A DNA stretch of 64,000 nt. It comes from Phytoseiulus persimilis (lineage: Eukaryota; Arthropoda; Arachnida; Mesostigmata; Phytoseiidae). This document shows positions 1 to 64,000 of this stretch, one piece after another. The stretch lies in NCBI GenBank assembly GCA_037576195.1, contig JAQZDE010000023.1:1-64000 (forward strand), given 5' to 3'. Each line of letters opens with the position of its first letter. Position 1 is the stretch's first letter. Position numbers and translations under genes: made by a program. Under the pieces are notes generated by a model. It saw nothing but the letters and a program-made list of their open reading frames with translations. It had not been told where the DNA came from and did no database searches.

Positions 1-3000
1 AAAGCTCGATCTAACAGCTAAAGCCAGAGCAGGAGACCCAACTGGTGGAATAAGAACTAAGGAGAGTTATCTCTGGCTCGGAGTCCTCTAGAGAGCAACG
101 CTCGAAGGGAATCGTTCTGAAACTTCACGACCGTGTCTTCCCGCCGAAACCCGTTGACTCGTAAGATGATGGGGCCGTGATTCTCTCTCAGACATCTCTC
201 GAGTTTGGAGCTCCCTTTTGAGAGTCGTCGAACACAAGTTCCGCTACATGCCAGGTCGGCATCGGCTGGCTTACCTGTGCAGGTGAATCATGTGTGGAAG
301 CGGCTGATTTGAGCAACGCGTCCTCGACAAAAAGGATTCACAATCTGAGCTTCGACTGAAGAGACCAAAGAGAACAACTAGGCAATCCGAAGAATCACAA
401 TTCCGCTACAATCACCACAAGCCGGCGAGACGGCCTAGCCACACTCACGGCTAGTCGTCATCCCGGTGCCACAGACGAGTTGGTGGACACTTGGCGCGCT
501 CTGAAAACCCCCCTCCAACCGAAAGAAGCCCAGGAGTATTTTCAGCGAGCGGAGAGAGGCAGGTCGGAAAGGGATCCTCAGGATCAGCGATGAAGGAGGA
601 GGGCCTCCGAGCCGAGCTCCTTCCAACCCTCACCTCCGAGCGCGGACTGCACCGAACATGGGACCGACCAGCCACACGCACATACACAGGCATTCATGCC
701 CAAAAAACACAACCGTGCATAGTGCTATGTATAAGCTCCTGCTCCTCAGAGAGCGGATTCCGATAGGGAGCGAATGCCTTTTCAGAAATCAATGGTCCTG
801 ATCAACCATCGAGGACTGGCATTGACGGCACGACAGGGAATCGGCATCGACATGCACCGGTGCTCCTGCGCATCATTGATCTCCAGTCAAACTCGGTTTC
901 GATCAACGTCTAACGGTGTCATCCTTTGCCCGTTGCGAAATTTGGAGCACCAACGGCTGTGCAGCCATCGCAAGCGCTGCATTCGAGAATTCGAACGGAT
1001 GACACCCTCGAATGGCACCTGGATCACGCCGTGCAGGATCTCCGGTCAGGAAACCTCCCGGGTTACCCCTTCCACACCTCGGAGGAGAGCATAACCTCCG
1101 TATAATCTCAGAACTTTCGATGACCGTATTTCAATACGGAAAGTTGGAGGAAACAACGTTGCGACTTTTAGGATTCCGTGCGCAACTCCTCGCGACCTCA
1201 TGACTCATGAGGTCGCGAGCCCCCCTGGGAAAATCGGAAAATCTGGAGAGTTGGTAATCGGTCGGAATCTCGATCTCTGCGATCGGCGGAGTAGCGTTCG
1301 TGGTCGCACGACCGTGCTGCAGAAGCCTCCCGCGGGGATTCGCCGGGTTCAGGTTGGAGTCTATGTCTTTCCGACTCCCCACATATTACGTATCAGCAGA
1401 CGGAAGCGAATCAACGGAGCAGAAACGACTGGGCCGCTAATCGCTTAACAGAGCTCTGAACCCTTCGACCGGGTGACGAGAGGGCACATGCAGAGTGCGT
1501 CATAACCTCTGCTCAGAGAGAACACCCGCAATCCTGAACTAATTCTCGGCGGATAGCTTGCTTGTTGCGATATCCCCGTTTGATAACCGAAGACAAGCGA
1601 GGTGGGATGGGGCTCATGATTTGATTTTCGGTTGATTTCGGTCTATTGAACAATACGTCTGCGAGCTACAGCGCCGCCTCTCCGTGACGGAAGTGGGCTT
1701 CGTGAATTGATTCAGGGATGGGCGAAACCTTCGTCTAATTGACCTCCTGCAGGATTTACTCCTGTTGAATGAGCATGGAAGCTCCCTGGCCTCGCCGGCC
1801 CCGCGAAATCTGGAATCGAGACGACCCGCATCCACTGCGACTCTCGTCCAACGGACAGCGAAGCTCGAGACGACTCGGTGACCACGTGGGACGAAACGAG
1901 GAACAACCAGAATGACCTCAAACCTCGACAGCTTCCCTCCGATCGCGCGCGAATCACAACCCGCGCGTCGTCCAATAGACCAGTGAGAGAAATCAGGACA
2001 TGTTTGATCTGAATCAGCGTTTCATCGCCCAAATCGCTCGTGTCTTCTCTGAGACGAACCAGTGAGGTCCTCAGATGCTCACTTCTCTGGAATGTAATCC
2101 GTTCAAGCGCTGGACCTGTGCCACAATCAAGATCCCTCGCGGACGGAAAGTCCGGGCTCTTCGCCCCCGTCCACTGAGTGTTTCGCGGGGCTGGTCTCAC
2201 AGTCCCCGGTCTCGCGAAACCAAGAGCTTCCTAGAACAGCTGATGCGGTATGCGTCTCCTTGCGTAGCAACGCCGAGACTCTAGTTCCGGTTGTTGTGAA
2301 AGTCTTATTGATTACGGACAGCCGTGATCTCATGTCCACCTCCAAGGCCTGACAAGCTCGTACGTTCCGAGTCGTTCACCATCTGGTGTGTCTGGTCGAG
2401 TCGTGATTTTACGGGAGATTAATGCTCGCAGAGAACTCTGTAGTGAAGATTTATGGCAAGGTCGCCTGACGAGCCAAGCTATGCATGAGTATAGCGGCCG
2501 AGAGCACAGCTTGAAATCAACTTCATGGGACTCCCAAATTGTTTACGGGAGCAAAATCCGGTCCCGGAATGTTCAGCAAGGATTCCCGACATCCACTCCA
2601 ATCCACTACCAGTATCTAGCGATGCCGCCGTCGCTCACTCGTTGAGCTTCTTCTTCCATGCGGTGGTCGTTTTTATTTCCCACTGCCGCACAGCGGTTTC
2701 TCGTGCTCTCTGGAAAGGTCAGAATTGACGGAAGTCAGAAGCCTGCTAGCGGGAGCTTCTATTTCACCCGACGAAAGATGCGGCGCGGAGGGAGAAAATT
2801 TTGCGGTCTCGACGCTGCATTCGCGCTCTCCTGTTTGCCATTGGTCGCGGGAAGATTGCGAGTCGCGTGTCGTTCGTGTGTAAACACATCGGCGACGGAG
2901 TTGATTTGCTCACAATTCTACCACTCGTTCCAGTCTTTTTCCGCCTCGAAGCGGAAGACGAATCGCAGATTCAATTTGTAACGCAGACTTTGCTATCGGA

Positions 3001-6000
3001 GTCGCGCGCGAAGCGTTTCCTGCGGGCTGATAATGTTTACCTTAACCATTCGGGTCCCTTGCCGACCAGAGAAGACTGTGAATTTTAATTGAGTTTCGCA
3101 AATATTTACACAGCCATCCTCTTTGATGGGCTCTGGAGAACGGAGCGACAGGATCAAGTGGAGCTCGTGAAACGGTTCGTAACCATCCGACGATGTACGA
3201 CCCGGCGATGTACCGCCCATGTGGCGAGTTTAAACTAACACTATCCTCAAGTGACCTGCAGATAACGTAACGGAAGTTGAGCAAGAATTCGAGGTTGCGC
3301 ATGTCACCCAACCCTGCGCCGGGACGGACTCCTTGGAAGCCAACGGTCAGGCCGAAGTCATGAGATTTGATTTATGGGATTCATGAACCCCTAGAGAACG
3401 GAACGGACGCGAAGACAGGACAGGAGTATTCGGAGGACTTCGGAGGAGCTGCGTCTGAGTTCCTGTTCCTGACGGCCGTGCGTTGCTCTCGCGTAACAAA
3501 TTCGATTCAGAGCGAGCTCGGATTCCCCAGTTTCTGTTTTGCTCCCTGTTGCGATACACAGCTTGTCGGTTCGTTCGAGCGTTTCTAAATTCGGAAATCG
3601 AATCTTGAAGTCGCGCCGGCGCGTGTCGCTGACGTGGGGGGTAACCAGGTTCTGCCTCTGCCCTTCTCGTCTCTATTAATTCTCTCTCGGCCTACATGAA
3701 TATGCCATGTAGTAAAATAAGACACGCTGTGGGAGCGTTGCATGCACTTCACTTGCTCTTGAACGGAGCTGTGCTCCCAATCCACAGGCAGTTAAATTCC
3801 GATGAACGAAAGTAGTGAATAAAAGTGTGCCCTTCGCTGCTCCCCCCTACCCCCCTTCCAAGCGATTTCCTTGGGGCGAGCCCCGAGTTCAGGTTTTCGG
3901 CTGAGATGCTTCACGAGAATGCAAAGATGCACGTGGCAAGCGTTGACTTTTTGCGACTCGGAAAGTCGTCAGGAAGCTGGATGCCTCCTACAGAGAAGTG
4001 TCGGCATCAATAATTCCAAAAAAATTCTGTTTACACTTCATTCCTGGGGAGGATTGAATTTCTCAGGGAGTTCTGGCCCATTCTGAATCCACCGTCGACG
4101 CGACGGGGATCTTAGTAATTGTCCCCTCACTGAACTCGCTTGCCTGCTCTTCGACAGTGATTCCTGACTCGACTGCACCGTCGTTAATTCTGTGAGGCCG
4201 GAAAAAACGTTATTTATATCGAGGCGGCAGATCCCCATGGAGCTCAGCAAAGGCTTTCCCCCCGTTTTTTCTCTCTCCAGTCTCTCTCCGCCATGTGCTG
4301 CACGCGACATACTCAGAGCCAAGGCAGCATATTTTCCCGGTCGAGCCCAAGCTCACGACGAAAACGCTCCATGCCACGATCCGCAGTCGGGCTTGAGCAA
4401 ACGGAAAGTCATGGTTGCATGATTCACTCCCAAGGACGACGAAGGAGGTCAGGCGAGCGAACTATCGCATGCATTCAGCGGAACATCAACCTCCTACGGC
4501 TTCCGAAATCGATTGCGAATCCCCTCAGCTCAGGAACGCACCCCGTCAACCGTTGATAACGTACGACACTCGGGTTTCCTGGAGCTTGCGACAGAAGCAC
4601 GAGAGTCGATCTGCTCATCTCCCAAGTGGCGACGCTTGGAGCGTCAACCCGTGCCGTTGACACGCGTCAATTCAACGCGAAAAAATGAATCGGTATGATG
4701 CCACATCACCCGAAGGAGGAAAAAGTTAATGCTGGGCGCCCAGTGATCACGAAAAAAGCGAAGCGGCGTCATTCGGGGGCGTTCACATCATTCCAACTCT
4801 ATCATGCTGGGCATTGTGACGCTCAGCCTCCTAGCCGACTGGCTAGCATTGACCCAGAACACGATGCCCAGTGAAAAGGCAATTCACTTCATCGTGGTTG
4901 CTGCCGTTCCGCTGTCAACCGTCCTGCTGCCAACGGCTCCCATTGAGCTAATGCAGACGGAGAAGTGGTGCGTATGGCTTCTGGAGATTCGGTGGTCGTG
5001 ATCAGCACTGACTGGGGAAGAGCCCATGCTCAGGACAATGAGGTGATGGCTTCTAATGGCGAAAATGGGAAGCTAAGACTCCAAGATATGAAGTAGTTCT
5101 TTGAGAGCACATTGACGTTGGCTTCTGTCCCAGAGTCTGGTTGCCCGAGAGGATTGAACGCGGCTCGGGGCGCTCCCTATTGCAGGAACCTTCCGCGCAC
5201 TGTTCGAAGGGAACTGACTCTTCTGTCTGATCCGCTCGAGCGTGGATTCTACTGTACGGCAGATATTTCCACCACCGTAGCAAATGAGAACAGCCTGAGG
5301 GAGTGAATTTTGGAGCTGCGCTCGTGTTCCTTCTGTGTCGCCGTCCGGAAATCAAGAGAACATCAGATCAGAGCTTTCGCTAAACGTATCCTGTTAGGAA
5401 TCTCGTCCGAAGCGGCAAGGTCATCCGAACATGAGTCGCTGCATGGAGCTCCGCGTGAATGCTCGAACCATCCGGCGCTCGTCATGACAAATTGAGTACC
5501 ATCACAAATTTTGGCATATTTGGGGCGAACCGAGATCCGTCAGCGAGCTGACGGCACGTCGAAGTTTTTCGGTCAGCGCAGCGCACCAATGTCAGTCGAC
5601 TTACGCACACTATCTTCGCCGTCGGAGTGTTTCCGCCGTCGAGTGGTGAGCGTGGAATGAAGCAGACCCTGTGGGCGTCTGAGCCACATCCCCCAGTCGT
5701 CGTCGCCGCACCGATTTCCAACAGGTGATGTGAGGTTATGCCGTGATGTGAGCTCTCCGTAACTTCTCAATATGTGGTGGACTTTCGCGCCTCTATCTAG
5801 TGGCCTACTACCGGACTGGAAATGTCCTCGGCTAATGCACACGGAGCTTATCCTCTTCATTGTACTAGGTCAGGGAACATCGTCGCAGTATTGGATAGTT
5901 CGGCTAATTATCTCGAAAGTTATAACGAACATCTGCGTAGTCAACCGTGGACGATCGGTGAACTTCAGGAACAGTCGATTGGCTCGGCTGCACTCCCGAA

Positions 6001-6180
6001 ACTTTTCCGGTTTTCATAGCTGTCGTTGTTGGCTTCGGGGGACAGAAGGACGATTAGCGGGGCAATTTCGCTCCTGTTCGAGGTTGGCCTAATCGTCCAA
6101 GCCGAGTATGGGGAACGCTGAGCTCCTGTGTCACGTCACGTAGAAATGAGGATATTTTTCAGCGATGTGGTTGATTAATC
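1..6180. other. No supported gene
   Basis: I see no recognisable coding exon, RNA gene or mobile element here. Open frames are under about 165 codons on both strands, overlap each other in several frames and match no family I know. The missing signal-peptide exon of the downstream beaten-path-like gene could lie in this stretch. A hydrophobic ATG-led frame near 4804-5001 was considered for this, but its possible splice donors have the wrong phase. Confidence 0.5.
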
Positions 6181-6211
6181 ATGATGATAAAGGAAAGCTT
6201 GCATCCTGCAG

Positions 6212-8627
6212 GAGCTCTCTCACTGGAAGAAGCTTCTGCCCGAATCACCTACCTCACTGTGCCTAGAACCGTTAATGTAGACGTAATCGATGAAGCGATC
6301 CTTGACTGCCAGTTCGACTTCATTCGCAAGGTAAGTCTGCTGATTTCGAGCTCAGGCGAACTGATTTTGTATTCGGGTTGATTCTAGAGTTCCTGGCGAT
6401 TTTCTAGGGAGAAAATCCCGGAAATCCCGAAAAAATCGAAAAGTTCGTTATTGGCGGGTTTTCGGGTGGATGGAACGAGATACCCGAACTTCTCTCGTTC
6501 GAACTCACTCCGCTCTTGCGCGGCCCTTGATAACTCTGCCAGGTTTTGACAACACGCGTTCCTCAAAGTATACGTGCGAATGAGATAGAACCACTGCTCT
6601 GCGACCTGACCATGCAATCTTGTAGCAATTTCCGTAACCCGTACAGGTCCTTCGTGTGTGCGCTTTCCAACTCTAGACCTAATCAGATCACGAGTCATCC
6701 CGTAAGGAATACCGCCACCAGGGACCTTGAAGGGCTCAGGGCGGACGACCGTAACGCTCTTTATCTTCGTTTCATCCTCTGTCGCTGTGCCTACGTGACA
6801 CCGACAAATCTTTTCCACATTATGAGACCATCCTCAGCGTGACCCTGGTTTCATTCATATGAGGGCCATCAGAGGGACTTCAAACTTGATTGGCTTCTAT
6901 GGTGTTTTTCTCGTGGAATGGTTGTGAGGAACGCTAGCTCGGGCTAATTGGGAACGGCTCTCCTCTCCTTATCTCTCGGAGATCTTCCCTGGGCAAATCA
7001 GAGTTCCCAGTCTTCGCTAACCCATACACGATGTGGAGTATCTGACTGAGCTCGCTTTCGTGAAGAATGTTTTCTTCGCCTAATGATTCAAAGATCTAGG
7101 TAGCAAGACTCAGAAACATTCATTCGGGGTCAGCGAGTGTCGACATCGCACGAAAGAATTGGATTTCCGATGAAACCATGGTGCTGTTGCAAAGCGTTCA
7201 TTCAGGAAAATCTGTGTTGATCGAAATTCGTTGGAAGGTTTTCGCCCATCTTTGTTCGGGATTCTGCATTTGTCGAAAAATATACCGAATATCGAATCTA
7301 GCACTTAGCGAGAGCCAAAGCAGCGTTCAGAGCCTTTTGCGGTGCTGCTCCACAGAAAGCGGAATATCGTGTCTGGAATGACATCCAGATCACCGCCTAG
7401 AATACGATGTTCTCGAACGGAAGTGCCGTCAAGAAGCACACGGAGCTTGGCTGGATCAGGAGAGCTATGCTATTGCTATGGTCAGAAGCTTATTCTAACA
7501 CTTATACCACATTCCCAGCTCGACGACTTCATAATCGTCAAATGGTTCTTCAACAACGAGAATAGCCCCATCTACTCATGGCTACCGAACAGTCAAACAA
7601 GAATCTACGATCCTCATTTTGAAAGCTTCATCGACAAATCCTACAGGTTTTCCGCGGACAGGTACTTGTAAGATTTCGGGAGGATGTGAATAATATGGAT
7701 TTGAGTCGAATATTAGTCCCCGGTTATTTTCTCTCATACCAAGAGTCGAGCTCTCTGTCATAACATATTGGAGGTGCAATGTCTCTTCCTCCACAGGTAT
7801 CAGATATACCGCGGAATACGGTTCTCACATCTTCATCCAAACCTCACGGGTGTCTACTATTGCACAGTCTCAACGAAAGACGGCTACTTCGAAGAGCGCA
7901 AGCCCATGACGCTATACCGTGAGTCCTCGAAACATATTTTACTCCGGCAGTCACGAGTCGAGGAACGGCTTCGTCTCATACGGATGGGAAATCCGATTAA
8001 TTGCGATCGCGCGACAGGAGAATATCGTTTTCCGATTACCAGATACTCGGATCAAGATTCTGAGCGCTCGCCCCTAACCCGAAACAATCCAGAACTCATT
8101 TTTCGGATCGCATTCCGGAGATTTAATTGAATCGAGAAATTCAGTCGATATTCAATGTGGGATCAGGGAGTATTGCGCCGACTCCCTATGTTTGAAGCTC
8201 CATGAATTGCAATTTTCCAGGCACTCCTCATTTCGAGAGATTCGAAGTTCGGGGCAATGCTCGTCATCTCAACATGATCTGTGACGTCGACAGGATCATG
8301 CGTCCCGGGGAGGTCCGAATCTACCGGATCGACAATGAGCATTTCGTGTCTCTGGACGCTGACATAACATTGACACCTCGGAACGATAGGTTCCAGACTA
8401 TGAGAGCTCAGATACGTGCGAATTATAGCGTGCCCCTCTCGTCAAACGCAACTACTTCCCAATTTCAATGCACAGTTGTTTATCCGAACACCGACATAAA
8501 CGTCACCAGGAATCAGCTCATGACCATGATTAGCTCGAGCAGGAGCATTCATAGACACCTCGGATCACATTTGCCGAACTTACTCTACATCATCATCGGA
8601 ATCGTAATTTTGTCCCAGAATCGATAG
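6212..8627 (+). CDS. Beaten-path-like immunoglobulin-superfamily protein (5' partial)
   Basis: Reconstructed exons are 6212-6330, 7519-7667, 7797-7918 and 8221-8627, with all junction phases agreeing (0, 2, 1) and donors gtaagt, gtaaga and gtgagt. The product has an N-terminal Ig-like domain with the family pattern. The first cysteine lies in LDCQFDF, followed by VKWFF, a Y/P-rich stretch, and GVYYC as the second cysteine. A second cysteine-bearing domain (MICDV to QFQCTV) follows, and the C-terminus is hydrophobic (LLYIIIGIVIL), suggesting a membrane or GPI anchor. Beat proteins are cell-surface or secreted neuronal adhesion and guidance factors that bind Sidestep-family partners. The split after the first cysteine strand is typical of beat genes. 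Exon 1 is taken from the acceptor ctgcag. An in-frame ATG at 6181 exists but would give no signal peptide, so an upstream exon is inferred. Stop is TAG at 8625. Confidence 0.75.
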
Positions 8628-8701
8628 GCGAGTCGCCAGCTAGTCCTCGAAGAGGTCGGGAAGGGCGTTGTCAACTTTAATAGTCAAAACATCTAGAAGA
8701 A

Positions 8702-8707
8702 AATAAA
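8702..8707 (+). terminator. Poly(A) signal of the beat-like gene
   Basis: A canonical AATAAA lies 75 nt after the TAG stop of the beat-like gene. It supports 8627 as the true end of that CDS. Confidence 0.5.
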
Positions 8708-11700
8708 TGGACTCAAGCCTCCGCACGAAGTCCTGAAATGTTTGAAATCGGAAATCGTACGTGTGTATGGCAGTCAGTCACGAGGGCAACAAGAGCCACG
8801 GCAGCCACATCAACATGAGATGCCGTGAGAATAGAACTTTGGACGTATTCCAGATTGGAACACGCCGGCGCAAAGCTCCAGAAACTCCTGTAGCGGTGCT
8901 AGGTGGATATCTCGACGGGCGCGATTCTGCAATGCAAGCCAATCCACTAGTAACAGAGAAACCAATGATTTCGATGATTTAGAATTCCTCGCATTCTCAC
9001 CCACAAGTGCCGTTCTTGGTGCGCTTCTTTGTTCCGAGGATTGAGGCGAACAGATTTCCGCCGAAAGATACGAGTACATACAATACTTCTCCCTTGATCG
9101 GGTGGATGGACACACGGGCAGGCAGGCAGGCCCATGAATGAGGGACGGAAAGACGGTCACAGGGGAAACCGGTGGGAAGGTTGGCCAGCAGGCAGGCAGG
9201 GGTGACTGGGAGCTTGGGATCCGTGCGTTATCACATTAGAAGATTCAAGAGAGCCTGAGGGTCCTGCCAGCATCAGTTCGAGCGTGAGAAACTGCGAGCT
9301 CGAATGATTAATTATCATTCAAGGATAACTCACGATCACTTCACCTCGAGTATCTCTATGAACGAACTAGAATTCTTTCCATTGATTACTCCTCTGATGT
9401 CAACCCTGGAAAGTGTGCGTCCCCGGTGAGGGAAGTGGGGAGAAAATCGATATTCTCTACTGGAGGGCAGAAGACTCTTCCTACCACAATCGGCTCAGCT
9501 GCGGTCTCCCATGCTCCTTGATCGGAGACTGCAGGAACACTCTCCCGACGGTCAAGTAGTTCTGAAAGCAAGAAAAAGCTCGAGCGGTGGAGAACCAAAA
9601 CTTCTCGAACACGGTGATGGAGCAAATGAACTCGTTAAAGATTTAACGAAACACTCGTTTATCAAAGGAATCGAGGTTGTCCATCACTTTCTCGTCGGAT
9701 CCAACGAGGGATGCAAGTGCGTAAATCTTACTGACAAACATTATACCTCTTCGAAGCCATTCTGAGCGGAACTTACTTTGCTGCTATTGACAACCCCTTT
9801 GCTCAGAGAAGTTATCGAATCTCGCAGCGCTAAGAGCCCCTGGTGGAAATCAATCGATGAGCTGGAGTTCTCTTGGAAACGGTCGTTTGGATAATGTGAG
9901 CGTGCGCGCGGGCTTTTCGAGCTTAGCGAGCAACGGGAAAGCGAAGTCGGCGGAACTGGTGCCTCGGTCTGCTGTTGAGGAGACTCACGCCAATTGAGAT
10001 TTCGGTAAGGTTCCGTGGAGATTTCGCTGAGAGAGCGGGGGCGACCGTTGTTTGACCAAACTCGTTAACCGTTGATCTGCATGACTCGAGACCGGTTCAA
10101 TGTGGGATCGGGTCCTCCCCCACGTGGCAGGAATCGGAAGGTGCGAAGATACATGACACGTTTTACGACATTCGCACGGGTCGTCGAGGAAAAACCGAGG
10201 GAATGAGACACCAGAAGGACTCTCCGGCTCGATGCTCTTCAGGTTTTCGAGAGTTCTTTCCGACTTGGGGTTTCCTGTGGGGTTAGATCTTCCTTCGAGA
10301 CAGTGACCCGAACTGCTGCTGTTCCAGTTCGGAAAGACGGATGTCTACTACGTGGCAGTTGACGCAAGCTCCTTGCAATCACTTTGAAGTCCCTCAGGAC
10401 CTGCTCCTGACGGAACCCGGTCTTGGTTGCGAAACCGCTCAACCAGCGAGACTCTAGCTGACACGGGATTTTTTGAAATTTCACCCCAATGGGGAATGCG
10501 CCCGGATCTCTCCCCAGGAAAAAGCATCGACTTGACTTGGACACGACCTTCTGGAAGAGGCTCCGCGAGCAGAGGAAACAGCAATTCGTTTTACAGAATC
10601 ACCTATCGCCGAACATCAAAAGAGCCTCGTAATGAGGCTTGAAGCCGGATTTGAACACAAAGCTCTTCAAAGACAACTGCTGCGCTCGCTCTCGCCCCGA
10701 GCTCGCTTGGGTCTTTCTGGAGCGCCGGAGAGCTCATTGCCTAGCTCGCCATGAATGTGAAAGAAAGGGGATCCCAGCAGAAACGTTCAATATGCATGCA
10801 CGGATGACGTGGTATCACCCGAGACACATCCGATTACGAAGTACTTTCCCTGGCAGCGGACATGTTGCAGGGAAGTTTCACAAAGCGGGCTGGTTACAAA
10901 CTCCAGACTGGTTCAAGCTGTCTCCCACACCCACAATGCATCACCGTATCCTGCCAGGCCCTCCGAGATGGAATCATGCGGCTGCCGCATAGGTCTCGGG
11001 AGCCGAGCGAATTTTAACCCCTTGAAGTAATTCGCTTTTTGTCGGCGCCCTTGAGAGCCCGATTCAGCATGCGGCAGAGCAAACACGCTCATCCGACGGA
11101 ACGGGCGTTTCTCGAACGCCGCGAATGTATCTCTTAGCCGAGGATATCGAGTTTTTTTCACAAGAGTAGGCCGCAGAGGACGTTCGGAAATCCGGAACAG
11201 AAGACGGCGTCCTTCTTGGCGCGCTGCTCTCGCGGCCTCCCGATTGTATGTTTTGACGGACAGCTTGCGTGCACGTCAGCGCCAATGACACATTGTCCCG
11301 TATCGTCGTTCTCTCGCGGTAACGATCCGCTGAGGCATCCTTTTCCACGACTCTAACGTCCCGTCGTTAATTAGAGTCTCCGGGAGCTCCTTGATGAGGT
11401 GTATGCAGCCGTGAGGCGAAAAGAGTCTCCGCAGCCGGCATTTAATTGGACGCCGCAAAAACCGTTACACGCAACAACTAACAAGCAGCTTGCCAAGTTG
11501 TTCCGGTTCTCCGATACGAGTTCGGCGTGCTATTGCTACGATTGCGCGGAAGGAACGACCCAGGCATTCCTCCTCCGCCGAATGACGTTGAGAAAATTGC
11601 GTCCCGCAACGGAGAGCTGGAAGTTTTTCATTTCCCTCGCATCAGCTTGCGTCCATCAGATTGCTGCGCCTAAACCGTCAGCCCAGGGAACGTGGGAGGA

Positions 11701-14700
11701 AACCTTTAGCCGTGGCATAAAAATGTTGGAACTACGCCAAGAGCTCAGAACCCCTTTATAACAAAGCATCCCTGTTACCGCTGGCTTGATTTCTCTTCAG
11801 CCCTTGTCGTGGGGAGCTCAAGGCAATTGAGACAATTTACTCTTCACTTGTCTCACCGTGCTCAGTACGATCCCATCAGAAGGGCCTCGTGATTAACGCT
11901 CTTCAGACGGAGGTGGCCACATTTGAAATTTATTGAAATAGCCGACGAATAACGTTTGCGATTGTCGCTCCCGGAGAAGCTCGCGGGGCTGCACCGGCTT
12001 GGAGCACCCATACATTCCGAGCAGTCACAATTATTCCTGATGCTTCGATTGAGAGCCGTCCAGGCCGGGGGCTGCCGCCCCATCGCTTGATGCGTTGTCG
12101 GAAAAGAGCTTCTGGAGGGAACGACTAGGAATGGATCTGTGCGGGACAACGCCGCATCCGTGATAAGGGGGGTAAAGTGGAATGCCTCCGAAGAATCAGC
12201 CGTTCCAGATCTCCACTAGCCGCTCGAAGAGGAGAAGTCGACGCTGGAACGCAGACGTCTGCCTGCTCGGAGCTGAGCTGCTGAGAACACTGGATGTTCT
12301 GCCTCCGAAATTGCTCGGAACAAAACGACCGCCACTCAGCAGTGTAGTTTCTGATGAATTCCCATGTCGGGAACAGCTCCGATCATAAAAATTTCTTGCT
12401 CGCCCAACCGAATCCACGAAATCTCTCCCAACGCTCAGGATCTCTCCACCTGCGCAGGCGTTTGCACTCCTCCAAGCCTGAGCTCGTGTTCGCGCACTAC
12501 TTCTCCAGACCGGAGGCGGGAATGGTATTCTACATGCTCTCATATGTCTTCTCGCGAATCTTGTTTCCTTGAGCCGCAATTAGCTATTGACCGACACTCT
12601 TAGGGGGGGGGGAGCGCTCGATAATGTTGATCGAGTTCGGGACGACCAAATAAACGAATCCAAAGTTGGCTTCTTCTAAGTGTATCCCGCTGAGGCTTCC
12701 AGCAAACTCGGCTCGATCTCATCGAGGTGCCTGAGGGAAGAACGAGCGTCCGAACCTCTGATTTCGTTGTAACGCTGAGTTGAACCAGCTCCGCCGAATT
12801 TCTGGGCGGAAGAAAAAAATCGTGCATTCGGGCTTTGCTACGATGGCAAAATTCATGAAAAATTAACGAGGGGGAGCTACGGGTGCGAAGACCCATTTTT
12901 TCCTCGTTCCCGCAGGTCGTAGCTCGTTCAAATCTCAAAGATATTTCGGAAGCTCCGGAGCAACGAGGAGCCGAGGAGAAGGCTTCCTCTTCCCGCTCCC
13001 GGTGAACTTGATTGGGGAAAATTCCCAAGAACTCGAAGTTGAGGACTCTTAACGAGGATTTCTTAAGAGCAGGGTTAATCAAGTGTTCAGCTGTGGATGG
13101 CTCGACTTTTATCCAGATGATGAAACGCGTTTCCGGAACGGCTGTCCTGCACCTCCTCCTGTCATATGGCAGAGCGTGCAAACGGATCGGAAGGAAGTAT
13201 TTCTAATCGTATACTCATGGGCGGCTACCAAGGATGATGAGCACTCGAGTGCCTATTGACCCGGAGTAGTTCAACTGATGGGAGGTCTCATTCCTGGAGG
13301 GCCTGATCCAGCTACTCGACGTGTAAAAGCCACCAGTCCAGTTCATCAGAGATCCTCGTATTGACAAGATTTGTATTCGAATGACATGCTAGGCTCCCGG
13401 ACAAATCTTTCACCCAGCCCTGCAGTCCTTCATTCTCGTGCAGTCCAGAGAAGCGCGGTTCAGGGATATGATCTGATCTTCTCCTCCCAAAGCAAGCTAT
13501 AAGGATGTGGAACCTGAACCCCGGGTTTCAAAGCTTGGAGCTCGATATTTCTCTTTCACTTGCATCGAGAGCAGTTTTCTACTGGTGGCACCAAGCGCGT
13601 CGGCTCTATGGGAAATAAATGATAGAATCTCTTAGGGTTTCTATATTTAGTTGGGAGCAGGCCGGTATAGGGCCTTCCTTGTTGTTACCATCCTTAGGCG
13701 TGTGCCAAAGTGCCCCTCAATTTAGAAACACACAGCCGAGACCCAGCCGTCAGCCAGCCAGTCAGCGATCCCCCCACTCACCCCAAAGAACCAACCAGCC
13801 AACAGGCAAGCCAACCCTCTCTTTAACAAGCCTCGCGCGACAACGGGGCTAATCAGTGCCGCGTAGGCCTTTCAGAGGGAAATATACTCAGCTGCTCTTC
13901 TTGTTCGCGCTGAATCTTCGTGTTTCTTCTGCATTCTGACCCTCTGATGCAAACCCCTGCTACTCTTCAGAGGGAACAGAGCTTGCGGAAGGAAGAGGGG
14001 TTGGGGAGTAGAGGGGTCTCTCAGAGCGGTGGTGGCAAATCTGGAGAGGGGACGTAATTGATAAATTTCAGATCAAAACGGCCGCAGAGCCAGCGGGATA
14101 TGCTCGTGAGGTTTGAGAAACTAGACAGCCTCGATAGCAGACAAGGTGTAGCTTGAACCGTTTTGACCGCAAATTCATCGTGTCTACAAGCTCCAAGCGG
14201 ATGCTCTCCGTGAGATGGCGTCAAGGGCGATGGAATCTGATCAGATCCATTCTCATGCTATTTGGAACTGATTTAACGGCGATCCGTCCCCCGATCCATC
14301 CTCCATGCAACAGTGAACCTGGTCATGTGAGCCTCATTCAACACAGCCAGCTCGTGCATCTGTACCCCTGCGGTGGGAGTGGCCAACGCGGGACTACACA
14401 TGAACCTGCCGCAGAGTGATCGGCTCCGAGGTTGAGGTTGCAGCTCGATAACCCTCAGGTTGTGGTTTTCCTGGCAACCTGACAATCCAGGATGGGCACA
14501 GGCTTCAGAAAGCTGAAATAACAGGCCTCCAGGAACGCAGTATCCACGTGTTTCATCGGAGAGAAGGGGGGAGGGGGTCCGAACTCCGAAACGAAGATAT
14601 CTTCGGCGTAGATTCATCAATCTGACGCAAACGCCCGCTGAACCTCAATCACGCATCAATCCTCCGTTCATCACGTCCTCAGAGTTCTCGCTCGTTCTGA

Positions 14701-17700
14701 ACAAAAGTCATCAGCGGATATCGCGCATTGATACTCTATCGATTATTCTCCCACAGAGGCTGATGGAGATGCTACCATAGATAGTGAACCCTCGAACAAG
14801 AAGGGATATCTCAAATCATCGCTAAGCTCGGAGCTATCGTCAAGCTGCTTGTCCCCAACGGCTTAAGAGTCCCAGGAATCCGCTGTGGCATCATCGTCTT
14901 TGCGCACCACCCTACGGATGTTTCACTATTCCACAATTCCGAGATGTATGAATCTCTAATTCCAAGCCGTAAACAGCCTGGAATGTTTGCTTGCCTGATG
15001 CTTGCGATTAATAGCAAAAAAGCCCTTTCATTTCCTTGTGGTGTCTCTCTCAGACTCGCCTCCACAAACTGCTTGACTCTTCGCGTGTCTTGGGGTTCGA
15101 CATGAGACTGAGGCACACCTTCGATGGATGGTTTTCACGGCGACATCTCTCATGTCACGTACGTATTTCGATCCTCTTATCGATTCAATTTCTTATCGCC
15201 GAAAAATTGGAATAAAAACAGGAATGACTTTGCGAGTGAAGAGAATTGAGGGTGAATGCCTGCCAGGGGCCGAACCGCATCAAATAACGATGCATGTGCT
15301 CCTTCTCCTAGAACCAGAATCACAGCTGAGTGCTCACAGGGGCGGGAATATTCCCGGCTTGTCGGATCACTGTCCCCGAGATTGTAGCCGCCGTCAAGTT
15401 GCATTAAGTCAACTCTTCGAGCGCTGCTACTCTTCTTGAGGGATCGGACTCGACTCGCAGTCGGGAACTCTACATGTGTATAGCCACTGATCGAACATGT
15501 TGCCTGTCGGTATGGCGATTGAGGTTGATTAGATCGCAATTCGATGAGTCACTCTTCCGACGACGCACAGCGCAAGAAACAGGAACAGTCCTCTGCCCGA
15601 TCTGGTAGAGGAATGAACGGGTGCGGGTCGGCGGTCGAAAGGCCCACCTACCTCAAGGAGAGCAATGTACAGCGAAATTCGCTATTTCATATGATCTTAT
15701 CACAGAGATCTAAACCTAGAGGGCAACGCCTGAGCTACTTCCACATAGCCTGAAATACTCATCATCAAGCATCGGCTCCGGCCGTTCCGATCCGACGCCG
15801 GCGTTTAGAGAGCGATTTTCGCGGGTAAATATCGAGATCTCGTGAGATACTCTGGATTGCGAGCAGCTGTGCCGGTCCGTGGAGAGAAGAGAGACGCGTG
15901 CAGAGATCTTTACGTGGTAAAACCGGGCCGCGAAAGCGAGAGAGCACAGAGCACGCTTGACCAGACACTGTTTGACAGAGCTGAGTAACGACCGCATCGC
16001 TCTCGACTGAAATTTCGTCTGAGATTGTGTCTGTGTGGGGGCCCCGCGGACCGCGACCCAGCGACGGAATAATCCTTTAAGATTCTCACAGGTCAGTAGA
16101 TCGACATGTGCTCTCATTCGGATCCCGAGTCATTGCCTTCGGTCCCTGAACCAGGGTCCCCTCTTTTCGCGGCGTGATTTCGCTTCGTTTTCGGGTTGCA
16201 TGCACATACTCCGAACAATCATGTTTCCGCACGGGAATGTGCACGGCCGAATCGACTCAATGGATGAACTCTCTGATGTTGATGTACGTTCATCTTTATG
16301 TGCGAACATTTATCGCGAAAGATCTCCTCCCGGCGGAAGTTCGGACGGAGTAGAGCCTCTTGACCGTGACTCTCCACAATCCTCAGACTTGACGCCTGTG
16401 AGCACGGCAAACCTTCCCGATGCGATACTCGCACTTATTGTGCTGGCTTTTCTATTCCATCGAATATCAGACATTGGATACATGTCAGACGATTCAAAAA
16501 AGAGCGCGCGGAGCAAAGCTCACAATTAGTGTTGGACTCCTTCTAGAGGACCATCCCTAAAAGGGCAGGGAGAGTCAGTTGCCCAAAACGAGTTGCAGAA
16601 TTTCATGAGTCCAGTTCCTCGAGGCTTGAGATTCACGAAGTTCTCCATGGATATAAGTATCATTCGTGCAAAAAAGAATATTCGGTCAGCAAAGAGGAGC
16701 GGACGATCAGCGACCGCCGCCCTGAACTTTGCGCACCGGTATGTCTCGTGATCGAGGAGGAAGTTCCAACTTTTTATTCCATCAGGTCATACGGCAACGA
16801 AAAATCTTAAATGACCCACTCCCCGAGACATTTCAATGGTCACGTCCCGGATCATCGATCAGCGGACAAAAGGCCTTCTTCTCGTTATTCGTCTGTCACC
16901 AGGCTGACATGTTCTGTCATCACCGACTGACGTCAAGCTCGGCTATCAAGGTTGGAAAATCCCACGAAGATTCCCGACATTTCATTCGGCGTTCTTTCAA
17001 AATTTAACGAAAGACATTTTCTGCCCGCCCTCGCTTTTGAGAATGCCTCACATGGACTCAGGGATCAATGATGCACGACCTAGTGCTCAAGACAACGGAG
17101 CGACTCCGAATGCCAATGAGTTACGCACGGCGACTGGATGAGTCCACCCCAAGGATGATTCGTCCTCGATTGGAAATCTCAGCGGACTCTTTGCGTATCG
17201 GATGAGCCCGCAAGCGAATGAGTCTGCATGAAATGGTCTCGTTTTGGGGTGCGCTGTGAATTCGATGGTTCTCTCTTCTCGACGATGCAGGCTTCCGACC
17301 GAGCAAACAATTAATTCTGTGACGTCTCCGAGCCCAGGAGTTTGGCTGCTTGCGAAATCGTTTCGAAAAGCCGTCGAATAATGGAATAGCCTCTTGTCCA
17401 CTCATCTTCGTTCCGGAATCTGCCTCATCGACTCGTAATAGGTTCAGACATGAAGGTGCGCCGATACCACGGAGAAGGTTCTCAAAGTGTCCGTTTCGAT
17501 GATCGTGCCCATCGATAAATCTTTAAGGACACACTCGATAACTTAACGCGTGTTACAAATGTCACCACTCCCAAGGATCGCCGACAATCAATCGATTCGT
17601 GGCATTTGCTCCGTTCGTGCGCCTTCGACAAACGCTCCGAGTTCTTCTCGGAGCTTCTCTGCGAAATGTTCTCCCTGGTCACCGCCGGGTAGCGCCGAGG

Positions 17701-20050
17701 GTTTTTCATTGAGATCGCTCGAGAAAGCTGCGTTTGTTTGGAACAAATCTTCACGCTCAGTGTGATCACCACTCCGCTCTTGTCTCGACCATTCGGTTGT
17801 TAGTTGGCTTGTTACAACACAGCGTCTCTCATGCAAGATAGTCTTTATCTCGATCGGGTTGTTCAAGCCTATCTTCGAGTCTCAGAGGGAGAGTCTCGTC
17901 TCCTTTTTTCCATCAAACTCTTCGAGGGGCTCGGCAGGGTTCAAGCAAATTGGATCGAGTTCGGTAAAAGCAAAGGCTTGGCGTCAGTCCCATAATCTCC
18001 CCAGACGCTTCGTGGCGCACCGTCTGGACTATATCTCCAAGTGCTCGAGCCCGTTTTTGAAAACTACGGTCAAGCCCCAGCATGGGAAAATCGCCTGATT
18101 GGAGGGTCTTCCGCACGTGAGAGAGTGAAACTGAGTCTGAATGCCTTAAATCTCCTGTGCAAGTGTTAGCTGGTCTCTTTATTCAGGACTTTCGAGCGGC
18201 TCCTAATGACAATCGGTCCAGCTGTTGTCAACAAGATGGCTTGAAACGCACACGTAACATATTTCAGCCTGTAACTCGCGATCGGGAGTGAGAGAGATCG
18301 CAGATGCTGTTCCTTGTCGGTGCATGTATCCGTAGGTCGATTGATCGGCTGGTTCATCTGTAGGGATTCTCGAGTTCTCTCATCCATCCAGAAAGTCTGA
18401 CGAGGAGAGCTATATGATCAGTGGCGTCACGAGAGTCCGCTTGTGGATGCTGACCCGAGCCAGCGCCACTGACAGCAGTCGAGCAACAGTGTCTCGCTCG
18501 GCAGAGAAGTGCTGTGTGCAAAGATTGTTAAGTTGTCGTAAATCGCGGTGAAAGAGCGCTCTCGGACTGACTCGCTTCGGGTGAGGTCTCTTGACACGCC
18601 GCTCAACAAATGCAATCAAAAAAGAGCCGGCAAGCCACCGATTTAGGTGCATGAGCAGCCGCGGCGGCGAGTATCAACTCCGTGTGGCTCTCTCGCAGGG
18701 CTAATCGTAGCGGGATTTAGTGAGAAACCCGCAGCCCCTTACAATGGGTGTTTATGAACTTGGTCATTCGACGCCGAACACCGCTGAGCTGAGATCAGCC
18801 ATGGACGACAAAATTCCACTCGGAACCGCTTCGGAAGAGATTGCTCTGGAGGAGGGTGAGTGGATCAAGCGGCAGATTTGTGAACCGGTGATGAGGAATC
18901 CTTGCCAGATGAAGAGCATGGCGATCTCGCCAGAAGCTGGGCTGGCTCTCTCGGCAGAGAGGTGCCGATGTCAACAGAAGACTCGAGGGGAGTTCCATAT
19001 CCGGTTGTCTCTCGTTCATTCATACGGGAATTTCCGACGGAGTCCCGACGCCTCCCCCACCCCTTCGCCGACGCTCATGCAGTTCTTGATCACAAAGCTC
19101 AATTCGTATGTTCGTCCATCCTCCGAGATGAGAAACCGCCGTATTAGAGCCGGGCCGAACCCGACGAATATGCGCTCTGATACTGTTCTCATGGCGAGAT
19201 GCTTCGTCGGACTATTCGGAGATATCACGAGATGACAAGTATCCCGAAGACGCGCGGAGGGATGGAACTTCCGTGTCGAATGAATCGAATGTGGATCGAA
19301 ATCCCCCGTGAGGTCCCACGCAGGACACCCACGTGCGAATATCATGGATGAGGTTACGTCGGGAGTCCATGTGCTGTATTCGTGACGGTCGAGTGCCAGC
19401 CTTGATTGAATTGAATCTCGAGGTACGAAGTCACGCGTCATCACGTTACCCGCATCGCAACCTCCAGATTATGAGAGCATTTATCTGTTAGCGCGGGGAA
19501 ACGCCCTTGCGGATCTCCCCGTCTCCCTACCGAGAACCCTCTGGATATCCACTGTGGTACATTTTCACACATGTGTTCGTGGTGCTATATTGAGATCGAT
19601 GCCCCACTAACATTGTCGGACGGATCAGCTGATACCGATGATCCGTCAAGCTGTCCAGAAAAATGGCCGTTCCCGAAAGAAGAATATCCCTCTGCGGAAG
19701 CGCATTTTGTGCGGCTTTCCAGAATGCTGGTGGGTTGCTAATTTGAAGTCACAATATCCCGCTCAGAGTGGACGCACGATTATTCACGGCGGTCGAGGGG
19801 TCGCACGTCTGTAGGAGAGCGGCACCTTGGAGAGGTGTCTTGACTTTCCAGAGAATCCGAGTGGATGAGCTGGTCAGTACATGAAAAACGAAAGAATCAG
19901 CCAACGTGGTTAGCACGAAAGACAGTCGGTAACCGTTGATTCATGACTCATAAGCAACGAGATCCGAGAGCCAGGGACCGCTCCAGATGTCGTCGAATTT
20001 AGTGCAACGGTTTTATCCGAAATCAAGGACCATCGTAATCGTTCCTTCCT
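8708..20050. other. 11 kb stretch with no supported gene
   Basis: No exon here matches a protein family I recognise. The longest frames are 12600-13181 minus (193 codons) and 18720-19235 plus (171 codons). They have no domain, no splice support and overlapping competitors. The stretch includes short GGCA and CAGC-rich simple repeats (9113-9205 and 13740-13815) and an eight-G run at 12604. It may hold distal regulatory DNA or large introns of genes whose exons I cannot identify. Confidence 0.45.
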
Positions 20051-20056
20051 CTTGCA

Positions 20057-20057
20057 G
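20057..20057 (+). promoter_or_regulatory. Probable 5'UTR splice acceptor of the zinc transporter
   Basis: A pyrimidine tract followed by cttgcag ends here, 26 nt upstream of the ATG at 20084. This implies a non-coding first exon further upstream, so the promoter probably lies in the preceding gene-poor region. Confidence 0.45.
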
Positions 20058-20083
20058 TCCCGGTTGAAGGAGAGAAAACCGAC

Positions 20084-21286
20084 ATGGTTCAGGCACAGCT
20101 CAACGGGGCAAGGGCTCCTCTCAAGGGTAAGACAAAGCTGCAGAACTACAAAACGATCGAAACTGAAAAATGCATCCACGGCAGAACGGATTGCGAATGC
20201 AATCAAAGGGACACGGTGGCGTCGTATCAGGAATTGAGTATTTCTGGCTCGGAGCACTGCCATTTCGGATTGGAGCACTCGGGCACCAACGACGCGGCGA
20301 AACGGAAACTCATCATCGCCAGCGTACTTTGCCTCGCATTCATGATCATGGAGTGCGTCGGAGGTTACCTTGCCAATTCATTAGCAATCGCCACAGATGC
20401 CGCTCATCTTCTTACCGACTTCGCGTCGTTCATGATAAGTTTACTCGCAATCTGGATCTCGCAGCGACCCGCAAGCAAACGAATGAGTTACGGCTGGCAT
20501 CGAGCTGAAGTTATCGGCGCTCTCACTTCTGTGCTCATGATTTGGGTTGTCACTGGAATCCTCGTGTTCATAGCGGTCGAGCGCATATTGTACAAAGACT
20601 TCGAGATCGAAGCTCAATTCATGTTGATCACTGCCGGTGTTGGAGTCGCTGTCAATATGGTTATGGGATTCGCGCTCCACCACGGAGGACTACCGCACGG
20701 ACATTCCCACGGCGGCAGCCTGGGATCCAGTGAGCCGCATGACGAGGAGGTTGGCCACGGCCATGCCCACGGCGCACATCACGGTCACAATGCAAACGAC
20801 AATATCAACGTACGCGCTGCACTTATTCATGTTATCGGAGACTTCCTGCAGTCTTTGGGAGTCTTCATTGCAGCTCTCGTCGTGTACTTCTTTCCGCATC
20901 TCAAAATCGTTGATCCGATCTGCACCTTCGTCTTCTCAATCGTCGTCCTCTTCACGACGATCACCATCATGCGAGAAACGATCATGGTTCTGATGGAAGG
21001 CAAGCCGAAAGGAATAGACTTCCACGAGGTACGCGAACTCCTCACTGCGGTCCCCGGAGTTAAACACGTACACAACCTTCGAATATGGGCACTGACCATG
21101 GAGAAGACGGTTTTGAGCACCCACGTCGGCATCGAATTGGGCAACACGGACTATCACAGGATTCAAAAAGAGTGCGTTCGGATGCTGCGCGAGAAATACG
21201 CCTTCCATGAGGTCACAGTCCAAGTAGAGGAATGGAGCCCGAACATGAATGACTGTTCGAAGTGTAACGATATCCCGAACAATTAG
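20084..21286 (+). CDS. Zinc transporter, ZnT2/3/8-type cation diffusion facilitator
   Basis: A 400-residue intronless CDS encodes a CDF/SLC30 transporter, which exchanges cytosolic Zn2+ for protons into vesicles or out of the cell. Transmembrane segments start near residue 75. The tetrahedral Zn2+ site is complete: HLLTD in TM2 (H108, D112) and HVIGD in TM5 (H249, D253). A histidine-rich cytosolic loop (about residues 199-236) sits between TM4 and TM5. The N-terminal HCH motif (58-60) and the GWHRAE segment place it in the ZnT2/3/4/8 branch. The C-terminal metallochaperone-like domain contains VHNLRIWALT and ends in a CSKC motif, like the CxxC tail of mammalian ZnT2. A pyrimidine-rich acceptor (cttcctcttgcag, ending 20057) lies 27 nt before the ATG, suggesting a 5'UTR intron. 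The gene is convergent with ATE1. The exact paralogue (SLC30A2, A3 or A8) cannot be assigned. Confidence 0.93.
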   Translation: MVQAQLNGARAPLKGKTKLQNYKTIETEKCIHGRTDCECNQRDTVASYQELSISGSEHCHFGLEHSGTNDAAKRKLIIASVLCLAFMIMECVGGYLANSLAIATDAAHLLTDFASFMISLLAIWISQRPASKRMSYGWHRAEVIGALTSVLMIWVVTGILVFIAVERILYKDFEIEAQFMLITAGVGVAVNMVMGFALHHGGLPHGHSHGGSLGSSEPHDEEVGHGHAHGAHHGHNANDNINVRAALIHVIGDFLQSLGVFIAALVVYFFPHLKIVDPICTFVFSIVVLFTTITIMRETIMVLMEGKPKGIDFHEVRELLTAVPGVKHVHNLRIWALTMEKTVLSTHVGIELGNTDYHRIQKECVRMLREKYAFHEVTVQVEEWSPNMNDCSKCNDIPNN

Positions 21287-21589
21287 GAGCGCAACTTTTT
21301 GTCTGGAAATTCGAGGAACAACGGATCGTGGCAGTGCATGATCTATCATTCCACGTCGGTCATCCGTGAGCCATGACATAGTCGTCAAGTGATCACTGTG
21401 AAACGATAACCCCACCAAGGAAACGTTTGATCAACCGACTGATCTATTCGTTCTAGATTCTATCGGTGATGTCAGATCGGTAGATTCTGACGATGTCGGT
21501 GGGAACGAAGGACAATTTTAGGCTTGGATTTTAAAAGAGGTGTGTAAATATATGTAAATGTGGAATGACGGGATGTTGACGCAAAAAGA

Positions 21590-21595
21590 AATAAA
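21590..21595 (+). terminator. Candidate poly(A) signal of the zinc transporter
   Basis: AATAAA lies about 300 nt after the ZnT stop, on the correct strand and before the 3' end of the convergent ATE1 gene. Confidence 0.45.
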
Positions 21596-21837
21596 TGACC
21601 TCGCGTGTATCTGGGAAGAGCTCTGGTCCTGATTCTCCGCTGGCTCATGATGACCAACAGGTTATTCTCAGTCCACTCCAAAGCGCAGACGATGACGCTT
21701 CCGCCCTCGAATCATTGCTTGCGAATCCGATGAGAGAATCGATCGAGAGAGATTTCCCCCGAAGTATCATCTATGGCGCAGAATGCCCGAACGACGTGAT
21801 TGGTTTTCCTCTCGATTCAGATGGGTACCCAAGTTAA
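21595..21837 (+). CDS. Small open frame of unknown nature between ZnT and ATE1
   Basis: An 80-codon ATG frame with acidic and Ser/Asp-rich composition and a Tyr/Pro C-terminus. It begins on the last base of the ZnT poly(A) signal and ends about 120 nt before the ATE1 stop on the other strand. I recognise no domain, and there is no convincing splice or promoter support. It could be a small protein, part of a long ZnT 3'UTR, or chance. Confidence 0.2.
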   Translation: MTSRVSGKSSGPDSPLAHDDQQVILSPLQSADDDASALESLLANPMRESIERDFPRSIIYGAECPNDVIGFPLDSDGYPS

Positions 21838-21932
21838 CAGGTCCTAGGAGCATTGGTTCATTCAACTAAGACGTCATCTTGCAAAGACGCATACAGGTTT
21901 CGTGCGCTCCAAGCTGTTCGCGTCGATCGTCG

Positions 21933-21938
21933 TTTATT
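21933..21938 (-). terminator. Poly(A) signal of ATE1
   Basis: TTTATT on the plus strand reads AATAAA on the minus strand, about 20 nt beyond the ATE1 TAG stop (21961-21959). This implies a very short 3'UTR. Confidence 0.5.
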
Positions 21939-21958
21939 AATCACAAGAACATCCACAG

Positions 21959-24503
<2,545 letters not shown>

Positions 24504-25825
24504 GGTTCTGCGGCCGGAGTTCTGCACTGAATATCCGAGGTCACCCTTAGCATGAACGATGGAGCAACCGGGTTTCAGAGGATTCTGATCATTCCATGGA
24601 ACATCAGTGTCAGCCGGAATAGGTTGCCCAGGTGATCACCTCACGTCGTTGCGCAGTTGGAGAACCAGAGTGCGATTCTCTGAGCTCTGACTGGATCTGT
24701 ACCGTCAGACTTTTCCAGAGTCTCCGAAACCCGAGAGCACTGCTGTTCGGAGAACAACTCGAACGGCCGAATGTTTACACTCGGTGCAGACGACCACTAA
24801 CGCCGCGCCGAGCGCGCGCACGGCTCCCCCGTGGAAGTGTGTCGAACACCACCCCATGGCTTTCCCAGGTTGGGAATTCCATGTAGGAATGTTCTGAAAT
24901 GAAGCGTAGGGTTGTCATCAGTACGGAGTTGCGTTGAGGGCTCCCCAATGAGGACCGGTGTCGACTCAGGTCCGAATGTGCATCAGCTGAGAAGATACAG
25001 CGTCAAAATGAAAAAATGGTTTCTCAACAACCGTCGTTATCGTGGTGCACTTTGTCAACCCCCCATGTGTCCCTAAGCCCGGATCAACCATTTTCCTAAA
25101 CCTGTCGGAGATTCAGCGATTATGCGTGATTAGATTCGGTTTTGTGTCCCACCGAAATCCACGGTTCACTCGTCAGTTCGGGGCTCGTACCCTGTCGACG
25201 GGTGAGCTACCCGCATGAGGCATTCTAAAGTTCGCGAGATCCATGCGTTGTTCCCATTCTGGAACCCTCTGATGACCGAGACCTGATGTAAAGCAAAGCT
25301 CTCCATCGAAAGGATTTTCAGCGAGTAAGTCCCGCCGCAACTGGGCAAATAGCGCATTCCTACTTTTGGGTGATGACCGAGGATTCTGGGTAGCTCACAA
25401 AACTCTATCGAATGCCGCAAACGATCGGCAAAAACTATAGCGCGATCTTCACGAGAGCGTGCGCGGACGCCCGAATGCGACACGCTAGCTATCATGGCTT
25501 TCGATGAGTGCGTTCTCACCCAAACTTCAACTCGGTCGATCCGACCCGTTTATCCCGACTTAGCTCAAGAACCCTGACCCTTGGCAATCACGATCGGAAG
25601 TGTAGATCCACGTAGCTGAGCCACACAGCGTCTCTAGATCAATAGGGGAACTAAATAGGGGGAGGTTCTGGAGATAAGGCAGGAAATACCTTGATGGCGA
25701 TTTGAAGGTCGTCAGCGAATATCGATTACCTTTGTAGCGCCTGGCCATCACTAGAGGCACTTTCTTAGCCACTAATTTGAGGGCTGAGCAGCCACTTTTG
25801 TAATATTCCAGACATGGAGAAGTAC

Positions 25826-25918
25826 GCTCAGATTGGTCTCGGACTCACCCCCAATTGACCCCGGAAGTATGGTCAGTGAGCCAGTATGGTCAGGGGTGAT
25901 TCCGGGACCAATCTGAGC
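25826..25918. repeat. Short hairpin (inverted repeat) element
   Basis: A 17-nt left arm (25826-25842) matches the reverse complement of 25902-25918 with one mismatch. Pairing continues inward through GGGGTGA-type bases. The loop carries two copies of AGTATGGTCAG or a close variant. The composition (gaccccgga, agtatggtc, gtgattc) resembles the much larger foldback at 45.5-45.9 kb, so the two may be one family. Confidence 0.6.
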
Positions 25919-28739
25919 ATAAGTTTCCGAGTCTGGGAGGGGCCCTCTTCACCGCCGATGTTCAACTGTTGATATCTCGGCTCCGCAAACTCGCATCGGG
26001 ATGAAGCTTGCCCTGCGAGAAGACGATGAAGAGGAGTACTTTCAGCGATATCCGAGAAAGTGGTCAGCCTTCTCCTTCCAACCAACGAATTTTCAATTTT
26101 CCTCAACTGGACAAGAGGTTTCCCAAGACCCCTGTGGTATTCGATAGCCCTCGAGAATAGCTTCACAACGTTTCTTAACGGCGCTGTAGCTCCACTGGTT
26201 CTCGAGAGATGAGAATTTTGAGTTTCCCAAAATCGATTCTCTCAGGTAGGGCCCTTGTCCCGGCAGGCCCTCCTGAATATCCAGCCTCGCCTGCCAGCTT
26301 ACGTTCACAGGTCGGAAATATTCCTCCTCTATTTTGGTCGATCCTGCTCCAAGTGAAAAAAGCTCATTCCGAAGGGTAGATACCGGTCATGATGAGGCAC
26401 CAAAAAAACCCAGGGATCGGACCGCCGACGGAAATGCAGCGACGAGCAGCTTGAGGCAGCTCTTAAAGATCTAGGATCGCAGGTAGCGTTCTATTTCCTG
26501 CAACTTGAATCCGAGGGATCGTGATGTTTTGTGCCAATGTTGTGTGAAAATCTGCGGAATAGGGTTGTGGAATGAAATAGATAAATATTCCTCGAGACGG
26601 AAATCAGCCTCGGGCCGTGTTTCCTGAAGCCTCCGATGACCTCTGCGGAGAGCTTTTCTTCTTCTCTCGCTGTAGATGGACTGCTGCGTGCAAGAGACAA
26701 GAGATCTCCAAGAGCAATCACCGAGCTGGTCGTCTATTTTCAAGCCCCGGCAAGGATGCACGTATCTGAAAGCGAGGAGTTCCGCAGGTACGAAGGAATT
26801 TGGTGCGATGCAAGCTGGGTCCAAATCAAGATTCCTTCGTTTACTCGCAAATCCGCGACTTGTTCAAAATCGAGAGCAAGAAAATCATGCTCAAACTGTA
26901 CCCACTCCCCGAGATGAGGAGGCGCTTCATTTTCCGCATATGAAGCCGAGAGATTGTTGCGTTTTGACCAAAGTTCGGGAAGCAGGGAAATTGGGTCGCG
27001 GATTGGAACGAATTAATATTTCTGGAGACGGATATTTTTCTTGAACATCTCGTGCAAGTTCTCGTGCAATCCGCTGCACCAGAGGCGGAATATCAGCACT
27101 GACCGGAATCGACCCACGCCATGGGCTGATACCGGTCGGTTTTCGACATTAATGATCGGGTCTCCTTCTCCTTCTTCTCCGTTCAAAATATCGGGGCGAA
27201 TGCTGGAGGCTTTGAGGTATCTGATCCCGGAGTTCTGAAGAGTTTCACTTTCCCATTCCCCGCGAGGAGAAATCCAGGACATCGAGGAGGTAAAGCTCTA
27301 AAGTGCCTTCACCCATTTAGCTGAGCTTCACCCATTCGGTTTTCCCTCTTCAGTCGAAACGATGCTCTGTAATGGCATCGGCGCGGGAGTCATCGGCAAT
27401 GACATGGTGAAATAATACCATTCTCAACAGGGATCCCAAAGCTTAATGGAAAGGCATGAACGGGCCTCGACTTTGAGTAGTTCCGTATAGGAGGATCCAC
27501 CGAGGGCGAAGCACCAAGCATAAGAAAAGCACGCCCTATAAAATCGGAGGGAATGAGCAATCATACAATGAGGAGGAGAATCCATGCCTGATTGCTCCAT
27601 AGAGTGAATCTGTACTCGAGCTCCTCGTTGAGGAAATAAGCAGCGCCCGTAGCTAGTGACAGACTGGAGATTGCATATTCTTCGGGAAGGTTTCAATTGG
27701 CCTATTCGAACGGAGACGCGCGATCAACAAGATCTACAATCGCTTGACGTCTGGATCACAGTGTGGTGGTTCGCACGATGAGCGCAATGAAACTGGGACT
27801 CTTAACTAGTACAAGAAAGAAACACGCCCAGCTGTTGATGGGTAGCATCCTGTATTTGCTTGATACATTCGACACTCACACCGGGCTGATTCACCTTAGA
27901 TAGTCGATGCTCTCCAAAACGTTGCCTGTTTCGCGTCCTTGCCTCAAATCGTCTTCCTTCTCCGAAATGAGTCCTCGTTTCCTCGTCCTCCTTCTTGTAC
28001 TAGTTGAGGTTTGATTTGTTATCATTGGATTATACGCTCCATCTTTCAAAGTATTGCACACGCTGTTCCTCTACCTACCTGATTTGTTAGCGCTCGTCTT
28101 TCGGAGTTCTCGTTGGGGTGTGGGAGATCGCTGCTCCAAGTGTAGATATTCTACTGAGGGACTCGTGACAGCAGTGATCTTTCTCGAATTCTCGATGCTG
28201 AGCTACTTGAATCGTGATCTGTGAAAGTCACATCTTTGCCGTTGTTTTCTCTTTACCTTTATCGATTCTCCCATTCTTGAGATGAATTGCGGATTGCATT
28301 CCGGTGTTCCCAGTATTTCAATCTCCGGCGTTTTTGAGCCGGTGAGACCACCTTCTCCCCTCGGGGAAGCCTTCATTCCACTCGGCAGTAGGCAATCGTG
28401 AATGAGAAGAATTATCTATCCTGAGAGCAGTCGATCAGACATTGTCCGATCACTGGATTCGATGTCGTAGAAAGTAGAGTTACCTGTCCTCACCGTCCCT
28501 GATCGGGGCATTCCCAGGTGGACAAGATGTTCGACCTCAGGAATTTTCCTTTGACTTCATGATGCTGGTCGAAGGAGGAAATCCAGAGTTGTCCTTAATT
28601 TGCGGACCGTAAAAAACTCTGCCAGGGGTTTACCTTCGAGGGACCTTGCTATCACTCCGCTTGTTTTCTTTCCATATTCGCCTTGTCAATGATCGTGTGG
28701 ACATAACAACCATCATTGCGGCTAGCCCGTCACTCGTAA

Positions 28740-28900
28740 CTAGCGGTCGCAGACTCGCGAGTTCGAGTCCCAGAGATGAGCACGGTCCGGATTCGACGAT
28801 CCAAATCCGGATTCTCCGTTTTGCCGGCAAATGCGGGCGCAGATTCGCTCGTTGAATCCGAATTAGAGCGGAATGGCGGAACGAGCGGATTCGAGCCGCT
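28740..28900. repeat. GGATTCGA-type dispersed repeat cluster
   Basis: Several copies of GGATTCGA and its complement, alternating with AATCCGAAT, occur within 160 nt. The sequence gagcggattcgagccg near the end closely resembles gagcggattcgaaccg at about 36367. A tRNA T-arm was considered because of the GTTCGAGTC string at 28760, but no cloverleaf can be drawn. Confidence 0.4.
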
Positions 28901-29814
28901 GTCTTTCGTGGAGCGTGCCCAATCCTGTTCCTTACGATTCTCGAATCAGTAACTCGTTGTATCTGGTGTTATCTTCAGCCACTTGATGTTGATGTAATCA
29001 ATGCTTCTGGAGGTGATGTGATATTTTTCACTTCCTTTCATGAGGTTATCCTTGTTGACTGAAAGGCGAGCGATATTCGTTTTCATGACATCCTCTCTGA
29101 CGAGCCTCGATAGTGCGCCTACTCCACCCACATCATGTGTTTTCCGGCACTGGATTGTGGATCTATAGTGCTACAGAATAGCTGCTCGCTTGTGCCGTCG
29201 ATTAGCGGCATGTGTCTTCTTCCGATCCAAGGTTGGTCACTAACCATTCGTGATCAGTGTTCCGTATAATCTGTCGTCTGTAATAGGTACACGAAATCGG
29301 AAATTCACGCACCGCGAGAGGGAGACCGAGCCCTTCTACTCCAATCTTGCTGTACTTTCGCTCGGGTCCGGATAATAATCTTGAATGACTGCTTTGTGCG
29401 CGCCGACAGGCATGACCCGTGAAAAGACGGCTCCGATTACTCTTTGACTGAGTACGCATGAATATTGCGCTCGTTACATAAATAGCACATCTAAGTTGAT
29501 CTATGAGCTGCTTCCGATGTTCCAGCTTCCGGGTGAGTGTGCTGACGTTAGATGATCCAGATCTTGCATGATCCGTCAGAATGTTCGTTCTTTATCTGTT
29601 CGGTGGAGCCGCCCTGGCTCTTGTATCGATGTCTCCATTGCATAGGTGAAACCGCACTAGTATGTACCGTTCTGATCCATCCCGAGAAAGATCACCCCAT
29701 TAGGCGTCTTGAGGTGCCCACCCTTCCTATAATCAGATATACCATTCTCCTTTTGAATAAACCGTATTCTCTCTAATACAAGTGCAATACTTCTATTGTC
29801 TCTACCTCCCGCAG

Positions 29815-29985
29815 GGGAGCACTCCTATTCGAGGGAGGACTTTCATTGGAGAGGGCACTTCCATTGATTCAATCGTCGTGAGAGGCAAGGACTTTCCTCG
29901 GAAACCAACCGTTCCAGCCGAAAAACGAGCTCAGGGAGCAGTTTTGAAAGAATTGAGAGGCAAATTGACAGCCTTATTTATCTAG
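29815..29985 (+). CDS. Possible terminal exon of an unidentified gene
   Basis: After a good acceptor (ctacctcccgcag) an open stretch of about 56 codons runs to TAG at 29985. Its composition is protein-like, with a basic, Lys/Arg-rich C-terminus. I recognise no family and found no matching upstream exon, so this may be chance. Confidence 0.2.
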   Translation, partial: GSTPIRGRTFIGEGTSIDSIVVRGKDFPRKPTVPAEKRAQGAVLKELRGKLTALFI

Positions 29986-30011
29986 GACACCCTGAAATGC
30001 CGCTGATGATG

Positions 30012-30067
30012 AACCCAACGTATGGCGAACCCCACGTATAACAAACCCCGCCTATAACGACCCCACG
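30012..30067. repeat. Tandem repeat, 16-nt period
   Basis: About 3.5 copies of a 16-nt unit of the form AACCCCACGTATAACA, with few mismatches: 30012-30027, 30028-30043, 30044-30059 and a partial copy to 30067. Confidence 0.6.
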
Positions 30068-30793
30068 AAAGGCCGCATGAACCACGAAGACCCGTCTTGA
30101 TCCGGGAAATGAAAAGCCGTCACCTCGGAAGCACAGTATATCGTCATTCCCGGGAACGTCACGGCCGCCCAATATACCACAGTGGTCGAGAGATTTTTCG
30201 ATTGACTTCCGAAGAGCGGTCGAAATCACTCTCACACTATCAGGATTACTATTGCTGACGTGCATGTGAGATGTTAATTCAGCCTCTCAATTAAACGTGC
30301 AAGCTTCGTAGCAAGATCGCGTCCTCCCGCGAGGCGCGAACAGATTGGCGCGAGGCGTTCTCGCATCCAATGTTCTTATTGCAATGCCTGGGCGAAACCT
30401 TGATCTCCGACTGAAATCTAGACTGTTATGACCGGTGCGCAGCGTCCTCCTCAATTCACTTCAGAGCGCAGAAGCCCTGAGGGATAACACCAAATCCGCC
30501 GCGAAGGCTTACTGCAGCTCACCGCTTTCGCGTCATCGTTGAAAGCTGGAAAGTCGGTTAGGAAGCGTTTTGTGCAGGCTGTCCACGAATCCATTCGGGA
30601 ACCATCGAGGGCAACACCCGATCGTCCATATCTGTTTGAACTCGAATCTAGACGATGTGGGCAGTGGTCACCGAAGCTCTATGAGTCGAGAGGGATGCGA
30701 TTATCCCCGTCAGGAACGACTCCGAGTTTGTGGATACGACGAATTGATGCCATGGCTCTTATGCGTTTAAGGAGTTTATGATACATGTTTTGA

Positions 30794-30799
30794 TTTATT
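30794..30799 (-). terminator. Candidate poly(A) signal of the proline-rich gene
   Basis: TTTATT on the plus strand reads AATAAA on the minus strand, about 370 nt past the stop of the proline-rich gene. It is the nearest canonical signal I noticed. Confidence 0.3.
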
Positions 30800-31165
30800 A
30801 AATACTTATTTACACTCATTGTATTGGAAAGCTGTTGTTTGGCCTTCGATGCGGGTCTCTCTCTCTCTCTAGTGCCGGTGGTTATATAGCCTTGTGGGAA
30901 TGCCAACTAAACCATCGTTGCGGTCTAGGCACGCCTGGTCGATTCTCTGCGTATCCGAAAATTCTGGTCCAATCTCTTTTCACTTGCTATCAACGAAAAC
31001 AGCGAATGCGGCTGCAGATATGATGAACAGCACGCCCAAATCCGGTTCGGCCTCAGTTGGTCTTCCTGCCTGAACGCATGACCGCCCGCGAAGTAGTCAT
31101 CCGTATGCACATAGCAGTCCCTACGAGCACAACTCTTCGGGTCCGAGCTCTACGAAGCCAAAGCA

Positions 31166-31876
31166 CTATTTCCTGGGATCTTTCTTCCTCAAGCGTTCCG
31201 CTTTGATTTTTGAGTTTTCGGCCTTCCGGGCATCGATAGATCTACCAGTTTTTGTATCGATGACGGCGGTCCCTTCCGCGAGAGGAGCGCGCTCGGATTC
31301 ATCGGCAGCGGCAGGGGGCGCTGGGGGTGCTGGCGGCACCGCAGGTGGTTGTAGCGCTGCTGGCGTAACATATCTAGGCGGCGCGTACGGAGGATATTTC
31401 GGGACCAGGATGGTTCCAGCGTCTCCATAAACCCAACCCTGACCCTCTTTGAAGATGGGTCCCCAAAGCTTAGCTTGTGCGACCTGATCTCGGGGGAAAC
31501 CCTCCGGTATGGTTTGATTCTCCAGAGGGATCGGAAGAGCGACGAAGTTCCACGATCCATCGCCATTTTGTTGAGGACTCAAACCGTAGCCCCCGTAGAA
31601 TCCAGGGTATCCTGCGGCCACATGAAATCCGGGATTCACGAATCCAGCATTTGAGAAGAAAGGATCGAACGGTGAGGAGAGGAACAAGTTTTCACTTCTT
31701 CTTCCGCCCTGGCTTTGTGAACTCGGGGGAAGTCTCTGACCAGCACTTTGAGGAGGTGGGCCATACAGAGCGGCAGCCTGAGGGGCCTGACCTGGGGTCG
31801 GAACCGGTCCGTGAGGAACCTGAATCTGACCGAGGGCAGATCCCGCCGCCGACAGTAACACACTCGCCACCAACAT
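31166..31876 (-). CDS. Secreted proline-rich protein of unknown function
   Basis: A single coding exon of 236 residues begins at the ATG at 31876-31874. Residues 1-17 form a classical signal peptide (MLVASVLLSAAGSALGQ). The mature part is Pro/Gln/Gly/Tyr-rich at first, with a Gly/Tyr cluster (GYPGFYGGYG). A central segment of more normal composition contains two Trp-rich blocks (DGSWNF; WGPIFKEGQGWVYGD). A Pro/Ala run (PPAVPPAPPAPPAA) follows, and the C-terminus is basic (KAERLRKKDPRK). The region 31978-31877 reads as intron: it begins with a consensus gtgagt donor at 31978 and gives no signal peptide if translated. A 5'UTR exon above 31979 is therefore inferred. I do not recognise a domain, and the chitin-binding R&R consensus was not seen. 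A cuticular, silk-like or secreted matrix role is possible but unproven. Confidence 0.7.
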   Translation of the reverse strand: MLVASVLLSAAGSALGQIQVPHGPVPTPGQAPQAAALYGPPPQSAGQRLPPSSQSQGGRRSENLFLSSPFDPFFSNAGFVNPGFHVAAGYPGFYGGYGLSPQQNGDGSWNFVALPIPLENQTIPEGFPRDQVAQAKLWGPIFKEGQGWVYGDAGTILVPKYPPYAPPRYVTPAALQPPAVPPAPPAPPAAADESERAPLAEGTAVIDTKTGRSIDARKAENSKIKAERLRKKDPRK

Positions 31877-31978
31877 ATCAACACTCGATGTATTTCGACT
31901 GGAGTCAGTCTGTGACAGCGCCTCGTTTTTAAGTTGCCCTTGCACACCCTCGCCATCGACGGAGAAAAAGAAACTCAC

Positions 31979-33289
31979 CCGGTATTCGATCAGAGCTGCT
32001 CCACTGAGTGTTCCGACTTCGCCTTCAAACGATGGAATAACAATGGTGGAAAATTAAATGATCTCGAACGTTTCGGAGATGAAGAGCGCGAAATCTTTGA
32101 ATGTGACCCATCCGACATGGAACTTCGAAGTTGATTCATCTCTACAGACCATGAAATCCAGTTGGTATATGAACTCAGTCTCATTGGCAGCCAACTGCTT
32201 CATTCGCGGCCCTCTCGAAAATATATTACGCTCAGAGTTTTGAGATGGAACTTATGATGTTTGATTCAACAAACGAGAATCTCCCCGTGAACTCCCAGAT
32301 ATGATACCTCAGTAAGAAGAACTAGAACTTACACGACGCTTAACCTATCTCGGATGGAAAATACGTGTTTTTGAAGCGGGCGTTCGAATGACTGTGGAGG
32401 ATCCCCTTCCGGGTGACCTATTTAATGTTAGTCCGAGCAGATATGCTTTTTAGCCGATCTTTCCTCCCAGTTCGTCGGAAACCTCCATCGTTTCCAGCAA
32501 CTAAGAATACAGATTTTGTGGAAGCAGTCAGGCGTTAGATGTTGTACCAAGTAATCGATTACTGGTCTCACGAAGAAAGACGGTTTTCCGCAGAATTTCG
32601 GAAACTTTCTCCGAACAAATAATAGAATCGGAAAAATAGTGAGTTCGCGTCGAAGAAACTCGTCGAAGCATGTAACATCCAGAGCAGAGCGACGCTGGCG
32701 CGCATGCTACTTGGGTGTTGTCCAGGCCTTTCTGGGACTTGAGCAGACACAAGCCTGTCCAAGGACGTTTGCCTTCTGGGTGTAGATCTACTTCGAAAGA
32801 CCAGGATAAAGAACCGAACGAGGAAACTTTCGGCAATACTTTATCGTAAATCAAGAATCTCAATTTTCGTCCAATCGATTTGTTGGCTTCAGTACGAGGA
32901 ATCGGCGGGCACGAAACCCATCTTTCGGGGGAGATTCTAGTCCCCACCCGGGGTCAACGAGCTCAAGCTGAGACTCAGAACAAGAGCTCCGTTGTCCAGA
33001 TCCGATCGTCAGCCGCTGGTGTGGAACCACGATGAGCAACTGCAAGCGAATAACTAGTTCTACAAGTCACTCCTCCGTAGGACCTGTCGGGAATCCATGC
33101 TGTAGCGTTGAGGCCCACACTCCGGTGTTTAGAACTGCGCCGAAATATGATTATCCAGCGAAAAACAAACGGCCTTCTCGCTCGCGTTAGGGATTTCGGA
33201 GACTCTATTAGAACTGCCGACTCGTCAAAGGTTTGGTATTATCGTGTTCCGATCATCTCGCGGTTTCAAGGACACCGGTCAAAATACTC
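31979..33289. other. Upstream region of the proline-rich gene; no supported CDS
   Basis: The part just above 31979 should hold the non-coding first exon and promoter of the minus-strand proline-rich gene. The remainder up to the start of the segmental duplication has only short, competing frames. Confidence 0.4.
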
Positions 33290-34984
33290 TGGAAATGATT
33301 GCTCGACGAGAGCGGGTCTCGGGACAGGAGCGGACATGCTGGTCTCCACCTGCAGCTTGCCATGAACCTCTTTCGGGATTTCGGTGACCGCTTCGTCGTA
33401 AGAAGAAACTTAGAGAACGCCGGAAGATGGGGAACTACTTGGAAAATGAGTTGTTTTCATTTGCATAGCGTTGAGAAGCCTTGGAACTTGAATTGAAATT
33501 TCTGGATCAAGTAAGCGCGGCTGGTTCGTCGGAAGTGCATTCTGTCGGGGTACTACATCACACGGAGCACTTGAATGGTAATCGTTCATTCGGAAAATAT
33601 GATTCTGAATCGGAGCTGTACTTCGCCCTGAAGGAAGCTCGGGGCAGTCGGATCCCGATTGCTTGGAAATTTCAGGAGTTGGGAATCCCAGGTTCAATGC
33701 TTGAGAAGAACCGTACCCCCACGAATGATACCCCAGCTGTCTCATGACCGATATTCAAGCAAAATGCCAATTTAACGCCGACTGTTGCACCCGCCGGGAA
33801 ACTCAGAAGTCACGAAGGTTGACGGAAAAATTGCCTCTGAAGATAATATGGTTTTCAGTGGCGCCAACTGAACAGTGAATGAATTTCTGAAACATTTAGT
33901 TCCCATTTGTTCTTTCTCCATCACCATCATTACTGCTACGATGACTTCGCTCTCGCCAACAACAAACAGGCGAGCGGATCGCTTTCAGTTCCTGTACAAT
34001 GATCCCTGGAGCGGTGATTCCGTCGCTTCAGCGGCCAAAACGGAATGCACACCGAATTGCCTGAGCGCGGGATTGCCCATATAGCATTGGTTCCAGTATT
34101 TTAAATTCGTCGTTCTTCAGGAACGATATGTAGAGACGTCGTCTCCTCCCAGGATACCATCGTTCCACCGAACACTTTTCCCGCATTCGTGGTGTACCAC
34201 GGAGAGAGCGAGCCTACTGTGATGAGAAAATCCGATCGATGAGACTGTTCTTGAGAGAATGATCCACAATTTCGAATAAAGACCTTTGAGTTTTCCCACA
34301 GAATGCGTTTGTTGCTCAGAACAGCGTCCACAGATCTATTCTTACCGGAGTGAACCAGGTGAAACGCACGTCAAAAATCTCAGATTTGGCGTGGCATCGG
34401 AGAAGCGGTCACGCGCAAACAGCCTCCCTTCTAGTCAGTGATCTGCTACAATATTTTGGCGGCATTATAATAAGTGTTGGAAGCTGCCTTCACAGCTGGC
34501 TGGTCCTATTCATCCCAGTCACCAGATCTGAATATTATTGGGTTGAATCCGAAGGCTCCAGAATTGCGAATGACAATGTTAACTGATTAAGCAGAAAACT
34601 GACAGAGCTCCCCATTTGCCAGACGGTTTCTCCGGGGTGTGCGCAGATGCATCGTGTGGAACTTCTCTCCCTTCTCAGCTCCAAAGAGACCCATCCTCCA
34701 GACCCGTCCAGTTGCTCTAGGGTTTTATGATTCAACTCTCCTGGCAAAGCTCCTCCCTCCGGATCGGCGAGATTTTACACCAAGACCGGGCTTACTGGCA
34801 GTCGGGACGAAAAATCATTTGTTACAGAAGAAGGCTCGAAAATCTGAGTTGGGAGCCGGAGAGCTCTTGCGGAGAGCATCCACACCGGAAGGGCCGGAGT
34901 ACCCATCTGCATCATCGCGATGTGATCACGGTTTATTTGCTTGAGGAGCAATCACTCTTGGAGCGCGAGAACGACTCAATAATC

Positions 34985-35215
34985 TCATGACTCTTGCTCG
35001 TCAATGATCTCGTCAATGGATTTTAACAAAGATCGAGCCTGCTCGATGGGACTCCGCTTCATCGGCCAGATCTCCTCACCCTTGCTCCTTTTGCTCATCA
35101 TTCTCTGAAGAATTATCGGATTCAGCATTCCTCCCGTGCGATAGAATGCTGGAATGATCACGCGTCTTTTTTCCGCGCCTATGCATCGAACTTCAGCAGT
35201 TGCCGCGTTGCTCAA
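34985..35215 (-). CDS. Possible minus-strand terminal exon in duplication copy A
   Basis: About 76 open codons end in TGA. The composition is protein-like: VIIPAFYRTGG, then basic MMSKRSKGEE, then an acidic helix ending IDEIIDEQES. A pyrimidine-rich stretch ending ctgtaag precedes it. The homologous segment of copy B keeps the last codons before the stop but is otherwise diverged and not open in the same frame. Either this gene is decayed in copy B, or the frame is chance. Confidence 0.2.
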   Translation of the reverse strand: MSNAATAEVRCIGAEKRRVIIPAFYRTGGMLNPIILQRMMSKRSKGEEIWPMKRSPIEQARSLLKSIDEIIDEQES

Positions 35216-36254
35216 TGCTTACAGGTCGAAAAACTGAAGAAGCTCGATTTCCGGGCGAAAAAGGTGGTCGGACCCACACACCGACTCCGTTTCCGGAGTT
35301 TGGACAAATCGAAGAACTTTCTACCATCGGAAAATTTCTCCGATTCCGGTTTCCTTGAGAAGATACGAGGAAATGTGTCGAGGACTAGATCTTGCCACGA
35401 AGTCAGCGGGTTTTATGGGGCTAATGAGATCGGTAGTCGAGCTCTGAACGGATTCTCGCCGTTTCTGAAAGCAAATTAATGGATTGCTTTCCCGCATCCG
35501 ATGCAACCATCACGGAATGGCTCAAGACGTTCCCCGTTCAGTTTCGTGAAACAAGTGAAAAAAATGATTTTTCGAGCCGCTCCAGGAAATGCCATTCTAG
35601 ATCGATAGGCGCTCATGAAAAAGGTAAACATGCGTCATATTCCCAGCTATCGATCGCAAAGAGTATCAACAAAATGAAAGAGGACAGAGAATTCCCGAAT
35701 CACGCTGACCATCCTATATATCTCACTCTACCGCTCGAGCTGACTCGGATTTGTCACAACGTCCCTTGATCGCCCCCGATTTGTGCGGACACCACGCGCT
35801 CCAGCGATGAATTATGGCATGATGAATCTTCGAATGGGGTTTTGAACTCCGCCGGCATTCTCGCTAGCGAAACAAACTATCAGAAGAAAGCACATAATGA
35901 CTATTTCTGAGTCTTCTCTCAGATTCCAAAGATGAACGAATCACGCAAATTGACTGCGTATATTCCAAAGTTTGGACTCCCTGTTATCCACTCGGGATCA
36001 GATAGAATCCGACATGGAGACGATCTTCCCTGGGGATATCTCGCCCATCTGCTCAATCTCATAGATTGGTTCCACGCGGGTAGCATTCCAAGGGCTCCTC
36101 GAAAGTGGCCGCTGCTGTCGCGGAACTGTTCGTTCGAATTCGCTCCAGGCGCTGATTCACGATGGAGGTTCCGTTTTGCGCATCCCGCCGAGGTCTTTCC
36201 GAAGTGGGCCCGGAGATTCTCAGCAGGGGGATTGCAGAGAGAGCATGCATAGGG

Positions 36255-36390
36255 CGATGAGCATGACTCGGAGATTCGAATACGAATCCGGACAGTAATT
36301 CTCCAGTTGAATCCGAATTCGAATTCGGAGTTGAGAGAAGGTTCGGATTCGAAGTTGGGTCCGGATTCGACGAGCGGATTCGAACCGAGT
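36255..36390. repeat. GATTCGAAT-type palindromic repeat cluster
   Basis: Repeated GAATTCGAATTCGGA and GGATTCGA motifs occur within about 135 nt. A sister cluster lies near 28.8 kb. This cluster sits in the part of copy A that has no clear counterpart in copy B. Confidence 0.45.
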
Positions 36391-37736
36391 CTGTAACTCC
36401 ATCTCGATCAGAGGCCATTCAACATTTCTCTTCGATGGATTTCGGATGGTTCCGATCATAGTTGAAATTGCGTTTTCGGACCAGGTTCCCGGATCGGGGT
36501 CCAGGAGCCGATATTTGGAGCGAGTCTCCGCAGTCCCTTGGGCGTGATATGGCATGAATCCAATTGTTCAGCGACGCCCAACCGATCGAACACATTTCGA
36601 GCCTGGAGTGACGCGGCGCCCCTTGTGTTGCGGCTGCCTGAAACGCATGTGTATCAAACCCAGTCTCTGAACCGGATCTGAATCCGGCTCAGATTTTGTA
36701 TAGTCGAATCCAAATCATGCGTGTCACGACTTCATAGACAATCTGTTCCCCTCCTGGATTCGTCTCAGAGCCTATCGCGCAGCATGCCTCTGTTTTCGAT
36801 AAACTCGGCGCTCATGGGGCGAGCCAAAAAGAGCGGAGACAGGCTTATCCTCGCCTGCGAGTTGATTGTCGGTTCTTACTCCTCGAAACGTCGGCATTAC
36901 TCTCTTTGTGTACGAGTTGAGGCATCCGTTCGGTGTTTCGGGTGTGTATTCGTGGCATTCCTTCAAGCCCCGGCAGTGGTTTGCATTAGTCAAGTTTCAT
37001 CCTAGGAGAGGGTTGTCTCGACGCTGCCGTCGTCGATATTGGTTGCTAGGGCCGATCCAGCCGTTCGGCGTCTGTGAGTCGACTCAGCCTCGTTCCGTCG
37101 GGCGGCATCTGCATGTTTCGAGGCATTCAGTGGATATCAAGTCAGGCGCTCGCTCATTTCCACTTGAGATTCCCCAGATCGATTATAGATCGGCTCCATC
37201 TATGGTCTGCGCCTCCGTTGCGAGAACAAGTTTCAGACCCAGTATGCCATCTGAGGCCCGAGCTCCCTAGGCGTCAGAACGCCACTAAGCGCTGTTTGGG
37301 AAATTTTCTTGGATGCGAAAACTTGAAGCAATAGCTCGATTGATAGGGTGCTCAGCATTCAGCTCGCGATGTCATGGAACTCGGGTTCGATTCGAGGTCG
37401 ATTCTTCTGGCCTGACTTGAGTGATACCATTATTAATTCCGGCGGGCCTGTTGTGGAAATGGTTCCCAAGAAAAGTTTGCAAGTCATGGCGCCCTCTCTA
37501 CGTTTCCATGGAGCCAGCGAGCTCTATATCGATGCTCACGAGCATAAACTGCCCCACGAGAGGTATGGATGTGTTATTCCGCCCCCCTCTCCCGAAAAAG
37601 CTGGGAACACCTTCGTTATGAGTTGGGCACCTCGAACATGCGGAGGTGGGCTACCTAGGACAACGAGCTCACGAGATAATCCATGGCCTAACGATCTCGA
37701 GAACTTCCAGATGTATTCGAGTCCTTGTCTACCAAA

Positions 37737-39941
37737 ATGAAGCATTTTTTGAAACACCACTTCCACTTCACATTTGGGCCGCTACTGTTGATGATCACCG
37801 CCCCGATCGGGATAGTTATGATCCGGCACTACCTCGTCCACTGCCAGAACGATGGGTACCTTACCTACGACGATCTGTATAACCCATCGGTGAGGTCCTA
37901 CTGCGCAGTGAACATTCGAGCATGGGTAGCCGGCTTGGAAGCCAGCAAAGGAGCGTATCTGATCCTCATCCTTGTATTCAATTCAGGCAATGATAGACTT
38001 CGTTCTCGCCTCATTCAGCACTCTGAAATGGAGCTGGTCCTCCATGCTCCACGTAGTTCTATTCTTTTCCTATGCGGGTGCTTCGATTGTCCTCCTCGGA
38101 GGCGAAGAATACCATGGACCCAGAACCGGACAGGGTTTCATTCCGACCTACTACGCGAACGGTTTCAGGTCAGGAATCGCAAGTGCTCAACCAGCCACCA
38201 TTACCCAAATGCTCTCGTTGTTCGAACGTTTCTACATCGAAAATTGTTCCGTTTAAGGTACTATGCGCTAACAACGAGTTTAACGCTGCTCCTCTTGGTC
38301 TCGGGCCGAGTGTCGGCGTGGAACATCGTGGTCCACTTGGACTACTATCAGACCGCCCTGCTAGTCACCGGGTTCCTGGTTTGTACTCTCCTCTGGATGA
38401 AAGGACATCTGTTGCCAGGTGAAGCGGATCACGGAGCTACCGGCAACGTTATCTTCGATTTCTATTGGGGTATCGAACTATATCCTCGGATCGGAACCAA
38501 GTAAGGAGCTAGTTTCGAAATCTAATTCGAAATCTAATGCTTCGGGCTCAACGCGTTCGCGTTCCTCTGCGGAGCGTTCGAGCGATCAATTCTTCGGTCA
38601 TTTTGAGCTCGTCAATGTTCTTGGCTGTTTCGTGGCTTTCGCTGATGATGAAGCTGGAAAAAAGATTTACCAGTTTGATTCTGTACCACCGAGCGTGTCG
38701 ACTGTGTCGGGCTGAGTCGGGCGTGCATTCAAATGAGACGACTCAGAATCGAATCTAATCAATGAGTTCGTCGTTTTCGCAAACTCGACTTCATCAAGCA
38801 GAACGTAGAACCAACATAATTTCTGCAGCATGAGCAGTGTAACTTCTGAACTTGATCGCGTCCGTCAAAGATCAATGGTTCTTCAAGAAGCGAGTCGAAA
38901 CCTGGTTGCGAGACAATGACCTTAAGCTCTCGGTCTCTGGTCTCTGTCTAGTCGGGAACATGGGCTTGATGATATGATGACGCAATAAAGAAATCTTGAT
39001 ATTTTGTCCACAGAATCGATATCAAACAAACGACAATCTGCCGTTTCGGAATGATGCTCTGGCAGATTATGGTCCTGGTTCTCGCATTCGCCCACTTCGA
39101 GAAGTACGGCTTCAGCTACGCCATGATAGCCACCTCCTTCCTTCAGAGCGTTTACATCAGCAAATTCTTCTGGTGGGAAGATGGATACATGCAAACTATC
39201 GACATAATCGTCGACAAAGCAGGTTATTCAGAACCTCTAGATTTATCTTCCGACACGCACTAAGTCTTCCTTCATTCTTCACGAAAATATTATCAGCTCG
39301 TTTGATGACATGAGTTTCAAATGCAGGCTATTACCTCTGTTGGGGCTGCATCTGTTTCGTGCCATTCGTCCACCCGCTCCCATCCCTGGCGCTCGTGGGG
39401 AGATCGCCAGACATGTCGTACGCGGCCTTCATATTGGTGGTTGGTTTTGGTGTGCTCTGGATACTCTTGAACTACTGGAGCGACTACCAGAGACAGCTCG
39501 CCCGGAAAACGGATGGTGAGTCCTTCTGCTTCGCGGGGAAATTTACCCCAAATACTTACAAAGCGATGCGGGCTCAAACTATGTCATGCGTTATTCCCAC
39601 CTCGATTCACAGGCAGATGCACGATATGGTTCCGTCCCGCGAAAGTCATCCGCGCCAAGTACATCGACTATGAAGGTCGAGAGCGTCAGTCATTACTGTT
39701 GGCTTCTGGTTTCTGGTCCCTGAGCCGGCACTGTAACTACGTGTTTGAAATACTAGCTGCGCTTTTCTGGACACTGCCGGCAGGATCCGCGTTAGTGCCG
39801 TATGCATACCTGTTTGTCGTTATTGTGATCGTGGCCCACCGATTACGGAGAGATGACAAGAAATGCAGGGAAAAATATGGCAAACACTGGGAAGAGTACT
39901 GTCGATTAGTGAAGTATCGGATGATACCGTTCGTTTGGTAG
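37737..39941 (+). CDS. DHCR7: 7-dehydrocholesterol reductase-like protein, copy A
   Basis: DHCR7 reduces the C7-C8 double bond of 7-dehydrocholesterol with NADPH in the ER membrane. Exons: 37737-37889, 37987-38168, 38258-38500, 39014-39222, 39327-39515 and 39613-39941, totalling 1305 nt (434 residues). All phases agree, and the exon lengths equal those of copy B exactly. It is multi-pass and hydrophobic throughout. Family landmarks are GNVIFDFYWGIEL (from G174), PRIG, FFWWEDGYMQTIDI, SGFW (357-360), the RHxNY core (364-368) and the terminal YGKHWEEYCRLVKYRMIP block. FFW...TIDI and SGFW fit DHCR7 better than LBR or TM7SF2, which have SGWW. Two usual acidic signatures differ: WGD is WGC (268-270) and YxGD is YVFE (368-371). 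The ATG at 37737 matches the start in copy B. The donors of exons 2 (gtcagg) and 4 (gttatt) are weak but conserved between copies. Enzymatic activity is uncertain. Confidence 0.9.
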
Positions 39942-40142
39942 TTCTGTCGGAAGTACAAATCTCATTCGAGGGCGAGAGTATCAATCAATTCATGCCTGAC
40001 CCTGGTCTAGAAAGTTCACGCATTTACGAATCCGCGAGCAGTTCCCGCCGGAGCCCCTACGACCCATGGATCAGCGGGTAATCATTTTGTAGCGAGCTTC
40101 AATTCTGGGAAAAGTCGAAATTAGCGCAGCTATGGGAATCCC

Positions 40143-40148
40143 AATAAA
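40143..40148 (+). terminator. Poly(A) signal of DHCR7-like copy A
   Basis: AATAAA lies about 200 nt after the stop. The same signal in the same local context (AATAAA followed by GACGAGCATG or GAGCGAGTTATG) is present after copy B, so it predates the duplication. Confidence 0.65.
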
Positions 40149-40829
40149 AGACGAGCATGATTTTTCTTTCCTGAGAGATGCCTTTATCATCATGCTCGCT
40201 TTCGATCGGGTGAGTCTAATGGAGCAAGGCACTGTCTGCGGTGAGCATATTTTGAACATCTCGGAGCAGAGTGAGATGCTTGGCAGGCTCGAGGAAGGTC
40301 GCAATCTCTCTCACTTAGGGTGGTTCTTGCATAAGTCATCGGAGATTGCTGTTACTTTTCTTCCTCCGTGGTTTTCTCGTTACACTCCCTGTTTTATTCC
40401 GATAAACTGAGTTTTATATACCGGTTCATGCAGATCTTATCGTATCATGTGTTTATGCGTACCGTTCTGAGCACATGGAGCACGATTCCACCACTCGACT
40501 ACTGGATCGAGAGCTACGAATGTTTCCACTTGAGTCGGTCATCTTCAGAGTCTCGTGCTGTTGCTCCCGACAACGCCCCGCTCTGCATGAGCGGGTCGTT
40601 GATTCAGATCACCAACGTATCAGCTCCCGGTCAAAGCTCCGCCTAAGCCCGCTGGCGAGTGGTGCACGACTTCACGTACGGCTCGACCTGTCGCCTGATG
40701 CTTGGCCAAGTAAACCTCTTCGCTATGTCGTCATGTGTACCAGAGTAGGGTGAATAAGTATAAACCTCCGGAAGCTTATTCTCCGCGACTTCGTCTCCAC
40801 TCAGGGGCGTTCCCAGCTTCTTTTTTGGA

Positions 40830-40842
40830 GGGGGGGGGGGGG
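40830..40842. repeat. Poly-G run (13 nt)
   Basis: Thirteen consecutive G, preceded by GGA. The homopolymer may be length-polymorphic or misassembled. Confidence 0.8.
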
Positions 40843-41817
40843 CAAGGCTGAGATGATGATCATACGCCACTGTCTCCACTACCTGCCATCACGCGCTCGA
40901 CAATTTCGGGAGTGAGTCAGCGTCTTGAGTCATTCTTCCTGTAAAGTTCAAGACGGCGCAACTTGATCAACCACCGTGGTGCCCGCTCCTCGAACTATTT
41001 GGTCAGCAGAATTTCCCTCGAGGCGTTATGGTCCGTGCGAAGGACGAACCTAAGCTTGTCTAGAAAATCGTTTGAACCCACCGTTTTCGACGGGTCCTTC
41101 CCTCAGGATTGGACCCACTTGGAATCCGCGTCAGTCATGATGTCTCTCATGGTGTCCGACCGCAAAAGGTTGAGTTGCAGTCGTATGTCAAACGGTGACC
41201 CGAGTAGCTCCGCTTTGCCATCTGACGGTCGGAGGCCGAAGGGCTCGCTGGGAGAAGTAGCCCCCGTTCCTCGGACAGGCGATCCAGCGAACTCCGAACT
41301 ACTCTTCGAGCATGTATCGTGAAGCGATTTTCGTATCTTGTTCATGGAGTCTCAGGTCGTACCATTGTGGGCGCCGCTTCGTGTCACGTCACGTATCACC
41401 TGGTCAGAGCACTTGCGGCGCCTGCAAACCGCTAGGACTGGCTCACCCATATCTTAGATGTCGACTCATCTGATTGACGCGGGAGACGGAGGGTTTCGCC
41501 CTAACCATTCCTGCAGCCCTGCTCGGCGAAAGCCTCCGCGAACCGCGTAACAACTTCAGGCACGGCCTCTCCACACAAGGTGGGAACTTCCCTGACTCTC
41601 GATTCAATCGCCTCTCAAACTTCCCTACAGCTCGCCGCCTCGAAGATGCGGTGTTTGAGCAACAGAACTCTGAGATCCTAATTGTACCTCACTTCGTTCT
41701 AATAAGATCGATTTGAATGACAATCTTGTCCAAGGTCAGCTGCTGGCTCCGGTCGTTCCCGGCTCAGCAGCCGAGATTCCAAGACCCTGACCTGTATTTG
41801 AGGATTCATGACTTCGC

Positions 41818-42252
41818 TTGAACTTGGAGTTGGACTCAGAGTCGCTTGTTTCTGTGAACAGTTCGTTTATTTGGAATGTCCTCGATGGAAACGAGCGCCG
41901 CAGGATCGACCGCCCTGTCGAGGGAATGACCAACATGATCGCTCGTTTCTCCCGACCAGCTGCAACCAGGTCGAGTGCACAGAGCCGTTTCTTCTACGAC
42001 AAGTTCTGCGAACCCTAGGAGCCTTGGGAGTCGATCCCGCTCACTGGTTGGGTCTCGCTTCTCAAGCACATGCCTCACGAATACCACCAGTACGACAAGA
42101 AGGTGTTCGAACTCTACAGCATCGACGGATACACGCCCCGAATGGGTTTTACACTAGCGGAGGAGCTGCTGTTCGGAGGAATCCACCAAAAATATTGTGA
42201 TGGACTTTACGGAGACTTATCTAGATGGCGGACGAGCTCCTGCGATTGGTAG
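41818..42252 (+). pseudogene. Protein-like ORF interrupted by an in-frame TAG
   Basis: One frame is open from 41818 to 42252 except for a single TAG at 42016-42018. The first part contains a basic, mitochondrial-presequence-like stretch (MIARFSRPAATR, then FFYDKFCEP). After the TAG the frame continues with good protein character, including GWVSLLKHMPHEY and GFTLAEELLFGG, to a TAG at 42250. The internal TAG is preceded by aaccc, so it could be a splice acceptor (ccctag) with the second part a separate exon. Otherwise this is a lightly decayed gene or a sequencing error. I do not recognise the family. Confidence 0.3.
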
Positions 42253-42277
42253 TTAGGGTGAAACCCCCATCATTACA

Positions 42278-42362
42278 TCGACCCCGATTATATCAACCTC
42301 AATCAATTCGGTCTCCGATCATAGATCAGTTCCAGACTGTAACAACCTCGATCATATCAACC
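42278..42362. repeat. Short tandem-like repeat, CGATTATATCAACCT type
   Basis: Degenerate units of the form CCCGATTATATCAACCT and CCTCGATCATATCAACCT occur here. Related units recur at 43196-43245, about 0.9 kb away on the same strand. Confidence 0.45.
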
Positions 42363-45300
42363 TGGAGCTCAACCTCGAAAAATATCAAGCTCCGATAGAG
42401 CTTCGATGAAGGCTCGTCGCACCTCGTGGTCGTTCGGAATTCGTTCGCGAAGTAACTCTGAACGAGTTAGTTTAGTGAGTTCATCAGTCCAGAATCGGTT
42501 CCAGCTGTCACAGATAATCGGGCGATCACGCCTAAGACGAATGTCTTCCGTTCGATCGGGGTCCAGTGTAGCTCGCGAATTTCGCGAACCACTTTGTTTG
42601 CAGCTTTTTCTTCCCACCACTCGGTTCACGAATATTGCGGCTTGACGATCTCTGATTGTCGTCTCCGCGATAGTCCGTGAGCGACTTGTGTTGCTCCCCA
42701 TCGTCGTGGACTCCACGCTACTGGGCCGTAAAATGCTCACAAGAATTCGGGGAGCTTGCTATGTCAGTGCGTGGTCGGTGGAAGTCGCCCTTCCATAATG
42801 ACTGACACAGAAAACTCAAAGTTCGAGTAATTCGATTTTTTTAAGAAAGGAGTCGCCTTCTTGGGAGAAGTCGGCTCATCGAGATGGCATTGAGTAAAGT
42901 TGAAGCCGATTTCACCACGGATGCAAGGAACGGCTGAGCTTGCGAAATCTGATTCAAGAAAGGATCGAACTCGCGGGGTGAGTTGATACAACTCGAAGCC
43001 ATCTAGAAGGTCTTGCTCGGAGCCCGTAGAGGATAGTTGTGTTAATAAGGCAAATCGTCTTCGAATATCCTGAGCATCTGGTAGACCTTTTCCCAGAACT
43101 ATTCAGGAACGATCCAACGGACTTTCGATCCGGGAAACGGCCCGGAAAATCCCATTTCATCTGAGACATGCTGTGTCTCAAAACCCCCTTTTCATCAACC
43201 CCGATTGAATCAACCTCGATTGTATCGAGACCTCGATCATAAAAACGAATTTCGCCATCGATTATTGATAAAATGGAGGTTTCACTGTGCTTCACCTTCT
43301 TGAGACTCTCGCGAAAAGAACCGACTTCCGACCCGAGCAAGGAAACGACGGAAATGTCGAGGCTTTATGCTGAAATTTCAAGTTTTGGTCGTAGAGTTAC
43401 TGCGAGCAACACTGCATAATTTTTTGGAGGATCTGGGGTCAGATGGCTGCGTGGCCCATCTCTCGGTAATTGCTTTGGAGCGTAGTCTCGAGCATTGCTC
43501 GCTTGCCGAGCTTCCAGAGGTGTAGGTTCCGGATATTCTCCTCTGTTTTCCTGACACCCATGATAAGTTCTCGATCCACCGGGAAAATTCGACGGAAAAA
43601 GCTCGTTTCAGGGATAGAGTTTCCCAGGTGTCATGAGTAGAGACGCCATATGAGCGGAAATGTCCTTGTCCCTCCGCTTTGTCCGCTTTCTATCTTTTCA
43701 GGGCAAATGTCCGTTTTCTTCGCGATCGACATTAATCGTTGAGTTCTCTGGCACTTCATGGGAAAGAGAGCGCTGTTATGAATCCCGAGGGGTGTTGATT
43801 CAGCCAGAGAGACAGTTTAGCCGTTCGTCAACTGCGCTTCATAATATAAAGATAATATAATATTTCCGTAGTCAGGGACAAACTCTTATGCTTCCCTCCG
43901 GGACCTCGGATCAAATGGAGGGGTGTCGACTTGACGGGTTGGATGCATCGATAAGTAGATGTGAATGACCAGGACTCGGTCAAGAAACTATGGGTTCTGG
44001 AAAGGGAGGCTTCACACATCTTCGACTTTGTGCTTCCTGTTGGGGAGCGAAATCATACGCCGTCGGGAGCTCTCGATCTCGGGAAGATCTGGTAATGAAA
44101 TGATGATTCCGCGGAAACGAGGAGAAGAACGCTCACTTGAAAATCGGTGCGAAATCAAATCTCTATGTTTGGAAACTCATTGCTTGGTTCGCCAGGTTCT
44201 CACCTCTGATCATTGCTCTCCCCTGAGTCGGAAAGAGTCGACTCCAACTGTAATTCACCTGAATTCACATGCTCTACACATGTGTTCCGCTCGCCTGCGA
44301 GACGGTTCGTGAGCATTAGTGGATCTTACCGAGCATTTATCGGGCACGGGCTTCTGCCCAACGCGCCACCAACTGCGCGTCTGGGAATCCCTCAATGCTG
44401 CCTCCCTTCGTTTCAAGAATCTCGAGACAGTCAAGATCTTCGTGTCTCGTTTCGAAGGCAGAGCGGCCGAAATATTGGCCTTATGGACTCTTACTCAAGA
44501 TGCAGAGCTCCAAAATCGATTCAAAGCAGTTTCGGTAATTTTTGAGTTCCTGGAATTCATCGTGGCTTGATTCACGGTCGAAATCCATGGATGAGCGGCT
44601 ATCCATCTCACTTTCGATCAAGAGCCGAATGAGGGCAGACCTCCCCGCCTGATTGGAACAAATTTTCTCGAATAGCCCCGATTCCACGTGACTTTCGACT
44701 CTTCCGTCATGCACTCTCCCGAAATGCCGGAATCGAGAGATTTTTCCTCCGTTGAAAAACATCCCCACCGATAATCTGACCTCCTCGTCAGATCAGCATG
44801 ATGCGAGGTAACATTTACAAATCGAAATCAGGGAAACAACATCGTCCGTGAAGAGATTCTCGCTTCACGGTGTCTCTGTCGCCTGGACGGAAGTCAGATA
44901 TGCTCCGCTGTTTCCCTGTCGACAACTTGAAACAATGGAGAATATTCATCGATCGCTCCATCAGCAGCTCTGTCTGTATGAAAACGTAATCGCCCTGCTT
45001 CCATACATATATGACTGCCCGAAATCCCAGCTAATAAAACTCATCGTGTAGTGAAAGGGCATGCTCAAATCGCGAAAATAACGGATGCCCGCTTCCAATG
45101 TCCGTTTCTGCCTGGGATGTCCGCCGGACAAGTGTCCGCTTCTTGCGGAAGGAATGTCCGCTCATATGGCGTCCCTAGTCATGAGGGTCGCTGGCGTCCT
45201 TCATACCCTTCGCTATGGTTGGAGCCTTGCATACGTTTTTTATTCAACCCAAATGGCACCGAACCTGCTAACGGGATTCCGCGGCTCTTCTCCGTTCCCG

Positions 45301-45506
45301 TGAATGATAGACCTTCTCCATTCGAGAAACTTGCAGAATTGGATCTATTTCGAACGACAGACAGAGGGAGGAAGTTGAGGATTTCGTTAACGTTGAAGAG
45401 AGGTCGTCAAACTTCTCCGACAGTGGCACCCACGGTAAGGGGGCCGAGGGTTGCCGCGGGTTGCCGCAGCCGTAGGCCGCCCAGGAAGTGCCGCGCGATG
45501 CCGAGA

Positions 45507-45914
45507 GGTGCCGAATGGAGCCCGAAGATGCCTGTTTCTCGTTCTGACCGTACTCCACAGATGATTTCGCCTCGGTCTGATCTATTCTTCCCTCGTTCTT
45601 ATCATACTTGGAAGATGGTGCGTCGAAGATTCCGGGCTCGATTTAACCATACTTTCCGGGTTCCATAGGGGTGATTCTGAGGTCTATTCGAGCATACTCG
45701 ATCACCTCCATAGACCTCGGAAAGTGTGGCCAGATCGACCCCGGAATCAGCTCCGTGCACCCCGAAAAGTATGGTCGGTACGAGGAGGAATCAGGACCGA
45801 AGTATGGCGAGAACGAGGGAAAAGTACGATCCGACTGGGGCGACATTATCTCCAAAGTACGGTGAGAACGAGGAGAAGCGGTTTTCGGCGACATCCGACA
45901 TCTCTTTCGGCACC
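45507..45914. repeat. Large foldback (inverted repeat) element
   Basis: The left arm (about 45507-45687) and right arm (about 45710-45914) are imperfect reverse complements. The innermost 9 bp (GAGGTCTAT / ATAGACCTC) and the outermost 9 bp (GGTGCCGAA / TTCGGCACC) are perfect. The loop is about 22 nt, and roughly 18 nt near the centre of the left arm are unpaired. The right arm contains subrepeats of the form AAGTATGGTCGGTACGAGG. No transposase is encoded. It may be a foldback or MITE-like element, or a template for hairpin RNA. Long frames across it are an artefact of the repeat. Confidence 0.7.
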
Positions 45915-46780
45915 CTGATGTGTCGCGACACACAGTTTGACCACCCCTGCCATAGGATAGGACTTGAATGGGGAGAGCCATCTCCACAATCCGACACACT
46001 ATTAGTGTTGACAATAGACTGAGACCTCGAGTTTTTTCGATTGGTTTTCCTGGTTTCGATTCGCAGGCGTCATTCACCGCCTACATGTTGGGGAGCTCCG
46101 CTTTCTCCAACCTATCTCAGTCTCGGAGTCGGTCGATTATATCACCGTGAAACGATCATTCCTTCAAGCTGTTCGTCACAATCACGCTGCTCGGTCCGCC
46201 TGGAGAGAATACAAGTCATCAATCTGAGCGGATCCTACGTCAGCCGCAGAGAAGGGACATCATTAAGTTTGAAGGCCAGTGTGATAAATTCGATCCGCCC
46301 AGGTTCTCGAGCCGCCATATTTGTCAGATCTCCTCGCCGGCGCACGCCGTTCTGATTTCGAAGCACTGGGCGCTGCCATCGCCCAGACCTCGTTGAAATC
46401 GCATGGGAAGAGAACGAAACTTGTGGCTGAAGTCTCCCCGGGAACTGAGTCGACAAGAGGCTGCCCAAAGACAGTTAGCTTCTTTGCATAGATTGACCAC
46501 AGAAGATCCGGGTTGTGATACGAAAGAGGGAAGCTTTCAACGCTCCCTCATGATAAATCAAGTGTCGCAAAGCGTCGTCCCATCGATGTGCTGGCTCTCT
46601 TTAGGTGTCGGCACGTTTCACCTTCGACTACAAACAATGGACCAGCGGACCAGTAGTTCCATCTCGCGATAGCGATTCGAGTTTCAACCTGGGATCCACG
46701 ACCTTGTGGTAGGACTGTGGAACAGAACCACTCATACCGATCTGACAGACACCCGATTTTGCGGAGCTGCGACGAGCAAC

Positions 46781-46793
46781 AAAAAAAAAAAAA
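46781..46793. repeat. Poly-A run (13 nt)
   Basis: Thirteen consecutive A. I see no adjacent ORF or target-site duplication that would mark a retrotransposon 3' end. Confidence 0.8.
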
Positions 46794-49700
46794 GATGTTC
46801 AACTTGCGGTCGACCTTTCTCTCACCCATGGAGCCCATCGTGAATCCACGTCCATTTAACACGTGTCTAGGGAATCCGTGATATGTGCTTTTCGGGGGAA
46901 AGTCATGATTGAACAACGCTCGGCTCTCTGAGATCATGTGGTCCCATCACGCGTTCAAAATCGAGCTCATTTCTGGATTCTGCGGGAAAAAACTTCGAAA
47001 ACACATCACCCGTGGTCGCCGGGCGGCCAGACGGCACTTGTGACTGCGTCGAGGCATATCTCGTTATTCAGAGGAAGAACACACGGTCTCATTCCCCACT
47101 CTGTGACTCTGTGGATGGTTATCATTTCCTCGATCAGCAGATGCGGGTTGAGTGACATCCCCGCCCGTGTCGGAGAAGTCCAGCAGCTGTCGATTTCTGT
47201 GCTCTCCGACCTCTTTTTGGGGGATGTCGCTGATTCCGACGGAGCAGCTCGTCAAGTCGCCGTGAGGTCAGTATGAATTCCCTTCTCTTCCCGAGACTGC
47301 GACGAGCCCACTAGATCCTAGAAACGATTGCTCGAAGGGCATGAGTCTCCGGACAGGAGCCGAGCTGATCTTTCGCGCACGGATCGTGCCACAAAATCTG
47401 TCTCAGATTGTGGTCTCCTTGAATCAAATCGAAGAACGCCGGACAATGAGGAGAAGGTGTACCCTCCGTTCGCACAGTGTTCGGGAGCCCTGAACTCTCG
47501 ATGGGAGTTTCTCGACCGGTTGGGCGGCTAGTTCATTGATACTGCATTCTATTCTGGTACTGAATCATGCGGACCATTCAGATAGCATGCGTTCGCTCGG
47601 AAAATATGGCTCGAGCTTAAGCTTCAGGTTATCACGACTTCACTTTCCTTGGGAATTCTCGTTTTCACGCCACGATTACAAGTGTAGTTGAAGGCAATGA
47701 TATCCCTCAGCCGTCTCATCTCCGGGGTCCTCCCCGGCTGTCGCGCTCACAGTCTTTGATTTAGATCACATAGGTCGACTAAAAAATCGCGTTTTGAGAG
47801 AATATTTTCCTCGACTGGGCGAGCGAGCTGGGCATTGGATTTCCGAGATATCTCGTTCCCATTCCTCTGACAGGCGTGCGGATCACGCACAGTCCCAATA
47901 CTGTGACTTCGAAAACGTTGTCCCCATTCACCGCAAGATTGCAATGCTCGACGAATTTCCCTGGGACGCTTGTAGCGTATTTGTTGCACTGTTCGAAATC
48001 TTACATATTCAAGAAACCAACGTATATATGTTTTTCACCTTCACAGACAACCTCGTCCTCTTGATTATCAGTGTCCCTCGCCCGCTCAATTCATACATAT
48101 CATACCAAGAGAACGGCAAGCACAGTTTGGGCGACAAATAAGATCGAAAAAATCTTTCAGTGAACATGATCGCCACCGTTGAATACAGACATCTCAGCTT
48201 TCCCCAGAACTCGTTCGTTATTCGGCGCAGCGTTCACAGTCCTATTCTTACCGAAGTGAGCCAGGTGAAACGCACTTCGAAAATCTCAGCTTCGGCGTGG
48301 CATGGAGGGAGCGGTCACGCGCAAACAGCCTCCTTCCTAGCCAGCGATCTACCACAATATTTTGGCGGCATTACAAAAGGTGTCGGGAGCTGCCTTCACA
48401 GATGGCTAGCCCCATTGATCTCAATTTCCAGATCGAAATATGTTTGGGTTTCAACTCGGGAGCTCCAGAATTTCGAATGATGTTTTCTATTTGAGTAACA
48501 AGAACACTGACCAAACTTGCACTTGCTTGAATGTTTTTTTCCGGGTTGAGCTCCCTTTGACAGATGCGGCGTGTGGAGCTTGTCTGCTCTCACAGCTTAC
48601 GAAAGACTCATTGTTCGGCAGTCACCGCAGGGCTCGCCTATATTACTGTCTACTTATGGCGCAGCAATAGCTGCTCTGTTCGGATTTGCGGAATTCAGCA
48701 AGCGGAAGAAGCTCACAGTCGGCAGTCAGGGCAAGAGATTATTCGTCACAGGAGAAGGCTCTCGAAGTCAAGTTAGCAGCCAGACCTCGCGGTTGCCTCT
48801 TCCGGATAGTACTGAACCGGCTGGGCAAGGGGTCACCGTCTCAATGACCGCGAGAGGATCACCGGTTATTGGCCTGAGAAACCACTCTGGGAGCGCGGGA
48901 TCGCCTCAATCATCTCATGACTCTCGCTTGTCAATGATCCCGGCAACGACCCCGATCGAGATACGGACGAGCCCACTTGACGGGCTTCCGCGTTGTCGGC
49001 CAGTGTTCTCCCGTACCGGAAAATTTCCCATACCGATAATGTATTTAAACATATGTCATATATATCGAGGCACGTAGACGCCGTTGTCGCATTGCTGTGC
49101 ATTCGAACCAGTGTACCGCGAAACAGAAGAAGTTCCGCTCGCCGCTTACAGCTGACGATTGCCAGTCGAGACATCTCTTCCGAGCGGGAGAGGGTTCTGT
49201 CGGAGAAGAACGGCTATCTGCATCCTCGTGAGAGAACGCAGACCATTTTTAACTCGAATGACTGCCGGCGATAGTTCTCCCCGCTGCGGAAGGTTTCTTC
49301 GTCAAGGAAAGAGCTGTCTATCTAGAGGAATGGATCTGGGGAGTTCCGAAAGTCGGAGCAGCATTCGACAGGCGGATTTCTGCGGTTAGACTGAGCGGCC
49401 TCGGCGTGAGCGGTCCTGCTCTGCAGAGAGAAGTTCATACGAAGGTTCGACTATGGCGACCATAAAGCAGCGGCTGGCCGGTTGACGAGGTGCCGAGTCG
49501 CTCGGGGCAAGTGATGACGTAAATAGACGCGGGGGTTCCGAAGATTCTGAGGAAGTGTGCCTCGCAGATTTGGCAGGAACCGATCCCGACGAGGACGTTT
49601 TATCGTGGGCTCTAGTCAAGGCACGGGAAGTGACACATTTGTGTAACGCGACGATCGCTGTAACGGAGAGCCAAAGAAACGCGTCATGACCAAGCCAGCG

Positions 49701-50857
49701 TATGCGAAGAGGTAAACCAGAGAACCCACGACGACCACTCGATATCGGAGAAGGATATCCCGATTGCAAGTCAGCTACGCGTGCACGCGGTTAACTGAAG
49801 TGTGTCGTACATGACAACGGTCCTCTCTGTGAGCTCAGCAGATTTTACTCAGGAATCCGGGATGATCGGCCTGCCGGCGTTATCGCCCGAAGATTTTCTG
49901 GTCCCGAGCAAGTTAGCTCAAGCGGGTTCGACTGTATCCCGCTATCTCGGCTCTAGATTCAATCCGGAGATTAGGTTAACTATCAGATACGAGGCAATCT
50001 CAGCCACCTATTCATCGTCTGTTGACTTGACGCTATTCCAGCGTCTTTGGCGACACGAACGGAACTTCGGATTTTCCATCATCACCCGAACCTCCGGGAC
50101 GGCAGTCGATATCACGGAGGGGAGCGCTGCATAGAGAATCTCTTTCCCTCCTGGGTTGGCCTGAGAACTTAGCGTGCAGCGTGCCCTCAGTTTCGGTACA
50201 TTCCACCCTCATGGGGCAGGACGAAAAGGGCGAGGGCGGCCTTACCCTCGCCTAGGAGCTGATTGTCGGTTAGTACTTCTCGGAACGTCAGAAGTCTTCT
50301 CAATTCATACAGGAGTTCAGGGATACAGTGTTCCGGGTGTGTATTTGTGGTATTCCTCCAAGTCACAGTGGTTCTTCACACTTACCGAATCCCAACCGAG
50401 GAGATGGTCGTCTAGAAGCTGCTCTCGTGGAGAATAGTTGTTCGGGGCGATCTCGCTGCTCCCCGGGGAGCCTGCTCAGCCTTCCGCGGTGGGCCGGCAC
50501 TCACATATCTTGGGAAACTCACTGCGGTTGCACCAGCAGTTCCGTGCCTCACCGGCGGGAACAGCGGCCAGATCCGGCGTAAGAAATCTGAGGTAGAGTT
50601 TTCAAGACGCCAGAAGCGAGCCTTCAAGCATTGTTTGAAAACCGTACTCAGATAGGGGAGCTCGAAACAATGGTTCATGGTTAGCGTGCCCAAAGTATCG
50701 AGGACAGTTTCGAGTTCCTGCTGTAGAACATGGTACTTCAAACACGGGAGATGGGCGAACTTGAACGATGAATAACGATTCACGTGGCACTCCATGGTCT
50801 AACTTGACCCAAATATTTTGAGATTTTCCAGATTCTCCCGAGTCGTCACCAGCCAAA

Positions 50858-53045
50858 ATGATACAGTTTCTGAAACACCACTTCCATTTCACGTTGGGGC
50901 CACTACTGCTGATCATCACCACTCCGATCGTGGTGGTCATGCTCCGGCACTACCTCGTCCACTGCCAATCCGATGTGTGCCTGACCTACGATGATTTGTA
51001 TAAGCCAGCGGTGAGGCCCTGCAGCTGTCAGGCGCAGTTGAAATACTATGTATAGCTATGGGGAGTTGCGAAGCCAGCAGTGGAGCGTCTCTAATCCTCA
51101 TCCCGGAATTTACTTCAGGCAATCATCGACTTCATCCTCATCTCGTTTAGCACTCTGAAATGGAGCTGGTCTGCCATGCTACACGTAGTTTTGTTTTTCT
51201 GCTACGCGGGTGCTTCGACTGTCCTCCTCGGAGGCAACGAATACCATGGACCAAGAACCGAACAGGGTTTCACTCCGACCTATTACGCGAACGGTTTCAG
51301 GTCGGAAATTCGTTCCAAAAGCTCAACCAGCCGTTATTACTCAAATGGTCTCTCTGTTCAATAGCTTCTACATCATGAACTGTTCCGCCAAAGGTATTAT
51401 GCACTGACAACGAGTTTGACGCTGCTCGTCCTGGTCTCGGGTCGAGTGTCGCCGTGGCAAATTGTGGTCAACCTGGATTACTATCAAAGCGCCATGCTAG
51501 TTTCCGGCTTCTTAGTTTGTACTCTGCTCTGGATGAAAGGACATCTGCTGCCGGGTGAAGCGGATCACGGAGCTTCCGGCAACGTTATCTTCGATTTCTA
51601 TTGGGGTATCGAACTACATCCCCGAATAGGAACCAAGTAAGAGGAAGTTTCTAGATCGAATCATACATGGGAATTCTCTGCGAGGAATCAAGCGAAAAAT
51701 GCACATACCGAGATTGGTTCAGTCCAGACAAATGTTCTCTTCGGGGAGGCTTCCGTGCGCTCAGGCTCCATTCGTTCGCGTCCCTCGCGGGGCGTTCGAG
51801 CGATCCATGCTTCAGTCATTGTCGGTTCGACAATTATCCAGCTGTTCGGTGGCTTATGCGAATTCTGAGGTCGCGAAAAAAATTAACCAGATTGATTCCG
51901 AACTCACAAACTCGACTTCCGCGTGCAGGACGTGTAGCAGCTTCCAATGCAGCGTAGGCAGCCTATTTCTAAACTTTATCGAGGTCTTCGAAGCAACGGA
52001 TCATCCTTTGCTCAAGATGCGAGCCGAAACCTGGATGCGAGCGAATAACCTTTATCTTTTTTTCGGCGGTCTCTCTTCAGTCGGAGGTATGGGGCGAACT
52101 CGATAAAGAACTTTCAATGTTTTCTCCACAGAATCGACATTAAACAAACGACGAACTGCCGTTTCGGAATGATGCTCTGGCAGGTTATGGTTCTGGTTTT
52201 CACATTCGCGCACTTCGAGAAGTACGGCTTCAGCTACGCCATGACCGCCTCCTCATTCCTTCAGAGCGTTTATATCAGCAAATTCTTCTGGTGGGAAGAT
52301 GGTTACATGCAGTCCATCGACATCATCGTCGACAGAGCAGGTTATTCAAAACTTTTCGATTGGTCTCTCAATGCATGGCAGGCCTTCCTCCGTTGTTGAC
52401 ATGAATATTATCGGTTCACGGTATGTAATATGAGTTCCGACTTCAGGTTATTATGTCTGTTGGGGCTGCATCTGTTTTGTGCCATTCTTTTATTCGCTCC
52501 CATCCCTGGCGCTCGTTGGGAGATCGCCAGACATGTCGTTCGCAACCTTCCTATCTGTGGTTGCTTTTGGTGTGCTCTGGATACTCTTGAACTACTGGAG
52601 CGACTACCAAAGACAGCTTGCCCGAAAAACGAATGGTAAGTAAAAATATGACCCGATGCTTACAGAGCAACGAATGCTCAAAATCTGTGAAACGTAATTC
52701 GAACCTCGATCCCCAGGCAAATGCATGATATGGTTCCGTCTCGCGAAAGTCATCCGCGCCAAGTACATCGACAATGAAGGTCGAGAGCGTCAGTCATTAC
52801 TGTTGGCTTCAGGCTTCTGGTCCCTGAGCCGGCACTGTAATTATGTGTTCGAAATACTAGCTGCGCTTTTCTGGACACTGCCTGCAGGATTCGCGATTGT
52901 GCCCTATGCATACGTGTTTCTCCTTACGGCCATCCTGGGCCACCGACTACGGAGAGATGACGAGAAATGCAGGAAAAAATATGGCAAACACTGGGATGAG
53001 TACTGTCGACTTGTGAAGTATCAGATGATACCATACGTTTGGTAG
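50858..53045 (+). CDS. DHCR7: 7-dehydrocholesterol reductase-like protein, copy B
   Basis: Exons: 50858-51010, 51119-51300, 51394-51636, 52132-52340, 52447-52635 and 52717-53045. This totals 1305 nt, 434 residues, with the same phases and exon lengths as copy A. A hand alignment gives 67 differences in 434 residues (about 85% identity). Differences concentrate in the N-terminal exon (13 of 51) and in the last membrane segment (FLLTAILGH versus FVVIVIVAH). The cores around the ligand and cofactor sites (GNVIFDFYWGIEL, SGFW, RHCNYVFE) are unchanged. The WGC and YVFE substitutions are shared with copy A, so they predate the duplication. There is no frameshift or premature stop, so the copy appears functional at the coding level. 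The start ATG at 50858 follows gccaaa, like the accaaa of copy A. Confidence 0.9.
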
Positions 53046-53159
53046 ATCGGTCGAAGATACAAAAATAATGAACAAGAACGAGTTCATCTATCACTCGATG
53101 ACCCATAGTGGCAGAGGCTCGGGGCGACAGCCGACCATTTGCAGCGTTACTGAAATCTC

Positions 53160-53165
53160 AATAAA
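53160..53165 (+). terminator. Poly(A) signal of DHCR7-like copy B
   Basis: AATAAA lies about 115 nt after the stop. It is homologous to the signal at 40143 and close to the downstream end of the duplicated block. Confidence 0.65.
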
Positions 53166-53175
53166 GAGCGAGTTA

Positions 53176-54256
53176 TGACCCCTACGTCGATTCCGTTTTC
53201 TTATTGTTTTAAAGTGAAATTGTGGTGCTTGAGTGGAATGAACCCCAGGAATCCCAATCATAACTCGCCCCGATCTGATCGGGCCGAATTCGTTATTTAT
53301 CCGGGTATTCTCCCATTCCGAAGAGAGCCCCGGGGTGCAGTCGAGTTGACTTCAACGCAGACTTGTCGGCTGGATCGAACTTTGCTCTCTTTGGACCGAC
53401 GACACCGGTTATCTTGGAGTTGAACCACGGGATTAAGAGCTGATATTCTTTCCGCAGAACAAAAATAGACGCCCAGAATCGAGATCGGCAAGCTCGACGC
53501 ATTCGTGACTGATCGCCGTTGAAGCTCTCGGCTAGGAACTATTGCGAAGCCCAGGGAGGACAGCTGCGCGCACGGGTCGGGTCGTCCCGGAATCTACGGA
53601 CACAACAGTCCGCGCGCCGCTTCACTTTCGGTCTTCGGCTGAAATGGCGGGCCAGTGTTTCCAGCGCGATGTGGGCGACCCCCCTCGCCCGCAACGAACA
53701 AAAACTCTTAATTTGCCGCGAAACTTGCTTGGACGACCCCACAGATTATTCCGAAGTTTCAGAACACTGTGAATACTCGAACTTCGTAGACGGAATCCGA
53801 TGCCGGTCATCTGAGTTTGTTGTTCGGCGCTGAGACACATCCCAAGCCGCTTTTCCGAAATTATTTAGTCTTCAGAACCAGTTCGTTTTCATCCAATAAC
53901 TGAAAACCTCTCCAGGAAGCCGAAACGAGGAATAACGAAATGGAGTAGATCCAACAACTGCCGTTTGATGAACAGCATGCGAGCCATCAATCGGAATCGC
54001 TGCTACGCCAGCTTCGCCGGGGAACCCTGGGTATATACGAAGGCCAGCTCAATCCATTCAGAGACCCTACGCGGGTGTTTTCGAAACGGCTGCCATCTTT
54101 GTTCGCGTACTCACGCATGCGCTGGCCGTTTGGATTTCAAAGCACTTCAGGCGGCGCCATCCGCCAGACCAGCTGAGACAGTGGGGTAACAAAACGGAGT
54201 TATTTCATCCGTTCGATCATTCGTAAAACTTTGAATGCACGCAGGCTGATTCCAGT
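53176..54256. other. Intergenic region upstream of anillin
   Basis: No supported CDS. It should contain the anillin promoter and 5'UTR. Frames of up to 104 codons overlap on both strands around 53.5-53.8 kb, with no family similarity. Confidence 0.4.
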
Positions 54257-57200
54257 ATGGATTTTGATCCGGTGAGTGTGGTGGAGGAGCGGAGGATAAG
54301 GGTGCTTGGAGCTGCATTCGTGAAGTTTCTGATTCTGATAATCTTAACCGCCGTTCAAATGTTATCGTTTGGAAACCGTTGACAAGAGTCTCACATCGTC
54401 CATGTTCTCTAACATTCGCCAACATCGATTCCACGGGTTCTATGAAGTGATGTACTCGCACATGAAGAATGTGGGAATCTAGCGAGACCGAATCGGCTTC
54501 ACCCGATTACTTACGAAACCACGAAAGCCGCTCTTCCATAACCCGCGCAACGCTTCGGCATGTTCAGATAGCTCGTACTTCCGTTGGCGATCCCAGACTC
54601 AACAGTAGGGGCAAACTATAACTACGTGCAATGATTGCAGACCGAAATCAGGCGTATGATGGAGAAACGTCAACGGGAGCTCCGGGGAAATCGGCCAGTA
54701 CCCGAAGACGCTCTTTCGCCATCCAAAAGATCGCGACAAGAAAAGGAAAACGAAGCTATCGGGACTTCTTCGCCTCAAAAACAAGGATTCATGGCCAAGT
54801 TCGCTGTTTCTCCGAAGCATCCCCGGCGAGACACCGCGGCCTCCTTGTCGCAAGCATCACCTTCGACCCGAGCTCGTCTCAACGAGGTCTCGAAAAGGTA
54901 ATTAGAATCAAGCAATCTATGATATCTCAGCTGCTCCGACCATTGAGAGAAACTTCTGTTATGATATTTTGGAGTGATCTCTGCTCGAAACTTGTGCTTG
55001 TTAATGGAATGGGCCCAATTCATGGAAGTTCCACGCCTCACACTTGACCGAGTCTGGTCGAGTGCTCGATTTGTTGGAACATGGTTCGCACACTCCTTTC
55101 GCCTAAAAACGGCACGAATAGAGGATCTACCAGTCGGAGCTGATTAGGGAGAACCAGTCGGATGAGTGATTCTCGCTCCTTCATACCTATCTGTAGCAGA
55201 GGAGCAAGCCTTTCAATAATCTGAGCCGACCTTCTCTCGGGAAAGATATGCGGAGCTCGAGGACGAGCTTCCTAAACGGCCCGGTTCTCCGGGAGATTCG
55301 ACTTCACCGAAGAAGAAAACAGCACCGCAGCCCCCAAATGCTCCGAAGGCTCAGAAGAAGAGAGCCCCGAGTCCTCCAAACTCGGAATCAGAAGGGAAGA
55401 TGAGTACTGGCGATGTCCGCAAGAAATGGGAAATCACTGAAAGAACTACAGTCACTGTCACCCACGGGGAGGCGAGCAGGCCCGTAGAGATCAAAGTTTC
55501 GAGCTCTACCAAACGCGTTGATCCAAGTGAAGCGAACGTTGCTCATAAAGCTAAACAATTCGACAAGCCCGAGCCGAGTTCGCTGGAAAGGTCGACACTG
55601 CCGAAGTCGAAGTAAGCGCGTCCTATTATTTGAAGAGTATTTTTTCCGATTGGAAAGAAGTTCGATATTTTCATGCAATATGTTGATGGGCTTCTCAGAG
55701 TGGTGCCTCGCGGGAAGATCGCCGACAAGATCTCGCAGTTCAACGTTGCTGGGTCTGGCCCTCGTTGTGAGATCGACACGAAGCCCATGGCCAGCGTTTC
55801 CGCGCGAGCGAAGTTCTTCGAGAAAGCTATGGAAGCCGACAAAAAGGCTGCCGATGCAGTGTATGTTCCCGTGAGCCAACGAACGACGAAATACTTCGAG
55901 CAGCATAGGCAAGCTTCGAACGAGAGGGTCCTCGGTGAGTTGTGATGCAGGTAAATCATTTCATTCGTCGTCTGTACTGCCATTTTCGTCGCTCTTAAGA
56001 ATCTACTAATCTTCCGATTTTCGCAGTTGTGCCGAGTAAACCTGCTGCGTGCAACACAGTCGTTTCACCGGGAAGAAAGAGGGACACTTCCCCTGTCTGT
56101 CAAACTTCACCTGAGGTGGATACGGATGAGGCACTCCGACCTGATGAAGAAGTTTCGAAATCCTCTGAAGGAGATGAGCCTCAAGGAAACCGGGTGGAAT
56201 CAGATCCCCTCAGATCCGAGCCACCGGATTTTCCGAAGCCAGAACAGTCGGAACCCAAAAAGGTCAGAATCCCGCTCCATTGATCGTGTGAAAGATCTTT
56301 CGATGTGCGTCGGGCCAGACGAATCGTCTTCGAGCGCGTTTTCGTTGAGGTGGATTCTCATATTATTCGCAGGTTGGAAGTGTGTCATCGAAGCTGAAAA
56401 ATCGCCTACAGGACCTCATCGTGAACGGGCATCAGACTCCAGACGACACTCTATTGTCCATCAGTGAGAAAATCGTAGAACATCAACCTCAAGCCCTCGA
56501 TCAGGTGGCAGAGGAGGGCGACGAAGATTTTTCAGAATGCCGACCCGAAGATGAGCTCCTGATGTCACCCCAAATTGTGAAACAATCCGAGAAGTTCATG
56601 GACGATGACACCATCTCAAGGATCACCGGTATTCCAGAGGATGGTCACAGCACGCCCAAGCCTTGTGCATCGTTGGCAGAAAATGCTGGGACTCCTTTAA
56701 GGAAAACCATGAGCCAATACAGACGAGACGAACGGGAAGCTCAACAGCGCGAAGCAAACGTGCAGCGCATCGTCTATCAAATCCCTTCGAACATGATGGA
56801 AGAAATTCGCCGAGGAAAAGAGGAGGAGGTGGACGACGAGGGAGCTCTGGAGTCTTACAAGCGACAAATGGAAGACGAAATGTTGAAACAAGAATCGATA
56901 ATGAAGCAAACGAGTCATGCTCTTATGGTGTGTCAAGACAATGGTGACAAAGGGAGCGAGCAGCAGGTCGAAGCCGAGAGGCTCCTGCTCATAGCAAGTG
57001 AGGACTAAATGAATATAGTACGTCGAGACTCGCTGAATCGATGGACTTCCGTCGACTTACAGTTTCTAACCACGATTTCAGCTCAACGTCATCATGTCGC
57101 TCAGACTGAGTTGCAAAGAATCAATATCATGAAAAACGTTTCCCAAAGTGGTGGGACTTTAACGATCTGCGATATCAAGCTTCCCTATAAGAATGAATTC

Positions 57201-58371
57201 CTGAAGCTCATGCGCCAGTGCAACGATGTTCTGGAGAGCACGCATTATTTCATCGTATTGGTCCGCTCCGGGGCTTCTCTGTTGCACACGGAACTCGTTT
57301 CTACCAACGAAAAGATCCTTGGCGGATCAGTAAGCCTCAACCACCACATGGTCCTGAAGAATCTTCAGGAAGGCTTCAGGGTTTTTGTGGACGTGTACGC
57401 CGTTGTGAGTTACCCTCGATTCCTACTCCCTCCTCGGGACGTAGTGAGAGAGTGAAATTTTTCTTCATGGATGATCAAGATAAGTATTCTCACTTCCTTC
57501 TCCTACTCGCAGCAAGCCTTGAATCGTAATCATCCTGACTATGAAGCAACCATCAAGAAGATCCGCCGCGAAAAAGAGAAGGAATCTAACAAAGGTGGCG
57601 GTATCCTGAGTGCTTTCACACCTTCGAAGAAGAAGACTCAGGGGACTCCTCACAATGAAGAAGTCAAAATACGTAAACCTTCATTTGGGCTCATTGGGAG
57701 AGTGACGCTCGACGAAGGCCTGATAGCATTGGACAAGTGAGTGCTCGCGATTTCATGCTCACCTAGGTCAACCGTTTTGGGATTAATAGCAGCTCTCCTA
57801 CCCTCGGCCTCAGATAATAGTTGATTCTCGATTCGGTCACTTTTCAGGCAAGTGCATTATTTGGACAACTACTTTAACGAGTCACCTCTGGACGGACGAA
57901 TTTATATGAAAATTCAATTGAACATGCCAGACAAAGTTCATCACTGTGGAATGCTCCGCTTGAAAGACTCCAACGGTTTCATGTCATCGTTTTTCGCCGC
58001 CATCGAGGGGAGCCATCTCAACTTGTGGAATGATATCAGAGCCGCCGAGAACGAACAGGTATTGGCTGTTGTTTCTTCTCGTGTGCTGAGATGCTTGAAC
58101 GCTGAAGGTTTCGTCGCGCTTTCTGCCCTGATTCGAAGCTACTTTAGTCTAACTACGTGTTCCCCTCACATGATTCTAGGAACCTCTCCGGTCTTTCGAG
58201 CTCTCTCAGGCTGTCGACGTCGTACGCGTAGAGCAAAGCTTCAGTTTCTTCTACTTCCCGTTGAAGCTGTCCGGCGGTGTGGAACTCCAGTTTCTTACTT
58301 ACGCTGAGGATGAGTCCAACAAATGGGCGGACAAACTCAACGCGTGCATCACGAGATACTCGAAAAACTGA
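54257..58371 (+). CDS. ANLN: Anillin, actin-binding cytokinesis scaffold
   Basis: Anillin links RhoA, actin, myosin II and septins at the cleavage furrow. Reconstructed exons: 54257-54271 (tentative, MDFDP), 54641-54897, 55246-55611, 55699-55934, 56027-56262, 56373-56997, 57082-57404, 57513-57736, 57848-58058 and 58180-58371. They give 2685 nt and 894 residues, with all phases in agreement. The N-terminus (TEIRRMMEKRQREL) fits the conserved start of anillins, followed by a Pro/Ser/Lys-rich disordered region. The anillin homology domain begins near residue 540 (MKQTSHALMVC, then EAERLLLIA) and runs through TICDIKLP and FGLIGRVTLDEG. A C-terminal PH domain (about 790-890) starts at CGMLRLKD and ends in a Trp-containing helix (NKWADKLNACI). 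The first exon is the least certain: five codons before a gtgagt donor, chosen because MD-F/P starts are typical. The exon 5 donor (gtcaga) is weak. The gene is convergent with UBE2S. Confidence 0.92.
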
Positions 58372-59134
58372 TCGTCGGCGTTGGAGGTCGCTTGGAAATC
58401 TTCATACGATAATTTTTCCCTATGGTATCCTGTACCATTCATGGGCACACGAACTTCGATGTAGGGCCTCTGGTGTACTTGTACTGATTCTGCGTAGTCG
58501 TGCAGTTTTTCCTCGCTTATAATTGTACTGGACTACCGATCCCGAGGAATAATATTTCAACCCGCCAACAGACTATATTTCGATCGGTGCATGCAAATGA
58601 AAAAACTCTGCATGGACTGCATAATACTGTGAGACCAGAGCCGTGAGCCGACAGGCAGCCGTCAGAATACCTAGTTCATAAATCTTTCTCATGGCTTCTG
58701 CCTTCCTCATTTTCATTTTCGGCTACCAGTTGCGCCATCATATGACTGGAATGAAATAGAAAACGAGGAGCACATTCCCGAAAAACCATTGTTTATGATT
58801 TTACGCTCTCAATCCATGATCGTATAAATAGGCTTTATGATATTTTCAGTCACTTGAAACCCTCGCGGCGGCAATCCGTTGCATTCACAGCAAGACCGCA
58901 GTCACTCAATCCAATAACCTTCCTCGCCATACACACCTCCGTACCCGGTTCTCGTGCCCTGTTGGTATTCTGTTGACATTCTCTACATGGCTCGAAATTC
59001 CTTACATGTCGATCTACGAACGTCGACCGTCTTTTATACATTAGTATTCATCCTGACATTGTCCTAAAAATGATTCATATTTGAAGCTGCTCCGTAGGTT
59101 CGTAGTCCTGCTAGCTTCGGCAACTACCCCAGCT
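58372..59134. other. Convergent 3' intergenic region (anillin / UBE2S)
   Basis: About 760 nt presumably shared by the 3'UTRs of anillin (plus) and UBE2S (minus). I found no canonical AATAAA for either gene here. AT-rich variants occur on both strands. No other gene is visible. Confidence 0.4.
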
Positions 59135-59996
59135 TCACAGTCGTTTCAGGGCACGCTTTTTCTCCTTCAAAATCTTCATCTGTTTTTTGCTCACGTCGGC
59201 GTTTGGGTGCGAGGTAGCCAACGGGGTAATGCTGTGAAGCTTTTTGGAGGTCGTTGCTTGAGATCCGCCACAGTCTGTGGTTTCTGCAAGTCACATAATC
59301 TATCTGGTGACACCAAACTCATTACGAAAATTTGTATCTTGGTACAGTCACAATGCTGGTTGGACGGTTCCCAGATTTAGGGCCTGAATAATCTCACCTG
59401 AACATTCAGATTTATGAAGTGGCTGCGCATGTATGGCTGTCATCATTTTCGCTCGCTGCTCGTATTCCGAATAGTGTTCGAGAAGGAGCCGACCGGCCTC
59501 TTCATTCAAAGCAGACTCCGCATTCGGCACGATGAGAAGACATTTTATCGTTAAGAAAATCCGCAAGAGCCCCGTGTCTGGCGTCCAGTCTTTTTTGAGG
59601 GTGTTCACACAGATTTGCCCCGAGTCTGGAGCCACGTTTGGATGAAATATTCTGGTTAGGAAATATCCTTTGGGGGGTGAACATGGATGATCTTTCGATA
59701 AGACCAGTCGCAATCGGAATTCCTGGAATAGCGGCAAGTACAAATTGAGTGTCTAACACGGTTGAGAATCGATATGGCTGTTCTGCACGCCAATCAACTC
59801 TGACTCATACAAATGAGGTACGTACTCCTCCAGCGAATGGTGTTCCCTGTGGACCTTCGAGTGTAGCCTGTATATCGGTAACATCGGCATCGTTGAGGTG
59901 AAGTTTCAGTCCTTCTGGTGGAGACCGAGTGAGATCCATTAACTCTTTGCGGACGGCCCGGATGACTTGTGGAGCCAGATTCTCGACGTTCGACGT
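59135..59996 (-). CDS. UBE2S: Ubiquitin-conjugating enzyme E2 S (start exon not found)
   Basis: UBE2S extends K11-linked ubiquitin chains on APC/C substrates. Minus-strand exons in order: 59996-59826, 59722-59398 and 59283-59135, with phases 0 and 1 agreeing, giving 214 residues without the start. The UBC fold begins at [15 protein letters not shown] (FHPNV) and the catalytic cysteine in [10 protein letters not shown] (about residue 95) are present. LTIKCLLI and [13 protein letters not shown] are near-identical to other UBE2S proteins. The final exon supplies the lysine-rich APC/C-binding tail ending KKRALKRL, equivalent to the LRRL-type C-terminus of human UBE2S. The first exon read starts after an acceptor (attccacag), so the initiator Met must be in a small upstream exon. 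An ATG near 60048-60028 was tested, but its donor phase does not fit. Confidence 0.93.
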
Positions 59997-61793
59997 CTGT
60001 GGAATGGTTCTAGATGAGATGAGCAACAAGAAGTCATTTACGCTCACACTGCCGGTTCCACATCTTCTCCACAGCGGTCAACCAATCAAAATGGGTTCAG
60101 CACGCCAATAGGGTCCAGGGATGTTGCTGTGAGCAGAAGCATGTTTCCGAAAGTTCTCTTGACCGTTGAAATCCGTCTCTCGGAGAACGTCCTCCGGCTC
60201 TCATATTTCGCGGCATTCGAATCGCGATTCTGCGTCGTATATATTTGTGCACAGGACTTTCTCTGTCTCTTTCCATTCTCAAGACCCCGAATCATTTTTG
60301 CAAGCTTCAAGGGCATCCCGTGGAGAGCAAACAACGATACTCCCGGACACAGTGTTGGGATAAGAGGACCGAAATTCAAAAGAGCTGAGCGTCCGATCCA
60401 GCTGACAAAAGCTGAAGGATTTCTCAATAATTTTCCATGCTGCGGATGACAATGTGGTCCCTATTCAAGACCCGATTCACCCTCGGTGGAATTCTTAACG
60501 AAAGCCTCGATTTGAGCTGGTTCATCTCCATGGATCACAACGGTCTCTCGTGTTTCAATAGAGCCGAGAGAAGTCGATCGAAGTTTTTCCGTTGGGATGC
60601 GTTGCATGAAGTCTTTTGAGTAACCATGCTATCTCCAATTTATAGTTCGGTCTTCAGCGATCATTCTGAGCTCACCTGCGCCATCTCTCCGTGGAAACCC
60701 TCGGAACAGGATTCCAAATCGGGCCTCACTTCTCTGATGCTGGGGCCTAAAGAAGACACTCACTTCCGTCGCTTGAGAAAACAGGCGCCAAATTTCGAAT
60801 CCTGAGCAATCAGCTGTTCTGACATTCAGTACAAGAGCTGAGGCCGATCACGCGAACTCTGGAAATTCATCGCCCTCATCCATCACTGATCGTCACACGA
60901 GATAGCGTCGATGATATCTTTCTGGTCTTCCGTACGAACAGTGTTGTGCTACGAATCGCAGACGGAGCATGTTTCGGTACGGTCGGGAGTACAGCCCCTT
61001 CTACGGCCCACCGACAGGCAGTGAAGTGGCCATAGGAGCTTGGGGCTGACGCTGTCTCTTTCCCAAAGCGCCACAGTGCTGCGCGCCGATTTTATTCCCT
61101 TAGAAAGTCTTCTGCGATAAGAAACTACGCGAATGAAGATGTCCTTTGAGTCGGGCGCTCTTTGTCGGATCTCGTTGTCATCTCGGTGATGCGGCTGATA
61201 AATCATTGGAGAGGATCGGCGAAATAATCAGCTGGATGCAGGAGAGGCTGGAAGGCGGCAAGCGGAAAGACTCCGTTTTCTCCTCAACTCATTACCACGC
61301 GGAGTTCCTCGTAAACAGCTTGTCTCGGACCCCACATTCCTATTTCTTTCCGTCTGCAAGGTTCGTAAGTCAGCTATCCTTCCCGAAGACTGAGTGTTTC
61401 GGAGATGGTCAATGAACTCGCTCTCCCAGTCGGAAGAGCCAGAAATATTGGAGAGTGGGACTGTTCGAACTGAGATTCTCGTACACCAACGCTCCTCAAA
61501 GTGGAAGTAGGTCCTCCGCGTTATCAGTGCAAGTCATGCTCTGACATTGACAAACGTACAAAAACACCAAGCTAGTCGAAACATGCCGGCACCGGTGGAG
61601 TTCCCTGGTCAGGATGGCCTCTCAAAGGACATCGACTCCCCTTGTTGAGCAGGCCGTTGCTGGAGGGACAGGCGTTAACATGTTCGTGGTGAAATTACCC
61701 AAAACTCAGAGCCAGATCTGCGTCAGCTTCTTCCGAGAGATCCTGCGCTCGCAGGCAGGATGGGTTGGTCTAATCGATGCAGTTGTTTTCTAG
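59997..61793. other. Intergenic region between UBE2S and HIBCH
   Basis: It should contain the UBE2S first exon and promoter (minus strand) and the HIBCH promoter and 5'UTR (plus strand). A ttttctag acceptor ends at 61793, directly before the HIBCH ATG. A 5'UTR intron is therefore likely. No further CDS is supported. Confidence 0.4.
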
Positions 61794-62897
61794 ATGGTGT
61801 TCATCCTACGTTTGAGAACTATACCAACTATACACCGAGCTATGTCTTCGGCGGCTCCACAGGACGTCCTTCTTCAACTTCAAAACGGCAGGGGTATCAT
61901 CACTATGAACAGACCGAAGGCTCTGAACGCTCTCTCCTTGCCGATGATTCGAACGATGGAACCCGTGATACGAAAATGGCACAATGAAAGTCTGGCCAAA
62001 CTTGTTTTGCTCAAAGCTTGTGAAGGTAAAGCGTTCTGCGCAGGGGGTGATGTCAAAGCCATCGCCGCTGTGAAAGGCAACAACGATGCATTCTTCAGAG
62101 AAGAGTACGTACTTGACTACCTGTTGGCGAAAATGAGGCCTCCCTTAGTTTCATTGATTGATGGTATCGTCATGGGCGGAGGATGCGGCATATCGTTCCA
62201 CAGTCCGTTTCAAGTAGTGAGCGAAAGGGCGCTTTTTGCAATGCCAGAAACGGCTATTGGTCTATTCCCTGACGTGGGCGGATGTCTATTCCTGAGCCGC
62301 CTCAAGCACAATCTCGGAGTTTTCCTTGGTCTTACCGGGAATCGCTTGCGAGGAGAAGATCTTGTGCATGCCGGACTCGTGAGTAATTTCGCTCCGTCGA
62401 CGGCATTTCCTGAGCTCGAAAGAGAGATCCTCGCCCTCGATGATTGTTCCGAAAGCTCGATCAAAAAAACTCTGGGTAAATATCAACCTACTTTGAGTCA
62501 GTTTTCGCTAGAGCCTCATTTGGGGGAGATTGACTCGTGTTTTTCATCGCACAACGTCGAAGAAATCATCGAAAGACTCGAAATGAATGGGAGTAAATTC
62601 TGCAAGACGCAGGTGGAACTTCTGAGTAAGATGTCTCCACTGTCTCTCAAAGTTACGTTGAAGGCCATTCGCAAAGCCGAATCCATGAATCTCAAGGAAG
62701 TTCTTGAAATGGATATGCGCCTGGGGAAGCGTTTCCTGGCCGATCATGATTTCTACGAAGGTGTTAACGCGTTGTTAGTGCGGAAGACGAACGATCCGAA
62801 ATGGAAACCAGCTACCCTCCGGGAATGCACTCCTGACATAGTGGACAAGTATTTCGACAAGCTCCCTCAGCCCGAAGAGCTCACGCTCGTCATATAG
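61794..62897 (+). CDS. HIBCH: 3-hydroxyisobutyryl-CoA hydrolase, mitochondrial
   Basis: HIBCH hydrolyses 3-hydroxyisobutyryl-CoA in valine catabolism in the mitochondrial matrix. The CDS is a single uninterrupted exon of 367 residues. The N-terminus (MVFILRLRTIPTIHRAMSSA) is basic and hydrophobic, as expected of a targeting peptide. The crotonase fold follows: MNRPKALNAL, oxyanion-hole segments FCAGGDV (81-87) and IVMGGGCGIS (125-134), and the hydrolase hallmark MPETAIGLFPDVGG (150-163) with the acidic residues E152 and D160. The C-terminal ECH_2 region includes SPLSLKVT and the FYEGVNALLVRK block. The length is close to other animal HIBCH proteins (about 380). An alternative start at the second Met (residue 17) would remove the targeting peptide. 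The lack of introns contrasts with the many introns of its neighbours. Confidence 0.95.
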   Translation: MVFILRLRTIPTIHRAMSSAAPQDVLLQLQNGRGIITMNRPKALNALSLPMIRTMEPVIRKWHNESLAKLVLLKACEGKAFCAGGDVKAIAAVKGNNDAFFREEYVLDYLLAKMRPPLVSLIDGIVMGGGCGISFHSPFQVVSERALFAMPETAIGLFPDVGGCLFLSRLKHNLGVFLGLTGNRLRGEDLVHAGLVSNFAPSTAFPELEREILALDDCSESSIKKTLGKYQPTLSQFSLEPHLGEIDSCFSSHNVEEIIERLEMNGSKFCKTQVELLSKMSPLSLKVTLKAIRKAESMNLKEVLEMDMRLGKRFLADHDFYEGVNALLVRKTNDPKWKPATLRECTPDIVDKYFDKLPQPEELTLVI

Positions 62898-64000
62898 AAC
62901 TGCTCGTCGAGGCTCGCTAAGAGGTTATCTGTCTTTAAACTGTTAGGCTGTTCGAACTATCCTGTATTCAACGAATGATGTGTTAAATATAACGTTGGTT
63001 CTCAACAGAAGTCCTTGCTTTCCATGCGGAGTCGACGTTCAGCTCGTATATAACTTTGTGAGCGATTACAGTGTCCCGCTTGCGGAGCCGGTAGAGATAT
63101 CTATCTTAAGTTTGTATCCATCAACCTCGGAACCCTGGTTCTTCAAGCGCAGCACATCTTTCTCCTGCCGCTGGGAGCGTCCCGAGTATTCGCTCACCTT
63201 TCGTGATCTTCAACCGTTGACCGCTCGACTGCCTGCCGTCTCACAATGTGTAGACCCCCTCCGACACCGCATGATACACAGCTGTTGAGGTTGAGATCAC
63301 TGATCTTTCGCGATGGGAATCTTGAAATAGCACAACACTCGAACGAGATCTCATTCTAAACTGTCTTTTCCGAAGAAGTTGAAGTGCGACAGGCCCCTGT
63401 ATACGGAATGAGAATTGCTGCGGCATTGTCCACAGATAATAGGCTCAGCGAGTTGGACTTCTGAAAATGAAAACCAGTTCCCAACCGGCCTCTCTATTCT
63501 GCTCACTAATCCTCAGTTTCAGAACACATAGCCGTCAAAGTAGAGCCGGCGCCTTGGCTCCGTGTAGTATAGTCGATTTCGCCGAAGGTGGTGTTCTCTA
63601 TTCGGATGCTGCGATTCTGAAGTTCAACTGAGTATCTTCAGCGGGAACTTCGGTGGTTGCTGTATGTTCATTACAGCATGGCTTCATCATCTCCTCAGGT
63701 TTGATTATTACTCCAGATCCTGCGAGGCGTTGTTTCGTGTTTTCGCGCCTTCCTATCGTAAGTAAAGGCCTCCCCGTGGTTCAACCATCCTGAGTTTGCG
63801 TGTCTGTTTCTCGAAGCAGATTCTGAGATTCGCTATTTCGTGAGGTTCTCGGAGGATTCCGGGAGCGTCGCGCGCGGAAAAGGTTTGTGCAGCATGGAAT
63901 CGAATTACCATAACATTCGGGACGCTCAACGTCCGTTGAAAGCACTTTTGTAGCTACAGGCGCAGTCGATGGAGGTTTAGAAATGGCTGACGATTCGCTG
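62898..64000. other. Region downstream of HIBCH
   Basis: No supported gene. It contains the HIBCH 3'UTR; I saw no canonical AATAAA close to the stop. The remaining frames are short and on both strands, and lack family similarity. Confidence 0.4.

Follow-up and report, generated by a model that had tools for sequence, protein, structure and literature searches.

DHCR7 reduces delta-5,7 sterols to delta-5 sterols, mutations in DHCR7 and in LBR cause human disease, and Neverland is the enzyme that makes 7-dehydrocholesterol for the moulting hormone. A model of ERG24 assigns catalysis to yeast Tyr257 and Asp374 (MaSR1 Tyr241 and Asp363) and counts yeast N332, K335 and R339 among the residues likely to bind the cofactor (PMC12489058); by our own mapping, these three would be MaSR1 316, 319 and 323. 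Contacts in MaSR1 were taken second-hand from PMC12489058 and PMC4951196, the latter of which reports that LBR N547D and R583Q lower NADPH binding and gives a value of 24.2 uM for NADPH binding by wild-type human LBR, measured by tryptophan fluorescence. Human DHCR7 R352W, a common SLOS allele, diminishes activity (PMC4743690), and Drosophila LBR is without C14 reductase activity in yeast, yet binds lamin B (PMC2478713). Arthropods are described as sterol auxotrophs, an active DHCR7 is described from the sterol auxotroph Phytophthora capsici (PMC11591786), and a contig of the tick Ixodes ricinus is described as DHCR7 (PMC5099782).

A tandem pair of sterol reductase genes

The window analysed here, the first 64 kb of the 125-kb contig C23 of a mite genome of 181 Mb in 127 contigs, contains two six-exon genes with canonical GT-AG splicing on the forward strand, copy A at 37737-39941 and copy B at 50858-53045. 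They have equal exon lengths and matching intron phases, and each encodes 434 aa, of which 367 (85%) are identical between the copies. Both copies are free of stop codons within the frame, of frameshifts and of broken splice sites.

37737..37889, +, copy A exon 1, residues 1-51, start codon in AAAATG context (splicing)
37987..38168, +, copy A exon 2 (splicing)
38258..38500, +, copy A exon 3, GIELYPRIG motif (splicing)
39014..39222, +, copy A exon 4, predicted catalytic Tyr (MaSR1 Y241) and TIDI Asp (MaSR1 D257), both kept (splicing, alignment)
39327..39515, +, copy A exon 5, WGC (C270 at 39347-39349) and altered TM8 arm (splicing, alignment)
39458..39505, +, copy A altered TM8 motif W307-x4-Y312-x2-D315-x2-R318-x2-A321-R322 (coordinates counted from C270)
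39613..39941, +, copy A exon 6, SGFWSLSRHCNYVFE (F370 at 39744-39746, E371 at 39747-39749), HRLRRDD, KYG and stop (splicing, alignment)
40143..40148, +, AATAAA 3' of copy A (sequence)
50858..51010, +, copy B exon 1 (splicing)
51119..51300, +, copy B exon 2 (splicing)
51394..51636, +, copy B exon 3 (splicing)
52132..52340, +, copy B exon 4 (splicing)
52447..52635, +, copy B exon 5, WGC (C270 at 52467-52469) and altered TM8 arm at 52578-52625, counted from C270 (splicing, alignment)
52717..53045, +, copy B exon 6, RHCNYVFE (F370-E371 at 52848-52853) and stop (splicing)
53160..53165, +, AATAAA 3' of copy B (sequence)

Self-comparison of window positions 30000-64000 gave a repeat offset of 13.1 kb across the genes. 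An upstream block (34293-34544 and 48199-48450; 81% identical, offset 13.9 kb) is duplicated along with them, so the duplication extends past the reductase genes. A genome search with protein B returned 12 matches, all on C23 within A and B, and a DNA pattern built on both WGC stretches matched only those two sites in the 64-kb window. The further homologue found in the genome is a single-frame, LBR-like gene of 479 codons on contig C2, referred to below as L003 (G000:C2:8343595-8347623, 1498-2937, minus strand). As modelled, copies A and B begin 10 residues ahead of the first hydrophobic segment (11-29), with an in-frame stop upstream, and the nucleoplasmic chromatin- and lamin-binding N-terminal domain of LBR is absent from these models, although an unseen exon further upstream may exist. 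A Pfam scan of six frames in the window gave matches for two, a zinc transporter-like frame (Cation_efflux, ZT_dimer; 20039-21286, +) and an enoyl-CoA hydratase-like frame (ECH_2; 61794-62897, +), neither of which is sterol-related.

Both copies belong to the ERG4/ERG24 sterol reductase family, with Pfam PF01222 matching copy A at 170.9 bits (5e-50, residues 60-434) and copy B at 182.5 bits (2e-53, residues 58-434) against a cut-off of 27 bits; NCBIfam offered no model. The 255-aa C-terminal part of copy A matched the PDB chains 4QUV (1.2e-36) and 9L5R (1.4e-24). Every human comparison in this work uses a provisional DHCR7 sequence. Among the rows compared, which include neither arthropod DHCR7 nor TM7SF2 nor vertebrate LBR, this human DHCR7 was the best local BLAST match (185 bits for A, 181 for B) and the MaSR1 type was second (151 and 145 bits). 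The tentative assignment to DHCR7 is made on the match to this provisional human sequence. A tree of 29 rows places A and B with human DHCR7, 9L5R and MaSR1 at a fork that is drawn open (support 81/98); long-branch effects are possible there, the stem of A and B measuring 2.43 compared to 0.61-1.03 for the other three. No relatives were found in the viral contigs searched, and in the phylum sample of 398 genomes no genome besides the source held a family member (1/398).

The two acid motifs across the family

The original prediction held that two acids generally conserved in sterol reductases had been replaced in both copies, by C270 in the WGD motif and by F370-E371 after RHxNY, and that this pointed to altered cofactor or substrate use or to a non-catalytic role. 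Splicing into intact 434-aa proteins places all three residues exactly in both copies, and the intervals it named (39327-39941 and 52447-53045) cover exons 5-6 of each. Alignment likewise bore out that RHxNY, ahead of the second site, is kept in both. By the numbering of the 4QUV chain, on which the published Y241, D363, N359 and R395 of MaSR1 land on Y, D, N and R, C270 corresponds to MaSR1 D271 and human D310, F370 to MaSR1 G362 and human G410, and E371 to MaSR1 D363 and human D411.

Family members were gathered by a scan of genome contigs and by Pfam searches over 8 handles and over phylum and order samples (398 genomes for the phylum; 196, 198 and 121 genomes for three orders). Frames of at least 200 aa with at least 90 bits to a profile of A, B and L003 were kept and weaker matches, mostly loci from the contig scan, were not counted, a filter with a mild bias towards rows resembling those three. 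After removal of 13 identical and 2 short frames, 50 bacterial rows and L003 were left, and with 9L5R added the set is counted as 51 others. At the WGD column (D271) these rows are split between G (22), D (15) and C (14), and at the acid of NYxGD (D363) between E (48) and D (3). The Gly ahead of that acid (G362) is present in 51/51 and is Phe in A and B. A thinned set of 24 bacterial rows below 80% identity gave the same picture (D271: G 9, C 8, D 7; D363: E 23, D 1; G362: G 24). Since all 14 rows with Cys at D271 also carry Glu at D363, the pairing of Cys with Glu at these sites recurs in the family, and the idea that WGC and NYxGE are unique was rejected. The 14 rows are L054, L059, L075-L078, L083-L086, L007, L073, L074 and L079. 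Several bacterial genomes hold two to four family members, some of them adjacent (G659 C13).

General conservation of the two acids therefore did not hold across the 51 rows, although Asp does stand at both sites in the enzymes of known function, namely the solved 4QUV (MaSR1) and 9L5R, the latter going by its name, and human DHCR7, and is highly conserved at the WGD site of eukaryotic ERG24 (PMC12489058). We know of no assay of bacterial family proteins with Glu at D363. We also considered whether A and B are members of the bacterial WGC clade; the tree puts them on the other side, so the shared Cys looks convergent. A sequencing error or a pseudogene was ruled out by two intact copies with the same residue states.

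The literature on ERG24 bears on the first of these sites. Yeast Asp287 would be MaSR1 Asp271, the Asp of WGD; this is our own mapping by spacing, made because Asp287 lies 14 residues past Asp273 (MaSR1 Asp257), and the Leu of MaSR1 at the position of Val291 fits it. Asp287 lies near the sterol C3-hydroxyl in some poses, away from the cofactor, and is highly but incompletely conserved in eukaryotic ERG24, with Asn in representatives of Glomeromycota and Mucormyceta, and D287N in yeast altered amine resistance while lowering final OD by just 2.7% (PMC12489058). Variation among active enzymes, which the original prediction named for DHCR7 as counting against it, is thus found for the WGD acid within ERG24. 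A change from WGD to WGC, at the C3-hydroxyl end of the sterol, would at most tune the fit of sterol or inhibitor. At the second motif the change from Asp to Glu retains the acid, and the oddity there is the replacement of Gly by Phe. Since the WGD acid varies in ERG24 and the second change is one of Asp to Glu, the functional claim does not follow from the two acids that were named.

The TM8 arm and the retained core

In both copies, the TM8 motif G-x4-R-x2-N-x2-K-x2-F has become W-x4-Y-x2-D-x2-R-x2-A, which in copy A stands where the alignment leads one to expect G-x4-R-x2-N-x2-K-x2-F-R/K. The original residues are nearly invariant in the 50 bacterial rows (G308 in 50, R313 in 50, N316 in 48, K319 in 50 and F322 in 49), and the R and K are also present in human DHCR7 and 9L5R. 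The states W, Y, D, R and A, together with the Phe beside the acid, occur in 0/50 bacterial rows and in neither human DHCR7 nor 9L5R. Human R352, the residue affected in the SLOS allele, corresponds to MaSR1 313 and is Tyr in A and B. In the literature searched, neither the titles nor the abstracts listed dealt with a mite DHCR7 changed in this way, and no paper paired DHCR7 with G410S; PMC13277303 concerns an unrelated NTF2-fold reductase.

Columns were counted as conserved when 90% or more of the 50 bacterial rows, and also human DHCR7 and 9L5R where covered, share the residue. Of 42 such columns, copy A keeps 32 and copy B 31. The changes in copy A are, in MaSR1 numbering, P92G, L211I, G308W, R313Y, N316D, K319R, F322A, G332F, G353S and G362F; copy B is changed at the same ten sites, with Val at 211, and has T255S in addition. 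In the run of seven consecutive conserved columns that spans 308 to 332, six differ in the mite copies, with a permutation p of 0.005 at a width of 7 and of 0.19, 0.04 and 0.02 at widths of 5, 6 and 8, a shift with window width that makes the clustering moderate evidence. Pocket columns as a class are no more altered than others, as copy A keeps 11/15 of those where human, 9L5R and MaSR1 agree compared to 37/73 of the other columns (p = 0.16). Sharing of the changes by A and B counts as one event, since the copies are tandem duplicates with 85% identity.

Much of the predicted active site is retained. Y241, D257, R323, R356, H357, N359, Y360, R395, D399, K406 and Y407 are kept in both copies; D257, R356, H357, Y360, R395, D399, K406 and Y407 are among the conserved columns, and Y241 and N359 are kept besides. 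The predicted catalytic Tyr (MaSR1 Y241, yeast Y257) is Tyr in A and B and in 37 of the 51 others, Phe in the remaining 14, and the predicted catalytic acid (MaSR1 D363, yeast D374) is Glu in both copies. The cofactor-pocket residues N359, R395, D399, K406 and Y407 are all present, with LBR N547 and R583 mapping onto N359 and R395. Read from the alignment, the true outlier is the changed cofactor-side arm together with the Gly to Phe change, and the weight given earlier to the acids was misplaced because Cys and Glu at both sites recur within the family. The Phe of VFE was part of the real oddity, while the losses of R, N, K and F in the arm had gone unnoticed.

Comparison of the copies gave dN 0.078, dS 0.337 and an omega of 0.23 (bootstrap 0.16-0.33), with introns 64-73% and exons 82-90% identical. 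The duplicated gene is under purifying selection, and its active site is otherwise largely kept. Two further claims of the original prediction are upheld, namely that the change predates the duplication, as both intact copies share it, and that it does not reflect recent decay, given intact copies, shared changes and this omega. By exon, from 1 to 6, omega was 0.29, 0.21, 0.13, 0.12, 0.26 and 0.46, and the ratio of amino-acid-changing to silent codons was 17:29 in exons 3-4 compared to 28:18 in exons 5-6 (p = 0.036 in one comparison among several made); the relative excess of amino-acid changes in exons 5-6 fits a relaxation of the cofactor half. Exon 5 of copy A is identical to human DHCR7 at 18/63 residues, a low value that counts against the DHCR7 reading, and to the MaSR1 type at 33/63, and exon 6 is the part of A best kept in relation to human DHCR7 (45/109).

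Function and comparison with known systems

In an exon-by-exon search without a positive control from a related genome, neither squalene epoxidase (PF08491) nor EBP (PF05241) was matched in the genome, in line with arthropod sterol auxotrophy. An exon-wise search likewise gave no KshA_C match to a Neverland-type oxygenase, and the sole Rieske match, judged by eye, looks like the mitochondrial bc1 Rieske protein; this absence is provisional because genes may escape an exon-wise search. For Neoseiulus cucumeris (PMC6902594) and Varroa (PMC6773775), too, a failure to find Neverland is reported.

The reading that we tentatively favour is that A and B are DHCR7-derived sterol reductases with a remodelled cofactor site. 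They would be integral-membrane reductases of the DHCR7 type, in a host that probably cannot make sterols and obtains them from food. Their ability to reduce a ring double bond in dietary sterols is most likely retained, with delta-5,7 to delta-5, the DHCR7 reaction, as a first guess for the conversion. Activity is likely to persist because both copies still have the predicted proton-donor Tyr, the acid, RHxNY and the R/D/K/Y nucleotide site near the C-terminus, and the Glu would be the acid that positions the Tyr. Part of the TM8 arm is a predicted NADPH contact. The arm and the Gly by the acid changed before the duplication, and the cofactor is therefore probably held differently: more weakly, in another pose, or with a shifted preference between NADPH and NADH. 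It is for this reason, the loss of four TM8 residues (R, N, K, F) together with the NYxG Gly, that altered cofactor use or a non-catalytic role may still hold.

A close rival, and a realistic one, is that the pair has lost NADPH-driven reduction and is kept to bind, sense or carry a sterol, perhaps a 7-dehydrosterol. The residues missing from both copies argue for this, since R, K and Gly are held by 50/50 bacterial rows and a loss of NADPH binding, hence of activity, is quite possible; so do the diminished activity of human R352W (PMC4743690), the seemingly stronger constraint in exons 3-4 than in exons 5-6, and the precedent of Drosophila LBR (PMC2478713). With no Neverland-type oxygenase found in the exon-wise search, moreover, an active delta-7 reductase would consume dietary 7-dehydrosterol that moulting-hormone synthesis may need. 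The remodelled reductase is nevertheless favoured on the residues kept: the catalytic Tyr, the acid, RHxNY, R395, D399, K406 and Y407 have outlasted a long branch while several of them are lost in L003, and the pocket columns of copy A are not preferentially changed. That A and B are instead an ordinary delta-7 reductase, a fast-evolving DHCR7 with every substitution compensated and normal NADPH kinetics, is unlikely. Two of the three flagged residues do recur in relatives, the yeast change at the WGD Asp is near-neutral (PMC12489058) and a tick contig is described as DHCR7 (PMC5099782), but the TM8 states and the Phe by the acid are absent from the 50 bacterial rows, human DHCR7 and 9L5R. Decay of the pair under no useful selection would agree with the long stem and the weaker constraint in exon 6, and is very improbable given two unbroken copies, an omega well below 1 and introns that have diverged more than exons.

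One further idea, decidedly speculative, is that in a lineage without Neverland DHCR7 has turned from a consumer of 7-dehydrosterol into its holder, sparer or even former. If so, the two copies would be cofactor-disabled carriers of 7-dehydrosterol, or enzymes run towards desaturation, that serve the supply of ecdysteroids. The gene pair also bears on how mites reported without Neverland, such as Neoseiulus cucumeris (PMC6902594) and Varroa (PMC6773775), get 7-dehydrocholesterol for their moulting hormones. More broadly, DHCR7-like genes persist in sterol-auxotroph arthropods, here and in a tick (PMC11591786, PMC5099782), and a changed arm beside much of the catalytic core offers a natural experiment on the NADPH contacts that DHCR7, LBR and ERG24 cannot do without.

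Set beside DHCR7, A and B are 30-34% identical and 41 residues shorter than the human sequence, with GIExxPRIG, SGFW, RHxNYV, TDGRCxIW and RDxxxCxxKYGxxW common to it and copy A, and differ from it by D310C, G347W, R352Y, N355D, K358R, F361A, G372F, G401S, G410F and D411E. The C14 reductases MaSR1 (4QUV), 9L5R, ERG24 and TM7SF2 are of the same Pfam family, and the catalytic Tyr and C-terminal cofactor site of MaSR1 and 9L5R are retained in A and B; WGD or FGD has become WGC, NYxGD has become NYVFE, and the R..N..K arm of TM8 is gone. The 14 bacterial Cys/Glu rows (e.g. L059, L083-L085) share WGC or GC and RHxNYxGE with the mite pair and, unlike it, retain the Gly ahead of the Glu and the R, N and K of the arm. 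L003, of the same Pfam family, resembles A and B in having no WGD Asp and a Glu at the catalytic acid, and differs in its basic N-terminal part. It keeps 23/42 conserved columns, having lost Y241 (H), D257 (A), D399 (I) and K406 (E) while keeping N316, K319 and G362, a residue pattern that is roughly the reverse of that in A and B.
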